A stretch of 64,000 nucleotides of DNA, from NCBI RefSeq assembly GCF_013408925.1, contig NZ_JACCAB010000001.1, positions 930,001 through 994,000 on the forward strand, read 5' to 3'. The notes beneath the pieces are model-generated. The model was given only the letters and a program-made list of their open reading frames with translations, searched no databases and was not told where the DNA came from. This document shows, piece after piece, positions 1 through 64,000 of the stretch. The position numbers were made by a program, and so were the translations under genes. Positions within the stretch are counted from its first letter, which is position 1. Each line of letters starts with the position of its first letter. This DNA comes from Pedococcus badiiscoriae. GTDB taxonomy: Bacteria; Actinomycetota; Actinomycetes; Actinomycetales; Dermatophilaceae.

Positions 1-125
1 GGGCCGAGCCGGCCCTGCATGTGCGCCATCACCTTGTGCTCGGTCTGGCCGACGAGCAGGGGCAGCACGAGGAAGGCCGCCAGCACCCCGACCGCGCGCA
101 GCGTCACCTCGACGGCGTCGCTCAT
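1..125 (-). CDS. nuoH: NADH-quinone oxidoreductase subunit H of a second cluster (partial, N-terminus)
   Basis: This is the first 41 or so residues of a NuoH-like membrane subunit; the rest lies beyond the left edge. After a short hydrophobic first helix the translation reads GQTEHKVMAHMQGRLGP, which matches the conserved NuoH loop that follows the first membrane helix (acidic-basic pair, then Q-x-R-x-GP) near the quinone site. The ATG overlaps the stop of the upstream nuoC2 in an ATGA arrangement, so the genes are translationally coupled. It differs clearly from the operonic NuoH encoded at 21417-22832, whose equivalent loop reads [19 protein letters not shown], so it is a paralogue and not a duplicated fragment. 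Confidence 0.8.
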   Translation of the reverse strand, partial: MSDAVEVTLRAVGVLAAFLVLPLLVGQTEHKVMAHMQGRLG

Positions 126-667
126 CGCGGCCCCCACTCGGGGTCGGGCACGCCGGGAGCGGAGACGCGGCGTCGACCGGTGGGCTTGGCGTGCTCGGAC
201 TCCCCCGGCTCCTTGGCCCCGGGCCACGGCTTGGACGCCCGGGCCGCGAGCACGAAGGACTTGCGCAGGGGCGTGCCCTCGAAGCCGTCCGGGAGCAGCA
301 GCGGGCGCAGCCCGAGACCGGTGCCGTCGTCGAAGCCGTCGAACTCGAGCCCGAACATCTCGTGCGTCTCGCGTTCGTGCCACGCGACCCCCCGGAACAC
401 CCCCGTCAGGCTGCCGAGGCTGGCGCCGTCGGGGACGCGGGTGCGAAACAGCTTGCGCCGCAACGCCCTCGGGGAGGATCCGTTCATGAGGTGGCACACG
501 ACATCGAGGCCGGGAGCGAGCGCGTCGTCGGACTGGTCGACCGCCGTGAGCCAGTCGAAGAAGGTGTAGGCCGCGTCCCGGGCGGCCGTGATCGTCGCCA
601 CCCAGTCGGCCGGCTCGACCTCCACGCGCTCGAGCGTGGCGGGGTCGAGCGCGGCGGGGTCGCTCAC
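122..667 (-). CDS. nuoC: NADH-quinone oxidoreductase subunit C, second cluster
   Basis: Encodes a 181-residue NuoC (30 kDa) subunit, part of the peripheral arm of complex I that sits next to NuoB and NuoD. The diagnostic family motif is present as [16 protein letters not shown], with Glu where Asp is usual; the operonic copy at 28777-29664 has [17 protein letters not shown] basic tail ([10 protein letters not shown]) follows the core. GTG is the start and overlaps the nuoB2 stop (GTGA). The next gene is nuoH2, so no nuoD sits between C and H and this protein is too short to be a NuoCD fusion. That order is unlike the main operon; a NuoD for this complex must be encoded further left or be shared. 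Confidence 0.85.
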
Positions 668-1284
668 GGGACGTCCTTGGTCGGGGGCTGCACCAGGGGG
701 CGGCTGACCTCACCCGCCGACGCGAGGCGGTGGCCGGCATACTTGGCCCGGATTCCCTTGGTGGACAACGTCTCCGAGGCGATCTTCTCCTGCAGCTTGA
801 GGATTCCCTGCAGGAGCGCCTCAGGCCTGGGCGGGCAGCCCGGCACGTAGACGTCGACGGGGATGATCGTGTCGACGCCCTTGGTGACGGAGTACGAGTC
901 CCAGTAGGGGCCACCGGAGTTGGAGCAGGCGCCGAAGGAGATGACGTACTTGGGTTCGGGCATCTGGTCGTAGAGCCGGCGCACGGCTGGGGCCATCTTG
1001 TCGGTGACGGTGCCCGACACCACCATGAGGTCGGCCTGCCGCGGCCCGGGCGCGAACGGGATGACGCCGAGCCGGATGAAGTCGTGCCGGGCCATCGACG
1101 CCGCGATGAACTCGATGGCGCAGCAGGCGAGGCCGAAGTTGAAGACCCACAGCGAGTAGCGGCGACCCCAGTTCAGCACGACCCGGATCGGCTGGGGCGC
1201 GAGGTCCGTGGCCGGCCCCACCCGCGGCATCGGCAGCGGGGTCGGCTGCGAGGTCGGCAGCGGGGTCGGCTGGGCGGTGGCCAT
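664..1284 (-). CDS. nuoB: NADH-quinone oxidoreductase subunit B, second cluster
   Basis: NuoB carries the N2 4Fe-4S cluster that passes electrons to quinone. Its ligands are visible: the vicinal cysteines in GLACCAIEF, the cysteine in FGACSNSGG and the one in VPGCPPRPE. The protein is about 206 residues. ATG at 1284 is preferred over an in-frame GTG at 1293 because it overlaps the nuoA2 stop (ATGA) and has GAGGTGG about six bases upstream. The N-terminus is odd: a proline-rich repeat ([15 protein letters not shown]) encoded by a small tandem duplication. It differs in sequence from the main NuoB at 29661-30290 and lacks that protein's His-rich tail. Confidence 0.9.
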
Positions 1285-1640
1285 CAGAGCCACCTCAACA
1301 GGCCACGCCGCGCGGCGTGGACCAGCCCGACCAGCAGGATGCCGATGAAGACCGCGATCTCGAGCAGGGACACCGCGCCGAGCCTGCCGCGGACGACGAG
1401 GGCCCAGGGGAACAGGTAGACCGCGTCGACGGCGAAGATGACGTAGAGGAACGCGTAGACGAAGTAGCGCACCTGCGTCTGGGCCCAGTCCCGGCCCACC
1501 GGGTCGACCCCGGACTCGTACGTCGTCAGCTTGGCCCGGGTCGGCGCCCGGGGAGCCAGCAGCGCCCTCGCGCCCATCGCGGCCACGAAGAGCAGCAGGC
1601 CGACCGCGACCACAGCGGCGATGACGACGTAGGGCGACAC
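1284..1640 (-). CDS. nuoA: NADH-quinone oxidoreductase subunit A, second cluster
   Basis: A 118-residue NuoA, a three-helix membrane subunit at the junction of the arms of complex I. Visible features are a first helix ([20 protein letters not shown]), the loop motif YESGVDP (the operonic copy has YECGIEP), and the acidic second helix [21 protein letters not shown] at 1640 is chosen because it gives normal family length and lies exactly seven bases after a -10 box (TAGGCT), the leaderless pattern seen elsewhere here. It is the promoter-proximal gene of the A-B-C-H cluster, with 4-base overlaps to the genes downstream. Confidence 0.88.
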
Positions 1641-1647
1641 GGTTGGC

Positions 1648-1653
1648 AGCCTA
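1648..1653 (-). promoter_or_regulatory. -10 box for leaderless nuoA2
   Basis: TAGGCT on the minus strand, then seven bases, then the GTG of nuoA2. Spacing fits a transcript starting at or within a base of the start codon. No Shine-Dalgarno sequence is visible. Confidence 0.55.
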
Positions 1654-1698
1654 GTGGCCCGTCCCCGCGAGGGGGTGTTGCGCCGAGTCGTGGGCACC

Positions 1699-1704
1699 TA
1701 CCGT
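1699..1704 (+). promoter_or_regulatory. -10 box for the leaderless LON-domain gene
   Basis: TACCGT followed by six bases and the ATG at 1711. It forms a divergent promoter pair with nuoA2; the two start codons are 70 bases apart. Confidence 0.55.
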
Positions 1705-1710
1705 GACGAC

Positions 1711-2358
1711 ATGGCGCGCCTCCCGCTGTTTCCCCTCGGAACGGTCCTGGTGCCTGGGGCCGCACTGCCGCTCCAGCTCTTCGAACCTCGTTACATCGAG
1801 CTGCTCAGCGACCTGGTCAACGCTATGGACGTGCCGGAGTTCGGCGTCGTGGCGATCCGCCAGGGCCACGAGGTCGGCCCCGACTCCGTGCATGACCTCC
1901 ACGAGGTCGGCTGTGTGGCCCGGGTGAGGACTGCCGCGTCGGTCGGCGACGGACGCTACGTCGTCCTCAGCACGGGCGTCCAGCGCTTCCACCTCGACGG
2001 GCTCGTGGCCGGTGCCGGCACGGCATACCTGATGGGTGAGGTGACCGTGCTCGAGGAGGTCAGTGGTGACCCCGGCGAGGTCGCCGGCCTCGCCGAGTCC
2101 CTGCGCCTCGCGCTGCACGAGTACGCCCGGACGGTGGGCGCGCAGGAACCTGAGTGGCCCGCCGAGGCGGCGGAGCTGTCCTTTGCCGTGGGTGCGGCGG
2201 TCGGGCTCGACCTCGGCGAGCGCCAGCGCCTGCTGGCCGCCCCCGACACCGAGACCCGGCTGCGACTCGGGCTCCGGCTGGTCCGGCGGGAACGACAGCT
2301 GGCGGCCACTCTCCGGGTGGTGCCGCCCTCCCCGGAGCACGGGTACAACCTGAACTAG
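1711..2358 (+). CDS. LON substrate-binding domain protein
   Basis: A 215-residue protein matching the N-terminal substrate-binding domain of Lon protease (PF02190), without the AAA+ or protease domains. It opens with the characteristic LPLFPLGTVLVPGAALPLQLFEPRY and continues with an all-beta half (about residues 1-115) and a helical half rich in Leu, Glu and Arg. Stand-alone LON-domain proteins of this size are common in actinobacteria and have no firmly established activity; peptide or substrate recognition is an inference from the domain. It is transcribed alone, divergently from nuoA2, and the start is supported by a leaderless -10 box and by the motif starting at residue 4. Confidence 0.85.
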   Translation: MARLPLFPLGTVLVPGAALPLQLFEPRYIELLSDLVNAMDVPEFGVVAIRQGHEVGPDSVHDLHEVGCVARVRTAASVGDGRYVVLSTGVQRFHLDGLVAGAGTAYLMGEVTVLEEVSGDPGEVAGLAESLRLALHEYARTVGAQEPEWPAEAAELSFAVGAAVGLDLGERQRLLAAPDTETRLRLGLRLVRRERQLAATLRVVPPSPEHGYNLN

Positions 2359-2397
2359 TCAGTGGCGCATCGTCGGACACTGCGACAGGGTCGGTCC

Positions 2398-2901
2398 ATG
2401 ACGCGAACCGACACCCCCCATGCCTGGGACGAGCGCACGACCCTGCTCACGATGCTGCAGTACACCCGTGACACGGCAGCCGAGAAGTGTCGCGACCTCG
2501 CCGAGGAGCAGGTGGGCCGCGCCCTGCTGGAGACGTCGCCGCTGATGACGCTCGGGGGGGTCGTCAACCACATGCGATGGGTGGAGCACTCGTGGATCGA
2601 GAACCGGTTCGTCGGTGGCCCCGACCTCGGACCGTGGACCGAGCAGGAGCCAGACCGGGAGTTCAGTCTCGGGGCCACCACGCCTCTCGCCCAGACGCTG
2701 CGGGAGTACGCCGAGCAGGCGGCCCGCACCGACGCCATCATCGCCGGGCTCGCCCTCGATGACCGGTCGGCCACGCCGTTCCGGTCCGGCGAGCGCCCGA
2801 CCCTGCGTTGGGTGATGCTGCACCTCGTCGAGGAGAACGCCCGCCACAACGGACACCTCGACATCCTGCGCGAGCTCGCCGACGGCCGCACGGGGTCCTG
2901 A
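2398..2901 (+). CDS. DinB/DUF664 family protein
   Basis: A 167-residue four-helix-bundle protein of the DinB superfamily, DUF664 branch. The metal-binding histidines expected for the fold appear as VVNHMRWVEHSW (about residue 60) and the C-terminal signature HLVEENARHNGHLDILRE (about residue 140). Relatives include mycothiol-dependent and other thiol transferases, but this branch has no defined substrate. ATG at 2398 follows CAGGGT plus six bases, the same arrangement as at 60483, so it may be leaderless. A second member of the family is encoded at 10504-11001. Confidence 0.85.
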   Translation: MTRTDTPHAWDERTTLLTMLQYTRDTAAEKCRDLAEEQVGRALLETSPLMTLGGVVNHMRWVEHSWIENRFVGGPDLGPWTEQEPDREFSLGATTPLAQTLREYAEQAARTDAIIAGLALDDRSATPFRSGERPTLRWVMLHLVEENARHNGHLDILRELADGRTGS

Positions 2902-3015
2902 GGCACGTGGGCCTCCGCGCAGGGAGCCCCAGCGCACGGTGCGCGGGTGGGCGCCGGTCATTCACCGCCGCGCCCGGGGCCGGGCGGCACGGCATACCTC
3001 GGCTGGGCGGCAAGG

Positions 3016-3999
3016 TCAGCGCGCGACGAGGTAGCCGTCGGTGTCGAGGGTGACTGGGATGGGGTCGATGATCTCGAACCCGTCGAGCCCCTGCGGTTCC
3101 AGGTTGCGGAACCCGACGAGCACCCACGACCCGTCGCGCTGCTGGACCAGCGGCGCCGCGAAGAGGTCCGGCTCCGGGGTGAACGGGCGGGCCGCATCGA
3201 TGTCCCACGGGCCCAGCGGTCCCGGGCCGGGGACGGACCAGGTGCAGAACTCTCCCGTCCGCGCGATCCGCTCCGGAGTCATCTCCTGCGGGTGGCAGGT
3301 GAAGACGAGGACCCAGCGGCCGTCGACCTGCTTGTTCTGAAGCACCTCCAGCTGGCCGAAGCCCGCCCCCGGCTCGCAGAGAGGCGGCCCGAGCGTCCAG
3401 GTCTCGAGGTCGGGACTGGTCGCGTGGGCGACGACCCCGTCGTCGTTGCGTGCCGCGTCCCGGGCTCGTGCACTGAGGAGCATGTGCCAGCCGTCGCCAT
3501 CGGGGTCGGCGAACACCAGGGGGTCGCGCCAGGTCTCGCTCGACCCTTCCAGGTCCGGGCCCTCGGTGGGCGCCGGGGTGTTGGACAGGTTCTTGTACCA
3601 GCGCCCGTCGACGCCCACGACGGGGTCGGGGCCACCACGCTGCCAGTGGTGCAGGTCTTCGGAGACGGCGCAGCCGATGCGCTGGTCGTAGACGTGGTGG
3701 CCGGCGTGGGAGACGGCGGTGTAGTACATCCGCCAGCGCCGACCGTCGTTGACTACCGAGCCCGTCCAGATCGCGAGGTCGTCGAATCGCTGGGCACCAC
3801 TGCGATCCGGCCCGAAGCACTCGCCCAGGTAGGTCCAGCTGACGAGGTCGGGGGACGTGGCGTGGCCCACGGTCGCCGAGGTATGGCGCTTGCCCGGGTC
3901 CTCGAGCGCGCGCGGCGCCTGGAGGAAGAACAGGTGGTAGAGGTCGCCGTCGTCGGCCACCCAGGAGTCCCAGACCCAGAGGTCATCCAGCCTCAGCAT
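3016..3999 (-). CDS. Glycoside hydrolase, GH32/GH68/GH43-like five-bladed propeller
   Basis: A 327-residue protein with the repeated blade pattern of the GH43/62/32/68 superfamily. The N-terminal WVWDSWVADDG carries the nucleophile-type Asp region of GH32/68 enzymes. WRDPLVFADPDGDGWHM (about residue 155) is the RDP transition-state motif, and GQLEVLQNK (about residue 220) supplies a candidate acid/base Glu. No signal peptide or extra carbohydrate-binding domain is visible, so it probably acts in the cytoplasm. Likely substrates are fructosyl or related glycosides, but there is no adjacent transporter, kinase or regulator to define them. The promoter may be leaderless (CAGACT, six bases, ATG). 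Confidence 0.75.
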   Translation of the reverse strand: MLRLDDLWVWDSWVADDGDLYHLFFLQAPRALEDPGKRHTSATVGHATSPDLVSWTYLGECFGPDRSGAQRFDDLAIWTGSVVNDGRRWRMYYTAVSHAGHHVYDQRIGCAVSEDLHHWQRGGPDPVVGVDGRWYKNLSNTPAPTEGPDLEGSSETWRDPLVFADPDGDGWHMLLSARARDAARNDDGVVAHATSPDLETWTLGPPLCEPGAGFGQLEVLQNKQVDGRWVLVFTCHPQEMTPERIARTGEFCTWSVPGPGPLGPWDIDAARPFTPEPDLFAAPLVQQRDGSWVLVGFRNLEPQGLDGFEIIDPIPVTLDTDGYLVAR

Positions 4000-4069
4000 G
4001 ACCAGAGTCTGGCAGCAGGCGGGTCAGCCAGCCACCACCCGACGAAGCCTGGGACAAACTGGTCGTCGG

Positions 4070-4270
4070 CTATTCGCCGACCGTGCCGCCCGCCCGCCAG
4101 TAGCGCCCGTCGCGACGTTCGACGAAGCCCTCCTCGACCAGGTAGCGACGCAGGGCGGCCACGTCGTCGTGCCAGGCCCGCAGGGTGTTGTTCACCTCGG
4201 TCTCGTCGTAGATCTCCTTTCGTCCCAGTGCTTTTCGGGCCCCGCGACCTCTTGGGTTGTCAGTGGTCAC
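4070..4270 (-). CDS. Short DUF2087-like protein, probably truncated
   Basis: A 66-residue reading frame whose second half matches the DUF2087 core: KEIYDETEVNNTL, HDDVAALRRYLVEEGFVERR and YWRAGG. DUF2087 is a small helical domain found alone or fused to winged-helix regulators; its function is unknown. The usual N-terminal part of the domain (a basic stretch before the tyrosine-glutamate motif) is not convincing here, so this is either a minimal protein or a 3' remnant. The likely start is GTG at 4270, 15 bases from the divergent DUF222 gene. Upstream in-frame sequence runs antisense through that gene and is not credible coding sequence. Confidence 0.5.
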   Translation of the reverse strand: MTTDNPRGRGARKALGRKEIYDETEVNNTLRAWHDDVAALRRYLVEEGFVERRDGRYWRAGGTVGE

Positions 4271-4273
4271 CGA

Positions 4274-4279
4274 TACCCT
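4274..4279 (+). promoter_or_regulatory. -10 box for the leaderless DUF222-HNH gene
   Basis: TACCCT followed by six bases and ATG at 4286. No LexA-type palindrome is visible upstream, unlike the related gene at 47566. Confidence 0.5.
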
Positions 4280-4285
4280 GGACAC

Positions 4286-5752
4286 ATGTTCGAGAGCGTG
4301 GACCACGTGCAGGCGGCCGACCCGGCCGCGCTCGCGGCCGTGCTGTTCACCCTCACGGATGACGAGATCGCCGAGCTGCCGGTGGAGCAGGCGGAGGCGC
4401 TCGTCCTCGCGACCCAGCGGGTGGCCAGTGCGGTCCTGGCCCGCCAGCACTCTGCGATGGAGACCGTGGCCCGACGGTGCGACGAGCGCATGGAGCGGCT
4501 CGCGCACGATGCCCGTGCCATCGGAGGCCGGTCCTGCCACCTCTCCGGTCAGGCCCTCGCGGCCGGGTCGCTGGCCGCGCTGCTCCACGTGTCACCACGC
4601 ACCATGTCGACGCGCATCGACCGCGCGCGACGGCTCGTGTGCGCCCTGCCCCGGATCCAGGAGCTGGCCTGGTCCGGCGACCTCGAGCCCTACCGCGTCG
4701 ACGCCGTGGTCACGGAGTCGAGCGCCGTGCCTGTGACCAGGCTGCACGAGTTCAAGTCGCGCGTGCTCGAGGCAGGCGCCACCGAGCTGACGTGCGCCGC
4801 GTTGCGCCGACGCGCCCGCCGCAGCGCCGACCGGTGTGCGCCCCACGACGCCGAGGAGCTCGCCCGGCTGGCGCGAAGCCGCAGCGAGGTCAGGGTGCGC
4901 CCCGGCGAGTGCGCAGGCATGACCCGCCTCGTGGCCGACCTGCCGACCCCGGTGGCGATGCGCGTCTGGAGTGCCGTGGACGGACTGGCCGCCGAATACT
5001 CGCGCGCGCAGCCGGGCCTGCCGATGGGCGCCGCGCGGGCCGACGCCCTGTCCGACCTGGTCGGGGCCAACGCGTCGATCCGCACCATTGTTGAGCTGGT
5101 CGTCCCGGTCGGCGTCGAGCGAGGGGGGACGGGGACCCTCGGCGTCTCCGCGCAGTGCCTTGCGGCCGGCGCCGATCCCGGTGATGACGGGCCTTCAGCG
5201 GAGAGCGGCTCCACCGCGGGTCCCGGCGTCTACGAGGACCTCGGCGGGTGTGAGGAGCTCGACGACGGCGTCCTCCACGACCACGCCGGCACGCTGTGGT
5301 TCGTGTCCTCGCACACCGAGGTCCCACTGCTTGGTTCCTTGCTCCCGGCTGACGTGGCAGCCCTGCTCTCCGACCCCGACGTCACCATCCGCCTGTCACG
5401 CAGCGACTCCGTCACGGGAGCTGTCCGCTGGCAGGACCCACAGACGTACCGACCCGGTGCCCGCGTCGCACGAGCCGTGCGTTCGCGCGACGGCACCTGC
5501 CGCTTCCCCGGATGTGCGACAACCGCCCGCCGCTGCCAGCTCGACCACGTGGTGCGACATCCCGACGGCCCGACCATCGTCACCAACCTGCAGTCCCTGT
5601 GCGCGACCCACCACGGCTTCAAGCACCATGCGGGCTGGCGGGTCGAGATGGACCCCTTGGGCGTCTGCACCTGGACCGCCCCTGACGGGCGCACCCACAC
5701 CACGTGGCCGATGGATCGCCACGCCTTCCGCCACGCCTTCCGCGCCGCCTGA
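4286..5752 (+). CDS. DUF222 and HNH endonuclease domain protein (13E12 repeat family)
   Basis: A 488-residue protein of the actinobacterial DUF222-HNH family, called the 13E12 repeat family in Mycobacterium. The helical DUF222 domain fills the first 340 or so residues. The C-terminal HNH zinc-finger nuclease reads RDGTCRFPGC, then CQLDHVVRHPDG, then NLQSLCATHHGFKHH, so the zinc cysteines and the catalytic-type DH and HH residues are intact. Such genes occur in many dispersed copies and behave like mobile or repeated genes; their biological role is unresolved. A paralogue, interrupted by a frameshift, lies at 46273-47566. Confidence 0.9.
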   Translation: MFESVDHVQAADPAALAAVLFTLTDDEIAELPVEQAEALVLATQRVASAVLARQHSAMETVARRCDERMERLAHDARAIGGRSCHLSGQALAAGSLAALLHVSPRTMSTRIDRARRLVCALPRIQELAWSGDLEPYRVDAVVTESSAVPVTRLHEFKSRVLEAGATELTCAALRRRARRSADRCAPHDAEELARLARSRSEVRVRPGECAGMTRLVADLPTPVAMRVWSAVDGLAAEYSRAQPGLPMGAARADALSDLVGANASIRTIVELVVPVGVERGGTGTLGVSAQCLAAGADPGDDGPSAESGSTAGPGVYEDLGGCEELDDGVLHDHAGTLWFVSSHTEVPLLGSLLPADVAALLSDPDVTIRLSRSDSVTGAVRWQDPQTYRPGARVARAVRSRDGTCRFPGCATTARRCQLDHVVRHPDGPTIVTNLQSLCATHHGFKHHAGWRVEMDPLGVCTWTAPDGRTHTTWPMDRHAFRHAFRAA

Positions 5753-5754
5753 GC

Positions 5755-5892
5755 TCAGGCTCGTGCGTCGAGCCCCGCGACGAGCTGCAGGATGACGTCG
5801 GCGACGTGGCCTGGTTCGGCCAGGTGTTGCAAGTGATAGTCGTCGTCGGGGAACAAGGGCGCCACGTCGGCGCGGTCCCACCACGACGGCCG
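5755..5892 (-). pseudogene. 3' remnant of an alpha/beta hydrolase-like gene
   Basis: About 45 codons ending DYHLQHLAEPGHVADVILQLVAGLDARA, which resembles the C-terminal catalytic-His helix region of an alpha/beta hydrolase (H in a YHLQH context followed by a long final helix). No start codon with plausible coding sequence lies upstream, and the frame degrades above 5892. It ends three bases after the convergent DUF222-HNH stop. This is probably the surviving end of a deleted gene; similarity is judged by eye only. Confidence 0.4.
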
Positions 5893-5995
5893 CAAGCTCG
5901 AGGCCGCGGTCGCGCGCGAGCTGGTGCGGGAGGCGCACCACTCGACCCTCCTGCGGGTGTGGGATGCCTGGCAGTCCGCGCTGCCACCAATTTGA
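5870..5995 (+). pseudogene. 3' remnant of an unidentified helical protein gene
   Basis: An open stretch ending in TGA at 5993-5995 reads GRKLEAAVARELVREAHH followed by STLLRVWDAWQSALPPI. The composition is that of an amphipathic C-terminal helix, but there is no start codon or recognisable domain. Its upstream end overlaps the upstream end of the opposite-strand hydrolase remnant, so the two look like outward-facing 3' ends of a divergent pair whose shared 5' halves were deleted. Assignment as former coding sequence is tentative. Confidence 0.3.
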
Positions 5996-6063
5996 CGGAT
6001 CCGAAGGGTCCCTGCCCCGGCGTAGCGTGACCGCACCAGCTCAGGAAACAGGGAAGGGTAGCC

Positions 6064-6312
6064 ATGGGTCAGTTCATGGACGTGCATACCAACATGCCAG
6101 GGGTCACCGCAGAGGCCCTCCTCGAGGCCCACCGCGCTGACGTCGCCATCCAGGGCGAGGAGAACGTCGACTTCCAGAAGGCCTGGGGAGATCCGAAGAC
6201 CGGCCACGTGTTCTGCCTGTCCGAGGCCCCGGACGCCGACGCCGTCCAGCGCATCCACGAGCGGGCGGGCCACCCCTACGACGAGATCCACGAGATCACC
6301 GTCACGGCCTGA
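6064..6312 (+). CDS. SCO4226 family nickel-binding protein (DUF4242)
   Basis: An 82-residue single-domain protein matching the DUF4242 family, whose Streptomyces coelicolor member SCO4226 binds nickel as a ferredoxin-like dimer. The sequence begins MGQFMDVHTNMPGVTAEALLEAH and contains the conserved CLSEAPDADAVQRIHERAGHP segment, with Asp, His and Cys residues suitable as ligands. Length equals that of the family. ATG at 6064 is preceded by GGAAGGGTAG, a recognisable ribosome-binding site, so this gene is not leaderless. It stands alone between the gene remnants and korAB. Confidence 0.85.
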   Translation: MGQFMDVHTNMPGVTAEALLEAHRADVAIQGEENVDFQKAWGDPKTGHVFCLSEAPDADAVQRIHERAGHPYDEIHEITVTA

Positions 6313-6397
6313 CGACCACCATCCCGCGACCTCCCGGCGCTCCGGTGGGGTCGGGATCCATAACGCCACGTTTGGTGTCTCAAAAGCGGGGTGGTCA

Positions 6398-6426
6398 GGT
6401 TTACCTCACTCACGGCGACGTACGAT
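6398..6426 (+). promoter_or_regulatory. Candidate korAB promoter with about 100-nt leader
   Basis: A GGTTTA element (6398-6403) lies 17 bases before TACGAT (6421-6426). Transcription from here would give a leader of about 95 bases before the korA ATG. The leader contains a perfect hairpin, CAGCGCC-ACC-GGCGCTG, at 6462-6478. The rest of the 6313-6526 gap shows no gene. Confidence 0.35.
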
Positions 6427-6526
6427 GGACGGGCAGGCTGCGCTCAGCCGTGCGCGGGGCTCAGCGCCACCGGCGCTGCGGGGCGACAGTCCTCGTGAAC
6501 TGTTCGTCTCCGACCGTCAGGACCGC

Positions 6527-8458
6527 ATGAGCAAGAACGTCGAGAAGCTCGACCGCGTCGTCATCCGCTTCGCCGGGGACTCGGGCGACGGCATGCAGCT
6601 CACGGGGGACCGCTTCACGTCGGAGACCGCCGCGCTGGGCAACGACCTGTCCACGCTGCCCAACTTCCCGGCGGAGATCCGCGCGCCCCAGGGCACCCTG
6701 CCCGGCGTCTCCAGCTTCCAGCTGCACTTCGCCGACCACGACGTGCTCACCCCGGGCGACGCCCCTGACGTGCTGGTGGCGATGAACCCGGCCGCGCTCA
6801 AGGCCAACCTGCGCGACCTGCCCCGGGGCGCGACGATCATCGCCAACACCGACGAGTTCTCCAAGCGCAACCTCGCCAAGGTCGGCTACGCCGCCAACCC
6901 CCTCGAGGACGGCAGCCTCGAGTCCTGGCACGTGCACCCGGTGGCCCTGACGTCGATCACGGTGGAGGCGCTCGCGGCCTTCGACTCCTTGTCCCGCAAG
7001 GACAAGGAGCGCGCCAAGAACATGTTCGCGCTCGGGCTGCTCTCGTGGATGTACCACCGGCCGACCACCGGCACGGAGTCCTTCCTGGAGAAGAAGTTCG
7101 GCTCCAAGCCCGACATCCTGGCCGCCAACCTCGCTGCCCTCAAGGCGGGCCTGAACTACGGCGAGACCACCGAGGACTTCGCGGTGTCCTACGAGATCGC
7201 CCCCGCCGCGATGAGCCCCGGCACCTACCGCAACATCACCGGCAACGCCGCCCTCGCGCTCGGCCTGGTGACCGCCGCACACCGGGCCGGCATCCCGCTG
7301 GTGCTCGGGTCCTACCCCATCACCCCGGCCTCCGACATCCTGCACACCCTCTCGGGCCTCAAGCGCTACGGCGTCACGACCCTGCAGGCCGAGGACGAGA
7401 TCGCCGGCATCGGCGCGGCGCTGGGCGCGAGCTTCGGCGGCGCCATCGGGGTCACCACGACCTCCGGACCGGGTGTCGCGCTCAAGTCCGAGACCATCGG
7501 CCTGGGTGTCTCGCTCGAGCTCCCCCTGGTCATCGTCGACGTGCAGCGCGGCGGTCCCTCGACGGGGCTGCCCACCAAGACCGAGCAGTCCGACCTCCTG
7601 CAGGCGATGTTCGGTCGCAACGGCGAGTCACCGGTGCCGATCATCGCCCCGAAGTCACCCGCCGACTGCTTCGACGCCGCCCTCGAGGCCGTGCGCATCG
7701 CGACGGCATACCGGACGCCCGTCTTCCTGCTGTCGGACGGCTACCTCGCCAACGGCTCTGAGCCGTGGTCGATCCCGTCGGTGGCCGAGCTGCCCGACCT
7801 GACCGTCGAGTTCGCCACCGAGCCCAACGACACCGACGACTCGGGGCAGCCGGTCTTCCACCCGTTCCTGCGCGACGAGGCGACCCTCGCCCGACCGTGG
7901 GCCGTGCCGGGCACCCCCGGCCTCGAGCACCGCATCGGCGGGATCGAGAAGGCCAACATCACCGGCAACATCTCCTATGACCCCGACAACCACGACCTGA
8001 TGACCCGCCTGCGGGCGGCCAAGGTCGAACGCATCGCCGACACCATCGGCGACCTCGAGGTCGACGACCCGAGCGGTGAGGCACGCGTCCTCGTCCTCGG
8101 CTGGGGGTCGACCTACGGGCCGATCGCCGCCGCCGCGCGCAGCGTCCGCAACACCGGCGCGAAGGTCGCCCGGGCCCACCTGCGTCATCTCAACCCCTTC
8201 CCGGCCAACACCGGAGAGGTGCTGCGGCGCTACGACAAGGTCCTCGTCCCGGAGATGAACATGGGCCAGCTCGCCCTGCTGCTGCGGGCCAGGTTCCTCG
8301 TGGACGTGCACTCGTTCACCCAGGTGCGCGGGCTGCCGTTCACCACCGTCGAGCTCGCCGACGCCATCGTCTCGCTCGCCTCCGGCGACGACACCATCGC
8401 CCCTGACAGCACGGACGCCACCACAGACCGTGTGGTCGCCAAGGGAGGACATCCATGA
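6527..8458 (+). CDS. korA: 2-oxoacid:ferredoxin oxidoreductase subunit alpha (KorA)
   Basis: A 643-residue fused gamma-alpha subunit of a 2-oxoacid:acceptor oxidoreductase, most likely 2-oxoglutarate:ferredoxin oxidoreductase. The gamma domain occupies roughly residues 8-190 (VVIRFAGDSGDGMQLTGDRF opens it). The alpha, pyrimidine-binding TPP domain follows (LGSYPITPASDILHTLSGL, then TTTSGPGVALKSETIGLGV, then VQRGGPSTGLPTKTEQSDL). A transketolase C-like domain ends the chain. The gene overlaps korB by four bases (ATGA). KorAB decarboxylates 2-oxoglutarate to succinyl-CoA with reduction of ferredoxin in an alternative TCA step. No ferredoxin gene is adjacent, so the acceptor is encoded elsewhere. 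Confidence 0.92.
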   Translation: MSKNVEKLDRVVIRFAGDSGDGMQLTGDRFTSETAALGNDLSTLPNFPAEIRAPQGTLPGVSSFQLHFADHDVLTPGDAPDVLVAMNPAALKANLRDLPRGATIIANTDEFSKRNLAKVGYAANPLEDGSLESWHVHPVALTSITVEALAAFDSLSRKDKERAKNMFALGLLSWMYHRPTTGTESFLEKKFGSKPDILAANLAALKAGLNYGETTEDFAVSYEIAPAAMSPGTYRNITGNAALALGLVTAAHRAGIPLVLGSYPITPASDILHTLSGLKRYGVTTLQAEDEIAGIGAALGASFGGAIGVTTTSGPGVALKSETIGLGVSLELPLVIVDVQRGGPSTGLPTKTEQSDLLQAMFGRNGESPVPIIAPKSPADCFDAALEAVRIATAYRTPVFLLSDGYLANGSEPWSIPSVAELPDLTVEFATEPNDTDDSGQPVFHPFLRDEATLARPWAVPGTPGLEHRIGGIEKANITGNISYDPDNHDLMTRLRAAKVERIADTIGDLEVDDPSGEARVLVLGWGSTYGPIAAAARSVRNTGAKVARAHLRHLNPFPANTGEVLRRYDKVLVPEMNMGQLALLLRARFLVDVHSFTQVRGLPFTTVELADAIVSLASGDDTIAPDSTDATTDRVVAKGGHP

Positions 8459-9552
8459 GCACCGACCTGGGTATGCCGTCCATGGGCGTCCGCAGCGGCA
8501 CCGCCGGTGTGCCGCGCCTCGCCGACGACGCCCCGAAGCAGACCAAGAAGGAGTTCACCTCCGACCAGGAGGTGCGCTGGTGCCCGGGGTGCGGCGACTA
8601 CGCCATCCTCGCCGCCGTGCAGGGCTTCCTGCCCGAGCTCGGGCTCAAGCGCGAGAACACCGTGTTCGTCTCGGGGATCGGCTGCTCCTCCCGCTTCCCC
8701 TACTACCTCGACACCTACGGCCTGCACTCGATCCACGGCCGGGCCCCGGCCATCGCCACCGGGCTGGCCACGAGCCGCCCGGACCTGTCGGTGTGGGTCG
8801 TCACCGGTGACGGGGATGCGCTGTCGATCGGTGGCAACCACCTCATCCACGCGCTGCGCCGCAACGTCAACCTCACGATCCTGTTGTTCAACAACCAGAT
8901 CTACGGCCTGACCAAGGGCCAGTACTCGCCCACCTCCGAGGTCGGCAAGATCACCAAGTCGACGCCCATGGGCTCGGTCGACAACCCCTTCAACCCGGTG
9001 TCCCTGGCGCTCGGCGCCGAGGCCACCTTCGTGGCGCGGACCACCGACACCGACCGCAAGCACCTCACCGGGATCCTGCGCGCGGCGGCCGAGCACCGTG
9101 GCACGTCCCTCGTCGAGATCTACCAGAACTGCCCGATCTTCAACGACGGCGCGTTCGACCTGATCAAGGACCAGTCCGAGCAGGAGGCGCGCATCGTCCA
9201 CCTCGCCGACGGGCAGCCCGTCGGCGTCGGGCCGGAGGGTGACCGCCAGGTGCTGGTGCGCGGCGAGGGAGGTGCGATGGAGTTCGTCCCGCAGGCCCAG
9301 GCCCAGGGACGCGACGTCGTCGTGCACGATGCCGCCGCGCCGGACCCGACGCAGGCGTTCGCCCTGTCGCGGCTCGACTCCCCCGCGATGACGCACGTCC
9401 CGATGGGCATCTTCCGCAGTGTCAGCCTGCCCACCTATGACGACCTCGTCCGGGCCCAGGTGGACGCAGCGATCGACACCGCGGGCGGGCGCCCCACCGA
9501 CGCCGACATCGACGCGCTCATCCACGGGCGAGACACCTGGACCGTGGCGTGA
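8455..9552 (+). CDS. korB: 2-oxoacid:ferredoxin oxidoreductase subunit beta (KorB)
   Basis: A 365-residue TPP-binding beta subunit, partner of KorA. It shows the cysteine-rich start of the family (RWCPGCGDYAILAAVQ), a further cysteine in GIGCSSRFPYY, the diphosphate-binding signature GDGDALSIGGNH and the metal-binding NNQIYGLTKGQYSPTS. These cysteines hold the single 4Fe-4S cluster that passes electrons to ferredoxin. The start overlaps korA (ATGA), so the two are co-translated. Length and motifs match the mycobacterial KorB type; specificity for 2-oxoglutarate rather than pyruvate is inferred from that resemblance. Confidence 0.92.
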   Translation: MSTDLGMPSMGVRSGTAGVPRLADDAPKQTKKEFTSDQEVRWCPGCGDYAILAAVQGFLPELGLKRENTVFVSGIGCSSRFPYYLDTYGLHSIHGRAPAIATGLATSRPDLSVWVVTGDGDALSIGGNHLIHALRRNVNLTILLFNNQIYGLTKGQYSPTSEVGKITKSTPMGSVDNPFNPVSLALGAEATFVARTTDTDRKHLTGILRAAAEHRGTSLVEIYQNCPIFNDGAFDLIKDQSEQEARIVHLADGQPVGVGPEGDRQVLVRGEGGAMEFVPQAQAQGRDVVVHDAAAPDPTQAFALSRLDSPAMTHVPMGIFRSVSLPTYDDLVRAQVDAAIDTAGGRPTDADIDALIHGRDTWTVA

Positions 9553-9576
9553 CGCGCTCCGCGGCCCCCGCCTGAC

Positions 9577-10497
9577 GTGCCGCGCGACGACGAGAGGCGT
9601 GGCACGGTCTACGGGCTGCTGGCCTATGCGATCTGGGGAGCCTTCCCCCTCTACTTCGCTGCGCTGAAGCCGGCCGGGGCCTGGGAGATCCTGTCGCACC
9701 GCATCCTCTGGACGCTGCTGCTCTGCGCACTGGTCCTGCTCGTGCGCCGCGACCTGGCCTGGGCCCGTCAGCTGTGGCAGCGGCCGCGCCTCGGCCTCGG
9801 GGTCACCGCCGCAGCTCTACTCATCGCCACGAACTGGGTGATCTATGTGGCCGCCGTGATCGGCGGCAAGACGACCGAAGCCGCCCTGGGCTACTTCCTC
9901 AACCCCATCGTCACCGTCGCACTCGGGGTCGTCGTGCTGCGCGAACGACTGCGCCCCCTGCAGTGGGTGGCCGTCGCCATCGGTGCCCTGGCAGCCATCT
10001 ACCTGAGCATCGCGGCAAGATCGGTGCCGCTCATCCCCGTCAGCCTCGCGATGTCGTTCGGGCTCTACGGACTCGTGAAGAAGAAGGTCGGCGCGTCGCT
10101 GGAGGCCATGCACTCGCTCGCCGCGGAGACGGCGGTGCTCGCGCCCGTCGCCCTCGTGATGCTGGCCGTGCTCACAGCTCGCGGAGACACCACCTTCACC
10201 ACGCATGGGGGCGTGCACACCGCGCTGCTCGTCGCCGCCGGAGTCGCGACCGCCATCCCACTGCTGCTGTTCGCCGCCGCCGCACGCCGCGTCCCGCTCG
10301 TCACCATCGGCCTGCTGCAGTTCATCACGCCGGTGCTCCAGCTCCTGTGCGGCGTCCTGCTCCTCGGCGAGCACCTGTCCGGGACCCGCTGGATCGGTTT
10401 CGGCATCGTGTGGGTCGCCTTGGCAGTGCTGAGCTACGACTCGCTGCGCAACCTGCCTCGGCGCGGCCGGCCGGACGTCGAGGCCGTCCTGCCCTGA
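9577..10497 (+). CDS. rarD: EamA/RarD family transporter
   Basis: A 306-residue drug/metabolite transporter with about ten membrane helices, matching the RarD branch: GTVYGLLAYAIWGAFPLYF at the N-terminus, ILSHRILWTLLLC, then NWVIYVAAVIGGKTTEAALGYF and NPIVTVALGVVVLRERL. RarD proteins are presumed metabolite or drug exporters; no substrate is defined. The start is GTG at 9577, 24 bases after korB, so read-through from korAB is possible, though a functional link is not apparent. Its stop converges on the DinB gene six bases away. Confidence 0.85.
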   Translation: MPRDDERRGTVYGLLAYAIWGAFPLYFAALKPAGAWEILSHRILWTLLLCALVLLVRRDLAWARQLWQRPRLGLGVTAAALLIATNWVIYVAAVIGGKTTEAALGYFLNPIVTVALGVVVLRERLRPLQWVAVAIGALAAIYLSIAARSVPLIPVSLAMSFGLYGLVKKKVGASLEAMHSLAAETAVLAPVALVMLAVLTARGDTTFTTHGGVHTALLVAAGVATAIPLLLFAAAARRVPLVTIGLLQFITPVLQLLCGVLLLGEHLSGTRWIGFGIVWVALAVLSYDSLRNLPRRGRPDVEAVLP

Positions 10498-10503
10498 CCC
10501 GCG

Positions 10504-11001
10504 TCAGCGAGGCACGTGGTGGCCGGTGCCACCGTCGATCAGCTCGCGCAGGATGTCGGCGTGGCCCGCGTGCCGGACCGTGTCCTCGATCATGTGCACG
10601 AGCACCCAGCGGAGGCTGACGGTCCGACCGGTGTAGGCCGTGCCGGTGTCCTCCAGTGCCAGCTCGTGGATCGCCGCATCCGACGCCGCCGCGGCCCGCC
10701 GGTAGAAGGCCACGATCTCCTCGGTGGTCTCGCCCGCGGCAGCGCGCATGTCGGCCTCGGGGTCCTGCGAGATGTCCGTCAGCGGCTCGGTGGGCCGGCC
10801 GAACGTCTCGCAGAACCAGCCGTACTCGGCGTTGGCGAGGTGCTTGACCAGCCCCAGGAGGTTGGTGCCGCTGGGCACCATCGGACGGCGCACCTCCTCG
10901 TCCGACAGGCCCTCCAGCTTCCAGAGCATCACGTCGCGGTGGCTGCGCAGTGCGGCGAGCAGGACCGACTTCTCGTCGGCGGTGTAGGGCTGCAGAGTCA
11001 T
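10504..11001 (-). CDS. DinB/DUF664 family protein
   Basis: A 165-residue DinB-superfamily protein of the DUF664 type. Candidate metal ligands and signatures are LLGLVKHLANAEYGWF (about residue 50) and the C-terminal VHMIEDTVRHAGHADILREL (about residue 135). It is a paralogue of the protein at 2398-2901, sharing the H-x3-E-x2-R-H-x-GH-DILRE pattern. Its ATG lies just after the stop of the upstream lactone oxidase gene (11003), so it is the last gene of a three-gene run 13446-10504. No substrate can be proposed. Confidence 0.85.
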   Translation of the reverse strand: MTLQPYTADEKSVLLAALRSHRDVMLWKLEGLSDEEVRRPMVPSGTNLLGLVKHLANAEYGWFCETFGRPTEPLTDISQDPEADMRAAAGETTEEIVAFYRRAAAASDAAIHELALEDTGTAYTGRTVSLRWVLVHMIEDTVRHAGHADILRELIDGGTGHHVPR

Positions 11002-11002
11002 G

Positions 11003-12304
11003 TCATCGGCCCAGGACGTGGTCCAGGTAGGCGTTGGCGAACCGTCGCTGTGGGTCGAGCCGGTCCCGCACGGCCACGAAGTCGTCGAACCGCGGGTAGA
11101 GCTCCCTGAGCCGATCGGCGCCGAGGGTGTGCAGCTTGCCCCAGTGCGGTCGAGCCTCGTGCTCGGCCACGATGGCCTCGAACGCCGCGAAGGCCCCGTG
11201 GTCGTCCATCCGGTGGTACTGGTGGATCGCGAGGTACGCGTTCTCCCGCTGGTATGCCGTCGAGAGCCAGATGTCGTCGGCCCCGATGAACCGGATCTCC
11301 AGCGGGAAGGTCAGGGGCGCCCGATGTCGCTCGAGCCAGCTCCGCACGGCCAGGACGACCTCCGTGACCGCGGCGCGGGGCACGGCATACTCGCTCTCCC
11401 TGAACCGCACCTTTCGTTCGGCGACGAACACCCGCCACGAGTCGTCGGTGTACTCGCGCGCGCCGAGCAGACGCGCGCTCACCGCGTTGAGCCGGGGGAC
11501 CACGGCCGGCCACCGCGACGCACCGCGGTTGGTGAGCTCGAAGAGCCGGTTGGACAGCAGGTCGTCGTCGAGGGCGGCACGCCAGCGCGGCAGCGGGGTG
11601 CCGGTCTCCCCGTCGGGGACCCGGTCGTTGTGCTTGACGAGGACCCGGTCGGTCAACGGGAACCAGTGCATGTCGACGTGGTCATGGCGCTCGACGTCCT
11701 CCTCGAGGCGCTCGAGCACCTCGAACAGGTCGGCGCCGAACTCCTTGGCGTGCAGGCGAAAGGCCGGCACGCACTGGAGCTCGACCTCCGTGATCACGCC
11801 CAGCGCCCCCAGGCCCACCCGCGCAGCCTGGAAGACCTCCGGCTCGACCTCCGCCGAGCAGGCCAGCACGGAGCCGTCGGCCAGCACCAGCTCCAGTCCG
11901 GACACCGCGGCAGCGATCCCCTGTAGGCGGATGCCTGTGCCGTGGGTGCCCGTCGAGATGGCCCCCGCGACCGACTGCCGGTCGATGTCGCCGAGGTTGG
12001 GCAGCGCGAGGCCGAGCGCGTGCAGCGCCGGGTTGAGGACGTGCAGCGGGGTCCCCGCCAGCACCCTGACCCTGCGCTGCTCCCGGTCCACGTGCGTGAT
12101 GCCGCTCAGCCCGTCGAGGCTCAGCTGGAGGCCGTCCGTGGCAGCCACTCCGGTGAACGAGTGCCCGGCCCCCAGTGCCTTGACCGGTATGCCGCGGGCG
12201 TGTGCCCGTTCGACCGCCGCCACCACCTCGTCCGGGCGGCGCGGCGCGGCGACCTCCGCCGGATGGCACGACTGGTTGCCGGCCCAGTTGGTCCAGGTGG
12301 TCAT
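11003..12304 (-). CDS. D-arabinono-1,4-lactone oxidase family FAD-linked oxidase
   Basis: A 433-residue flavoprotein of the aldono-lactone oxidase family. The FAD PCMH domain occupies the first 170 or so residues: VKALGAGHSFTGVAATDG, then LPNLGDIDRQSVAGAISTGTHG, where the TGTHG segment is the flavin-binding loop. The ALO C-terminal domain ends in the family motif HWGKLHTL (about residue 385) and YPRFDDFVAVRDRLDPQRRF. The expected reaction is oxidation of a sugar 1,4-lactone such as L-gulono- or D-arabinono-lactone with oxygen. It overlaps the racemase-like gene upstream (ATGA) and is therefore co-expressed with it; a shared pathway is not obvious. Confidence 0.88.
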   Translation of the reverse strand: MTTWTNWAGNQSCHPAEVAAPRRPDEVVAAVERAHARGIPVKALGAGHSFTGVAATDGLQLSLDGLSGITHVDREQRRVRVLAGTPLHVLNPALHALGLALPNLGDIDRQSVAGAISTGTHGTGIRLQGIAAAVSGLELVLADGSVLACSAEVEPEVFQAARVGLGALGVITEVELQCVPAFRLHAKEFGADLFEVLERLEEDVERHDHVDMHWFPLTDRVLVKHNDRVPDGETGTPLPRWRAALDDDLLSNRLFELTNRGASRWPAVVPRLNAVSARLLGAREYTDDSWRVFVAERKVRFRESEYAVPRAAVTEVVLAVRSWLERHRAPLTFPLEIRFIGADDIWLSTAYQRENAYLAIHQYHRMDDHGAFAAFEAIVAEHEARPHWGKLHTLGADRLRELYPRFDDFVAVRDRLDPQRRFANAYLDHVLGR

Positions 12305-13446
12305 CCGAAGTTCTTCCCCTCACCACGGTAGGTCGGCACCGTCTCGACCAGCCGATCCCCGCTGACCAGGTGGAGGGAGTCGAAACGCTCACACATCTCC
12401 CCCGCCTTGGCATGCCGGAACCACACGCGGTCTCCCAGCCGCAGGTCGCGAACTCCGTTGCCCTGCAACGGCGTCTGGACCTCACCCACCCCCTCGGACC
12501 TGACCAGCCTGGCATCCGACCTCCCGAACGACGCGGGCACCCGCGCCCACCCCGGCGGACCGGACGCCACGTAGCCACCCCCGAACGCGGTGACGAACCC
12601 CGGGCCCGGGTGACGGACGACCGGCAGGGCGAAGGCCGCGGCGGGCCGCGGGGTGAAGTCGTCGTAGCCGTCGAACAGGGTCGGGGCGTACAGCCCGGAC
12701 CCGGCCGCCAGCTCGGTGAGCGACGGGTCGCGACCGGTGACGTGCAGGGAACCGGTCCCCCCACCGTTGACGAACTCGAGGTCGGCCACCTCGCGCACGG
12801 CAGCGACGACCTCGGCGCGCCTGCGCAGCAGGGACTGCGCGGAGCGTCGCTTGACCAACCGCACCGCGGGTGAGGAGTCGGGTAGCCCGGCGATCTGGGC
12901 GTCGTAGAACATCACCCCCACGACGGACAGACCAGCGGCCGCCGCGGCGCGAGCCACCGCCACCACGTCGGCCGGCTCTCGCAGCGGCGACCGCCGGACG
13001 CCCAGGTGCAGGCGGCCGATCCGCAGTGAGGCGTCGACGTCCAGGGCGACCCGCAGCCCGTGCGGTCGATCCAGTCCCGCGAGCAGCTCCACGTGCTCGC
13101 GGGAGTCGACCGTCAGGGTGATCTGTGCGGCCTCCCGCGCGTCCGAGGCCAGGGCAGCCAGGCCAGCCCGGTCGACGCTGGGGTAGGCAACGAAGACGTC
13201 CTCGAGTCCCTGCGCGACCAGCCAGCGCGCCTCGGGCACGGCATACGCCATCACCCCGGCGAAGCCCGGCTTGGCCAGCACCCGTGACAGGAGCGCGCGA
13301 CAACGCACCGACTTGGAGGCCACCCGGATCGGTTTGCCGAGCGACCGCCGCACGAGGTCGGCGGCGTTGGCGTCGAAGGCGTCGAGGTCGACGATGGCGA
13401 ACGGAGGTTGCACGGCCGCTGTCGCCGCGTCCCACGAGAGGGTCAC
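12301..13446 (-). CDS. Alanine racemase-like PLP protein (amino acid deaminase/aldolase type)
   Basis: A 381-residue fold-type III PLP enzyme related to alanine racemase N-terminal domains and D-threonine aldolase. PFAIVDLDAFDANAADLVRR precedes the likely PLP lysine in IRVASKSVRCRALL. GLYAPTLFDGYDDF and the C-terminal segment WFRHAKAGEMCERFDSLHLV match the D-serine dehydratase/aldolase-like C-terminal domain, in which His and Cys bind metal. Substrate is unknown; a beta-hydroxy D-amino acid is an inference. GTG at 13446 is preferred over an in-frame GTG at 13464 because a TAGGGT box sits seven bases before it. The stop overlaps the lactone oxidase start. Confidence 0.8.
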   Translation of the reverse strand: MTLSWDAATAAVQPPFAIVDLDAFDANAADLVRRSLGKPIRVASKSVRCRALLSRVLAKPGFAGVMAYAVPEARWLVAQGLEDVFVAYPSVDRAGLAALASDAREAAQITLTVDSREHVELLAGLDRPHGLRVALDVDASLRIGRLHLGVRRSPLREPADVVAVARAAAAAGLSVVGVMFYDAQIAGLPDSSPAVRLVKRRSAQSLLRRRAEVVAAVREVADLEFVNGGGTGSLHVTGRDPSLTELAAGSGLYAPTLFDGYDDFTPRPAAAFALPVVRHPGPGFVTAFGGGYVASGPPGWARVPASFGRSDARLVRSEGVGEVQTPLQGNGVRDLRLGDRVWFRHAKAGEMCERFDSLHLVSGDRLVETVPTYRGEGKNFG

Positions 13447-13453
13447 ACCCGCG

Positions 13454-13459
13454 ACCCTA
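13454..13459 (-). promoter_or_regulatory. -10 box for the leaderless racemase-like gene
   Basis: TAGGGT, then seven bases, then GTG at 13446. It lies between this gene and idsA, giving the 13446-10504 run its own promoter. Confidence 0.5.
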
Positions 13460-13494
13460 TCCACGACTGTCAGGGCCGGGGCGGGAACTGCGGG

Positions 13495-14490
13495 TCAGCC
13501 GACGCGGGTGACGACGCTGGTCGCCAGGGCACGCAGGGCCGTCTTCGCCTCGCTGTCGGGCAGCGGGTCGAGGACGTCCTGAGCCGAGCGGGCCACGGTG
13601 GCGGTGTGTTCGCGCGCCCGCTCCATCGCCGGGTGGGCGCGCAGCAGGCCGAGCGCCTCGTCGAGCAGGCCCTGGTCGCGCAGCTCCGCCTGCAGCAGGT
13701 CACGCAGCCGTTCGTCGGCCGGGTCCGTCGAGGCGAGGGCGTAGAGGACCGGCAGGGTGCGCTTGCCCTCGCGCAGGTCGGTGCCGGGGGTCTTGCCCAG
13801 GTCCTCGGCATCCGACGAGACGTCGATGAGGTCGTCGGCGAGCTGGAAGGCCATGCCGAGCCGCTCGCCGTACTCGCGCATGATCTCGACGGTGCGCTGG
13901 TCGCACCCGGAGAACATCGCGCCGTAGCGGGCCGCGGTCGCGATGAGCACGCCGGTCTTGTCGGCCAGCACCCCGAGGTAGTAGTCGACCGGGTCCTGGC
14001 CGCTGGGGCTGGGCCGGTCGTCACGGATCTGACCGGCGCACAGCCGCACGAACGTCTCGGCCTGGATCTTGACGGCATCGGCACCGAGGTCGGCGATGAT
14101 CGACGACGCGGTGCCGAACAGCATGTCGCCCACCAGGATCGCGGTGGAGTTGCCGTACTTCGCGTTGGCGCTGGGGGCGCCACGGCGGACGTGCGCCTCG
14201 TCCATGACGTCGTCGTGGCACAGCGACGCGACGTGGGTCAGCTCGACCCCTGCGGCCGCGGCCACGACGTCACCGTTGATGCCGGTGCCCAGCTCGGAGG
14301 CCAGCAGGGTCAGTAGCGGCCGGAACCGCTTGCCACCTGCCTCGATCAGGTGGGTGTTGGCCTCGGCGATGAACGGGTCGTCGTGGTCGACCTCCCGGCG
14401 AAGCAGCAAGTCGACCTCGTCGAGCCCGGCCTGCAGGCGCGCCGAGAGCTCCTCTGACGTGCCCGGCAGGACGAAGACGGCAGGCGTCAT
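13495..14490 (-). CDS. Polyprenyl diphosphate synthase (menaquinone side chain)
   Basis: A 331-residue trans-isoprenyl diphosphate synthase. Both aspartate-rich motifs are present: DDVMDEAHVRRG (DDxxD, about residue 95) and FQLADDLIDV (about residue 225), along with GGKRFRPLL near the N-terminus and KTGVLIATAARYGA mid-chain. It condenses isopentenyl diphosphate units into the long chain attached by MenA to dihydroxynaphthoate. Small residues before the first DDxxD motif favour a long product, but chain length cannot be read off. The ATG overlaps the nuoN stop (ATGA), making it the fifteenth gene of the nuo operon. In Mycobacterium the equivalent gene (grcC1) lies beside menJ instead. Confidence 0.88.
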   Translation of the reverse strand: MTPAVFVLPGTSEELSARLQAGLDEVDLLLRREVDHDDPFIAEANTHLIEAGGKRFRPLLTLLASELGTGINGDVVAAAAGVELTHVASLCHDDVMDEAHVRRGAPSANAKYGNSTAILVGDMLFGTASSIIADLGADAVKIQAETFVRLCAGQIRDDRPSPSGQDPVDYYLGVLADKTGVLIATAARYGAMFSGCDQRTVEIMREYGERLGMAFQLADDLIDVSSDAEDLGKTPGTDLREGKRTLPVLYALASTDPADERLRDLLQAELRDQGLLDEALGLLRAHPAMERAREHTATVARSAQDVLDPLPDSEAKTALRALATSVVTRVG

Positions 14491-16085
14491 CGCACGAGGA
14501 ACTGCGAGGACCGCTCCGCGAGGTCGAGCGCCTGAGACGGGAGCACCCCGAGGAAGAGGGTCACGAGGGTGCCGATGGTGATCGCGATGGTGGTGAACGG
14601 CGAGGCCGTCTCCGCGACCACGGCGTCCCCGGCCGGCGGCTCGGTGAAGTACATGAGCACGATCAGCCGGACGTAGACGAACGCGGTGACCACGCTGCTC
14701 ACCACGCCGATGATGACCAGGGCCACCCCGGAGCGGCCGCCGAAGTTGAGGGCGGGCGAGAACGCGGCATACTTCGCGGCGAAGCCGGACGTCAGCGGGA
14801 TCCCCGCGAAAGCCAGCAGCAGGAAGGCAAAGACGCCCGCGACCACGGGGTGGTTGCGGCCCAGGCCGGCCCACTGCGACAGGTGCGAGGCCTCGGAGCC
14901 GGCCTGGCGCACGAGGGACACCACGGCGAACGCGGCGATCGTCATGAAGCCGTAGGCGACGAGGTAGAACATCGTGCCGGACACACCGGTCCGGTCGAAG
15001 GACAGCACGGCGACGAGGATGAAGCCCGCGTGCGCGATGGAGGAGTAGGCGAGCAGCCGCTTGACGTCGGTCTGGGTGACGGACAGGACCGCACCCACCA
15101 CCATGGTCAGGGCGGCGACGGCGATCATCCCGCCGCGCCAGTCCCACCTGTTGGCCTCGATGCCGACGTAGACGACGCGCAGGATCGCGCCGAAGGCGGC
15201 GACCTTGGTGCAGGCCGCCATGAAACCGGTCACCGGGGTGGGAGCGCCTTGGTAGACGTCGGGGGTCCACGAGTGGAACGGCACCGCACCGACCTTGAAC
15301 AGCAGGCCGACCAGGACCAGCAGGACGCCGGGAAGCAGCAGCCCCTCGAAGGCCCCGTTGGCCGCGCTGACAGCCGTCGCGATGTCGGCGAGGTACAGCG
15401 AACCGGCGTAGCCGTAGAGCAGGGCTGCTCCGAAGAGGAAGAAGGCGGAGCTGAAGGCACCCAGCAGGAAGTACTTCAGCGAGGCCTCCTGCGACAGGAG
15501 CCGGCGACGACGCGCCAGTCCGCAGAGCAGGTACAGCGGGAGCGAGAGCACCTCGAGCGCGACGAACATGGTCAGCAGGTCACCGGCCGCGGGGAAGAGC
15601 AGCATGCCGACGACCGAGAACAGCGTCAGCGGGAAGACCTCGCTGGTCGCGAGCCCGGCCCGAAGGGCTGCCGCCTCGTGCGGTGACCCGGGGACGGCGG
15701 CACCCATCGGGGTGAACGCGTCCGCGCCCTGGCCGCCGAACTTCTCGGCCATGGTCAGGACACCGAGCACAGCCATGGCCAGGATCGCGCCCTGCAGGAA
15801 CAGCGCCGGGCCGTCGATGATGACCGCCTGGGCCAGCGTGCCACCGCGGTGGCTCGCCCCCGTCGACACCGTGACGAGGACGACGAACGCCGCGACGAGC
15901 GTGACGAGGGCCAGGCTGACCTGGACCGGGTGCCGCAGCCGCCGCGGGACGAAGGCCTCGACGAGGACACCGACCATGGCCCCCCCGACGACGATGAGCA
16001 TCGGGGCGATGGCGCCGTAGTCGACGTGGGTCGCCTGGAAGGCGCTCACGAGCATCGGCGTGGACAGGACCGTCATGGCGGGCAT
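14487..16085 (-). CDS. nuoN: NADH-quinone oxidoreductase subunit N
   Basis: A 532-residue antiporter-like proton-pumping subunit of complex I with about fourteen helices. The conserved charged residues for proton translocation lie in segments such as LLFKVGAVPFHSWTPDVYQGAP and LRVVYVGIEANRWDWRGG. SVTQTDVKRLLAYSSIAHAGFILV is a family hallmark. Its start overlaps the nuoM stop by one base (TAATG). It is coupled to the polyprenyl synthase gene at its 3' end. Confidence 0.95.
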   Translation of the reverse strand: MPAMTVLSTPMLVSAFQATHVDYGAIAPMLIVVGGAMVGVLVEAFVPRRLRHPVQVSLALVTLVAAFVVLVTVSTGASHRGGTLAQAVIIDGPALFLQGAILAMAVLGVLTMAEKFGGQGADAFTPMGAAVPGSPHEAAALRAGLATSEVFPLTLFSVVGMLLFPAAGDLLTMFVALEVLSLPLYLLCGLARRRRLLSQEASLKYFLLGAFSSAFFLFGAALLYGYAGSLYLADIATAVSAANGAFEGLLLPGVLLVLVGLLFKVGAVPFHSWTPDVYQGAPTPVTGFMAACTKVAAFGAILRVVYVGIEANRWDWRGGMIAVAALTMVVGAVLSVTQTDVKRLLAYSSIAHAGFILVAVLSFDRTGVSGTMFYLVAYGFMTIAAFAVVSLVRQAGSEASHLSQWAGLGRNHPVVAGVFAFLLLAFAGIPLTSGFAAKYAAFSPALNFGGRSGVALVIIGVVSSVVTAFVYVRLIVLMYFTEPPAGDAVVAETASPFTTIAITIGTLVTLFLGVLPSQALDLAERSSQFLVR

Positions 16086-17623
16086 TACTTCGTGCTCCCG
16101 TCAGCAGCGGAGGTGTGGGCGGTAGGAGCAGGGTCGGTGACGCCGACGAACTTCAGCGTGGTGCTCACCGCCGGGTTGAGCGTGTCCAGGGCGAGCTTGG
16201 GGTAGAACCCGAGGACCAGGAACGCCGCGATCAGCGGCGCCACGACGAGCTTCTCGCGCAGCGTGATGTCCCGGACCGGGGCGTCGAGCTCGGGCACGGG
16301 ACCGGTCATCATCCGCTTGTACATCAGCAGGATGTACAGCGCCGCGAGCACGATGCCGGCCGTCGCGATGACCGCGGGCACCGGGTAGCGCTGGAACGTC
16401 CCGACCAGGACCATGATCTCGGAGATGAACGAGCTCAGTCCCGGCAGGGCCAGGCCCGACAGCCCGGCCACCAGGAAGACACCGGCCAGGCCCGGCGTCA
16501 GGCGTTGCCAGCCACCGAAGTCGGGGATCCGCTTGCTGCCGCGGCGCGCGACCAGCATGGCCCCGATGAGGAACAGCGCGGCCGTCGAGAACCCGTGGTT
16601 GAGCATGTAGAGCGTCGACCCGGCCCCACCGGTCCTCGTCAGGGCGAAGATCCCGAGCACGATGAAGCCGAAGTGGCTGATCGAGGTGTAGGCGATCAGT
16701 CGCATGATGTCGGTCTGGCCGATCGCGAGCAGTGCGCCGTAGAGGATCGAGATGACCGCCAGGGTCAGCACGACCGGGGTCGCCCACCGCGACGCTTCCG
16801 GGAACAGCTGGAGGCAGAACCGGATCATCCCGTAGGTCCCGACCTTGTCGAGGACACCGACGAGCAGCACGGCCGTGGCGGGGCGCGCCTCGGTCGCGGC
16901 GTCGGGCAGCCAGGTGTGGACCGGCCACATCGGGGCCTTGACGGCGAACGCGATGAAGAACGCCACGAACATGAGCCGCTCGGGCGTCGCCCCCAGCGAC
17001 AGACCGGTGAGCTTCGAGATGAGGAAGCCGTCCGAGCCGCCGGGGCCGTAGTGGTAGAGCGCGATCACGCCGACGAGCATGACCAGCCCACCCGCGAGCG
17101 AGAAGAGCAGGAACTTCACCGCGGCATACTGCCTGCGCGGCCCCCCGAAGGAGCCGATGAGGAAGTACACCGGGATGAGCATCGCCTCGAAGAAGACGTA
17201 GAACAGGAACACGTCGGTGGCGGCGAAGACGCCGACCATGAAGGTGGCCAGCACGAGCATCAGCGCGAAGTAGTTCTTCTCGCGCTTGCCGCCCTCGGGC
17301 ACGTCGTTCCAGGCGGCCAGGATGCAGACCGGCGTCAGCACCAGGGCCAGCAGGATCATCACGAGCGCGATGCCGTCGACGCCGAGGGCGTAGGACACCC
17401 CGAACTGCGGGATCCACTGGTGCTGCTCGGTGAGCTGGAACTGCGCGTGCGAGCCGTTGTCGAACTGCAGCGCGGCAGCGATGCCGAACACCAGCGTGAC
17501 CAGCGAGAAGCCGAGGGCGACGTGCTTGGCGCGGTCGGTCAGCCCGACCGGCAGCCCGGCCACGACGGCAGCACCGATGAGCGGGATCAGCCCGACCACG
17601 GTCAGCCAGGGGAAGTTCGTCAT
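16085..17623 (-). CDS. nuoM: NADH-quinone oxidoreductase subunit M
   Basis: A 512-residue membrane antiporter-like subunit. Hallmarks include the early SYALGVDGIALVMILLALV, the essential-Glu helix VFLFYVFFEAMLIPVYFLIG, the lysine-bearing AFAVKAPMWPVHTWLPDAATEAR and GQTDIMRLIAYTSISHFGF. ATG at 17623 is preferred to an upstream GTG because it overlaps the nuoL stop (ATGA) and gives the usual hydrophobic N-terminus. It lies between nuoL and nuoN in the canonical order. Confidence 0.95.
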   Translation of the reverse strand: MTNFPWLTVVGLIPLIGAAVVAGLPVGLTDRAKHVALGFSLVTLVFGIAAALQFDNGSHAQFQLTEQHQWIPQFGVSYALGVDGIALVMILLALVLTPVCILAAWNDVPEGGKREKNYFALMLVLATFMVGVFAATDVFLFYVFFEAMLIPVYFLIGSFGGPRRQYAAVKFLLFSLAGGLVMLVGVIALYHYGPGGSDGFLISKLTGLSLGATPERLMFVAFFIAFAVKAPMWPVHTWLPDAATEARPATAVLLVGVLDKVGTYGMIRFCLQLFPEASRWATPVVLTLAVISILYGALLAIGQTDIMRLIAYTSISHFGFIVLGIFALTRTGGAGSTLYMLNHGFSTAALFLIGAMLVARRGSKRIPDFGGWQRLTPGLAGVFLVAGLSGLALPGLSSFISEIMVLVGTFQRYPVPAVIATAGIVLAALYILLMYKRMMTGPVPELDAPVRDITLREKLVVAPLIAAFLVLGFYPKLALDTLNPAVSTTLKFVGVTDPAPTAHTSAADGSTK

Positions 17624-19575
17624 CACTGGATCACCCACATGGCACCGAGGATCACGACGACGCCGGCGAGCATCGTCAGGGCGTACGAGCGTGCGAAGCC
17701 GTTCTGGAGGCGACGCAGGCGGCTGGACGTGCCACCGACGAGGGCGGCCAGGCCACCAACCGCGCCGTCCACGCCGCGGTTGTCGGCGAAGACCAGCGCC
17801 CGGGTGAGGTGGACACCGGGTCGCATGAAGACTCCTTCGTTGACGTCGTCCTGGTAGAGGTCGCGGCGCGCGGCGCGGGTGACCAGCGAGCCCGCGGGCT
17901 GGACCAGCGGCACCTCGTCACGCCAGTAGCGCATCCAGGCGAGGGCGATCCCCCCGGCCACCAGCAGCAGGGTGAGGGTCATCAGCAACCACACCGGCAG
18001 GACCGGGTTCTTGCCGGTCTCGTGCGCACCGACCACCGGCTCGAGCCAGGAGGTGAAGGTCCCGCGGATGGACAGGACGAGCCCGAGCAGGCCGGACCCG
18101 ACCGCCAGCACCATCATCGGGACGGTCATGGTCAGCGGCGACTCGTGCGGGTGCACCTCGTCGGTCCAGCGCTTCTTGCCGTGGAAGGTCATGAAGAACA
18201 GCCGGGACATGTAGAACGCGGTGATCCCAGCACCGACCAGCGCCGCACCACCGAACACCCAGGGTCGCCAGCCGTCACCGATGAATGCGGCCTCGATGAT
18301 CTTGTCCTTGGAGTAGAAGCCCGAGAAGGGCGGGACCCCCAGGATCGCGAGCCAGCCGAGCCCGAAGGTCACCCAGGTGATCTTCATGGCGCCGGACAGG
18401 CCGCCGAAGCGGCGCATGTCGACCTGGTCGTTCATGCCGTGCATGACCGAGCCGGCGCCGAGGAACATCCCGGCCTTGAAGAAGCCGTGGGTCAGCAGGT
18501 GGAAGATCGCGAAGGCGTACCCGACGGGACCGAGCCCGGCGGCCAGCATCATGTAGCCGATCTGGGACATGGTCGACGCGGCCAGCGCCTTCTTGATGTC
18601 GTCCTTGGCGCAGCCGACGATGGCCCCGAAGACCAGCGTGATGGCACCGACCCCCGCGACCACCAGCTGGGCGTTGGGCGCGTGGTTGAAGATGAAGCTG
18701 CTGCGGACCACCAGGTAGACACCGGCGGTGACCATGGTCGCGGCGTGGATGAGCGCGGACACCGGCGTGGGGCCGGCCATGGCGTCGCCGAGCCAGCTCT
18801 GCAGCGGGAACTGCGCCGACTTGCCGCAGGCCCCGAGCAGCAGCATCAGGCCGATCGCCGTGAGCACGCCCTGGCTGGCACCGTGGCCGGCGGCCTGCTG
18901 GACGCCCGCGAAGGTGACCGTGCCGAACGACGCGAACATGATCATGATGCCGACGGAGAGGCCGAAGTCACCGACGCGGTTGACGACGAACGCCTTGTTG
19001 GCGGCGGTGGCGTAGGCGGGGTTGTGGTTCCAGAACCCGATCAGCAGGTAGGACGCCAGGCCGACGCCCTCCCAGCCGACGTAGAGCAGCAGGTAGGAGT
19101 CCGCCAGCACCAGCAGCAGCATCGCCGCCACGAACAGGTTGAGGTAGGCGAAGAACCGGCGCTTGTCCGGGTCGTGCTCCATGTAGCCGAGGGAGTAGAC
19201 GTGGATGAGCGACCCGACGAAGGTCACCAGCAGCACGAAGGTCACCGACAGCTGGTCGACGAGCATCCCGGCGTCGAGGTTGAACGACCCGGCGGGCACC
19301 CAGTTGAACAGGTGCAGGTGCACGTTCCGCTCCCCGGCGGGACGGCCGAGCATCGAGATCCAGACGACGAAGCCGACGACGAAGGCCGCCCACGACATCG
19401 CGACGGCGAACAGCGGCCCCCACTTGTCGGTGGCGCGGCCACCGAACAGCAGCACGGCAGCGCCGAGCAGCGGGAGGGCCACCAAGAGCCACGCGTATGC
19501 CGTGACGCCGGTGGCCGCTGTGGCAGCGGTCTCCGACGTGGTGGCGGCGGTGGCGAGATGGGCGAGGGAGGTCAC
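17623..19575 (-). CDS. nuoL: NADH-quinone oxidoreductase subunit L
   Basis: A 650-residue subunit, the distal proton pump with the long lateral helix. Recognisable segments are [20 protein letters not shown] (essential Glu helix), [20 protein letters not shown] followed by [40 protein letters not shown], and a C-terminal lateral-helix region ending in the final transmembrane anchor. The start is GTG at 19575; upstream is nuoK with a 13-base gap. The 614-codon open frame on the opposite strand here is a GC-driven shadow. Confidence 0.95.
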
Positions 19576-19588
19576 CTGGTGGCTCCTT

Positions 19589-19888
19589 CTACAGCTTCAG
19601 CAGGTTGGCGTCGTCGACCGAGGCCGACCGGCGGGCACGGAAGATGGCCATGATGATGGCCAGGCCCACGACCACCTCGGCGGCGGCGACCACCATGACG
19701 AACAGGGCGATCACCTGGCCGTCGAGGTTGCCGCGCATCCGGGAGAACGTCACGAACATCAGGTTGGTCGAGTTGAGCATCAGCTCGACCCCCATGAACA
19801 CGATGATGGCGTTGCGCCGCATGAGGACGGTGGCGCCGCCGATCGCGAACAACAGGGTCGCGAGGTAGATGTAGTTGACGAGGTTCAT
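19589..19888 (-). CDS. nuoK: NADH-quinone oxidoreductase subunit K
   Basis: A 99-residue, three-helix subunit of normal length. Conserved glutamates sit in membrane helices: [16 protein letters not shown] and [24 protein letters not shown] at 19888 is fixed by its overlap with the nuoJ stop (ATGA) and by family length. Confidence 0.95.
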
Positions 19889-20655
19889 CGCTGCGACCCC
19901 TCCTCGAGCTCGTGCTCGATGTGGTGCTCGGACTCGACGTGGCGCGCGGGGGCGACGTTCTGCTCGCGGGCGGTGAGCACGCGCGAGACGGACAGCTCGC
20001 TGGGCGAACCGTCGGGCAGCAGGGCGGGGGTGTCGACCGCATTGCTGCGGGCGTAGACGCCGGGGGCCGGCAGACCCGCGACGTTGCGGTTCTCCAGCAC
20101 CCGTCGCTCCGACCACGCACGCTGGCTCGGCTTCGTGCCGATCCGCTCACGGTGGGCCAGCACCATCGCACCCAGGGCGGCGGTGATGAGCAGGGCGGAG
20201 GTGATCTCGAACGTCCAGACGTACTTGCCGAAGATCAGCTGGGCGACGCCCGACACGTTGCCGGGGGCCTTGTTGATGGCCGACAGGCCCTTCATCGGAC
20301 CGAACTGCGCGCGGCCGACGGCCGCGAAGAGCAGCGCGGCGAGGCCGAAGACCAGCAGCAGGCTCGCCCACTTCTGGCCCTTGAGGGTCTCGACGAGGGA
20401 GTCCGAGGAGTCGACGCCGACGAGCATCAGCACGAAGAGGAACAGCATCATGACCGCGCCGGTGTAGACGAAGACCTGGATGATGCCGAGGAACTCCGCC
20501 TGCTGCGCGATGTAGAAGATGCCGAGGTTGATCATCACCAGGGCCATGCCGAGGGCGGCGTGGACGGCCTTCTTGGCGAAGATGAGGCCCAGCGCGCCCA
20601 GCACGCTGATCGGCCCGAGGACCCAGAACATGATCTGCTCACCGAGGCCGGTCAT
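19885..20655 (-). CDS. nuoJ: NADH-quinone oxidoreductase subunit J with long C-terminal extension
   Basis: A 256-residue NuoJ. The first 170 or so residues form five helices, including [22 protein letters not shown] with the pi-bulge helix that links the quinone site to the pumps. After the last helix a hydrophilic, Arg- and Glu-rich tail of about 85 residues follows (from [14 protein letters not shown] to [13 protein letters not shown]). The E. coli protein is about 184 residues, so this tail is an actinobacterial-type addition facing the cytoplasm. ATG at 20655 is chosen because it directly precedes the first helix. Confidence 0.93.
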
Positions 20656-20731
20656 GCGAGGACCCCCTGAGGACACGAGCGACGAAGGAGCGAGGCCCGG
20701 AAGGTCGACGAGCCTGGCCAGTTGGACATGG

Positions 20732-21424
20732 TCATCGGCGCACCGCCCCGGTGGTGTCGCGGCCGGGCTGTCCGGTGGTCACGGTGTCCACTCCCTCGAC
20801 GGGGTCGCCGCTCGGGGCCAGACCCTCCTGGGGCTCGGCCTCGTGCGCCTGCACCCAGGCCTGCTGCTCGGGCGTGGATCGAACGACCTTGCCCTGGTAG
20901 TAGTCGCGCTCCTCGAGACCCTCGACCATCGGGTGCGGCGCCGGGAGCATGCCCTCCTGGAGCGGGGCGAGCAGCTGCTCCTTGGTGAAGATCAGGTCGG
21001 CACGGTTGTTGTCCGCGAGCTCGTAGAAGTTGGTCATCGTCAGCGCCCGGGTCGGGCAGGCCTCGATGCACAGCCCGCAGAAGATGCAGCGCAGGTAGTT
21101 GATCTGGTAGACGCGCCCGTACCGCTCACCGGGGGAGAACCGGCCGGTGCCGCCCTCGGAGTCGTCGTTCGAGGCGCCCTCGACGAGGATCGCGTCCGCG
21201 GGACAGGCCCACGCGCACAGCTCGCACCCGACGCACTTCTCGAGCCCGTCGGCGTGCCGGTTGAGCTGGTGGCGTCCGTGGAAGCGCGGCTGGGTGGGCC
21301 GCTTCTCCTCGGGGTACTCCTCGGTCTCCAGCTTGCGGAACATGGTGGCGAAGGTGACGCCGAACCCGCCGACGGGGGCGAAGAGGTCCGCGAGGAACCC
21401 GGGCTTCTTCTTGTCGTCAGCCAC
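20732..21424 (-). CDS. nuoI: NADH-quinone oxidoreductase subunit I
   Basis: A 230-residue 8Fe ferredoxin subunit carrying clusters N6a and N6b. The two motifs are [12 protein letters not shown] (about residue 55) and [12 protein letters not shown] (about residue 105). A 70-residue acidic tail follows. GTG at 21424 is preferred; it overlaps the nuoH stop by eight bases and places a short charged segment (ADDKKKPGF) before the membrane-associated helix. Upstream in-frame codons run antisense to nuoH. A 76-base gap separates it from nuoJ. Confidence 0.93.
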
Positions 21425-22832
21425 GGGTGGCCTCCTTGTCGGTTGCGTTGCCGGCTGCCCGCTCCGCGAGCACCAGGGACGGCTCCCTGAGCCGCTGGCC
21501 GGGCAGCGGGGGCACCGGGTAGCCGCCGGCGAAGGGATCGATCTCCTCCGGCGGTGGCGTGTTGCGGATGGCTTCCTGCTCGATCTTGCGGTTGTCACGC
21601 AGCCACGTCCCCAGCAGCACGGCCCCGGCCAGGACGACGATGAAGATGACGCTGAGCAGGGGGTACTGGCGGTTGCCGAGCTTGACGCTCGGTCCGTGGA
21701 TGAAGCCCAGCTGGCTGGCCTTCATGAACGAGGCGATGACGACCCAGGTGAGGGTGGCGGGGATCAGGAACTTCCAGCCGAACCGCATGAACTGGTCGTA
21801 CCGGACGCGGGGCAGCGAGCCGCGCAGCCAGACGAAGAAGAACATGAACAGCCACAGCTTGACGACGAACCAGAGCAGCCCCCACCAGCCGTGGTTGAAC
21901 ATGCCGTGGTTGATGGCCGCGATGCCGGGAGGGGCCTGCCAGCCACCGAGGAACATCGTCGTCGCGAGCGCGGAGACCGTGAACATGTTGACGTACTCAC
22001 CGAGGAAGAACATCGCGAACTTCAGCGACGAGTACTCGGTGTGGAAGCCACCGGTCAGCTCGCCCTCACCCTCGGCGAGGTCGAAGGGCAGCCGGTTGGT
22101 CTCGCCCACCATGGTCACGACGTAGACGAGGAAGCTCGGGATGAGCGGCAGGACGTACCAGAGGTCCCGCTGCGCGCCGACGATCTGCGAGGTCGACATG
22201 GACCCGCTGTAGAGGAACACCGCGACGAGCGAGAGCCCCATCGCGATCTCGTAGGAGATGACCTGGGCTGTGGAGCGCAGGCCTCCCAGCAGCGGGTAGG
22301 TCGAGCCGGAGGACCAGCCGGCCAGGACGATGCCGTACACACCGACCCCGGCCACGGCGAGCACCAGCAGCACGGCGACGGGGATGTCGGTGAGCTGCAA
22401 CGGCGTCCGGTGGCCGAACATCGAGACGGTCGGCCCCATCGGGATGATCGCGAACGACACGAAGGCCATCGCCCCGGCGATGGCGGGAGCCAGCGCGAAG
22501 ACGACCTTGTCGGCGTTCTTGGGCGTGAGGTCCTCCTTGAGGGCCAGCTTCACGCCGTCGGCGAGGGTCTGCAGGAGACCGAACGGTCCGGTGCGGTTCG
22601 GGCCCGGACGCTGCTGCATCCGGCCGATCACGCGACGCTCGAACCAGATCACGAGCAGGGTGTTGATCAGCAGGAAGACGAAGACCAGCAGCGCCTTCAC
22701 CAGGTGCAGCCACCACGGGGTGTCGCTGAAGTTCGCGGTCGGGTTGTCCACGAACGGCGCCGAGGCGCCGAGGCCGACCACGTCGTGCGGTATGCCGGTG
22801 AGGGCCTGTGCGGCATACGTCAGGGTGCTCAC
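21417..22832 (-). CDS. nuoH: NADH-quinone oxidoreductase subunit H
   Basis: A 471-residue membrane subunit that forms the quinone chamber with NuoB and NuoD. Signatures are [19 protein letters not shown] and the acidic loop [20 protein letters not shown], which contains the conserved Glu/Asp cluster coupling quinone reduction to pumping. It is longer than the enteric protein because of a C-terminal tail of about 80 residues. GTG at 22832 overlaps the nuoG stop (GTGA). Confidence 0.95.
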
Positions 22833-25324
22833 TGGGCGCCTCCCTTCGTGACGGTGACGACGTCACCGGCGACCGCCCCCAGGGCGGCCCGGACGGTGGA
22901 GCCGTCGGAGTTGGTCGGCAGCCAGATGACGTGGTCGACCATGCCTTCGGTCACCGCGACCGGCGCCGACACGGAGCCCGCTGCCGTGGACACGGTGACC
23001 GTGTCGCCGTCGACGAGGCCGAACGACTCGGCCGTCGCGGAGGACACCCGCGCGAGGGCCTTGGCTGCGGTCCCCGCGAGGAAGGGCTCGCCGTCCTGGA
23101 GGGAGCCCCGGTCGAGCAGGTGGTGCCAGGTCGCCAGCACGAGCTCGCCGGCCCCGGCGCTCGGCAGGTCGCCGACCTGGACCGACGGGGCGGGCAGGCG
23201 CTCACCCGTGGCCGGTCCGAGCGCCGCCATCTCGCGACGGACTTCGGCCAGCGTGCGCGCGCCGAGGAAGGAGCCCATCTCGGAGGCGAGCATGTCCAGG
23301 ACGCGGTAGTCGGACTGGGCGGCGCTGGTCAGCGCTGCCTCGAAGGTGCGGGGGCGGCCCTCCCAGTCGACGAACGTCCCGCCCTTCTCCGCGTGCGGCG
23401 CGACGGGGAGCACCACGTCGGCGACTGCCGTCACGGAGGAGGGCCGGAAGTCGAGCGAGACGACGAACGTCTTGGCCAGGGCTTCCTCGGCGTGCGCGCT
23501 GGCCAGGTCGGCCGCGTCGACGCCACCGATGACCAGCGCGTTGATCGCTCCGGTCGTGGCGGCCTCGAGGATGCCGGCGGCGTCGCGGCCGGGCGCGTCC
23601 GGCAGGCCGACGACGTCCCAGGCCTCGGCGACCTGCGCACGGGCCGCCGCGTCGGCGACCAGGCGGCCACCGGGCAGCATGGTGGGAAGGGCGCCCGCCT
23701 CGAGCGCACCGCGCTCACCGGCACGGCGCGGCACCCAGGCCAGCCGGGCGTTGTTGGACGTGGCCAGGGCCGCAGCCGCGGACAGCGCACCGGGGACGGT
23801 GGCGAGTCGCTCGCCCACCATCACGATGGCGCCCGGCTCCTCGAGGGCCTGGGCAGCCTTGGCGGCCGCTCCGTCCCCCGTCACGCCGTCGACCAGGGCG
23901 CGCAGCACCTCGGCCTCGGTGCCGGGTGCCGCCGGGATCAGCGTGCCGCCCAGCTTGGCGAGGCCACGCGTCTCGAAGGGCGCCACGGCATACACGGCGG
24001 TCTTGTTCCTGCGGTTCGCCTTGCGCAGGCGAAGGAACACGATCGGGCTCTCCTCCTCGGGCTCGAAGCCCACGAGGACGACGGTCTTGGCCGTTTCGAG
24101 GTCGGCGTAGGTGACCGCGCCACCATCCGGGCCCGTCGCGACGACCGACGACGCCAGGAAGTCGGCCTCCTCGGCCGAGTGCGGCCGGGCGCGGAAGTCG
24201 ACGTCGTTGGTGGCGAGCACGGCGCGGGCGAACTTGGCGTAGGCGTAGGCGTCCTCCGCGGACACCCGTCCACCGGTCAGCACCCCGACGCCCTTGGACC
24301 CGCGCAAACCCTCGGCCGCGACGGCCAGGGCCTCGGGCCACGAGGCGACCTGGAGCTCGCCGGACTCGTCACGCACCAGGGGGTAGTCGAACCGGTCACC
24401 GGTGCTCGCGTACTGGAAGGCCCAGCGACCCTTGTCGCAGTTCCACTCCTCGTTCACGGCCGGGTCGTTGATGGCCATCCGGCGCAGCACCGCGCCGCGG
24501 CGGTGGTCGGTGCGGATGGAGCACCCGGACGCGCAGTGCTCGCAGACGCTCTGGGTCGACATCAGGTCGAACGGACGGCTGCGGAACCGGTAGGCCGCGC
24601 CGGTCAGGGCGCCCACGGGGCAGATTTGGACGGTGTTGCCCGAGAAGTAGGACTCGAAGGGCTGCTCCTCGTAGATGCCGACCTGCTGCAGGGCACCACG
24701 CTCGACGAGGGCGATGAACGGGTCACCGGCGATCTGGTCGGAGAAGCGCGTGCAGCGGGCGCACAGGACACAGCGCTCACGGTCGAGCAGCACCTGGGAG
24801 GAGATGTTGATCGGCTTGGGGTAGGTGCGCTTGACGTCCTCGAAGCGAGACCTGGCGCGGCCGTTGCTCATGGCCTGGTTCTGCAGCGGGCACTCGCCAC
24901 CCTTGTCGCAGACCGGGCAGTCCAGCGGGTGGTTGATGAGCAGCAGCTCCATCACGCCCTGCTGCGCCTTGTCGGCGACCGCCGAGGTCTCCTGCGTCTT
25001 GACCTCCATGCCCTCGGACACCGTGATGGTGCACGAGGCCTGGGGCTTGGGCATCGCCCGCAGGGTGCCGTCGGGACCGGGGGTCGCGATGTCGACGAGG
25101 CACTGGCGGCAGGCGCCGACCGGCTCGAGGAGGGGGTGGTCGCAGAACCGCGGGATCTGCACGCCGACCTCTTCGGCGGCGCGGATCACCAGGGTGTGCT
25201 TGGGCACCGACACCGGCACACCGTCGATGGTGAGGTTCACCAGGTCGACGGGTGCGGGGATCGAGGCGTCGCCCCCGGTGCTGACGGCGTTGCCGCCGGC
25301 GCTGGGGCTCGTGGTCACGCTCAT
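22829..25324 (-). CDS. nuoG: NADH-quinone oxidoreductase subunit G
   Basis: An 831-residue iron-sulfur subunit of the NADH-oxidising arm. In order: a 2Fe-2S ferredoxin domain ([19 protein letters not shown]), the His/Cys N5 segment ([19 protein letters not shown]), the N4 motif ([15 protein letters not shown]), then a molybdopterin oxidoreductase-type domain opening with [15 protein letters not shown]. The latter is a structural relic with no molybdenum cofactor in complex I. ATG at 25324 overlaps the nuoF stop. A 937-codon open frame on the opposite strand is a codon-bias shadow. Confidence 0.95.
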
Positions 25325-26634
25325 GCGGACACCGCATCCTTCGCGAACAGGGTGGAGTCTCGTGGGTCGAACGGGCAGCCGCCGTGCGTCAGGTGCGCGA
25401 GGTACTCCTCGCGGAAGTACTGGATGCTGCTGGTGATCGGGCTCGTGGCGCCGTCACCGAGCGCGCAGAAGCTGCGGCCGAGGATGTTGTCGCAGATGTC
25501 GAGCAGCTTCTCGAGGTCCTCCTCGGACCCCATTCCGTGCTCGAGCCTGCCGAGGATCTGCTTGAGCCACCAGGTGCCCTCACGGCACGGGGTGCACTTG
25601 CCGCAGGACTCGTGCTTGTAGAAGTCGGTCCAGCGGTCGACGGCGCGGACCACGCAGGTCGTCTCGTCGAAGATCTGGAGCGCACGGGTACCGAGCATCG
25701 ACCCCGCCGCGGCCACCGACTCGAAGTCGAGCGGGGTGTCGAGGTGCTCGTCGGTGAACAGCGGGGTGGACGAGCCACCGGGCGTCCAGAACTTGAGCTT
25801 CTTGTTGGGGTCGCGCATGCCGCCGGCCATGTCGAGCAGCTCGCGCAGCGTGATGCCGAGCGGCGCCTCGTACTGGCCCGGACGCTTCACGTGCCCGGAG
25901 AGGCTGAAGATGCCGAAGCCCTGCGACTTCTCCGTGCCCATGCCCGAGAACCAGTCCGCGCCGTGCAGCAGGATCGGGGGCACGGAGGCGATCGACTCGA
26001 CGTTGTTGACGACGGTCGGGCGGGCGTACAGGCCCGCGACGGCGGGGAACGGCGGCTTGAGGCGCGGCTGGCCGCGACGACCCTCGAGGCTGTCGAGCAG
26101 CGCGGTCTCCTCGCCACAGATGTAGGCACCGGCACCGGCGTGGACCGTGATGTCGAGGTCGAAGCCCGAGCCGTGGATGTTCTTGCCCAGGTGTCCGGCG
26201 GCATACGCCTCCTCGACCGCGCGCAGCAGGCGACGGTAGACGTGCACCACCTCGCCGCGCAGGTAGATGAAGGCGTGGTTGCAGCCGATGGCGTAGGACG
26301 TGATGACGCAGCCCTCGATGAGGAACTGGGGCGCCGCCATCATCAGCGGGATGTCCTTGCAGGTGCCCGGCTCGGACTCGTCGGCGTTGACCACGAGGTA
26401 GCGCGGCCCACCGTCCGGCGGGGGCAGGAAGCCCCACTTCATGCCGGTCGGGAAGCCGGCACCACCACGGCCACGCAGGCCGGAGTCCTTGGTCATCTGG
26501 ACGAGGTCGGCGGGCTTCATGCCCAGCGCCTTCTTCAGCGCCTGGTAGCCCTCGTTCTTCTCGTAGGTCTCGAGGGTCCAGGACTGGGGGTCGTCCCAGA
26601 ACTTCGTGAGGATCGGGGTCAGCGTGGTGCTCAT
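25321..26634 (-). CDS. nuoF: NADH-quinone oxidoreductase subunit F
   Basis: A 437-residue NADH- and FMN-binding subunit. The NADH glycine-rich loop is [18 protein letters not shown] (about residue 50), the FMN region is [16 protein letters not shown], and the N3 4Fe-4S cluster ligands are [12 protein letters not shown] (about residue 350) with a distal Cys in [11 protein letters not shown]. Its presence with NuoE and NuoG shows this operon encodes a full NADH-linked complex I. ATG at 26634 overlaps nuoE (ATGA). Confidence 0.95.
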
Positions 26635-27415
26635 GCCTCGTCCTTCCCGGTGCTCTTGCCGTCGGCCTTGGCAGCGCCCTTGTCGGCCTTGGCAGCGCCA
26701 CCGTCGGGCGCGGTCCAGCCGCGTTCGTTGGCGATCTCCAGGCCCACCAGCGAGGCCGGACCGGCCCCGACACCCTGGTCGGCGAGGCCGTCGTGGAACC
26801 CGGCCAGGACGCGCGAGACCTGCTTGAAGGAGCAGACCTTGTCCGGCCCGCGGCTGGGCTTGACGTCCTTGCCTGCGCGCAGGTCGTCCACGAGTGCCTT
26901 GGTGGACTCGGGTGTCTGGTTGTCGAAGAACTCCCAGTTGGCCATGACCACGGGAGCGAAGTCGCACGCAGCGTTGCACTCGACCCGCTCGAGGGTGACC
27001 TTGCCGTCCGGCGTCGTCTCGTCGTGCCCGATCCCGAGGTGCTCGGACACCTCGTCCCAGATCTGGTCGCCGCCCATGATGGCGCACAGGGTGTTGGTGC
27101 AGATGCCGACGGTGTACTCGCCGTTGGGGTGCCGCTTGTACTGGGTGTAGAACGTCGCGACGCCCGACACCTCGGCCGTGCTCAGGTCGAGGACGTCGGC
27201 ACAGAAGTCGATGCCCCGGCCGGTCACGTAGCCGTCCACCGACTGCACCAGGTGCAGCAGGGGCAGCAGCGCCGAACGCTTCTGGGGGTACCGGGCGACG
27301 ACCAGCGCCGCGTCCTCGTGCAGCGAGGCCAGGACGTCCGCGGCATACGGCTCCTTGGACTCCGCAGGGACGGTCAGGTGCCCTGCCGCCAGCTGGATCC
27401 CGTAGTTGTCGCCGC

Positions 27416-27419
<4 letters not shown>
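26631..27419 (-). CDS. nuoE: NADH-quinone oxidoreductase subunit E
   Basis: A 262-residue thioredoxin-fold subunit with the N1a 2Fe-2S cluster. Ligands are in [13 protein letters not shown] and [14 protein letters not shown]. The C-terminal 80 or so residues extend past the usual domain and end in a Lys/Ala/Gly/Asp-rich tail ([19 protein letters not shown]) of unknown use. GTG at 27419 is fixed by its GTGA overlap with nuoD. Confidence 0.93.
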
Positions 27420-28776
<1,357 letters not shown>

Positions 28777-28777
<1 letters not shown>

Positions 28778-29664
28778 CAGCTGTAAGACCTCCGCTGGTC
28801 CGGCGGCGGGACGGTGGCGCCCTTGTACTCGACGGGGATGCCGCCGAGGGGGTAGTCCTTCCGCTGCGGGTGGCCCGGCCAGTCGTCGGGCATGAGGATG
28901 CGCGTGAGTGACGGGTGACCGTCGAACTCGATGCCGAACATGTCCCACGTCTCGCGCTCGTGCCAGTCGTTCGCCGGGTAGATCTCGACGATCGAGGGGA
29001 TGTGGGGGTCGTCGTCGGGTGCGGTGACCTCGACGCGGACCCGGCGTCCACCGTGGGTGATCGACAGGAAGTGGTAGACCGCGTGGAGCTCACGGCCGGC
29101 CTCATGCGGGTAGTGCACCCCGGAGACGCCCGTGCACATCTCGAAGCGCAGCGACGGGTCGTCGCGCAGCACGCGGGCGACGGCGGGCAGGTGCTCACGC
29201 CGGACGAAGAGGGTCAGCTCGCCACGGTCGACGACGACCCGCTCGACGGCCTCGGCGTAGGAGGCGGTGCCGCCCAGGAGGCCACGCTCGAGCTGGTCCG
29301 CGATGGCGTCGAAGTAGCCGCCGTACGGACGAACTGCCGCGCCGGGGAACAGGATCGGGCTGACCATGCCGCCGTAGCCGGAGGTGTCACCGGTGTCGGC
29401 CGAGCCGAACATGCCGCGTCGCTCGCCGACCACGACGGGGTCGGGCGTCGTGCCGGGGGCCGCGGGGAGGCGCTCGCCGCTGTCACGCTCGACCACCTCA
29501 CCGGGCTGGACACCGACCGTCGAGGCGGCGGCGACCGGCGCCGGGTGCTCGGGGCCGTCGCCCTTGTCGGCCGCGGCGTCCTCGGCCTTCGTGCCGTCGA
29601 TGTCGCTGTTGGCCGTGGCCTGCTTGGGGTCCTCGACGGGTGCGTCCTTCGGGTCGTCGCTCAT
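28777..29664 (-). CDS. nuoC: NADH-quinone oxidoreductase subunit C with long acidic N-terminus
   Basis: A 295-residue NuoC. The family core starts near residue 110 and contains the signature [19 protein letters not shown]. Before it lies an acidic, alanine- and proline-rich extension of roughly 100 residues ([15 protein letters not shown] onward) that looks disordered. The second-cluster NuoC at 122-667 lacks this extension. ATG at 29664 overlaps the nuoB stop (ATGA), which supports counting the extension as translated. Confidence 0.93.
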
Positions 29665-30290
29665 GCGACACCACCGTGGGAGACGTCCGTGCCGTGCAGG
29701 TGGCCGTGGGCGTGGGTGTGACCGCTGCCGGCGCCCTGCGCGAGCAGGCCGGTCATCTGGTGCGTCGGCGTCGCGGACAGTGCCGCCGCCTCGGCCGCGC
29801 GGGCGGCGGCGACGCGGTTGACGCCGAGCTTGGAGCCCTGGATCTGCTCGTGCAGCGTGATGATCGCGTTGAGCAGCATCTCGGGGCGGGGCGGGCACCC
29901 GGGCAGGTAGACGTCGACCGGGATGATGTGGTCGACCCCCTGGACGATCGCGTAGTTGTTGAACATGCCGCCGGAGCTGGCGCAGACGCCCATCGAGATG
30001 ACCCACTTGGGCTCGGGCATCTGGTCGTAGACCTGGCGGACGACCGGGGCCATCTTCTGGCTCACCCGGCCGGCGACGATCATCAGGTCGGCCTGGCGCG
30101 GCGTCGCGGAGAACCGCTCCATCCCGAACCGGGCGATGTCGTAGTCGGGGGTGCCCACGGCCATCATCTCGATGGCGCAGCAGGCGAGGCCGAACGTGGC
30201 CGGCCACACCGAGCTCTTGCGCATGTAGCCCGCGACCTGCTCGACCGTGGTCAGCAGGAAGCCGGCTGGCAGCTTCTCTTCGATTCCCAT
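29661..30290 (-). CDS. nuoB: NADH-quinone oxidoreductase subunit B with His-rich tail
   Basis: A 209-residue NuoB holding the N2 cluster: [20 protein letters not shown] and [10 protein letters not shown] provide the four cysteines. After the core comes a 45-residue tail ending in a histidine-rich segment, [13 protein letters not shown] followed by TDVSHGG, with seven histidines in 19 residues. This could bind metal, but no function is known. ATG at 30290 lies 31 bases after the nuoA stop. Confidence 0.94.
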
Positions 30291-30321
30291 TGCTTGGTCC
30301 TAGTCCCTCTTCAGTCCCTGG

Positions 30322-30684
30322 TCAGTCCCACTCGAGGCCGCCGCGACGCCACACGTACGCATAGGCCACGAACACGGTCAGGATGAACAGCACCATCTCC
30401 ACGAGCGCGAACAGGCCGAGCTGGTTGAAGGCCACCGCGAACGGGTAGAGGAACACCGACTCGATGTCGAAGATGATGAAGAGCATTGCGGTCAGGTAGT
30501 ACTTGATCGGCACTCGCCCGCCACCGGCCGCCTGCGGCGTCGGCTCGATGCCGCACTCGTAGGCGTCGAGCTTGGCGCGGTTGTAGCGCTTGGGTCCGGA
30601 GACCGCGGCGGCGCCGACCGAGAAGACGGCGAACCCGCCACCGATGGCCAACAGGAAAAGCAGCGGGACGTAGGGGTTGCTCAT
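30322..30684 (-). CDS. nuoA: NADH-quinone oxidoreductase subunit A
   Basis: A 120-residue first subunit of the fourteen-gene operon. It has three helices and the conserved loop DAYECGIEP with Cys, followed by KYYLTAMLFIIFDIESVFLY, whose Asp-Ile-Glu-Ser stretch is the acidic helix of the family. ATG is preceded by AGGGAG about ten bases upstream. Its transcript starts upstream in the 133-base gap before menJ. Confidence 0.95.
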   Translation of the reverse strand: MSNPYVPLLFLLAIGGGFAVFSVGAAAVSGPKRYNRAKLDAYECGIEPTPQAAGGGRVPIKYYLTAMLFIIFDIESVFLYPFAVAFNQLGLFALVEMVLFILTVFVAYAYVWRRGGLEWD

Positions 30685-30783
30685 CGCCGTGCCACTCCCT
30701 TTCTGTGATCGCTTCGGTCCTGGGTGCTGCTGCCGTCGTCCCTGCCGGCTGTGGCCCCGCTCACATCCGTGCGGTGCGGCCCA

Positions 30784-30789
30784 ATCCTA
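30784..30789 (-). promoter_or_regulatory. Candidate -10 box of the nuoA-N operon
   Basis: TAGGAT on the minus strand, about 100 bases before nuoA. The adjacent upstream TGCAAT is a weak -35 candidate with short spacing. No clear operator was recognised in 30685-30817. Confidence 0.3.
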
Positions 30790-30817
30790 GGGGCGGCGCC
30801 GGGGATTGCACGCCGGG

Positions 30818-32152
30818 TCATGCGTCCGGAGCCATCTTGGACAGGGCCGTGATGAGGCGGTCGCTCGCGTCGCCCCCGTGGGGTTCGGCGAGGTTGGCCA
30901 TGACCTTCAGGAGGAACTTCATCAAGGTGGTGCGGGGCAGTCCGTACTTGGTGGCCAGCCGCATGATCTCGGGGTTGCCGATCATCTTCGCGAAGTAGCG
31001 ACCGAGCGTGTAGTAGCCGCCGAGGGCGTCCGCCATCACCCTGGGGTAGGACTGCAGCACCCGCTCGCGCTGTGCGTCGGTCCCGCGCGCGAACGCCTGC
31101 GCGATCACCTCTGCGGCCAGGCGGCCGGACTCCATGGCGTAGGCGATGCCCTCACCGTTGAACGGGTTGACCATGCCGCCGGCATCGCCGACGAGCAGCA
31201 GCCCGTTGTCGTAGTGCGGCTGCCGGTTGAAGCCCATCGGCAGCGCGGCGCCGCGGATCGGGCCGACCATGGTCTCGTCGTTGTAGGTCCAGTCCTGGGG
31301 CATCGTCGCGACCCAGCGGCGCATGACGTCCTTGTAGTCCGTCTTGCCGAAGGCGCTGGAGGTGTTGAGGATCCCGAGGCCGACGTTCGAGGTGCCGTCC
31401 CCCACCCCGAAGATCCAGCCGTAGCCAGGGAGCAGGACCTTCTTGCCGTTGTCGTCGGTCGACCACAGCTCGAGCCAGGACTCGAGGTAGTCGTCGTCGT
31501 GGCGGGGGCTCGTGTAGTAGGTGCGCACGGCCACGCCCATCGGGCGGTCCTCGCGCTTCTCGCGACCCATCGCCAGGGACAACCTCGAGGAGTTGCCGTC
31601 CGCCGCGACGACCAGCGGCGCGGCATACCGGAGCTCGGGTCCGGTGGCCCGGCCCTTCTCGTCCATGGCGCGGGCGGTGACGCCGACGATGGCGCCCTTG
31701 CTGTCGAGGATGGGGCCGGTCACGTTGGTGGCCTCGCGGAGGCGCGCGCCGTGCTTGACGGCGTGCTTGGCGAGGATGTCGTCGAAGTCCTGCCGGGTGC
31801 GGACCAGGCCATAGGGCGGGAAGCTCGCGAGATCCGGCCACGGCAGGGACAACCGCATGCCGCCGCCGATGATCCGCAGGCCGTGGTTCTTGATCCAGCC
31901 CTCGTCCTCGGGGGTGGGGATGCCGAGGGTGATCAGCTCCTTGACGGCCCGGGGGGTGAGCCCGTCGCCACACACCTTCTCGCGCGGGAAGCTCGTCTTC
32001 TCGAGGACGAGGACGTCCAGCCCCGCCATCGCGAGGTATGCCGCGGTGGCCGATCCCGCGGGACCGGCACCGACGACGATGACGTCGGCGGTCTCGGTGG
32101 GTGCCCCGGCTGCGGAGCTGCCTCCGACGGCCTCGCTGATGGTGTCTGTCAC
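30818..32152 (-). CDS. menJ: Geranylgeranyl reductase family flavoprotein, probable menaquinone saturase MenJ
   Basis: A 444-residue FAD-dependent reductase. The Rossmann dinucleotide motif VIVVGAGPAGSATAAYLAMAG starts at residue 24. Then come SFPREKVCGDGLTPRA, typical of the geranylgeranyl reductase family, and the second FAD motif LLLVGDAGGMVNPFNGEGIAYA. In Mycobacterium tuberculosis the orthologue MenJ (Rv0561c) saturates one isoprene unit of menaquinone, and lies next to the MenG-type methyltransferase. The same neighbour is present here (menG at 32242). Function by this context is strong but not proven by sequence alone. Confidence 0.88.
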   Translation of the reverse strand: MTDTISEAVGGSSAAGAPTETADVIVVGAGPAGSATAAYLAMAGLDVLVLEKTSFPREKVCGDGLTPRAVKELITLGIPTPEDEGWIKNHGLRIIGGGMRLSLPWPDLASFPPYGLVRTRQDFDDILAKHAVKHGARLREATNVTGPILDSKGAIVGVTARAMDEKGRATGPELRYAAPLVVAADGNSSRLSLAMGREKREDRPMGVAVRTYYTSPRHDDDYLESWLELWSTDDNGKKVLLPGYGWIFGVGDGTSNVGLGILNTSSAFGKTDYKDVMRRWVATMPQDWTYNDETMVGPIRGAALPMGFNRQPHYDNGLLLVGDAGGMVNPFNGEGIAYAMESGRLAAEVIAQAFARGTDAQRERVLQSYPRVMADALGGYYTLGRYFAKMIGNPEIMRLATKYGLPRTTLMKFLLKVMANLAEPHGGDASDRLITALSKMAPDA

Positions 32153-32241
32153 GCCTGCCTCACACGCTTGTGAACGTCTTCACGAACTTCAACTGCGGAG
32201 TCTATTCCCGACTCGCCGTCCGGTCACCAGTGAGGCGACCC

Positions 32242-32964
32242 TTACCCGGCCTCCCGGGCTGGACCGGCGCCCGCAGGCTTGACCGCTCGGTGCAGCGCCA
32301 CGATGCCACCCGTCAGGTTCCGCCAGCCGACCTCACCCCAGCCGGCGGCGGCGATGCGCTCCCCCAGCGCGCGCTGCGCCGGCCACGCCTGGATCGACTC
32401 GGCGAGGTAGACGTAGGACTCGGGGTTGCTGCTGACCTTGCGGGCGATCGGGGGCAGCGACCGCATGAGGTACTCGCTGTAGACCTTGCGGAACGCCCCG
32501 TTGACCGGCTGGCTGAACTCGCAGACCACGAGGCGACCACCCGGCTTGGTCACCCGCAGGAACTCCCCCAGGGCCTCCTCGACGCCGGCGACGTTGCGCA
32601 GGCCGAACGACATCGTCACCGCGTCGAAGCTGTTGTCCGCGAAGGGGAGTCGCATCGCGTCGGCCGCCGTGAAACCCAGGTCGGGCCGGCGCCGGTTGCC
32701 CACCCGCAGCATGCCGAGCGAGAAGTCGGCCGGCACGACGTCGACACCGTGGTCGGCGAACGGCTCGCTGCTCGTCCCCGTGCCCGCGGCGATGTCCAGG
32801 ACCGTCTCGCCGGGTCGGGCGGCCACCGCCTTGAGCACCGCCCGTCGCCACAGCCGGTCCTGACCGAGGGAGAGGACGTCGTTGGTCAGGTCGTACTTGC
32901 CGGCCACGTCGTCGAACATCGCGGCGACGTCGCGGGGATCCTTCTCCAGGCTGGCGCGGGTCAT
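32242..32964 (-). CDS. menG: Demethylmenaquinone methyltransferase
   Basis: A 240-residue SAM-dependent methyltransferase of the UbiE/MenG family that performs the last step of menaquinone synthesis. Motif I is [19 protein letters not shown]. The family signatures [20 protein letters not shown] (N-terminus) and [20 protein letters not shown] (mid-chain) are present. ATG at 32964 has a GGGAGGAT ribosome-binding site. It is divergent from menF and followed by menJ after an 89-base gap. Confidence 0.94.
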
Positions 32965-33035
32965 GGTGCCATCCTCCCATCCGGGCGCCATCCACCCCGA
33001 CGGCCACCTCCCGGCGTCGTCGGGGGGCCGCGCCG

Positions 33036-33041
33036 TAGGCT
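33036..33041 (+). promoter_or_regulatory. -10 box upstream of menF
   Basis: TAGGCT followed by ten bases and the menF ATG at 33052, giving a leader of only a few bases. It lies in the 87-base divergent menG/menF gap. Confidence 0.45.
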
Positions 33042-33051
33042 TGCCCCCGAC

Positions 33052-34344
33052 ATGACCAGCCTTCCGACGCCCCAGCCGGCGAGTCGACCCCACGGTGCTC
33101 CTGTGGTCGCCCGCACCGTGGCGCTGCACGACCCCGGCAGGCTGCTCTCCCTGCTCCCGGACCGCGCCGACCCGGCCGAGCTGTTCAGCTGGGTACGTCG
33201 TGGCGAGGGCCTCGTGGGATGGGGTCGGGCCCTGGAGTTCACGGCGGTCGGGCCCGACCGGTTCGAGCGGGCCGAGGCCTGGTGGCGCGAGGTCGTCGAC
33301 GGTGCCGTCCTGCGCAACGAGGTGGGCCTGCCCGGCACCGGTCCGGTCACCTTCGGGTCCATCTCGTATGCCGCTGGCTCACCGTCCGGAGCCACCCTCG
33401 TCGTGCCCGAGGTGGTCGTGGGTGCCCGGGACGGTCGGTGGTGGGTCACCACCATCGGGACCGGCGACGAGCTGCCGACACCCGTCATACCGCAGCAGTC
33501 ACAGCCGCGTGAGCCGTCCGGTGTGGCGTTCGCGGACGGTGCGCTTCCACCCGCCCAGTGGGCCGGGGCCGTGGAGCGAGCCGTGCAGCGCATCACCGCC
33601 GGGGACCTCGACAAGGTCGTCCTGGCCCGCGACCTGCGCGTCAGCGCCGAGCGGCCCATCGACGCCCGGTGGCTGCTCGCGCGGCTCGCCGAGCGCTACG
33701 ACACCACGTGGGTGTTCGCCGTCGACGGCCTCGTGGGCGCGACCCCGGAGATGCTGGTCCGCCTCGAGAAGGGCCTGGTGACGTCGCGGGTCCTGGCCGG
33801 GACGATCCGCCGCACCGGAGACGACGAGCACGACCTCGCGCTGGCCGCCTCGCTGGCCCGCTCCAGCAAGGACCTCGAGGAGCACGAGTACGCCGTCCGT
33901 TCGGTCGCCGACGCCCTGCGGCCGCACTGCTCCTCGACCAACGTGCCCGAGTCCCCGTTCGTCCTGCACCTGTCCAACGTCATGCACCTCGCGACCGACG
34001 TCGCGGGCGTCCTCGCCGACCGGGCGACGTCGCTGACCCTCGCCGCGTCACTGCACCCGAGCGCGGCGGTCTGCGGCACGCCCTCGGCCGTGGCCGACGA
34101 CCTCATCTCCGAGCTGGAGTCCATGGACCGAGGGCGGTATGCCGGTCCCGTGGGCTGGATGGACGCGTCGGGTGACGGGGAGTGGGGCATCGCCCTGCGC
34201 TGCGGAGCCTTCGAGCGGGACGACCCCACGTCCATGCGGCTGTTCGCGGGCTGCGGGATCGTCGCGGGTTCGGACCCCGAGAGCGAGGTCGCCGAGTCCG
34301 ACGCCAAGCTCGTGCCGATGCGCGACGCCCTGACCGCGGGCTGA
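33052..34344 (+). CDS. menF: Isochorismate synthase
   Basis: A 430-residue chorismate-utilising enzyme. The chorismate-binding domain occupies the C-terminal two thirds: [40 protein letters not shown] followed by [48 protein letters not shown] and [19 protein letters not shown]. It isomerises chorismate to isochorismate for menaquinone synthesis, feeding the adjacent MenD. Its stop lies 13 bases from the convergent menD stop. It could in principle serve siderophore synthesis, but location in the men region favours menF. Confidence 0.9.
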
Positions 34345-34357
34345 GCGGGCCCGAGCC

Positions 34358-36109
34358 TCAGGCCTGGAGGGCGGCGGCGGCGCGCTGGCGCAGCTGGTCG
34401 TGGAGGTCGCGGTGGCCGCCACGGTCCACCCTCACCTCCAGGACCCGGAGTCCGGACGGCCGTTCCGCCAGGGCGTCGACGAGCTGGTCACGGGTCAGGA
34501 CCTGCTCGTGCCGGACGTCGTGGGCCGCGCACAGCGCGGCCAGGTCGACGCCGGTCGGGGTGCCGAAGAGCCGTTCGAAGTCGCGAGCCCGCGCGGGCTC
34601 GCCCGGCTCGAGGAGGGTGAAGATGCCGCCACCGTCGTCGTTGGTGACGACCACGGTGAGGTCAGGACGAGGCTCCAGCGGACCGACGAGCAACCCGTTG
34701 GAGTCGTGCAGGAAGGTCAGGTCGCCCATCAGTGCATAGGTCGGCGAGCTGTCCGCCAGGGCCAGGCCGCTTGCGGTCGACACGCAGCCGTCGATGCCCG
34801 CGAGCCCGCGGCTCGCCACCACTCGCAGCTCACCCCGGCGGGGGCCCGACAGGTCGACGTCGCGGGCGGTGTTCGACGAGCCGAGGAAGAGCGTGGCACC
34901 GACCGGCAGCCCGGCCAGGACGGCCTCCGCGACGGCGGCGCCACTGTTCCACGGCGGTTCGTCCTCGGCCAGGGCAGCGGCCAACCGTTCTCCGGCGGCG
35001 CGCCAGGCCTCGCTCCAGACCTCGTCGCGGGGTGCCGTCCCGCCTCCACCGTGCACCTCCTCGACCGGAGCGTCGAACACCGAGATCGGGTGGACCTGCT
35101 GGACGTCCGGACGCGACACGATCCAGGCGTGCGCGCCCACGGCCTCCACCCGGACACCGGGTCTGCGCAGCAGCGCCGCGACCGGCCGTGACAGGGTCAG
35201 CCGTCCGACCGCGATCACCCGCTGCGGGGCGTGCGAGTCCAGCCATCGCGGGTCGGACAGGACCAGCGGACCGTGCGGGATGACGTCACGCCTCGGGTGG
35301 GTGCCGAACGGCTCGGCGAGGACGGGCCAGCCCCGGGCCGTGGCCCACCGGACGGCAGCCTCGAACTGGCCGGGCTCGGGGAGGTCCCCGACCAGGACCA
35401 CGGTCCGCGCGGGTTCACGCGAGACGTCGATCGTCGTCGCCGACCCAGCGGCGGCCACGACGGCCTCGGTGTGCTCGGTTGGCTCGGTTGGCTCGGTTGG
35501 CTCGGACGGCCGCTCGTCGATGGGCTCGGGCCAGGGTTCGTCGTCGGTCGGGACGAGCGGGTCGCGCAGCTGGACATTGACGTGGACCGGTCCAGGTTCC
35601 CCGACACCCGTGGCACCCGTGGCACCTGTGGCGTGGCGGACTGCGTCGGCGGCGACCTGCCGCCACCGCGCGACCTCGCCGGTGGTCCGGCGCGGGGCGT
35701 CTGCATCGACGGACCACCGGATGGCATCGCCGAAGATGCCGGGCTGCACGGTGGTCTGGTTGGCGCCGGTCCCCCGCAGCTCGACCGGCCGGTCGGCCGT
35801 GAGCACGACCATCGGCACGACGCCATGGTGCGCCTCGAGCACCGCAGGGTGCAGGTTGGCGACAGCCGTGCCCGACGTGGTCACGACGACCGCCGGCACC
35901 CGCGTGAGCTTGGCCAGACCGAGGGCGAGGAACCCGGCGGACCGCTCGTCCACGCGGACGTGCAGGGTCAGCCGTCCCGCCCGCTCGGCTTCCTGCAGTG
36001 CGTAGGCCAGCGGCGCCGACCGCGATCCGGGACACAGGACCGCGTGCCGCACTCCGCGCCTGACGAGCTCGTCGACGAGCACGGTCGCGAGCGCGGTCGA
36101 CGGGTTCAC
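34358..36109 (-). CDS. menD: 2-succinyl-5-enolpyruvyl-6-hydroxy-3-cyclohexene-1-carboxylate synthase
   Basis: A 583-residue TPP enzyme joining isochorismate and 2-oxoglutarate. The N-terminal pyrimidine domain has VRHAVLCPGSRSAPLAYALQ and the TPP-activating Glu region RVDERSAGFLALGLAK. The C-terminal TPP signature is MGDLTFLHDSNGLL. GTG at 36109 follows CACAAT plus seven bases, again a leaderless arrangement. Two stretches of 9-bp tandem repeats near the middle encode EPTEPTEPTE and ATGATGATG, marking a variable surface linker between domains. Confidence 0.94.
   Translation of the reverse strand: MNPSTALATVLVDELVRRGVRHAVLCPGSRSAPLAYALQEAERAGRLTLHVRVDERSAGFLALGLAKLTRVPAVVVTTSGTAVANLHPAVLEAHHGVVPMVVLTADRPVELRGTGANQTTVQPGIFGDAIRWSVDADAPRRTTGEVARWRQVAADAVRHATGATGATGVGEPGPVHVNVQLRDPLVPTDDEPWPEPIDERPSEPTEPTEPTEHTEAVVAAAGSATTIDVSREPARTVVLVGDLPEPGQFEAAVRWATARGWPVLAEPFGTHPRRDVIPHGPLVLSDPRWLDSHAPQRVIAVGRLTLSRPVAALLRRPGVRVEAVGAHAWIVSRPDVQQVHPISVFDAPVEEVHGGGGTAPRDEVWSEAWRAAGERLAAALAEDEPPWNSGAAVAEAVLAGLPVGATLFLGSSNTARDVDLSGPRRGELRVVASRGLAGIDGCVSTASGLALADSSPTYALMGDLTFLHDSNGLLVGPLEPRPDLTVVVTNDDGGGIFTLLEPGEPARARDFERLFGTPTGVDLAALCAAHDVRHEQVLTRDQLVDALAERPSGLRVLEVRVDRGGHRDLHDQLRQRAAAALQA
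35472..35507. repeat. 9-bp tandem repeat inside menD
   Basis: About four copies of GGCTCGGTT on the plus strand, the outer ones imperfect, encoding Glu-Pro-Thr repeats in MenD. A second run of 9-bp units (GTGGCACCC type) lies at about 35602-35635 and encodes Ala-Thr-Gly repeats. Multiples of three keep the frame open. Confidence 0.7.
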
Positions 36110-36152
36110 GCCTGGGATTGTGTCACCCGCCCGCACGGCGCGAGGCCCCTCA

Positions 36153-37625
36153 TCACGTGATCCGCTCGACGGTGTAGTCGCGGACGACGGGAGGGCCGTG
36201 GGTGTCGCCGGCGAAGAAGTCGCTCGCGCCGCTGCGCCACGCCGCCAGCCCCGGATCGGTGGACTGGTCGACGAGGGCTGCGGTGCGCACGTAGAGGCGC
36301 GTGTCATGGGCCTCGCTCGCCCGGTCCAGCCCGGCCGGATCGGTCGGGTCCTCGCCGCCACCCAGCTCGCGCGACACCGTGACCCAGGTGGCTCGATCGG
36401 GGTTCGGTACCCCGTCCAGCCGAGGCACGGCGTCCTGCCGGTGCTCGAGCGAGAGGACCTGGATGTCTGCCGGGATGGGCATGCGCCCGACGGGCGAGCC
36501 CATGGTGACGACGTGCGTCACCGGCTGCGCCTGGGTGAAGCGCGGCGAGGAGGCGAGTCCGGCTGCTGCCATCCCGCCGAGGCTGTGACCCACGAGCATG
36601 ACGGGGCCCGGGGTCGGCACCGTGGAAGGCTGCGCGGCCGACGCCTGCGCGGATAACGCCCGCGCGGATGAGGCCTGCGCCTGCTCCAGGGCCTGCTGGA
36701 CTCCCTCGGCGAGCACCGTCCCGTCCTGGGCCATGGTGCGCACGTCCGTCGTGAGATCGAACGGGTTGCGTCCGGCGCCCGGGTCCCAGACCTGCGTGCC
36801 GCTGATCTCGACGATCCACGCGGAGCCCTGCGCCCGCGGCACCTCGATGACCCGGACGTGCCCGGCATACGCCTCGCTGTCGCCCACGTTCCGCTGGTCA
36901 GCCGCGAGGTCCTCGAGCGAGCGCGGGACGCGGGCTCCGGCGCGGGGCGAGGCCTGCGGGGTCACCCGCGCGCGACCACGGTCGGACAACAACCCCCACA
37001 GCGCGGCCCCGTCGGCCAGTGCCCGCACAGCCACCTCGTAGTCCTGCCCGGCGGTGAGGCCCTCGGTGCGCGGGGGCGTCGCGATGAAGGGGCGCGTCAG
37101 CGGGTCCGACCGCAGCCCGGCGACCAGTCCCTCCGCGCCTCCGGCCACATCCGCGATGGCGGGGGTGGCGAAGACGGCCTCGTCGAGCAGACGGGCCACC
37201 TCGACGCCCAGCGCATCGAGCGCCAGCACGCCCACGACGATCGCGGGGGCGCACGCGCCCACGGCGTACATGACGGTGTCCTGCGCCAGCTCCAGGGTGC
37301 GGGCCGCCGCCTCCTCGGCCTGCCGGTAGGACCTCGAAGCGGCAGCCAGGGCGACGGACAGCGAGAGCAGGGCGGCCATCTCGCCCGGGAGTCCGAGCGG
37401 CCCGACCGCCTCGATGAGTGCGGCGTCGGCCCACGCCCCGGTGAGCGGGCTCAGCACCGAGCCCGCCACCAGATCCGGGTCGGTCGCCACGGCGGCCACG
37501 TGCGACACCACGACGGCCGCCTCGTGTGCCACGTCGGCCAACAGACCGGCGGCCGCGTCGAGCGAGTCCAGCCCGACGGCAGTCCCGGACGACCCACCCC
37601 GGACGCGGATCGGCTTCCCGTTCAC
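36153..37625 (-). CDS. Alpha/beta hydrolase with WXG100-like helical N-terminus
   Basis: A 490-residue protein in two parts. Residues 1-170 are alanine-rich helices, with a Y-x3-E element (YRQAE, Tyr100 to Glu104) of the kind used as a type VII secretion signal. From about residue 230 an alpha/beta hydrolase-like domain follows: WIVEISGTQVWDPG, the nucleophile elbow GPVMLVGHSLGGMAAAGL, THVVTMGSPVGRMPIP and a C-terminal His region. GTG at 37625 overlaps the upstream small helical gene (GTGA). The arrangement resembles a secreted hydrolase with its WXG100 partner. No secretion machinery is in the window, and the substrate is unknown. Confidence 0.7.
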   Translation of the reverse strand: MNGKPIRVRGGSSGTAVGLDSLDAAAGLLADVAHEAAVVVSHVAAVATDPDLVAGSVLSPLTGAWADAALIEAVGPLGLPGEMAALLSLSVALAAASRSYRQAEEAAARTLELAQDTVMYAVGACAPAIVVGVLALDALGVEVARLLDEAVFATPAIADVAGGAEGLVAGLRSDPLTRPFIATPPRTEGLTAGQDYEVAVRALADGAALWGLLSDRGRARVTPQASPRAGARVPRSLEDLAADQRNVGDSEAYAGHVRVIEVPRAQGSAWIVEISGTQVWDPGAGRNPFDLTTDVRTMAQDGTVLAEGVQQALEQAQASSARALSAQASAAQPSTVPTPGPVMLVGHSLGGMAAAGLASSPRFTQAQPVTHVVTMGSPVGRMPIPADIQVLSLEHRQDAVPRLDGVPNPDRATWVTVSRELGGGEDPTDPAGLDRASEAHDTRLYVRTAALVDQSTDPGLAAWRSGASDFFAGDTHGPPVVRDYTVERIT

Positions 37626-37951
37626 CAGCTCCCCACTGGCCGCGAGACCGGCGTGCTCGTGGCGCGGGCGAGGTCGGCGGCGAGCGCCGCTCCGCGCAGG
37701 AGCTCGACCCGGGCGGCCTCCACGGCGTCGGCGTGGGCCTGTACCCGCCGGGAAGCCTCGTCGAGCCGGCGTGCCGCGTGCTGCAGCGCATGCGCACGCT
37801 CCTGGGCGCGCTCGCGGAACAGCGTCGCCGCCGGCGACCGCCAGGTCACCTCACGGGCAAGCGCGACCCGCCACGCCAGCCTGCGAACCTGCTCGGCCTC
37901 GGCTCTCAGCCGCACCGCCAGAGCCCTGATCTCGTCCGGGTCCCCCACCAT
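37622..37951 (-). CDS. Small WXG100-like helical protein
   Basis: A 109-residue, almost wholly helical protein with heptad-like spacing of Ala, Leu and Arg. Trp37 lies in VTWRSPAATLFRER, at the position of the WXG turn between two helices, though the glycine is replaced by serine. Size and pattern fit the WXG100/EsxA-like group or a related hydrolase-partner family. It is coupled by a GTGA overlap to the downstream hydrolase, so the two probably act as a pair. Similarity is by pattern only. Confidence 0.5.
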   Translation of the reverse strand: MVGDPDEIRALAVRLRAEAEQVRRLAWRVALAREVTWRSPAATLFRERAQERAHALQHAARRLDEASRRVQAHADAVEAARVELLRGAALAADLARATSTPVSRPVGSW

Positions 37952-38042
37952 GCGACGACCCTGCCGCGCCGCAGGAACCCACGCACACCGCTCGTCCGGC
38001 GCCTGTGGGCTCAGGATCCTGTCGGGGAAGGCTGTGGACCGA

Positions 38043-39437
38043 TCAGTCCGCTGCGGCCCCGGGCTCGAGCAGGCCGCCCAGGTCGGCGAGGAACAGGGCC
38101 TGCGTGAGCGCGGTCCGCCGCAGCTCCTGTGGGTCGACGCTCTCGCCGGGTGCGTGGATCCGCGCCGCAGGCTCCTCCACGCCCAGCAGCATGATCTCGG
38201 CGTCGGGGACGAGCTCCGCCAGGGCGGTCGCGAGCGGGATCGAGCCACCCTGTCCCGTGGTCACGGCGTCCCGACCGAACGCCGTCCGCATCGCCCTGCG
38301 CATCGCCGCGTAGGCCGGTCCGTCGGTCCTCGCGCGGAACCCGTGCCCCAGCGAGACCGGCTTGATCTCCACCTGCGCGCCGAACGGGGTGTGTGCCCGC
38401 AGGTGGGCGATCAGCAGCCCCTGGGCCGCGGCGGCATCGGTGTCGGCCGGCACCCGGAGGTTGACCACCGCCCGGGCCTCGCCCTGGGCTGCGGCGGTGA
38501 CCTGGCTGACCGGTGGACAGTCGATCGCCAGCACGGTGGCCGCCGGTCGCGCCCACAACAGGTCCCCCACGGTCCCGGTGCCGGTCAACGGCTCAACCCC
38601 CTCGAGCAGCCCCGCATCGGTGCGGAACCTGGCGGTGTCGAAGGGGGCCCCGTCCCACACGCCACTGTGGTCGAGCCCGTCGACCGTCGTCTCGCCCGCC
38701 GCGTCGCGCAGACTGGCCAGGGCCGTCAGGAGCGCCTGCAGCGCGTCCGGCGCGGCGCCGCCGAACATGCCGGAGTGCGCCGGGTGCCTCATGGTGCGCA
38801 CGGTCATCAGGACGCTGCCGGTGCCGCGCAGCGAGGTCGTGAGGGTGGGGAGGCCGACCTCGACGTTGCCGGTGTCGGCGAGCAGCAGCGCGTCGCACTG
38901 CACGAGCTCTGGGTGCGCCCGGGCCAGCGCCTCCAGGCCGCCGCTGGACTGCTCCTCGGAACCCTCGCAGACGACGGCCACCTCGACCGGCCACTCGCCG
39001 AGGACCTCGCGCAGCGCCCGCAGCGCCAGGATGCTGGCCATGAGGTTGCCCTTGCAGTCGGCGGATCCCCTGCCGTACCAACGACCCTCGCGTTCGGTCA
39101 GCTCCCACGGTGGCGTCTGCCAGTCAGCCGGAACGCCGACCGGCACGACGTCGTAGTGCGAGTACAACAGCACCTGGGGCGCCCCGTCAGGGCCGCCCGA
39201 GCGCCCGACCACGGCGAGCGACCCGTCGGGCGTCTCGTGCGCCCGTATGCCGTCGATCCCGGCCTCGGTGAACAGCTCGCCGACCAGCGCGGCAGCGGCC
39301 CGGCACTCGCTCTGCGGCTCGATCGCCGGGTTGGCCACCGATCGCAGCGCGACCAGCCGCGCGAGGTCGTCGCGGACCCGCGGCATACCAGCGTCGACCG
39401 CGGCGGCGAGGCGCTCAGCCAGGGACGCGGCACTCAC
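38043..39437 (-). CDS. M20 family metallopeptidase (dipeptidase type)
   Basis: A 464-residue M20 zinc peptidase. First metal ligands sit in QVLLYSHYDVVPVG (His and Asp), the bridging Asp in GRGSADCKGNLMA, the catalytic Glu pair in VVCEGSEEQSSGG and the next ligand in ALLLADTGN. The dimerisation domain starts near TTSLRGTGSVLMTVRTM, and the last ligand His lies in AARIHAPGESVD. Members hydrolyse dipeptides or N-acyl amino acids. GTG at 39437 overlaps the esterase stop (GTGA), placing it last in a five-gene operon with ATP-grasp and S51-like genes. Confidence 0.9.
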   Translation of the reverse strand: MSAASLAERLAAAVDAGMPRVRDDLARLVALRSVANPAIEPQSECRAAAALVGELFTEAGIDGIRAHETPDGSLAVVGRSGGPDGAPQVLLYSHYDVVPVGVPADWQTPPWELTEREGRWYGRGSADCKGNLMASILALRALREVLGEWPVEVAVVCEGSEEQSSGGLEALARAHPELVQCDALLLADTGNVEVGLPTLTTSLRGTGSVLMTVRTMRHPAHSGMFGGAAPDALQALLTALASLRDAAGETTVDGLDHSGVWDGAPFDTARFRTDAGLLEGVEPLTGTGTVGDLLWARPAATVLAIDCPPVSQVTAAAQGEARAVVNLRVPADTDAAAAQGLLIAHLRAHTPFGAQVEIKPVSLGHGFRARTDGPAYAAMRRAMRTAFGRDAVTTGQGGSIPLATALAELVPDAEIMLLGVEEPAARIHAPGESVDPQELRRTALTQALFLADLGGLLEPGAAAD

Positions 39438-40159
39438 GGCACGAGGTCGTCGAGGTAGAGCGGCAGCATCTCCCACCAGGTGGGCCAGTCGTGGTCGTAG
39501 CGGTCGCCCCAGTCGTCGACCCGGTTGGGAACTCCCTTGCGGCCCAACGCATCAGCGGCCGCCCACGACTCACCCACGTCCTCCCACCGGCCACTGCCGG
39601 AGGCGAGGACGACGTACCGGCGGCGCAACAGCTCCAGGGTGGGGCCCTCGAGCCCGGGCAGGAACTGCAGCGGCGAGGCGAAGTACCAGTCCTGCGTGGT
39701 GTCGGCGCCCTCCATGAACCGCTCCACGTGGTAGGTGCCGCTCATGCAGATGGCAGCACCGAACAGGTGTGGGTAGCGACAGATCATGGCGAACGAGTTG
39801 AACGCACCGATCGAGGCGCCCGCCACGATCACGGCCTGGGGAGAGCTGTCCGCGTGGATGGCCGGGACGACCTCCTCGGCGACCGCCTGGTGGTACTGGT
39901 TGAACAGCCACATGCGGTGCTCCGGCGATCCCTCGTTGCGCTGGAGGGCCTGACCGGCCGCGCTGTCGCAGGAGTAGACCTTGATCCTGCCCGCCTCGAT
40001 CATCGGTGCGAGCCTGCCGACCAGGTGGTGACGTTCCACCTCCTCGGCATCCCCGCCCGCGGTCGGGAAGAGCAGCACGGGCACGCCGTAGTGGCCCCAG
40101 CGGACCAGGGTGATGTCCCGGCCCATCCGATCGGAGTGCCATCGTTCGGTGACCTTCAT
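39434..40159 (-). CDS. Esterase family alpha/beta hydrolase
   Basis: A 241-residue hydrolase of the putative-esterase type. It begins MKVTERWHSDRMGRDITLVRWG, has the nucleophile elbow VAGASIGAFNSFAM (Ser near residue 116), an acidic residue region near GSGRWED and the C-terminal His in YDHDWPTWWEMLPLYLDDL. No signal peptide is present. ATG at 40159 is preferred over ATG at 40171 because the conserved start falls there. It sits between the larger esterase (26-base gap) and the M20 peptidase (4-base overlap). Confidence 0.82.
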   Translation of the reverse strand: MKVTERWHSDRMGRDITLVRWGHYGVPVLLFPTAGGDAEEVERHHLVGRLAPMIEAGRIKVYSCDSAAGQALQRNEGSPEHRMWLFNQYHQAVAEEVVPAIHADSSPQAVIVAGASIGAFNSFAMICRYPHLFGAAICMSGTYHVERFMEGADTTQDWYFASPLQFLPGLEGPTLELLRRRYVVLASGSGRWEDVGESWAAADALGRKGVPNRVDDWGDRYDHDWPTWWEMLPLYLDDLVP

Positions 40160-40185
40160 GCGGTGCTCCATCTCGTCGGGTGCGG

Positions 40186-41334
40186 CTACTCGTACACGAA
40201 CTTCTGTGGTCCGGGGAACAGCCAGGACAAGCCGTCCCGCAGGCGGTCCCGCCAGTCCTCCCAGTTGTGGCCGTCCCGCGCCTCGACGTACTTGACCGTC
40301 ATCCCGGCCCCGCGGAAGACCGGCACCATCGACCGGTTGGGGGTGATCAGCGGCTCGTAGGTGCCGCAGCTCATGAAGATCCGCTCGACCGGCGCGGTGG
40401 GCTTGGCCCGGTAGCGGTTGACGAACTTCACGACCGGGTCGAAGGCCGGCCCCCCGCCGTGGTCGGTGCCGATGTCGGTGAAGACCAGCGAGGCGGACTG
40501 CAGGAACAGCGACCCGAACACCCCCGGGTACCGCACCGCCGTCGACAGGGACGCGATGCCACCGAAGCTCGACCCCATCAGGGCCCGCGCGTGCGGGTCG
40601 TCGATGAGTGGCAGGCGTTCGGCCAGGGTGGGGAGCAGCTCGCGGGCGATGAACCGGGCGTGCGGTGCGTAGTTGGGGTACTCCCTCAGGCGGTCCCGGG
40701 GTGGCACGAACGCGGCGACCAGCGGGGCGACGTCGAGGCGGTGGATGAGGTTGTCCAGCACGGTCTTCATGGCGGCGTAGTCGAGGTAGTCGGTGCCGTC
40801 GTGGACCACGAGCAGCGGATACCGCAGGGCAGGGTTGTACCGGGCCGGCAGGTAGAGCTTGACCGGCTGCTCTCGACGCAGCGCCTTCGAGCGCAGGGTG
40901 TCCTCGACGAGCTCTCCCGGACGGGCCTCCGGGTCGTGGTGCACCCAGTCGGGCACCTCGTAGCCGGTCGCGGCGCAGACCGAGCTCGACCCCATCGGCG
41001 AGTGGGCCACCCGCTGGTTCAGTGGGTCGTTGAAGGTCTCGTAGTGGTCGCCATGGCGCGTCTCCAGCTGGTACTCCACCCGGGAGCCGGTGGGCAGCTC
41101 GGTGGTCACCGCCCACAGGTCCGTGTCGGGCAGGCGCTTCATCGGCATGGGGTCGGCGAGCCCCACGACACGGTGCCGGACCCGCACCTCGTCGACCTCC
41201 CCCCGGAAGAGGAAGGTCGCCCGCTCGCCCTCGATGATCGGTGCCCCGTACCGCGCGACGAACCGGTCGATCGCCGCGCCGTCCACGGGCAGGCGTTCGC
41301 GCAGCCGGTTGATGGCCAGCCGTCCCTCGCTCAC
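40186..41334 (-). CDS. Enterochelin esterase-like alpha/beta hydrolase
   Basis: A 382-residue protein of the PF00756 esterase type. An N-terminal beta domain (about residues 30-130, FRGEVDEVRVRHRVVGLADP) resembles the early-set domain of enterochelin esterases. The catalytic domain follows: YPLLVVHDGTDYLDYAAMKT, the elbow RALMGSSFGGIASLSTAVRY (nucleophile Ser), and C-terminal ARDGHNWEDWRDRLRDGL with the catalytic His. GTG at 41334 overlaps the S51-like gene (GTGA). There is no siderophore cluster nearby, so a trilactone-siderophore substrate is unlikely. The product of the neighbouring ATP-grasp enzyme is a more economical guess. Confidence 0.82.
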   Translation of the reverse strand: MSEGRLAINRLRERLPVDGAAIDRFVARYGAPIIEGERATFLFRGEVDEVRVRHRVVGLADPMPMKRLPDTDLWAVTTELPTGSRVEYQLETRHGDHYETFNDPLNQRVAHSPMGSSSVCAATGYEVPDWVHHDPEARPGELVEDTLRSKALRREQPVKLYLPARYNPALRYPLLVVHDGTDYLDYAAMKTVLDNLIHRLDVAPLVAAFVPPRDRLREYPNYAPHARFIARELLPTLAERLPLIDDPHARALMGSSFGGIASLSTAVRYPGVFGSLFLQSASLVFTDIGTDHGGGPAFDPVVKFVNRYRAKPTAPVERIFMSCGTYEPLITPNRSMVPVFRGAGMTVKYVEARDGHNWEDWRDRLRDGLSWLFPGPQKFVYE

Positions 41335-42311
41335 GAGACCGCCCCCCTGCCGTTGGCGCCGTGCGACCCGTTCGGCGCGCCCAGCTCGTGGATCGCGCCG
41401 TCGATCCCCAGGATCCGAGCGCCCAGGGGCAGACCACCGTCGGCCGTGAGCTCGAGGGCCGTGCCGTCGTCGAGGAGGACACAGTGCTGGTCGGTGAACC
41501 GGCGTGCCATCACCGCACACCGGTCCCGGTCGTCCAGGCGCAACCGGCGACGGGCATGCGGCAGCGCCACCAGGCCGCGGACCCGCCTCAGCCCGCGGTC
41601 GAAGACCTCGGCCTCGGTGTTGCCCTCCGGCCCGTGGTCGTGGAACAGCACCACCCGCTCGGTCAGGGCCATCGCGCCGGCCGACCAGGCGACCACCGGC
41701 ACCTCGTCGGGGATGCGGATCGCGAACAGCCGCAGGGTCCGCAGCAGGGTGCCCACGTGCCCACCGGTGAGCACCACCGCGGCCGCCTGGCCCAAGAGGT
41801 CGGCGAGCTCACCACGGTGCCAGCCGATCACGCTGCTGGCATCGATCGGAGAGGCGGCGTCGAGCTCGGCGTACAGCGACTTGAGCTGGGCGGCGTACCA
41901 CTGGTCGACGTGGCGAACCACCTCGATCGAGTCGTCGAGGGCCGAGTAGGCCGTGGCCTCGCCGCGCGCCCGCCCCTCGGCCTCGCGCGTGCGGCGCTGC
42001 ACGGCATACACGCCGTCCATGGCGTTCTGGAGGCGCAGGCGGTAGAGCGAGAGGAGGGCGTCGTGGCGGTCGCGGAAGGCGAGCGCGGCGGCGCCGAAGA
42101 CCTCGTCCTTGGTGATGACGTCGAGGCTGCGGTGGTAGAGCCGCAGGTGGCGGGTGTCCCCACCCAGCACCGTGTCGAGCTCGTCGACGACGTCCTCGCG
42201 CTCCTCCCACCCCGCGTTGATGGTCGCGACAGGGCCGTCGACGCCGAGCGAACGCAGGGCGGTGCCGGCCGTGGTCATGAACCGTTGCGGCCCGAGGAGG
42301 ACGGTGCGCAT
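41331..42311 (-). CDS. Peptidase S51 / class I glutamine amidotransferase-like protein
   Basis: A 326-residue protein whose core matches the cyanophycinase/dipeptidase E (S51) fold. LADLLGQAAAVVLTGGHVGT gives the glycine-rich strand-turn, and VVAWSAGAMALTERVVLFHD contains the nucleophile in the W-S-A-G-A elbow (Ser rather than the Cys of true amidotransferases). Asp and His candidates follow (FHDHGPEGN, LPHARRRL). S51 enzymes cut aspartyl or beta-aspartyl peptide bonds, including those of cyanophycin. The gene is 12 bases after the ATP-grasp gene and overlaps the esterase gene, pointing to one pathway. No cyanophycin synthetase is present. Confidence 0.75.
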   Translation of the reverse strand: MRTVLLGPQRFMTTAGTALRSLGVDGPVATINAGWEEREDVVDELDTVLGGDTRHLRLYHRSLDVITKDEVFGAAALAFRDRHDALLSLYRLRLQNAMDGVYAVQRRTREAEGRARGEATAYSALDDSIEVVRHVDQWYAAQLKSLYAELDAASPIDASSVIGWHRGELADLLGQAAAVVLTGGHVGTLLRTLRLFAIRIPDEVPVVAWSAGAMALTERVVLFHDHGPEGNTEAEVFDRGLRRVRGLVALPHARRRLRLDDRDRCAVMARRFTDQHCVLLDDGTALELTADGGLPLGARILGIDGAIHELGAPNGSHGANGRGAVS

Positions 42312-42323
42312 CAGGGGCGGCGA

Positions 42324-43547
42324 CTAGCCCGCGTGGACGTGGATAGTGCGGCCCACGTCGTCGAGCATGGCGCGCAGGGTGTCGTAGTCGGGGTGGCGCA
42401 TCCGGACGTAGGCGTTGGCCATGTACCCCGCCTCGACCGGCTGGGTGAGGTGGCCCACCGGCGGGAAGTGGCCGTCGATGATCCACTGGCCGTAGCGACC
42501 CTGGATCTCGTCGATGCCGCTGTAGCCGGTGATGCTCCCGTCGGCCTCGGGTCGCAGCGCGATGATCCCAGCCGAGTAGGGACGCCGCATCGGCTGCTCG
42601 GGACCGCCGTGGACGATGACGTGGGCCCACTCGCGGTACACGTCGACGTCGTTGCTCGCGGAGTAGAGGTCCCAGCACCCGACCCCCGGCGGACGGCAGC
42701 CGATCTCGGAGAACTTCAGTCCCTTCGGGCCGTGGAACCACTCCATGTGGGTGGCGCTCGTCCCGATGCCGAGGGCTTCGATGACGCGAGCGCCCATCTG
42801 CGCCACCTCGGCGTAGAAGGGCGAGTCGGCCACCCGGTTGGTGGTGGCGAACTGCGGGGAGATCCAGCGGTTGCGCATCGCCTCGAGGACGTTGGGGTAG
42901 TAGTGCGTGGTCCAGTCGTGGACGACGCGGCCGTCCCGGGCGATGGTGTCGTAGAAGCCCTCGTGGCCCTCGACGAACTCCTCGATCGCGATCGACGCGG
43001 CCCCGTGCGAGCCGAACTCGGTCAGGGCGTGGGCCAGCTCGTGGTCGTTGTCGACCCGCGTCGTGTCCTTGGCGCCGGCCCCGTCACGCGGCTTGAGGAT
43101 GAGGGGGTAGCCGACCGCCTCCGCGAAGCTCCACGCCTCGTGGGCGTGGTCGACCGCGGCGGACGCAGCCGTCGGCACCCCCGCCTCACGAAGCGCCTGC
43201 TTCATCGAGGGCTTGTCGCGGCAGAGCCAGGTGGTGCGCACCGAGGTGCCGGGTATGCCGGTGGCCTCGCGGACCTGCGCGGCGACCATCGTGTGCGCCT
43301 CGACAGTCGCCTCGAGGGCGTCCACCCAGACCCGGGACTGGATGAAGCGCACCGCCTCGGTCATCGCCCGCAGGTCGGTCACCGAGCCGACCTTGTAGTA
43401 GCCGCTCATCGCGCCGCGGAGCTCGTCGTCGAGGGTGTACTCGTCGGACTCGCCGATCCCGATGACGTTGGCCCCCACGGAGGCCAGCGCGAGGGCGAAG
43501 CGTCGCTGGTTGGCGGGGAACCCCGGCTCGACGAAGACGATGTTCAC
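42324..43547 (-). CDS. ATP-grasp family ligase
   Basis: A 407-residue ATP-grasp enzyme. N-terminal domain MNIVFVEPGFPANQRRFALA (initiator GTG) is followed by the ATP-binding region with GYPLILKPRDGAGAKDTTRV (Lys and glycine loop), SIAIEEFVEGHEGFYDT (adenine-binding Glu) and HMEWFHGPKGLKFSEIGCRPPG (metal-binding Glu and Arg/Pro region). Such enzymes make carboxylate-amine or carboxylate-thiol bonds through an acyl phosphate. GTG at 43547 follows TAAGGT plus seven bases. It is the first gene of the five-gene operon 43547-38043 and probably makes the metabolite that the downstream hydrolases act on. Confidence 0.85.
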   Translation of the reverse strand: MNIVFVEPGFPANQRRFALALASVGANVIGIGESDEYTLDDELRGAMSGYYKVGSVTDLRAMTEAVRFIQSRVWVDALEATVEAHTMVAAQVREATGIPGTSVRTTWLCRDKPSMKQALREAGVPTAASAAVDHAHEAWSFAEAVGYPLILKPRDGAGAKDTTRVDNDHELAHALTEFGSHGAASIAIEEFVEGHEGFYDTIARDGRVVHDWTTHYYPNVLEAMRNRWISPQFATTNRVADSPFYAEVAQMGARVIEALGIGTSATHMEWFHGPKGLKFSEIGCRPPGVGCWDLYSASNDVDVYREWAHVIVHGGPEQPMRRPYSAGIIALRPEADGSITGYSGIDEIQGRYGQWIIDGHFPPVGHLTQPVEAGYMANAYVRMRHPDYDTLRAMLDDVGRTIHVHAG

Positions 43548-43554
43548 GGACCCG

Positions 43555-43560
43555 ACCTTA
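43555..43560 (-). promoter_or_regulatory. -10 box for the leaderless ATP-grasp operon
   Basis: TAAGGT, seven bases, then GTG at 43547. It lies between the menC stop (43585) and the ATP-grasp start, showing that this operon is not simply men read-through. Confidence 0.55.
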
Positions 43561-43584
43561 TGCCGAGGCGGGCCCGCGTGCGCG

Positions 43585-44586
43585 TCACGGCGCCACGAGC
43601 CGACCGTGCGCGGCCGCGACCCGCTCGCGCCACCACTGCTCACGCTCGGTCGTTGCCGCCCACCGGGCCAGCAGGGCCTCGTCAGGCTCGACCCGGCCGA
43701 CGGGAAGCACACCCGCGCGGGGCGCCAGCGGGTCCGTGCAGACGTCCCCCTCGAGCAGGGCGACCGTGCCGAGGCCACAGGCGAACGGCAGGTCGGGCAG
43801 GGCTGCCGCCAGCGCGACTCCCGCGGCCATCCCGACGGAGGTGTCCAGCGCCGACGAGACCACCGCCGGCAGCCCGCAGTCCGCGACCACCTCCAGCGCG
43901 CGCTCGACGCCCCCCAGCGGCGCCACCTTGACGACGACCACGTCGGCAGCCTCCTCACGGGCCACCCGCGCCGGGTCCTCCGTCTTGCGGATCGACTCGT
44001 CGGCGGCGACGAGGACGTCGATCCCGTTGCGTGCCAATGCCACCCGCAGCTCGCGCAGCTCGCTCACCTGCGCGCAGGGCTGCTCCGCATACTCCAGTCC
44101 GTATGCCGAGAGCCGGCGCAGCGCGTCGGTCGCCTCGGCCACGGACCAGCCCCCGTTGGCGTCCACCCGGATCCGCCCGCCGGGTCCCATCGCGTCGCGG
44201 ACCGCGGCCACGCGGTCCACGTCGTCCTCGAGGTCCTGGCCCGCCTCGGCGACCTTGACCTTCGCCGTCCCCGCGCCCGGGAAGCGCGCCAGGACGCCGG
44301 CCACCTCGTCGGGCGACACGGCGGGAACGGTCGCGTTGACCGGGATGTCGGCGCGCCTGGCTGCCGGCCACTGGCCCCAGCCGGCCTCGACCGCTGCGGC
44401 GAGCCACCGCGAGGACTCCTGCGCGCCGTACTCGAGGAAGGGCGAGAACTCGCCCCAGCCCGACGGGCCGCGCACCAGGGCAGCCTCGCGGACGGTGACG
44501 CCGCGGAACCGCACCCGCATCGGGATCGCGACCACGCGCATCCCGGCCAGCAGCGCCTCGAGCGGAGGCAACGCCGGGGTGGTCAT
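43585..44586 (-). CDS. menC: o-Succinylbenzoate synthase
   Basis: A 333-residue enolase-superfamily enzyme dehydrating SHCHC to o-succinylbenzoate. Catalytic residues are visible: the K-x-K in TAKVKVAEAG, metal ligands Asp in IRVDANGGW, Glu in EYAEQPC and Asp in VAADESI, and the second Lys in VVVVKVAPLGGV. ATG at 44586 is preferred over ATG at 44595 because a TGCAAT box lies seven bases before it. The men genes B, E and A follow further along on the other strand. Confidence 0.9.
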   Translation of the reverse strand: MTTPALPPLEALLAGMRVVAIPMRVRFRGVTVREAALVRGPSGWGEFSPFLEYGAQESSRWLAAAVEAGWGQWPAARRADIPVNATVPAVSPDEVAGVLARFPGAGTAKVKVAEAGQDLEDDVDRVAAVRDAMGPGGRIRVDANGGWSVAEATDALRRLSAYGLEYAEQPCAQVSELRELRVALARNGIDVLVAADESIRKTEDPARVAREEAADVVVVKVAPLGGVERALEVVADCGLPAVVSSALDTSVGMAAGVALAAALPDLPFACGLGTVALLEGDVCTDPLAPRAGVLPVGRVEPDEALLARWAATTEREQWWRERVAAAHGRLVAP

Positions 44587-44647
44587 GCGTTCCATTGCAC
44601 CAGACGCGCCCGGACCGCTGGTCGCGGCCCGGGCGCGATTCCTGCGG

Positions 44648-45208
44648 TCAGTGATGGTCGTGCGGCCTCAGCTGGTTGCGGATCTCGCCACCGGGGTACT
44701 TCGTGCTGTGGACGTTGGCGTAGGTCGAGTCCGCCCGGATCGCCGCGAGCAGCTCCGAGAACTCCCCCGGAGCGATGCCCTGGCCACTGGGTCCGATCAC
44801 GTCGGCCGCCCGCAGCGTCCCGCTGACCTCTCCCGGGTTGGTCGTCGGACAGGCGGGGGTGCCCGCAGGTCCGTTGCCCAGGTTGCTGCAGAGGAACACG
44901 CTGATGCCACCCGTCTGTGACGGTGAGCCGAAGTGGATGTGCGACTGGGTGACGGTGCCCTCGAGATTGGCGTAGCGCACCGTGTAGGCGATCGTGCCGG
45001 CACCGGGGTCGATCCGCAGCCTGATCGAGCCCTGCCCGCTCGTGGACAGGGCCAGCGGCGTCTCGTGGTACCCGCTCAGCCGCTCGGTGATCGTGAAGGA
45101 GCCGTGGTTGCCGTCGCCGGCCGAGGCCACGGCGCCTGCCCCGAGGACGGCGACGGCGCCGAGCCCGGCGGCTGAGGCGACCACGCACCACTGCTTGAGT
45201 GTGTTCAT
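44648..45208 (-). CDS. Secreted CHRD domain protein
   Basis: A 186-residue exported protein. The signal peptide is typical: MNTLKQW, a hydrophobic stretch, and an A-x-A site near GAGAVASAGDG. The mature part is a CHRD domain, with LSGYHETPLALSTSGQGSIRL, SHIHFGSPSQTGGISVFLC and the C-terminal YANVHSTKYPGGEIRNQL. CHRD domains are beta-rich folds of unknown function in bacteria. The ATG has a strong Shine-Dalgarno sequence (AGGAGGTC, six bases upstream), in contrast to the many leaderless genes nearby. Confidence 0.85.
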   Translation of the reverse strand: MNTLKQWCVVASAAGLGAVAVLGAGAVASAGDGNHGSFTITERLSGYHETPLALSTSGQGSIRLRIDPGAGTIAYTVRYANLEGTVTQSHIHFGSPSQTGGISVFLCSNLGNGPAGTPACPTTNPGEVSGTLRAADVIGPSGQGIAPGEFSELLAAIRADSTYANVHSTKYPGGEIRNQLRPHDHH

Positions 45209-45324
45209 GCGGACCTCCTGGGAAAAAGGGGGCGAGACGGGAATCCGCCCACCTCTGTGCTACGAATCCCCATCGACAACAGTTCATCGACGGTGCCCTG
45301 AAACCGTCAGACGAGAGGACACCC

Positions 45325-45813
45325 GTGCCGACCCTGTCCGATTTCTCCGCAGTCACCCTGTCCGGCGAGGAGCAGCCGCTGTCCGCGTATGCCGGGAAGG
45401 TCGCCCTGGTCGTCAACACCGCGAGCGAGTGCGGCTTCACCCCCCAGTTCGAGGGCCTGGAGAAGCTCTACGGCGAGTACGCGGACCAGGGCCTGGTCGT
45501 GCTGGGCTTCCCGTGCAACCAGTTCGGCGGACAGGAGCCGGGCGACGAGGCCCAGATCGGCGAGTTCTGCCAGCGCAACTACGGCGTCAGCTTCCCGATG
45601 TTCGCCAAGGTCGACGTGAACGGTGACGAGGCACACCCGGTCTCCGACTGGCTCAAGTCGGAGAAGGGCGGCCTGCTCGGCAGCAAGATCAAGTGGAACT
45701 TCACCAAGTTCCTCGTCGGCCGCGACGGCAAGGTCATCAAGCGCTACGGCTCGACCACCAAGCCCGAGGACATCACCAAGGACCTCGAGGAAGCCCTCGC
45801 CGAGGCCGCCTGA
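45325..45813 (+). CDS. Glutathione peroxidase family thiol peroxidase
   Basis: A 162-residue thioredoxin-fold peroxidase. The active-site motif is NTASECGFTPQFEGLEKLY with Cys, not selenocysteine, as peroxidatic residue. GFPCNQFGGQEPG supplies the Gln and a second Cys of the family, and KWNFTKFLVGRDGKVIKRY the catalytic Trp/Asn. In actinobacteria such enzymes usually depend on thioredoxin or mycothiol rather than glutathione. GTG at 45325 is preceded by GAGAGGA. It is a single gene, divergent from the CHRD gene. Confidence 0.9.
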   Translation: MPTLSDFSAVTLSGEEQPLSAYAGKVALVVNTASECGFTPQFEGLEKLYGEYADQGLVVLGFPCNQFGGQEPGDEAQIGEFCQRNYGVSFPMFAKVDVNGDEAHPVSDWLKSEKGGLLGSKIKWNFTKFLVGRDGKVIKRYGSTTKPEDITKDLEEALAEAA

Positions 45814-45837
45814 CCCGCGGACGCGCCAATCGCGGCC

Positions 45838-46242
45838 TCAGCGGTCGCGGCTGGACAGCACGCAGAACTCGTTGCCCTCCGGGTCGGCCAGGACCGTCCA
45901 CGTGACGTCGTCGTCCTGGCCGACATCGGCCAGGGTCGCGCCCCGCTCGAGCAGGGCAGCGATCTCGGCGTCCCGGTCCTGGCTCGTGTGCGGCGCGAGG
46001 TCGATGTGCAGGCGGTTCTTGATGGTCTTGCCCTCGGGGACCGGCACGAAGACCAGGCCTTGCGCCTGCCGCATCCACGTCGCGCCGTCCTCGATCACGT
46101 CCTCACTCATGTGCTTGGGGATGACCGCCACCTCATGTGCGTCCTCGTAGACGATCCGAAAATCGAGGGTTTCCGCCCACCAGCGCGCCTGGGCGGCGAT
46201 GTCGTGGCTGTCGATGACGGTGGTGTACCAACGAAGGGCCAT
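45838..46242 (-). CDS. VOC superfamily (glyoxalase-like) protein
   Basis: A 134-residue protein with two beta-alpha-beta-beta-beta units of the vicinal oxygen chelate fold. WYTTVIDSHDIAAQARWWAE begins the first and LHIDLAPHTSQDRDAEIAAL the second. WTVLADPEGNEFCVL is the common C-terminal signature of the glyoxalase-like domain. No enzymatic activity can be assigned. ATG at 46242 follows TAGGCT plus seven bases. Its stop converges on the glutathione peroxidase gene. Confidence 0.85.
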   Translation of the reverse strand: MALRWYTTVIDSHDIAAQARWWAETLDFRIVYEDAHEVAVIPKHMSEDVIEDGATWMRQAQGLVFVPVPEGKTIKNRLHIDLAPHTSQDRDAEIAALLERGATLADVGQDDDVTWTVLADPEGNEFCVLSSRDR

Positions 46243-46249
46243 GCACCCC

Positions 46250-46255
46250 AGCCTA
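46250..46255 (-). promoter_or_regulatory. -10 box for the leaderless VOC gene
   Basis: TAGGCT, then seven bases, then ATG at 46242. Confidence 0.5.
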
Positions 46256-46272
46256 GAAGGGCTGCGCGCGGT

Positions 46273-47566
46273 TCACTTGCGTTGGACGAACGCCACCGTC
46301 TTGCGCGCGGTGGCCGCATCGGTGATGACCCGATGGTGGTAGATGGGGTCGTGGGCGCGTCGATGGTGGTGGCCGCAGAGGGGGACGGCGAGCGCGAGGT
46401 CGGTTTTGCCGCCGCGGTGCCACGGGTCCTCGTGGTGCAGCTCGCACCAGGCATACGGTCGATCGCACCCGAAGGCCGCACACGCGTCGTACCTCGTGGC
46501 GAGGGCGACCCTCTGGGCTTCCGTGAAGAAGCGTTCTGCGCGACCGAGGTCGAGCGGGAGTGACGCGCCGTCGAGGACAGCCGGCACCAGGCCCGCGTTG
46601 CAGGCGAGCCGGCGAGCCTCGCTCGCCGACACGTCGTGGGCGGTGTCGAGGTGGGCCGTGCCCCACGCCCTCGCGAAGTGTCGTCAGGTCGAGCGTGACG
46701 ACCACCGTGGCCGTGACCTTCCCGGCGAGCCGGTCGGTGGGCAGGTGCTCGAGCAGCTCGACGAGGCTCAGACCGTGCTCGTGAGCCCAGCCACCGGTGG
46801 CTCCGGATGGCCGGGCCCGGCGCCGGCGGGGGGAGGACAGTTGCTGCACGGCCTTGCGCAGCACCGCTGCCGCGAGCGTGGGCACCGTGAAGTGTCCGGT
46901 CGTGGTGCCGTCCCCGTTGTCGTGCATCGTCAGTCTCGTCGCGGCCAGGGCGACCTCCTCCTCGGAACGCAGGAGGCGGTCCTCATGGAGGACGACCTCG
47001 TCCCGGTCGGCCGTCACCGCACCGAGTGCTCGCCGAGCGATCGCCCGAAGCCGTCGTGGGTCGCTGTGGCGCGACTCCTCGACCAGCGTCCGCTCGATCG
47101 TGGCGCGCTGGTCGGGCGTGAGCGAACCCGGCAGCTGGGCCGTCGAGGTGGCAATGACGCGGGCGTGCTCCGCCGACAGGTGCCCGGCCGAGAGCGCCTG
47201 CCGTGTCTCGTGGAGGTCGTCACCGAGCCTGCTCGCCAACGCCACGTCACGCGACGCCGCAGCCGGCTCCTGCAACGTCACGGTCGCCGCCCAGGCACCC
47301 GTGTCGGTGTGCGCAGCCCCCTCGCAGACCTGGTGCCGCTCGGCGGCCGACAGCACTGCCAGCCGCAGCGACTGCACCCTCGCCAGGAGGCGGTCCACCT
47401 CGCTGAGGGCCGCGCCCAGGTCGGTGCCCACCGGGAGGCCCCAGTCGTCAGCCCACCCGGCATCGAGGACGTCGTGCATCGCTCGCACCACCAACGGCGC
47501 CGAACGCGGCGAACGCGCGACAGCTGCGACCGGTACCGGTCGTTCGACTGTCGTCACTGTCCCCAT
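46273..47566 (-). pseudogene. DUF222-HNH endonuclease gene interrupted by one frameshift
   Basis: Reading from ATG 47566 the frame encodes a DUF222 domain for about 300 codons, to LAGKVTATVVVTLDLTTLREG. Near 46661-46664, in a run of four C on the plus strand, it shifts. Removing one C restores the expected continuation GVGTAHLDTAHDVSASEARR and then an intact HNH domain (RYDACAAFGCDRPYAWCELHH, PLCGHHHRRAHDP) to the stop at 46273. The repaired protein would have about 430 residues. It may be a true pseudogene, a phase-variable homopolymer or a sequencing error. A leaderless -10 box and a perfect SOS box precede it. Confidence 0.8.
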
Positions 47567-47573
47567 GCCTGCC

Positions 47574-47579
47574 ATTCTA
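47574..47579 (-). promoter_or_regulatory. -10 box of the DUF222-HNH pseudogene
   Basis: TAGAAT, seven bases, then ATG at 47566. The LexA-type palindrome begins one base further upstream, so a bound repressor would cover the RNA polymerase site. Confidence 0.6.
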
Positions 47580-47580
47580 T

Positions 47581-47596
47581 TCGAACATTTGTTCGA
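47581..47596. promoter_or_regulatory. LexA-type SOS box
   Basis: TCGAACATTTGTTCGA is a perfect 6-4-6 palindrome matching the actinobacterial/Bacillus-type LexA box (TCGAAC-N4-GTTCGA). It abuts the -10 box of the DUF222-HNH gene. The divergent menB promoter is about 70 bases away, so control of menB is unlikely. Confidence 0.85.
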
Positions 47597-47666
47597 AAAT
47601 CCAGTCATCCACAGCCAGTTCTTCGCCCAGCATCAACCGCGCGGCATACCTCACGCTGGGCGCGGC

Positions 47667-47672
47667 TAGGCT
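47667..47672 (+). promoter_or_regulatory. -10 box for leaderless menB
   Basis: TAGGCT, seven bases, then GTG at 47680. Confidence 0.55.
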
Positions 47673-47679
47673 CGCGCAG

Positions 47680-48618
47680 GTGAGCGAGCAGCGTGTGGTG
47701 AGCCAGACCTTCGACCCCGGCGCGTGGGATGCCGTGGAGGGGTTCGAGTTCACCGACATCACCTACCACCGGGCCCGCGGAGTCGGGGCGGTGCGGATCG
47801 CGTTCGACCGACCCGAGGTGCTCAACGCCTTCCGGCCACACACCGTCGACGAGCTCTACCGGGCGCTCGACCACGCTCGCCGCACGCCGGATGTCGGGGT
47901 CGTCCTGCTCACCGGCAACGGCCCGGGCCCCGAGGGGACCGGCAGCGAGGGCAAGTGGGCCTTCTGTTCCGGCGGTGACCAGCGGATCCGCGGTCGCTCG
48001 GGCTACCAGTACGCCGCCGGGGACACGGCCGAGACGGTCGACGAGCGTCGGGTCAAGGCCGAGGGCGGCAGGCTGCACATCCTCGAGGTCCAGCGACTCA
48101 TCCGCACCATGCCCAAGGTCGTCATTGCCCTGGTCAACGGCTGGGCGGCAGGCGGTGGTCATTCGCTGCACGTCGTCTGCGACCTCACCATGGCCAGCCG
48201 CGAGCACGCCCGGTTCAAGCAGACGGACGCCGACGTGGGCTCGTTCGACGGTGGCTACGGCTCGGCCTACCTCGCCAAGATGGTCGGCCAGAAGTTCGCC
48301 CGCGAGATCTTCTTCCTCGGGCGCACGTACACCGCCGACGACATGCACCGGATGGGCGCGGTCAACCTCGTCAGCGCGCACGCCGAGCTCGAGTCCGACG
48401 CCCTGCAGGTCGCTCGGGAGATCATGGGCAAGAGCCCGCAGGCGCAGCGGATGCTCAAGTTCGCGTTCAACCTGCTCGACGACGGACTGATGGGCCAGCA
48501 GGTCTTCGCCGGGGAGGCGACCCGGCTGGCCTACATGACCGACGAGGCAGTGGAGGGGCGCGACCAGTTCCTCGAGAAGCGGGACCCTGACTGGTCCCCC
48601 TTTCCCTGGTACTTCTGA
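47680..48618 (+). CDS. menB: 1,4-Dihydroxy-2-naphthoyl-CoA synthase
   Basis: A 312-residue crotonase-fold enzyme that cyclises o-succinylbenzoyl-CoA. Family marks are VRIAFDRPEVLNAFRPHTVDEL, the oxyanion segment KWAFCSGGDQRIRGRSGY, IALVNGWAAGGGHSLHVVCDL and the MenB-specific C-terminus EGRDQFLEKRDPDWSPFPWYF, which reaches into the neighbouring active site. GTG at 47680 is fixed by the -10 spacing. It is transcribed away from the DUF222-HNH pseudogene and converges on the kinase gene. Confidence 0.95.
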   Translation: MSEQRVVSQTFDPGAWDAVEGFEFTDITYHRARGVGAVRIAFDRPEVLNAFRPHTVDELYRALDHARRTPDVGVVLLTGNGPGPEGTGSEGKWAFCSGGDQRIRGRSGYQYAAGDTAETVDERRVKAEGGRLHILEVQRLIRTMPKVVIALVNGWAAGGGHSLHVVCDLTMASREHARFKQTDADVGSFDGGYGSAYLAKMVGQKFAREIFFLGRTYTADDMHRMGAVNLVSAHAELESDALQVAREIMGKSPQAQRMLKFAFNLLDDGLMGQQVFAGEATRLAYMTDEAVEGRDQFLEKRDPDWSPFPWYF

Positions 48619-48640
48619 GCGTCCGGCGACCCGGCGCGGC

Positions 48641-49567
48641 TCAGTGCCAGGTCGCCATGACGCGGTACGGGTCGAGGAACCGGTCCTGGTGCAGCGGCGT
48701 CTCCAGCAGGATCCACGAGACGTTGTCGACGGCGACGGCCTGGCACAGGGCGCGGGCCAGCGCCAGGTCGAGCCCCGCGACCTCGACCAGCTGGTCCAGC
48801 CGGCGACGCAGGGCGCGCTCCGGGTCGCCCGTCGCGAGGGCGTCCTGCCACCGGTTGCGCATGGCCGCGATCACGTCGAGCTCTGCCGGCCCGGCTGACG
48901 GCAACGGGTCGATCGCCCGCCAGCCGGGGTCGGGATCGCCGGCCCGGGTGTGCAGGACGTTGCAGTAGTGCAGGTCGCCGTGGATGGCCGGCCAGGGTCC
49001 GTGGGCATCGATCTGCGCAGCCACCGCCGAGAGCGTGTCCAGCGCGCCGTCGACGTCGCGTCGGGTGAGCCCCTCCACGGCAAAGTCGCGACGCCGGTGG
49101 ACGTGTGCGCGGATCCGCCGGAGCTCCTCGGACAGGCTCGGCACCCCCTGCGGGGCGGGCACCTTGGCGAAGCCCGCGATGAAGCCACCGATCACCTGCG
49201 TCGCGGCGTCGATGTCCGCCTCGCCCTCGAGGTCGCGGCCGGCGTCCAGAGCCTCCAGCAGGAGCGCGCGCGTCTCGGCGTCGTGCCGGACGAGCCCGAC
49301 GACACCGCGGCCCTGCCAGGCACGCAGCACGAGCCCCTCGGCACGCATCCGGGGGTCGTCCTCCCCCAGCTTGAGCACCCAGGACTGCCCCGCCGGCCCA
49401 CGCACCGGCCACACCACGGAGACATAGCCCCACATCGGGTCACCGGCAGGCTCGAGCGACCACTCCTGCGCGAGTCGTGCCGCCACCGAGCCCAGCGACC
49501 GGGCCCACTCCCGTTGGGTGTCGTCAGCTCGGTTCGCGACGAACGGCGCCGGCACGGTCCAGGTCAT
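48641..49567 (-). CDS. Aminoglycoside/hydroxyurea resistance-type kinase (APH(6)-like)
   Basis: A 308-residue small-molecule kinase of the APH(6)/hydroxyurea family (PF04655). The N-lobe contains the ATP-site lysine in SWVLKLGEDDPRMRAEGLVL. The catalytic loop is PAIHGDLHYCNVLHT (Asp as base), followed by the metal-binding WRAIDPLP. Relatives include streptomycin 6-kinase, but many chromosomal members have unknown natural substrates and confer no known resistance. ATG at 49567 stands alone; the gene converges on menB. Confidence 0.82.
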   Translation of the reverse strand: MTWTVPAPFVANRADDTQREWARSLGSVAARLAQEWSLEPAGDPMWGYVSVVWPVRGPAGQSWVLKLGEDDPRMRAEGLVLRAWQGRGVVGLVRHDAETRALLLEALDAGRDLEGEADIDAATQVIGGFIAGFAKVPAPQGVPSLSEELRRIRAHVHRRRDFAVEGLTRRDVDGALDTLSAVAAQIDAHGPWPAIHGDLHYCNVLHTRAGDPDPGWRAIDPLPSAGPAELDVIAAMRNRWQDALATGDPERALRRRLDQLVEVAGLDLALARALCQAVAVDNVSWILLETPLHQDRFLDPYRVMATWH

Positions 49568-49621
49568 GGGTGGCCATGCTGCCCCACCGGGCCCGCGGCC
49601 TCCACCGACTTGGTGCGAACG

Positions 49622-50074
49622 TCAGCCGGAGCCGCCGAGGTCCACCTCGAAGGCCTCGTAGACCAGGTCGGCCCCGCGCTGCCGGTGGCGGACCAGCTGG
49701 CCCATCAGCGTGGTGACCTCCTCGCGGAAGGCAGGAAGGTCTGCGATCGTGCCGCCGTGCTCGAGGACCGCGAGGTAGCCGCCGATCGCCTCCGCATACT
49801 GCTCGTGCTCGCCCATCAGCCGGTCCACTGCCCTCATCAGCCGTGGAGCCCCGCGTCGCACCCCGTCATAGATCCCGCCGGGTCGTTCGGTCAGGTCGAC
49901 GTGGTCCCGGAAGTCGTGGGACAGCTCCGCGAGCGCCGCCCGGACCCGTTCGCGCCAGGCGCCTCCGCGGGCGATCGGCGAGGCCAGCGCCTCGTCCACC
50001 GCCGCGACCGAGTCTCGCAGCTCGCCGCGGTGAGCCCGCACCCGCTCGATGTATGCCGCGAAGTCGGCGTCCAT
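49622..50074 (-). CDS. Hemerythrin-like domain protein
   Basis: A 150-residue four-helix protein. Potential di-iron ligands are spread as HRGEL (about residue 15), LSHDFRDHVDLTERPGGIY (about residue 55), LMGEHEQYAEAI (about residue 87) and VRHRQRGADLVYEAFEVDL (about residue 128), which fits the HHE cation-binding family. Function could be oxygen, redox or metal sensing; nothing nearby decides. Its ATG is 68 bases from the divergent menE start. Confidence 0.75.
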   Translation of the reverse strand: MDADFAAYIERVRAHRGELRDSVAAVDEALASPIARGGAWRERVRAALAELSHDFRDHVDLTERPGGIYDGVRRGAPRLMRAVDRLMGEHEQYAEAIGGYLAVLEHGGTIADLPAFREEVTTLMGQLVRHRQRGADLVYEAFEVDLGGSG

Positions 50075-50129
50075 GGCACCTCCTGTGATCCATCGTCCCG
50101 CCGCGCGTCGGGCGCGTCCACCCGGCGGC

Positions 50130-50135
50130 TAACCT
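50130..50135 (+). promoter_or_regulatory. -10 box for leaderless menE
   Basis: TAACCT, six bases, then GTG at 50142. Confidence 0.55.
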
Positions 50136-50141
50136 GACCGG

Positions 50142-51341
50142 GTGACGTCGCTGCGACCGCTGGCCATCGCCGCCGGCCGGGCCGCGGTGGCAGTCCTGCC
50201 GACGTTGCGTCAGGCCCTCGACGGGGAGTTCGCCGTCCTCCCGTATGCCGCGGGGGGCCACCCGCCACCCCTGCCGGGCGCGGCTCGTCGCGTCGGCGCT
50301 GCCGCCGGAGAGCACCTCCCCGACGACGGGACGGCGCTCGTCGTGGGGACGTCCGGCTCCACCGGCACCCCGAAGCTCGCCATGCTCCCGGGCACCGCCC
50401 TGGCCGCGAGCGCGACGGCCACACACGAACGACTCGGCGGCCCCGGCGGCTGGCTGCTCGCCATGCCACCGCACCACATCGCCGGCGTGCAGGTGCTGCT
50501 GCGGTGCCTCGCGGCGGGCACCGAGCCCGGGTTCGTCGACCTGTCCGAGGGGTTCACCGCCGCCGCATTCGTGGAGGCGGCCGCGGGCTTCGGCGGCCCT
50601 CGCCAATACACCTCCCTCGTCCCGACCCAGCTGCTCCGGCTCCTCGAGGACGCCGGCGCTGCCACGGCCCTGGCCGGGTTCGACGCCGTGCTCGTCGGGG
50701 GTGCCGCCAGCCCACCCGCGCTGCTGGCCCGGGCGCGCGCGGCCGGGATCCGCGCGGTCACGACCTACGGCATGAGCGAGACCTGCGGCGGTTGTGTCTA
50801 CGACGGGGTCCCGCTGTCCTGCACCGAGGTCCGCGTCGACGACGACGGACGGATCCACCTGGGGGGCGCCACCCTCGCGACCGGCTACCTCGGCCGCCCG
50901 GACCTCACGGCGGAGGCGTTCGGCACCGGCCCCGACGGGCAGCGGTGGTTCCGCACGGATGACCTCGGCCACCGCGACGGCGGGCGCTGGCACGTCGACG
51001 GCCGACTCGACGACCTGATCGTCACCGGCGGCCTCAAGGTCGCGCCGCGACTCGTCGAGGACGCCCTCACAGCCCTGCCGGGGGTCATCGAGGCCGTCGT
51101 CGTCGGCACTCCCGACGACCAGTGGGGCCAGGCCGTCAGCGCGGCGGTGGTGCTGCGCGAGGACCCCGCCGGCCCGGTCCGGACGGCACCCACGCTGGAC
51201 GAGCTCCGCGAGCTGCTGCGCGGCATACTCCCGACCCACGCACTGCCCCGACGCCTCCTGGTGCTGGCGGCGCTACCCCTGCGCGGGCCCGGAAAGCCGG
51301 ACCGGGCGGCAGTCGCCGCACGCTTCGCCGACGGCCCGTGA
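50142..51341 (+). CDS. menE: o-Succinylbenzoate-CoA ligase
   Basis: A 399-residue acyl-CoA synthetase of the ANL family, shorter than average as is usual for actinobacterial MenE. Motifs: the phosphate loop VVGTSGSTGTPKLAM, TTYGMSETCGGCVYDG, the hinge-proximal WFRTDDLGHRDGGRWHVDGR and the A10 lysine region LRGPGKPDRAAVAARF. It adenylates o-succinylbenzoate and transfers it to CoA for MenB. GTG at 50142 is supported by the leaderless -10 box. Confidence 0.92.
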   Translation: MTSLRPLAIAAGRAAVAVLPTLRQALDGEFAVLPYAAGGHPPPLPGAARRVGAAAGEHLPDDGTALVVGTSGSTGTPKLAMLPGTALAASATATHERLGGPGGWLLAMPPHHIAGVQVLLRCLAAGTEPGFVDLSEGFTAAAFVEAAAGFGGPRQYTSLVPTQLLRLLEDAGAATALAGFDAVLVGGAASPPALLARARAAGIRAVTTYGMSETCGGCVYDGVPLSCTEVRVDDDGRIHLGGATLATGYLGRPDLTAEAFGTGPDGQRWFRTDDLGHRDGGRWHVDGRLDDLIVTGGLKVAPRLVEDALTALPGVIEAVVVGTPDDQWGQAVSAAVVLREDPAGPVRTAPTLDELRELLRGILPTHALPRRLLVLAALPLRGPGKPDRAAVAARFADGP

Positions 51342-51353
51342 CACCATGGAGAG

Positions 51354-51632
51354 ATGATCCGGCTGCTGCCCTGGCTGCTGACGCTCGCCGTGACCATCTA
51401 CGCCCTCGTCGACTGCATCCAGACCGACGATGCGCAGGTCAGAGGCCTGCCCAAGCTCCTGTGGCTGTTGCTGATCCTGCTCTTCCCGGCCCTGGGGGCC
51501 ATCGGCTGGTTCATCGCCGGACGACCGCAGCGAGGGAGCACGGGACGCGGCCCGCGCGGGCGTGGGCCATCTCACCAGCCGCCGCCCCCGCGTGGCCCCG
51601 ACGACGACCCGGACTTCCTCCGTAGGCTCTGA
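51354..51632 (+). CDS. PLDc_N domain small membrane protein
   Basis: A 92-residue protein with two membrane helices (LLPWLLTLAVTIYALVDCI and LLWLLLILLFPALGAIGWFIAG) matching the phospholipase D N-terminal (PLDc_N) module. A Pro/Arg/Gly-rich tail follows. No catalytic HKD domain is present, so it is not a phospholipase; function unknown. It starts 13 bases after menE and is probably co-transcribed with it. Confidence 0.8.
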   Translation: MIRLLPWLLTLAVTIYALVDCIQTDDAQVRGLPKLLWLLLILLFPALGAIGWFIAGRPQRGSTGRGPRGRGPSHQPPPPRGPDDDPDFLRRL

Positions 51633-51736
51633 GCACCCGCCTGCCCGGAGAGGGGATCCGCGCCACTTGAGCGCCACCCACCACCGCGCGCAGCACCGAC
51701 CCTGACCGCACGATCGCGAGTGAGAACACCACCCGA

Positions 51737-52615
51737 ATGGCCACCCTGAACCAGTGGATCGCCGGCGCCCGCCCGCGCACCCTCCCCGCTGCCATCGCAC
51801 CCGTCGTCGCCGGCACCGCCGCAGCCATCCCGCTCGACCGGGCCAGTCTCGGCCTGGCGCTGCTCGCCGTCCTCGTGTCGCTCGGCCTGCAGGTCGGCGT
51901 CAACTACGCGAACGACTACTCCGACGGCATCCGCGGCACCGATGGTGAGCGGGTCGGCCCGGTCCGCCTCGTCGGCCAGCACCTCGCCGATCCCGGCAAC
52001 GTCAAGCTGATGGCGTTCTCGTTCTTCGGGGCTGCCGCCCTCGTCGGCCTGGCGCTCGTCGCGATCAGCCAGGCCTGGATCATGATCCCGCTGGGGGCGC
52101 TCGCCGTCGTCGCCGCCTGGAAGTACACCGGGGGCGACAACCCCTACGGGTACCGCGGCCTGGGCGAGCTCTACGTCTTCCTGTTCTTCGGCCTGATGGC
52201 CACGCTCGGGACGCTCTACACGCAGGCCCACCGGCTCACCTGGACCGGCCTCGCGTGCGCCGTCGGGGTCGGTGCCATCGCCACGGCGATCCTGGTCGCG
52301 AACAACCTGCGCGACATCCCCACCGACCGTGAGAGCGGCAAGCTGACCCTGGCCGTCCGGCTCGGCGACCGCGGCACCCGCGCCCTCTACGTCCTGCTGC
52401 TCGTCGTCGCGGCCGTCGCGCTGCTGGCCGTCGCGCTCGACCAGCCGTGGGCGCTGCTCGGGCTGCTCGCCTTCGGCATCGTCGCCAAGCCGGTCAGGTC
52501 CCTGCTGTCGGGTGCCACCGGGCGTGACCTCGTGCCGGTGCTGGCCGCGACCGGCCTCTTCGAGATCGCGTATGCCGTGCTCCTGGCCGTGGGCGTCGCC
52601 GTCAGCGCTCACTAG
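51737..52615 (+). CDS. menA: 1,4-Dihydroxy-2-naphthoate polyprenyltransferase
   Basis: A 292-residue UbiA-superfamily membrane enzyme with about nine helices. Aspartate motifs for prenyl diphosphate binding are NYANDYSDGIRGTDGER (about residue 60) and NNLRDIPTDRESGKLTLA (about residue 190). It attaches the polyprenyl chain, probably made by the synthase at 13495-14490, to dihydroxynaphthoate. A 104-base gap separates it from the PLDc_N gene. The stop TAG is followed by paired palindromes. Confidence 0.93.
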   Translation: MATLNQWIAGARPRTLPAAIAPVVAGTAAAIPLDRASLGLALLAVLVSLGLQVGVNYANDYSDGIRGTDGERVGPVRLVGQHLADPGNVKLMAFSFFGAAALVGLALVAISQAWIMIPLGALAVVAAWKYTGGDNPYGYRGLGELYVFLFFGLMATLGTLYTQAHRLTWTGLACAVGVGAIATAILVANNLRDIPTDRESGKLTLAVRLGDRGTRALYVLLLVVAAVALLAVALDQPWALLGLLAFGIVAKPVRSLLSGATGRDLVPVLAATGLFEIAYAVLLAVGVAVSAH

Positions 52616-52617
52616 CT

Positions 52618-52693
52618 TCTGCTAGCAGAGGTTCGCCGGCTCAGCGCAGGCTGCAACGTCTGCTGAGTGAGCCAAAGTCTGCTAGCAGAGGTT
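52618..52693. repeat. Duplicated 12-bp palindrome between menA and the DUF4229 gene
   Basis: The palindrome TCTGCTAGCAGA occurs at 52618-52629 and again, exactly 60 bases on, at 52678-52689. Identity extends four bases further (AGAGGTT). A third half-site, TCTGCT, lies between them at 52659. The 111-base gap is between convergent genes, so the repeats could be terminators, protein-binding sites or recombination scars. Confidence 0.75.
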
Positions 52694-52726
52694 GGCTCGG
52701 AGGGGTCGCAGGCCCCGCGGACCGGT

Positions 52727-53023
52727 CTAGCGGTACTCGGCGGGCCCTCGGTCGTCCTCGGCGTCCTCGGCCTCCTCGTCGACGCCGTGCACGGCCGGCT
52801 TGCCCGCCTGCTTGGCCTCGACGCGTCGCTGCAGACGCTCGGCGATCGCCGTGGTGCTCTCCTCGCGGAACCGGGCGAGCACGAAGAACGACAGCACCAT
52901 GGAGATCAGGGCGCTGAGGACGAGCAGCATCCACTGCTGGTCCTGGCCACGGAGCCCGAGCAGCCACAGCAAGGTCAGCACGCCGAAGAAGAGCAGCAGG
53001 CGAAGGACGGAGTAACGCAGCAT
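52727..53023 (-). CDS. DUF4229 membrane protein
   Basis: A 98-residue protein with two hydrophobic helices (LLLFFGVLTLLWLLGL and WMLLVLSALISMVLSFFVLA), then ARFREESTTAIAERLQRRVE and an acidic C-terminus. This matches DUF4229, an actinobacterial family often next to ccsB and menA and without assigned function. It lies 14 bases after ccsB and is probably the last gene of the cytochrome c maturation operon. Confidence 0.85.
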   Translation of the reverse strand: MLRYSVLRLLLFFGVLTLLWLLGLRGQDQQWMLLVLSALISMVLSFFVLARFREESTTAIAERLQRRVEAKQAGKPAVHGVDEEAEDAEDDRGPAEYR

Positions 53024-53037
53024 GACTCGATGAATCC

Positions 53038-54030
53038 TTACAGCCCGGAGTAGGAGTGCTGGCCGACGAAGAAGACGTTGACGACCGCGAAGTTGACGAT
53101 GATGCAGGCATACCCGGCCAGCGCGATGTACGACACCGTCTGGCGGCTGATGCCGCTGGTCGCCCGCGAGTGCAGGTAGGCGGCATAGACGACCCAGATG
53201 ACGAACGTCCACACCTCCTTGGGGTCCCAGTTCCAGTAGGACGCCCACGCCTGGCGAGCCCAGATGGCGCCGGCGATGAGGGTGAAGGTCCACAGCGGGA
53301 ACGCCACGATGTGCAGGCTGTAGGCCGTGCGCTCGATGGCGGGCGTCTCGGGGAAACGGTCGAGGACGGTGGCACGGCCGGACCGCTCGAACGCGTCCTT
53401 GAGCAGGTACACCAGGCTCAGGGCCGCGCCGATCGTGAAGACCGCCGTCGCGAGCGTGGCCACCGTGACGTGGATGACGAGCCAGTAGCTCCGCAGGGAC
53501 GGCATCAGCTCTGCCGCCTCGGTGTACCAGACCGCCACGGCCATCCCCAGCACGAGCAGCACCGGTCCGGTGATGAACACGCCCAGCCACCGCAGCTCGC
53601 GCCGGGTCGACCAGATCGAGTACGCCAGCACGGTGAACATCGAGCCCATCACGGCGAACTCGAACATGTTGCCCAGCGGCCAGCGGTGCACCGCGAGGCC
53701 TCGCAGGACGACCGAGAGCAGGAGCAGGAAACCACCCAGCCAGGTGGTCGTGGACGCGATGCCCGCCGCGGTGAGCGCCCGGCGGGACAGCTCGCCCCCG
53801 GTATGCCGGGTGGGCGCCACCGGGGACTGCGTGCGGCCGGGGCCGGCGCCGGCCGCCACCAGCTCAGCCTCGCGGTCGGCAACTGCAGGGGTGAGGTCAT
53901 CTCGCAGGCGGTCACGGGCTGGGAGCAGGGCGGCGAGGTAGATCGCGTGGCACACCATGGCGACGGTCAGGACGGCCATGGCGGAGTAGAGGCTGAGGTT
54001 GGCGTAGCCCGCCAGGTTTTCGTTCGTCAT
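53038..54030 (-). CDS. ccsB: Cytochrome c biogenesis protein CcsB (CcsA-type haem lyase subunit)
   Basis: A 330-residue polytopic membrane protein of system II cytochrome c maturation. The tryptophan-rich haem-handling WWD-type motif appears as WASYWNWDPKEVWTFVIW (about residue 260). Candidate external His ligands lie in RWPLGNMFEFAV-adjacent loops and YLHSRATSG. With ResB it forms the complex that exports haem and attaches it to apocytochromes. ATG at 54030 overlaps resB (ATGA). Naming varies: the same protein is CcsA in Mycobacterium (Rv0529). Confidence 0.92.
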   Translation of the reverse strand: MTNENLAGYANLSLYSAMAVLTVAMVCHAIYLAALLPARDRLRDDLTPAVADREAELVAAGAGPGRTQSPVAPTRHTGGELSRRALTAAGIASTTTWLGGFLLLLSVVLRGLAVHRWPLGNMFEFAVMGSMFTVLAYSIWSTRRELRWLGVFITGPVLLVLGMAVAVWYTEAAELMPSLRSYWLVIHVTVATLATAVFTIGAALSLVYLLKDAFERSGRATVLDRFPETPAIERTAYSLHIVAFPLWTFTLIAGAIWARQAWASYWNWDPKEVWTFVIWVVYAAYLHSRATSGISRQTVSYIALAGYACIIVNFAVVNVFFVGQHSYSGL

Positions 54031-55640
54031 CCTCGTGCGTCCAATCTGCTGTCCAGCTCGGGTTCGAGCGCCGGGTCGGTGCCGGGACCGGTGGGAAATC
54101 TGGCCTCCAGGGCGGCGACCAGCCGGTCCACCACCTCCTGCAGCCCGTCGTCGTCACCCTTGGCCAGGCCTCCGACGGCTACCACGGTACGACCGGGGCC
54201 GGTGCCGGGGGAAACCCGCACGAACACCCGCCGCCGACGGATCACCAGCGAGGCGATCAGGCCCGCCAGCGCGAGCAACGCCGCGCCGAGGGTGACGAAC
54301 TTACCGGGGTCGTGCCTGATCGACAGCCCGGCGAACCGCTGGACCCCGTCGAAGCTGATGCTGCCCCGGCCCCCGGGCAGCTGGTAGGTCTGGCCGGGCT
54401 CGAGCCAGATGCGCAACGGCTCGCCCTTGGCGTTGCGGAGCTGGGTCATCTTCACCGTGTCGAGGAGGTAGACCGACTGGGGGCGTCCACCGGGGAAGAG
54501 CTCACCCTCGTAGACCGTCAGCGCGAGCGCAGGCTTCTTGGCATCGGGGAAGAGGGAGATCGGTCCGAGGTCCTTGTCGACGGTGGCGGTGGGCAGGAAC
54601 AGCCCGGAGAAGCCTAGCTGCTTGGGCTGGGCACCGGTCACCTTGACCACGCCGACGGACTTGTAGTTGTTGTCCTGGGCGAGGAACGGGGTCGCCCCGC
54701 TGTAGACCTTGGTCCCGGCCGCGTCGCGGACCGTGATGACGGGCGCGTAGCCGTTGCCGAGCAGGAAGACCCCGGCGCCGTCCATCTCCAGCGGGTGGTT
54801 GACCTTGATCGTGGACTTCACGGCGGGGGCCGTGGGTGTGGCCTTGGTGGTGACGTGGGCCGTGAAGTCCCGCGGCTGGCCGAACTGCCCGCGACCGGTG
54901 ACGGTCTCCTCGAAGGTGGCGTCGAGCTTGTCGACGGTGAGCTGGAACGGGGACAGGCTGTTCGGGTCGACCCAGGGGCCCGGGCTGAACGTGTCGTAGC
55001 GCGCGAGCGTGTTCGCGAAGGTCTGCCCGACCGGGATGATGACGTCACCCTTCCACCCGAACAGGTGCCCGATGGCGACGCCGACGATCACGAAGATCAG
55101 CGACAGGTGGAAGACCAGGTTGCCGGTCTCCTTGAGGTAGCCCTTCTCGGCACTCACCGACGTCTTGTCGTGCGAGACCGTGCGGAACCGCCTGCCGTGC
55201 AGGGCCTCCCGCGCCGCGTCGACGACCTCGGCCGGTGGGGCCGTCAGCTCGACGGTGGCGTTCGCAGCCAGCCTGGCCGGCTTGGCCGGCGCCCTGGGCG
55301 GGCTCGACCGCATCGCGTTCCAGTGGACCTTGCTGCGGGGCAGCACGCAGCCGACCAGTGAGATGAACAGCAGGAGGTAGATGGCCGCGAACCACGGGGA
55401 CGCGTAGACCTCGAAGAAGCCCAGCCTGTCCAGCCACGGGCCGGTCGTGGGGTGGTCGGCGATGTACGTCGCCGTGCGGGCGGCGTCGATGCTGCGCTGC
55501 GGCCAGATCGACCCGGGGACCGCGCCGACGGCCAGCAGCAGCAGCAGGAACAGCGCGGTGCGCATGCTGGTGAGCTGCCGCCACATCCAGCGCAGCCACC
55601 CGAGCAGGCCCAGCCGGGGCTGGGTGATCGTGTCGGTCAC
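54027..55640 (-). CDS. resB: Cytochrome c biogenesis protein ResB
   Basis: A 537-residue ResB/Ccs1 protein. It has three N-terminal helices (SMRTALFLLLLLAVGAVPGS; SPWFAAIYLLLFISLVGCVL; GNLVFHLSLIFVIVGVAIGH), a large external domain of roughly 250 residues, a fourth helix (LGAALLALAGLIASLVI) and a cytoplasmic tail. It is the haem-delivery partner of CcsB. GTG at 55640 directly abuts the ccdA stop. Confidence 0.93.
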   Translation of the reverse strand: MTDTITQPRLGLLGWLRWMWRQLTSMRTALFLLLLLAVGAVPGSIWPQRSIDAARTATYIADHPTTGPWLDRLGFFEVYASPWFAAIYLLLFISLVGCVLPRSKVHWNAMRSSPPRAPAKPARLAANATVELTAPPAEVVDAAREALHGRRFRTVSHDKTSVSAEKGYLKETGNLVFHLSLIFVIVGVAIGHLFGWKGDVIIPVGQTFANTLARYDTFSPGPWVDPNSLSPFQLTVDKLDATFEETVTGRGQFGQPRDFTAHVTTKATPTAPAVKSTIKVNHPLEMDGAGVFLLGNGYAPVITVRDAAGTKVYSGATPFLAQDNNYKSVGVVKVTGAQPKQLGFSGLFLPTATVDKDLGPISLFPDAKKPALALTVYEGELFPGGRPQSVYLLDTVKMTQLRNAKGEPLRIWLEPGQTYQLPGGRGSISFDGVQRFAGLSIRHDPGKFVTLGAALLALAGLIASLVIRRRRVFVRVSPGTGPGRTVVAVGGLAKGDDDGLQEVVDRLVAALEARFPTGPGTDPALEPELDSRLDARG

Positions 55641-56393
55641 CTAGATCACCGTCCGGAAGCCGCTGATGAGGGTGGTCTGGACGTACCGGGTGAGTGACTC
55701 CCAGAGCCCGCTCACGAGCAGCAGGCCGACGACGAACAGCAGAGCCCCACCACAGAGCTGGATGACGCGCTGCCGCTTGCGCAGGAACGCGGACACCGGC
55801 CCGAACCGCTCGTAGCCCGCGGCGATGAGCAGGAACGGCAGGCCCAGGCCGAGCGAGTAGACCAGCGCCAGCACGATCCCGCGGGTCACGGCCGACTGGT
55901 CGCCCGTGGCGGTGGCCAGGACCTGCACCGCACCCAGGGTCGGCCCCGTGCAGGGCGCCCAGCCGAGTCCGAAGACAGCCCCGAGCAGGGGTGCCCCCGC
56001 GAGCCCCGCCGCGGGTCGTCGGTGCAGCTTGAGCTCACGCTGCGAACCCGCACCGACGAACACCAGGGCCATCAGGATGACGAGCACCCCGCCGACCCGC
56101 ATCAGTACCTCGCGGTGCTCGATGAGGGCAGCTCCGAGCCCGGCGATGACGATGGTGGTGGTGAGGAAGACGACCGTGAAGCCGAGGACGAACAGCAGCG
56201 CGCCCAGCACCATCCGGTGGCGCTTGCGCTCCGCGAGCGACTCGTCGGACAGGCCGGTGACATAGCCCAGGAACCCGGGCACGAGCGGCAGCACGCACGG
56301 CGACGCGAACGACACCAGACCGGCGAGCAGGGCGACCGCCATCGCCACCGGCAGGGCCCCAGAGGTCACCGCGTTCGCCGCGTCAGCCGTCAT
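55641..56393 (-). CDS. ccdA: Cytochrome c biogenesis protein CcdA
   Basis: A 250-residue membrane thiol-disulfide reductant conduit with about six helices. The two redox cysteines are in FASPCVLPLVPGFLGYVTG (helix 1) and GLGWAPCTGPTLGAVQVLA (helix 4), each in the expected proline context. It passes electrons from cytoplasmic thioredoxin to ResA, keeping apocytochrome cysteines reduced. It sits between resA and resB in the operon. Confidence 0.93.
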   Translation of the reverse strand: MTADAANAVTSGALPVAMAVALLAGLVSFASPCVLPLVPGFLGYVTGLSDESLAERKRHRMVLGALLFVLGFTVVFLTTTIVIAGLGAALIEHREVLMRVGGVLVILMALVFVGAGSQRELKLHRRPAAGLAGAPLLGAVFGLGWAPCTGPTLGAVQVLATATGDQSAVTRGIVLALVYSLGLGLPFLLIAAGYERFGPVSAFLRKRQRVIQLCGGALLFVVGLLLVSGLWESLTRYVQTTLISGFRTVI

Positions 56394-56405
56394 CAGCGAG
56401 GCGTT

Positions 56406-57008
56406 CTACTTCTCGGCCAGGACGTCGTCGACCAGCCCGCTGAGGGTGGACGCGGTGACCGGTCCGCTGACCCGGGCGGCGATGCGTCCGGCGCGGTCCA
56501 GCACGATCGTCGTGGGAGGAGAGGTGACCTTGCCCTGCAGGGCGAGGATGGTCGTGCCGGCCGGGTCGTCGAGGGACGGGTAGGGGATCCCCCAGCGCTT
56601 CGCCGTCGACCGTCCCGAGTCGGGGTTGTCGCGGTAGTTGATCCCCATGAAGACGACCGGCTTGGCCGAGGCCCTGATCGCGTCCGCGGCCTTCTTGAGG
56701 TCCGGCGCCTCGGCCTCGCACGGGGGGCACCAGGACGCCCAGAGGTTGAGCACGGCGACCTTGCCGAGCACGTCGCGCGACGACCAGCGCGCGTTGTCCA
56801 GGGTGGTCCCGGTCAGGTCGACAGGCTGCTGGCGGTCGGCCGCGGCAATGGTCTCGACGTTGCCGTCCCCGGAGATGTAGCCCTGCCGGTTGCCCGACTT
56901 CGCCTGCGCCGCGATCGAGTTCGGGTCGCTCCCACAGGCCGACAGGGACAGGACCAGCAGGGGCGCCGCGAGCAGGACGGCCGCCCGCGGCATACGCGGG
57001 TGGGTCAT
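56406..57008 (-). CDS. resA: TlpA/ResA-type thioredoxin lipoprotein
   Basis: A 200-residue membrane-anchored thiol-disulfide oxidoreductase. The lipobox LSLSACGS near residue 25 marks lipid anchoring outside the cytoplasmic membrane. The active site is NLWASWCPPCEAEAPDLKKA (CPPC), followed by VVFMGINYRDN and the cis-Pro region KVTSPPTTIVLDRAGRI. It probably receives electrons from CcdA and reduces apocytochrome c. ATG at 57008 overlaps the phosphatase stop (ATGA). Confidence 0.92.
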   Translation of the reverse strand: MTHPRMPRAAVLLAAPLLVLSLSACGSDPNSIAAQAKSGNRQGYISGDGNVETIAAADRQQPVDLTGTTLDNARWSSRDVLGKVAVLNLWASWCPPCEAEAPDLKKAADAIRASAKPVVFMGINYRDNPDSGRSTAKRWGIPYPSLDDPAGTTILALQGKVTSPPTTIVLDRAGRIAARVSGPVTASTLSGLVDDVLAEK

Positions 57009-57655
57009 CCGGTGCCGCCGTGGGACTGGGCCAGCAACGACACGGCCGGTTCGGAGTAGGTGACCGACTCGAGGTCGTCGCCCAGGTAGGTCAGCGTCGT
57101 GAGCGAGGCGAGCCGGCACTCGCGCTTGCGCGGGTCGTGCCACAGGTGCTTGCCCATCAGCAGGTTGCGGGCGGTCCAGATCGGCAGCTGGTGGGACACG
57201 ATCACGGCCTCGTGGCCACGGGCGGCGGCCCGGGTGTCGTCGATCGCGGCGGTCATGCGCGCGGCGATCTGGTCGTAGGGCTCACCCCACGACGGACGGA
57301 GCGGGTTGACCAGCTTGGACCAGTGCGCCGGCCTGACGAAGTCCACCGGGCGCATCTGGCCGACTCGCTGGCCCTCGAAGGAGTTCGCCGCCTCGATCAC
57401 CCTGTCGTCCGTGGTGATGGGTATGCCGTGCGCCTCGGCGACGGGCGTGGCCGTCTCCTGGGCCCGCAGGAGTGAGGACGCGACGACCCGGGTGACGTCG
57501 TGGTCGGCGAGGTGGTCGGCGACGGCGCGCGCCATCTCGTGCCCGAGGTCGGACAGGTGGAAGCCGTCGAGCTGCCCGTAGAGGATGCCGTCGGGGTTGT
57601 GCACCTCCCCGTGGCGCAGGAGGTGCACCACGGTGCGGTCGGTGGGGCTGGTCAC
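57005..57655 (-). CDS. Histidine phosphatase (phosphoglycerate mutase-like) protein
   Basis: A 216-residue branch-1 histidine phosphatase. The catalytic motif is [13 protein letters not shown] (His near residue 15), with [19 protein letters not shown] and the second His in [11 protein letters not shown]. In Mycobacterium the gene at this place (Rv0525), between hemL and the thioredoxin gene, is of the same family. Substrate unknown. GTG at 57655 overlaps hemL (GTGA). Confidence 0.9.
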
Positions 57656-58995
57656 GAGTCGATTGTCGCAAACGCCGCTGCGGCTGCCGACGCCGCTGCC
57701 GGAATCGCCGCGAGCACCCGGTCGACGGCAGCCTCGTCGTGCGCTCCGCTGACGAACCAGGACTCGAACGCACTCGGCGGCAGGTAGACCCCCTGGCTCA
57801 GCATCGAGTGGAAGAACGCGGCGAACGCCGGGACGTGCTGGGCCCGGGCCTCGTCGTAGTCGCGCACGGCGCCGTCCCTGAAGAAGACGCTGAACATGCT
57901 GCCGGCCCGCTGGATGACGTGGGGGACGCCTGCCGCGCCCAGGTGCTCGTGGAGCCCGGCGGTGAGCGCGTCGGCGACCTCCCCGAGCCGGGAGTACAGA
58001 GCCGGGGTGCACTGCTGGAGGGTGGCAAGCCCGGCGGCGGTCGCGACCGGGTTACCGGACAGCGTGCCCGCCTGGTAGACCGGGCCGACGGGTGCCAGCA
58101 GCGCCATCACGTCAGCCCGGCCGCCGAACGCGGCCGCAGGGAAACCGCCACCCATGACCTTGCCGAACGTGAACAGGTCGGGTGCGCCCGCGGCATACCC
58201 CTGCTCCCCTGCCTCGAGACCGAACCAGCCGGCCGGGCTGCAGCGGAAGCCGGTCATGACCTCGTCGGAGATGAGCAGCGCACCATGGGCGGCGGTGATG
58301 CGGCGCAGCCCCTCGGTGAAGCCCGGCGCCGGCGGGACGACGCCCATGTTGCCCGGGGACGCCTCGGTGATCAGGGCCGCGATCTCCTCACCGCGCTGGG
58401 CGAAGGCCGCCTCCACGGCGTCGAGGTCGTTGAACGGCAGCACGATCGTCTCGGCGGCCATCTCCTTGGGCACCCCCGCCGAGTCGGGCAGCGCGAAGGT
58501 CGCCACCCCTGACCCGGCCTGCGCCAGGAGGGAGTCGACGTGGCCGTGGTAGCAGCCGGCGAACTTCACGACGAGGGAGCGGCCGGTGTAGCCACGCGCG
58601 AGCCGGATGGCGCTCATCGTCGCCTCGGTGCCGCTGGACACCAGGCGCACCTGCTCGACGGGAGCGACCCGGCGCACGATCTCCTCACCCAAGGAGACCT
58701 CGTTCTCCGAGGGGGTGCCGAACGAGAAACCCCGCGCCGCGGCGTCGCTGACGGCCCGCTGGACTGCCGGGTGCCCGTGGCCGAGGATCATCGGCCCCCA
58801 CGAGCAGACCAGGTCGACGTACTCGCGACCGTCGGCGTCGGTGAGGTACGGGCCGTTGCCGGACACCATGAACCGCGGCGTGCCACCGACGGCGCGAAAG
58901 GCGCGAACCGGCGAGTTCACCCCACCGGGCGTGACCGCCAGGGCTCGCTCGAGGAGCGCCTGCGAGGCGGGTGCGTCGAAGGGGTATGCCGTCAT
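57652..58995 (-). CDS. hemL: Glutamate-1-semialdehyde 2,1-aminomutase
   Basis: A 447-residue PLP enzyme that converts glutamate-1-semialdehyde to 5-aminolevulinate in C5 haem synthesis. [17 protein letters not shown] is diagnostic at the N-terminus. PLP contacts are in [17 protein letters not shown] and [10 protein letters not shown], and the Schiff-base lysine is in [23 protein letters not shown] at 58995 is the first gene of the coupled run hemL-phosphatase-resA-ccdA-resB-ccsB, which joins haem synthesis to cytochrome c maturation. Confidence 0.95.
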
Positions 58996-59050
58996 GGGAC
59001 CAGTCTCCCAGCCGTACCTGAGTGCCTGCTCCCCTGGGGTCCGGGGCGGC

Positions 59051-59641
59051 CTACGCCTGCGTCTGCGGCTGTGTCTGTCCCTGGGTCTGTGCCTGCGGGA
59101 TCCGTGTCTGGTTCGGGCCGTGTGCCTCGAGGGCGACGGCTTCGCGGGCCACCGCGGGATGCTCACCCTCGTCGCCGCCAGGCGCCAGCACGGTCCGGAT
59201 CACGTCCATCGCCTCGCCGAGGGCCTTGAACAGCGGCGCCGGCACCGGGTCGATGACCGCGCGCCGGACGCTGGCCACGTGCACCCGCGCCATGTCCTGG
59301 ACGGCTTGCCACCCCGCGTCCGTGAGGACCAGCTCCACACCCCGCCTGTCGTCGAGGCAGGACTCGCGCACCACCCAGCCACGCTTCTCGAGCCGGGAGG
59401 CCGTGTGGGTCAGGCGACTGCGGGACTGCACGACCAGGTCGGCCAGGCTCGACATGCGCAGGCGTCGCGCGGGGCTCTCGGACAGCATCGAGATGATCTC
59501 GTACTCGGTCAGCTGGACACCGTGGGACTGGAGGTCACGGTCGAGGGCCTCCTCGATCAGGCGACTCCCCCGCAGGTAGGCGCGCCAGGCCCGCTGTTCG
59601 TCCTCGCTGAGCCACTGCGGCTCACCCGATGGGGTGCTCAT
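59051..59641 (-). CDS. MarR family transcriptional regulator
   Basis: A 196-residue winged-helix regulator. The DNA-binding segment runs [48 protein letters not shown] (recognition helix) and the wing [14 protein letters not shown]. The C-terminus ends in a Gln/Thr repeat tail ([11 protein letters not shown]). It is divergent from yceI, and a palindrome overlapping the yceI promoter is its probable operator. ATG at 59641 follows CATACT by eight bases, consistent with a very short leader. Confidence 0.88.
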
Positions 59642-59665
59642 GAGCAGGAAGTATGACAGGTGGAC

Positions 59666-59689
59666 GGTTAGTTGAAATATAAATGAACC
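59666..59689. promoter_or_regulatory. Candidate MarR operator
   Basis: A 24-bp imperfect palindrome with GGTT and AACC ends and an AT-rich centre; eight of twelve base pairs are symmetrical. It covers the -35 element of yceI and lies just upstream of the marR start region. Confidence 0.5.
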
Positions 59690-59699
59690 GTGCTACGTT
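59672..59699 (+). promoter_or_regulatory. yceI promoter
   Basis: TTGAAA (59672-59677), 16 bases, TACGTT (59694-59699). The transcript would have a leader of about 50 bases with an AGGAG ribosome-binding site before ATG 59758. Confidence 0.5.
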
Positions 59700-59757
59700 C
59701 GAAGAGATGAAGCGACCAGGACCGTCCCGGCCGCAGACCCAGCAACAGGAGACTTTC

Positions 59758-60291
59758 ATGGCAAGCATCAACGACCTCCCCGCCGGCACCTGGACCGTCG
59801 ACGCCTCGCACAGCGAGATCGGCTTCGTGGCCCGTCACCTCATGGTCACCAAGGTCCGCGGCCAGTTCAAGGAGTTCGAGGGCACCGTCAAGGTCGGCGA
59901 CGACATCACCGACTCGCAGGTCACCGCCGTGGCGCAGATCGCCTCTGTCGACACCGGCTCCGCGGACCGCGACGCCCACCTCAAGTCCGGCGACTTCTTC
60001 GACGCCGAGACCAACCCCACCATGAGCTTCACCTCGACCCAGGTCACGCCTGACTCGCTCACCGGCGACCTGACGATCAAGGGTGTGACCAAGCCGGTCA
60101 CGTTCGACCTGGAGTTCACCGGTCTGGCCACCGACCCGTGGGGCAACGAGAAGGCCGGCTTCGAGGCCACCGCCGACATCAACCGCAAGGACTGGGACCT
60201 CGGCTGGAACGTCGCCCTCGAGGGTGGCGGCGTGCTCGTCTCCGAGAAGGTCAAGCTCAACCTGGACATCCAGCTCACCAAGGCTGCCTGA
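59758..60291 (+). CDS. YceI family lipid-binding protein
   Basis: A 177-residue lipocalin-like YceI protein. It begins LPAGTWTVDASHSEIGFVAR and continues with HLMVTKVRGQFKEFEGTVKV and KSGDFFDAETNPTMSF, all typical. No signal peptide is present, so unlike E. coli YceI it is probably cytoplasmic. YceI proteins bind polyprenyl lipids; polyisoprenoid quinone precursors would suit this region, though that is inference. ATG at 59758 is supported by AGGAG six to seven bases upstream. It pairs with the divergent MarR regulator. Confidence 0.9.
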   Translation: MASINDLPAGTWTVDASHSEIGFVARHLMVTKVRGQFKEFEGTVKVGDDITDSQVTAVAQIASVDTGSADRDAHLKSGDFFDAETNPTMSFTSTQVTPDSLTGDLTIKGVTKPVTFDLEFTGLATDPWGNEKAGFEATADINRKDWDLGWNVALEGGGVLVSEKVKLNLDIQLTKAA

Positions 60292-60315
60292 CCACCCCAG
60301 CACCCAGCAGCTTCC

Positions 60316-60385
60316 GCAATACGGCGGTTGCGTCCGCTTCCGCCCAGCAACAGCTGGGCGGAACGGGGCGCAACCGCCGTTTTGC
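60316..60385. repeat. 70-bp palindrome, copy 1
   Basis: Arms of 33 bases (60316-60348 and 60353-60385) pair at 29 of 33 positions around a 4-base loop (AACA). The ends read GCAATACGGC and GCCGTTTTGC. The left arm differs from that of copy 2 at only 3 of 33 positions. It begins 24 bases after the yceI stop and ends 97 bases before the preferred AbiEi start. Confidence 0.9.
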
Positions 60386-60482
60386 GTGGGGTATGTCCAC
60401 AGGTCCGGTCCCCGGCGCGGTCCGTCCCCAGGCCCTCGTGCCGGCCAGCTCGTCGTTCCCTTGCGCAGTCCAGGGTGCCAAG

Positions 60483-61427
60483 GTGCAGACCTCCGTCGTC
60501 CCGGCCATCCCTGACTCGAGGGTGCGCGCCCTCCTCAGCGCCCAGTCCGGAGTCGTCGCGAGCGCGCAGCTCGCCTCCCTCGGCATCTCCGGCAGCGACC
60601 TGCGGCGCTGGCTTCGCGAGGGCGCGCTGGTCCGCCTTCGTCGTGGGGCGTTCGTCGAGGGAGGGGTGTGGCACCACTCGAGACAGGATGAGCGGTACCG
60701 GCTCACCGTCATGTCGGTGATGCGCTCGAGGAGCACGGAAGACACCGCCAGTCATCACTCCGCACTCGCCCTCCACGGACTCCCGCTCTGGCACGTCGAC
60801 CGAGCGTTGGTTGTCCTGGCCGCAGACGTCGCGGAGACGACCACGTGGAACGGGCTTCGTCTCATGCGGTTGCGGGCACTGGTGGCGCCGACCCGCTTCC
60901 TGGGGCTGCCCCTTCTCGACGTTGCGGACGCAGTCGTCACCACCGCCTCGGTGTCCTATGAAGGCGGCCTCGTCGCCGCGGACGCAGCAACGCACAGCGA
61001 GGCGTGCACCACGGAGGACCTTCATGAAGCAGCCGAGCGACTGCTGGGCGGCCTCAGGGGCCGACGACGGGTGCGTTCGATGCTTGCCGATGTCGATCCT
61101 TTGTGCGAGTCGCCCGGAGAGAGTCGCACTCGAATCATCCTCCGCGCACTCGATGTGCCGGTGCGGTCCCAGGCCGAGATCCGGGACCGACTCGGCGACG
61201 TCGTGGCACGCGTCGACTTCCTCGTCGGCGAGCGGTGCGTGATCGAGTTCGACGGCGCCGTCAAGTACGGCGGTGCTGAGGGGCGGGAAGCGCTGGTGCG
61301 CGAGAAGCTGCGCGAGGACCGGCTTCGCGAGCTTGGCTACATCGTCATCCGCCTGACATGGGACGACCTGACCCGCCCACAGGTGCTCCTCGCTCGAATC
61401 CGCGTCGCCCTCAGCATGCGCGACTGA
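60483..61427 (+). CDS. AbiEi-type winged helix and DUF559 (Vsr-like) nuclease domain protein
   Basis: A 314-residue protein. Residues 13-60 match the N-terminal winged helix of type IV antitoxin AbiEi (RVRALLSAQSGVVASAQL, GSDLRRWLREGALVRLRRGA). The C-terminus is a DUF559, PD-(D/E)XK/Vsr-like nuclease: Glu213 in ESRTRIIL, Asp245 in ARVDFLV, Glu255 and Asp257 in VIEFDG and Lys261 in KYGG. Possible catalytic residues are therefore intact. GTG at 60483 follows CAGGGT plus six bases; ATG at 60393 is a possible longer start. No AbiEii-type toxin is adjacent. The gene is bracketed by two 70-bp palindromes. Confidence 0.8.
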   Translation: MQTSVVPAIPDSRVRALLSAQSGVVASAQLASLGISGSDLRRWLREGALVRLRRGAFVEGGVWHHSRQDERYRLTVMSVMRSRSTEDTASHHSALALHGLPLWHVDRALVVLAADVAETTTWNGLRLMRLRALVAPTRFLGLPLLDVADAVVTTASVSYEGGLVAADAATHSEACTTEDLHEAAERLLGGLRGRRRVRSMLADVDPLCESPGESRTRIILRALDVPVRSQAEIRDRLGDVVARVDFLVGERCVIEFDGAVKYGGAEGREALVREKLREDRLRELGYIVIRLTWDDLTRPQVLLARIRVALSMRD

Positions 61428-61431
61428 CCCC

Positions 61432-61501
61432 GCAAAACGGCAGTTGCGTCCACTTCCGCCCAGCAATAGTTGGGCGGAAGCGGACGCAACTGCCGTTTTG
61501 C
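61432..61501. repeat. 70-bp palindrome, copy 2
   Basis: Arms of 33 bases (61432-61464 and 61469-61501) pair at 31 of 33 positions around AATA. The ends read GCAAAACGGC and GCCGTTTTGC, so each strand would give a hairpin followed by a short T run. It starts four bases after the AbiEi/DUF559 stop and ends 11 bases before the hemB stop, in a convergent gap. Confidence 0.92.
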
Positions 61502-61512
61502 CGGGCGACGGG

Positions 61513-62508
61513 TCAGGGGCGCAGCAGCCGGGCGGCGTCGACCGCGTAGTAGGTCAGGATGACCTGGGCCCCGGCGCGGCGGATGTTGAGCAGGGACTCC
61601 ATCATCGCCCGGTCGCGGTCGATCCAGCCGTTGGCCGCGGCGGCCTCCACCATCGAGTACTCGCCCGAGATCTGGTAGGCCGCCACCGGCACGGTCGACA
61701 TGGCCGCGGCAGCCGCCACGATGTCGAGGTGGGGCGTCGCCGGCTTGACCATGACCATGTCGGCGCCCTCGGCGATGTCGAGCTCGAGCTCGCGCAGCGC
61801 CTCGGTCGCGTTGGCCGGGTCCTGCTGATAGGTCGCGCGGTCTCCGACGAGGGAGGACTGGACCGCCTCGCGGAACGGGCCGTAGAGACCAGAGGTGTAC
61901 TTCGCGGCATACGCGAGGATGACGGTGTCGGTGAAGCCCTCGGCGTCCAGCGCGTCGCGGACGTAGGCGACCTGGCCGTCCATCATCCCGGACAGCCCCA
62001 GCACGTGGGCGCCGGCGCGGGCCTGCGCGAGGCCCATCGCGGCATACCGCTCGAGGGTGGCGTCGTTGTGCACCCGGCCCGAGGCGTCCAGGACGCCGCA
62101 GTGGCCGTGGTCGGTGAACTCGTCGAGGCACAGGTCGGCCATCACGACGAGTCGGTCACCCACTGCGTCGACGACGGCGCGCAGGGCCACGTTGAGGATG
62201 CCGTCGGGGTCGTCGGCGCCGGAGCCCACCGCGTCCTTGACCGACGGCACGCCGAACAGCATGAGACCGCCCACCCCGGCGTCCGCGGCTTCGCGGGCGG
62301 CGTCGACGAGCGACTCCAGCGTGTGCTGGACGACGCGCGGCATCGTCGAGATGGGCTGGGGGGACTCGATCCCCTCGCGGACGAAGATCGGCAGCACGAG
62401 CTCAGCAGGATCGAGGCGGGTCTCGGCCACCAGACGCCTCATGGCCGCCGACTGACGCAGCCGACGGGGCCGGATCACCGGCCCCGTCGGGTGGGTGTGG
62501 TCAGCCAT
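61513..62508 (-). CDS. hemB: Delta-aminolevulinic acid dehydratase (porphobilinogen synthase)
   Basis: A 331-residue enzyme joining two 5-aminolevulinate molecules to porphobilinogen. The metal site cysteines are in [19 protein letters not shown]. The Schiff-base lysines are in [16 protein letters not shown] and [14 protein letters not shown]. The N-terminal [20 protein letters not shown] is typical. ATG at 62508 is nine bases after the hemD stop, so hemD and hemB form one operon. Confidence 0.96.
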
Positions 62509-62517
62509 CCGCGACGG

Positions 62518-64000
62518 CTACTTCGCCCGGCGGCGGGACGCCGCCTTCTTGGCACTGGGACGCACGACCGGTTCGCCGGCCTCGGCCGCAGCCGCCGCCA
62601 GCCCGAGGCCGTAGTCCGCGAGCGCGTCGACGAGCGAGTCCGACGACGCCTCGGGTGCGAGGACGTCGACCCGCAGGCCGTGCTCCTCCGCCGTCTTGGC
62701 CGTCGCCGGGCCGATGCACGCGATCACCGTGGACGGGTGCGGCTTGCCGGCGATGCCGACGAGGTTGCGCACCGTCGAGGAGGACGTGAACACGGCCGCG
62801 TCGAACTGCCCGCCCTTGATGGCCTCACGGATGTGGGCGGCCGGCGGCGCGGCGCGCACCGTGCGGTATGCCGTGACGTCGTCCACCTCCCAGCCCATGC
62901 CCTGCAGACCGGCGACGAGGGTGTCGGTGGCGATGTCGGCCCGGGGCAGGAAGATCCGGTTGATGGGGTCGAGCACCTCGTCGAACGGGGGCCAGTCCTC
63001 GAGCAGGCCGTTCGCGGACTGCTCACCGGACGGCACCAGGTCGGGCACGATGCCCCACTCGCGCAGGGCCTCGGCGGTCACGCCGCCGACGGCGGCGATC
63101 TTGAGCCCGGCGAAGGCCCGGGCGTCGAGCCCGAACTCCTCGAACTTCTCGCGCACGGCCTTGACCGCGTTGACCGAGGTGAACCCGATCCACTCGTAGC
63201 GGCCCGTCACGAGTCCCTTGACCGCGCGCTCCATCTGCTGGGGCGTGCGCGGGGGCTCGACCGAGATCGTCGGGACGACCTCCGCGGTCGCGCCGAAGGA
63301 CTCGAGCCGGGCGATGGTCGCGCCGGACTGCTCCTTGGTGCGAGGCACCAGGACGTTCCAGCCGAACAGCGGCTTCGTCTCGAACCAGGACAGGTTCTCG
63401 CGCAGTGCCACGGTCGTGCCCACCACGGCCAGGGCGGGGAACTCCAGGGTCTTCATGACCTTCGAGACCTCACCCAGGGTGGTGACCCGGGTCGCCTGGC
63501 GGATGGTCGTGCCACGCTCGGTGAGGGCCACCGGGCTGTCCGCCGCCCTGCCGGCCGCCAGGAGCTTCGCGAGCGCGACCCCGAGGTCGTCGGGCTGGCC
63601 GAGCAGGACCACGGTGACCGACTCGGCCACTGAGGCGGCCCAGTCGACGTGCCGGTCGTTCGCGGAGATGACGTGGACGGCCGCCGAGCTGCTCGAGGTC
63701 AGCGGGATGCCCGCGTACGCCGGGACGGCCGAGACGGCGCTGACGCCGGGGACGACGTCGAACCCGATGCCGGCCTTCTGGCACGCGAGGGCTTCCTCGG
63801 CGAGGCCGTTGAAGGTGCCCGGGTCGCCGTCCATGAGCCGGACGACCAGTCCGCCGGTCGCGGACTTGGCGGCCTTGACGACCAGCTTGGCCCGCATGGC
63901 GTGGGTCAGCGGCTGGCCGTGGTCACCGTGGCCGGCGTCGACGATCTCGACATCGGCCCGGCAGTAGCGGGCGACGAAGTCCTCGCGGGCGACCTGGTCG
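62518..64000 (-). CDS. hemD: Uroporphyrinogen-III C-methyltransferase / uroporphyrinogen-III synthase fusion (partial, start missing)
   Basis: The visible 493 or so codons run off the right edge. The first part is a tetrapyrrole (SUMT-type) methylase: VARYCRADVEIVDAGHGDHG, RLMDGDPGTFNGLAEEAL and FDVVPGVSAVSAVPAYAGIP. The second part, from about GWNVLVPRTKEQSGATIARL, is a HemD uroporphyrinogen-III synthase domain ending near LPRADIATDTLVAGLQGMGW and AVFTSSSTVRNLVGIAGKPH. A basic tail (SAKKAASRRRAK) closes it. Fusion of the two activities is usual in actinobacteria. The open frame continues to position 64000 without a stop. Confidence 0.93.
   Translation of the reverse strand, partial: DQVAREDFVARYCRADVEIVDAGHGDHGQPLTHAMRAKLVVKAAKSATGGLVVRLMDGDPGTFNGLAEEALACQKAGIGFDVVPGVSAVSAVPAYAGIPLTSSSSAAVHVISANDRHVDWAASVAESVTVVLLGQPDDLGVALAKLLAAGRAADSPVALTERGTTIRQATRVTTLGEVSKVMKTLEFPALAVVGTTVALRENLSWFETKPLFGWNVLVPRTKEQSGATIARLESFGATAEVVPTISVEPPRTPQQMERAVKGLVTGRYEWIGFTSVNAVKAVREKFEEFGLDARAFAGLKIAAVGGVTAEALREWGIVPDLVPSGEQSANGLLEDWPPFDEVLDPINRIFLPRADIATDTLVAGLQGMGWEVDDVTAYRTVRAAPPAAHIREAIKGGQFDAAVFTSSSTVRNLVGIAGKPHPSTVIACIGPATAKTAEEHGLRVDVLAPEASSDSLVDALADYGLGLAAAAAEAGEPVVRPSAKKAASRRRAK

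Follow-up and report, generated by a model that had tools for sequence, protein, structure and literature searches.

The nuclease best known to be tied to dispersed palindromes is that of the REP/RAYT systems, in which a single-copy transposase gene is described as lying between two REPs, with REPs also dispersed (PMC2817692, PMC3116915). REP palindromes are reported to carry a GTAG or CGTC end tag (PMC3733652), and what sustains the association of nuclease and palindrome has been called an open question (PMC3116915). AbiEi antitoxins are reported to bind their own promoters at inverted repeats (PMC7319586), and EDxHD/Vsr nucleases are described from homing genes (PMC12350094). The name MTES_1575 is given to a Vsr-type nuclease of giant conflict proteins in a paper whose main text mentions neither palindromes nor DUF559 (PMC3710099). 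In the open-access literature (subscription papers were outside the scope), we found no work linking DUF559 to palindromes or to transposition with inverted repeats, and no 'very-short-patch-repair endonuclease' gene described as a flanked mobile element.

Here, we compare these systems with a unit of one gene between two palindromes. The unit lies in a 64 kb stretch of DNA (the window), which corresponds to bases 930001-994000 of a 3.39 Mb, single-contig genome, labelled G000 in our comparisons. The features of the locus are listed in Table 1.

Table 1. The palindrome-gene-palindrome unit and its surroundings (positions in the window, or residues of the encoded protein)
Feature	Position	Strand	Remarks
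Left neighbour, YceI-like gene	59758-60291	+	Conserved flank, outside the unit
Upstream palindrome (copy 1)	60316-60385	.	70 bp
AbiEi-Vsr gene	60483-61427	+	314 aa, GTG start, stop codon 61425-61427
AbiEi-like half of the 314 aa protein	Residues 10-205		Profile and predicted fold
Vsr/EDxHD-type nuclease domain of the 314 aa protein	Residues about 206-314		Predicted fold
Downstream palindrome (copy 2)	61432-61501	.	70 bp, starts 4 bases past the stop codon
Right neighbour, hemB-like gene	61513-62508	-	Conserved flank, convergent, outside the unit

The original prediction, made from the letters of the window, placed and measured the two 70 bp palindromes correctly. The inverted-repeat finder extends the arms to 34 bp (loop 4 nt, 4 mismatches) in one palindrome and to 35 bp (loop 8 nt, 2 mismatches) in the other. 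The claim that copy 2 begins four bases after the stop codon was accurate; copy 1 is indeed upstream of the gene, but 'just before' its start was a loose description of the 97 bp between its end and the GTG at 60483. The two copies are 88% identical over 72 nt, and the outer arms of copy 1, GCAANACGGCNGTTGCG and CGCAACNGCCGTNTTGC, hardly vary from copy to copy. Of the 11 close inverted repeats in the window (at least 20 bp, arms no more than 40 nt apart), none is as long or as well paired as these two palindromes, the other nine having overlapping arms of 20-29 nt that are 71-83% complementary. With up to 3 mismatches, the arm motif matches the window five times, against a chance mean of 0.60, and four of these matches are the arms of copies 1 and 2 (0-1 mismatch). 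The arm-motif counts, the ranking of inverted repeats in the window and the control-ORF comparisons described below lead us to reject a chance origin of the bracketing palindromes.

The encoded protein combines an AbiEi-like, putatively DNA-binding half with a Vsr-like nuclease, as had been proposed. AbiEi_4 lies above its Pfam cut-off; DUF559 and MTES_1575 fall under theirs, yet the nuclease fold is clear in the structure model, and ten acidic or basic residues are found among the invariant columns of the nuclease part in an alignment of 30 homologues. The fold search settled the domain types as AbiEi-like and Vsr-type nuclease, with VIA-align giving a second look at the Foldseek matches, so that families outside those matches stay possible. 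A sequence search of the PDB gave weak matches only, and a search of viral structures returned DUF559, restriction and homing-type phage proteins. Neither a Y1 transposase nor any other known transposase catalytic domain appeared among Pfam families at E<=1. Among homologues with an organism name, the closest belongs to Pedococcus dokdonensis (82% across 75% of the query), so that the window's genus is probably Pedococcus. From their translations, we take the left and right neighbours to be yceI-like and hemB-like; inspection of the neighbouring translations by eye recognized no AbiEii-type toxin gene beside the window gene. Two further paralogues occur in the same genome (L019, at ~1942868, and L018, at ~596728), with flanking repeats of their own that differ from those around the window gene.

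Of 119 genomes sampled within the family, 95 have homologues at E<=1e-20. The family locus set comprised 73 loci (4 from the window's own genome, plus 29 and 40 from the homologue list), of which 3 were dropped for short flanks. Among the remaining 70, a strong hairpin (score of at least 15, within 200 bp of the gene) was found upstream of 18, downstream of 23 and on both sides of 11, versus 2, 7 and 0, respectively, for 207 control ORFs of the same loci. The upstream and downstream flanks of each gene were also compared directly, with a threshold set for the family at the 99th percentile of 3000 cross-locus pairs. Matched flanks above the 99th percentile were found at 46 of the 70 family loci, at 18 of 24 class-wide loci and at 43 of 78 named loci; in the test of the named loci, 0 of 47 control ORFs passed the same threshold. 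The class-wide set started from 26 loci, 2 of which had flanks that were too short, and includes L168 and perhaps other members of the window's own family. The named set started from 80 loci, of which 2 were dropped; a search with an alignment of the protein had found 307 relatives, and the best 80 were kept. These three sets overlap, and removal of identical protein segments left 136 non-redundant loci, 130 of them usable. The 99th percentile was exceeded at 89 of the 130 (1.3 expected), although the threshold here was lower (36). In the named set the control ORFs had a 95th percentile of 36.1, so that roughly 5% of ordinary genes could be expected above this limit. The similarity held in both orientations (palindromic) at 61 of the matched loci, was inverted only at 20 and direct only at 8; the other 41 loci showed no matched flanks at this threshold. 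As judged by flank matching, these results show that about two-thirds of the relatives tested have the AbiEi-Vsr gene enclosed by a matching pair of palindromes or terminal inverted repeats. The hairpin-associated single-gene element suggested originally has counterparts across the family and class, with palindromes specific to the locus.

The palindrome sequence is specific to locus and lineage: the window's genus has GCAAAACGG types, several other genera have CAACACACCG types, and some class-level loci have terminal repeats that start AAATGATCA(C/T)GTT. In clear cases the length is mostly about 40-85 bp, and at many loci the upstream palindrome lies ~60-130 bp ahead of the start codon. Outside syntenic pairs, the correlation between palindrome and protein similarity is weak (Mantel rho 0.21 over 58 loci, 3 of 500 permutations as high). 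We, therefore, reject a tight co-evolution of the two across the family; it is clear just within Pedococcus. Two variants of the layout were observed. At L053, one repeat of ~60 bp is arrayed in tandem on both sides of the gene, in place of single palindromes. At L150 and L159, the inverted similarity extends beyond the AAATGATCA or GAATGATCA end into apparent halves of a host hairpin, and it looks as if these units were inserted in the loop of a terminator-like palindrome.

The original prediction had called for a search of the genome and its relatives for the palindrome, and dispersed copies were found in both. The window's genome has five copies, two flanking the gene and three solo. In G120, where the yceI-hemB site likewise contains a homologue (79%), BLAST located 18 copies, 16 of them solo, and the pattern search added one; the same query found three weak copies in G098 and none in the other eight species. 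We examined 19 solo copies (16 from G120 and 3 from G000), with intergenic status and gene 3' ends resting on heuristic ORF calls. Eighteen score as intergenic, and the nineteenth, just beyond the serS stop codon, is flagged as lying in a heuristic ORF. The distance to a predicted gene 3' end is no more than 60 bp for 16 of the 19, and 9 lie between convergent genes. A comparison of 21 copies revealed that the outer 17 bp is nearly invariant bar two positions, that part of the interior varies and that the arms tend to be kept matched: 29 cells carry changes in both arms, compared with 19.2 for shuffled data, and none of 500 shuffles reached the observed count, which the relatedness of the copies inflates. 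By eye, the consensus of the window-type palindrome ends in GCAA...TTGC.

To what extent do the solo copies follow the gene? A search with the arms alone found 15 copies in G120, 9 in G121, 8 in G032, 2 in G000 and 1 each in G072 and G115, but none in the other five species; the reversed-pattern control gave 0. A close gene, defined as at least 57% identity (a cut set after the list was known), is present in seven species (G000, G120, G122, G072, G115, G121 and G032) and absent from four (G119, G098, G123 and G124). The arm pattern occurs in 6 of the 7 with a close gene versus 0 of the 4 without (hypergeometric 7/462 = 0.015), a figure that counts flanking copies (the only copy in G072, and both in G000). 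The exception, G122, has a different palindrome type around its gene. For solo copies, detected by pattern or BLAST, the counts are 5 of 7 (G120, G121, G032, G115 and G000) versus 1 of 4 (G098; hypergeometric 91/462 = 0.20), and we do not regard it as proven that solo copies strictly require the gene. Palindromes of the CAACACACCG type were found in 11 of the 119 genomes, at most seven candidates being scored per genome, and in 6 of these (G016, G113, G076, G028, G033 and G039, the last by an extrapolated gene end) a copy lies beside a homologue, a count that is weak alone as homologues are common. The original prediction would have been contradicted by palindromes that are common after unrelated genes and show no association with genes of this kind, and this came out half true: solo copies do follow unrelated genes, and G098 has its three weak copies with no close gene. 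In several gene-holding genomes, our searches show solo palindromes that are scattered and, by the ORF calls, nearly always intergenic.

Fixed loci were compared using one genome per species. At the yceI-hemB site, the unit is present in G000 and G120, whilst in G098, G119 and G124 an ordinary GC-rich hairpin is found and the AbiEi-Vsr gene is absent; G124 additionally has an imperfect long inverted repeat, and in G121 a palindrome of that species' own type stands alone. No yceI adjoining hemB was found in the remaining five species. Just downstream of hemB at L107 (G115) there is also a long solo palindrome, of an unrelated type. The serS site, for which G124 was not among the species read, has a solo copy in G000 and G120, a possible half-palindrome remnant in G072, and other sequence in G115 and G121; in G098, G119, G122 and G123 such a palindrome is absent. 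In G032 the same site (L259) carries two tandem palindromes with the same outer arms and unlike interiors, so that two palindrome types can share a site within one genome.

A second locus of the window's genus carries the unit in G072, G115, G122, G032 and G121, all in the same orientation. Between G072 and G115, the flanks share 96 and 90% DNA identity, the gene 68%, and the palindromes are unlike; between G115 and G122, the flanks share 91 and 83%, the gene 83%, and the palindrome type is shared. The gene data reject a grouping of G072 with G115 (AU 0.002), a group named after the identities were known. These comparisons show that in Pedococcus the palindromes change together with the gene.

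The original prediction offered a modest alternative, in which the palindromes are unusually long bidirectional terminators; in a fuller form of this reading they would also be insulators, reused without any mobility. The position of the solo copies near gene 3' ends and between convergent genes is what such a role would lead one to expect, as is the ordinary hairpin that stands between yceI and hemB in three species instead. However, it leaves unexplained the matched, locus-specific pairs around one gene family (none of 47 control ORFs), the near-invariant outer arms with variable interiors, and the joint change of palindrome and gene. For these three reasons we reject termination as the main account, and consider a history of terminators alone improbable; solo palindromes may nevertheless have a side role as terminators, given that 16 of 19 lie near a gene 3' end.

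In a different genus, compared over 12 species, at a spot between genes that we take to be PAC2-family and mshC-like, six species have the unit and four a gene-less spacer of 450-542 bp; two were not judgeable. The gene runs against PAC2 in four species and with it in two, and G165 and G182, which are each other's nearest in the gene tree (83%), have opposite orientations. The neighbour protein of G198 and G312 is 95% identical and the gene 57%, and the corresponding values for G312 and G246 are 84 and 75%. Over 15 pairs, the identity of the gene shows no correlation with that of PAC2 (rho -0.15), and the groupings given by the locus are rejected by the gene data (AU 4e-63, 9.6e-17 and 1.6e-49). 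In the unrooted gene tree, G312 and G246 group with two added genes from other genera, apart from the other four. Unit presence needs one change only on the PAC2 tree, so that presence or absence alone is no sign of repeated gain; it is the sequence conflict and the orientation flips that do point to it. Ordinary homologous recombination in the flanks could also be a source of the gene-tree conflict. After a PAC2-family gene at L269 (G318) and L266 (G235), hairpin-like sequences with TGATCATCAAC occur where sisters carry the whole unit.

Taken across species, these fixed loci with conserved neighbours show a gene that is present, absent or exchanged for another version, in one genus also in both orientations. 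Sister species without the unit or with a replaced one had been sought by the original prediction, and both exist. The clean empty site that it also hoped for did not emerge: neither such a site nor a target-site duplication was found at the yceI-hemB, serS or PAC2-mshC sites, where the flanks are too diverged to place a boundary. By incidental inspection, we noticed no two near-identical units in one genome, and searches of plasmid records (E<=1e-15) and phage records (E<=1e-8) gave no match.

A rival reading is that of a homing-type selfish gene: the EDxHD/Vsr nuclease would cut an unoccupied or differently occupied allele, and repair of the break would copy in the gene and its palindromes, the latter being recognition sites or repair boundaries and the solo copies relics. 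We judge this unlikely. A whole palindrome stands on each flank, so insertion leaves the presumed site undisrupted; solo copies lie at many unrelated loci; and repair guided by flanking homology would not yield the differing orientations of G165 and G182.

We consider it moderately probable that the unit is an element of REP/RAYT-like design whose enzyme is unrelated, an AbiEi-like and Vsr nuclease protein that copies the palindrome or the whole unit. Gene and palindromes look like a mobile unit, with movement inferred from genome comparison. The AbiEi-type half would recognize the nearly invariant 17 bp arms, which is plausible because AbiEi proteins bind inverted repeats. The Vsr/homing-type nuclease would then nick or cut the palindrome, its cruciform or DNA close by. 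Through repair or strand transfer, another intergenic site would receive either the short palindrome, which as a non-autonomous element gives the solo copies, or, rarely, the whole palindrome-gene-palindrome unit. Candidate routes are cruciform nicking with repair, homing-like break repair and strand transfer. Insertion might prefer gene 3' ends, where it would do little harm and possibly serve as a terminator. If this nuclease does move DNA, it would belong to an enzyme class that is not known to drive a transposon alone.

Another proposal is an autoregulatory operator: by acting on the upstream palindrome, the AbiEi-like half would repress the promoter of its own gene, and the downstream copy would be incidental. 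The fold matches AbiEi, whose antitoxins bind such promoter repeats (PMC7319586), and the upstream palindrome stands ~60-130 bp before many start codons. It gives no account of the copy after the stop codon or of solo copies at gene 3' ends, and no AbiEii-type toxin gene was recognized by eye beside the window gene; as a full explanation we find it very doubtful. Autoregulation could operate in addition to the other readings.

Extending the REP/RAYT-like reading, we tentatively propose, at somewhat short of an even chance, that a Vsr/EDxHD nuclease joined to an AbiEi-type DNA reader is the sole enzyme of widespread actinobacterial mobile palindromes, a second and independently evolved REP/RAYT-like system. 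One protein per lineage would read its own palindrome 'password', spread short palindromes through intergenic DNA and carry its own gene between two of them, with units displacing one another at favoured sites. Such an element would explain some of the long palindromes scattered in actinobacterial genomes, and suggests a role for many genes labelled 'AbiEi antitoxin' or 'very-short-patch-repair endonuclease'.

Several described systems share parts of this picture. With AbiE type IV toxin-antitoxin systems, the unit shares the AbiEi antitoxin fold (Pfam and model), but an adjacent AbiEii toxin gene was not recognized by eye and a nuclease domain is fused on. EDxHD/Vsr homing endonucleases such as I-Bth0305I share the nuclease by predicted fold; the unit may or may not convert unit-free alleles at its locus, gene and locus histories being in conflict. 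However, the present gene is free-standing and intergenic (yceI-hemB), with no intron or intein seen; its own presumed site is uninterrupted, with a full palindrome on each side; the bracketing palindromes also occur solo; and an AbiEi-like half is fused on. DDE insertion sequences and MITEs resemble the unit in having a single gene between terminal inverted repeats, as at several class-level loci, and short gene-less derivatives, but here no transposase domain or target duplication was found and whole units were not seen multiplied within a genome.

The original idea of a hairpin-associated single-gene element parallel to REP/RAYT is supported by the layout, the dispersed solo copies and the absence or replacement of the unit in sister species, whilst any action of the protein on the palindromes is putative. 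The window-type unit is one nuclease-type gene between two cognate palindromes (flanks matched at 89 of 130 loci, not at 41), cognate palindromes are dispersed in intergenic DNA of the same genome, and each gene lineage has a different palindrome and the gene in single copy. In contrast to REP/RAYT, the enzyme is an AbiEi-like half with a Vsr/EDxHD nuclease and not an HuH Y1 transposase, the palindromes are mostly longer (about 40-85 bp in clear cases), the window-type palindrome, judged by eye, lacks a GTAG or CGTC end, and units replace one another at fixed loci. As the enzyme is unrelated to RAYT, the window unit is not a REP/RAYT member; the same layout around an unrelated enzyme makes it an independent test of the association between nuclease and dispersed palindromes.
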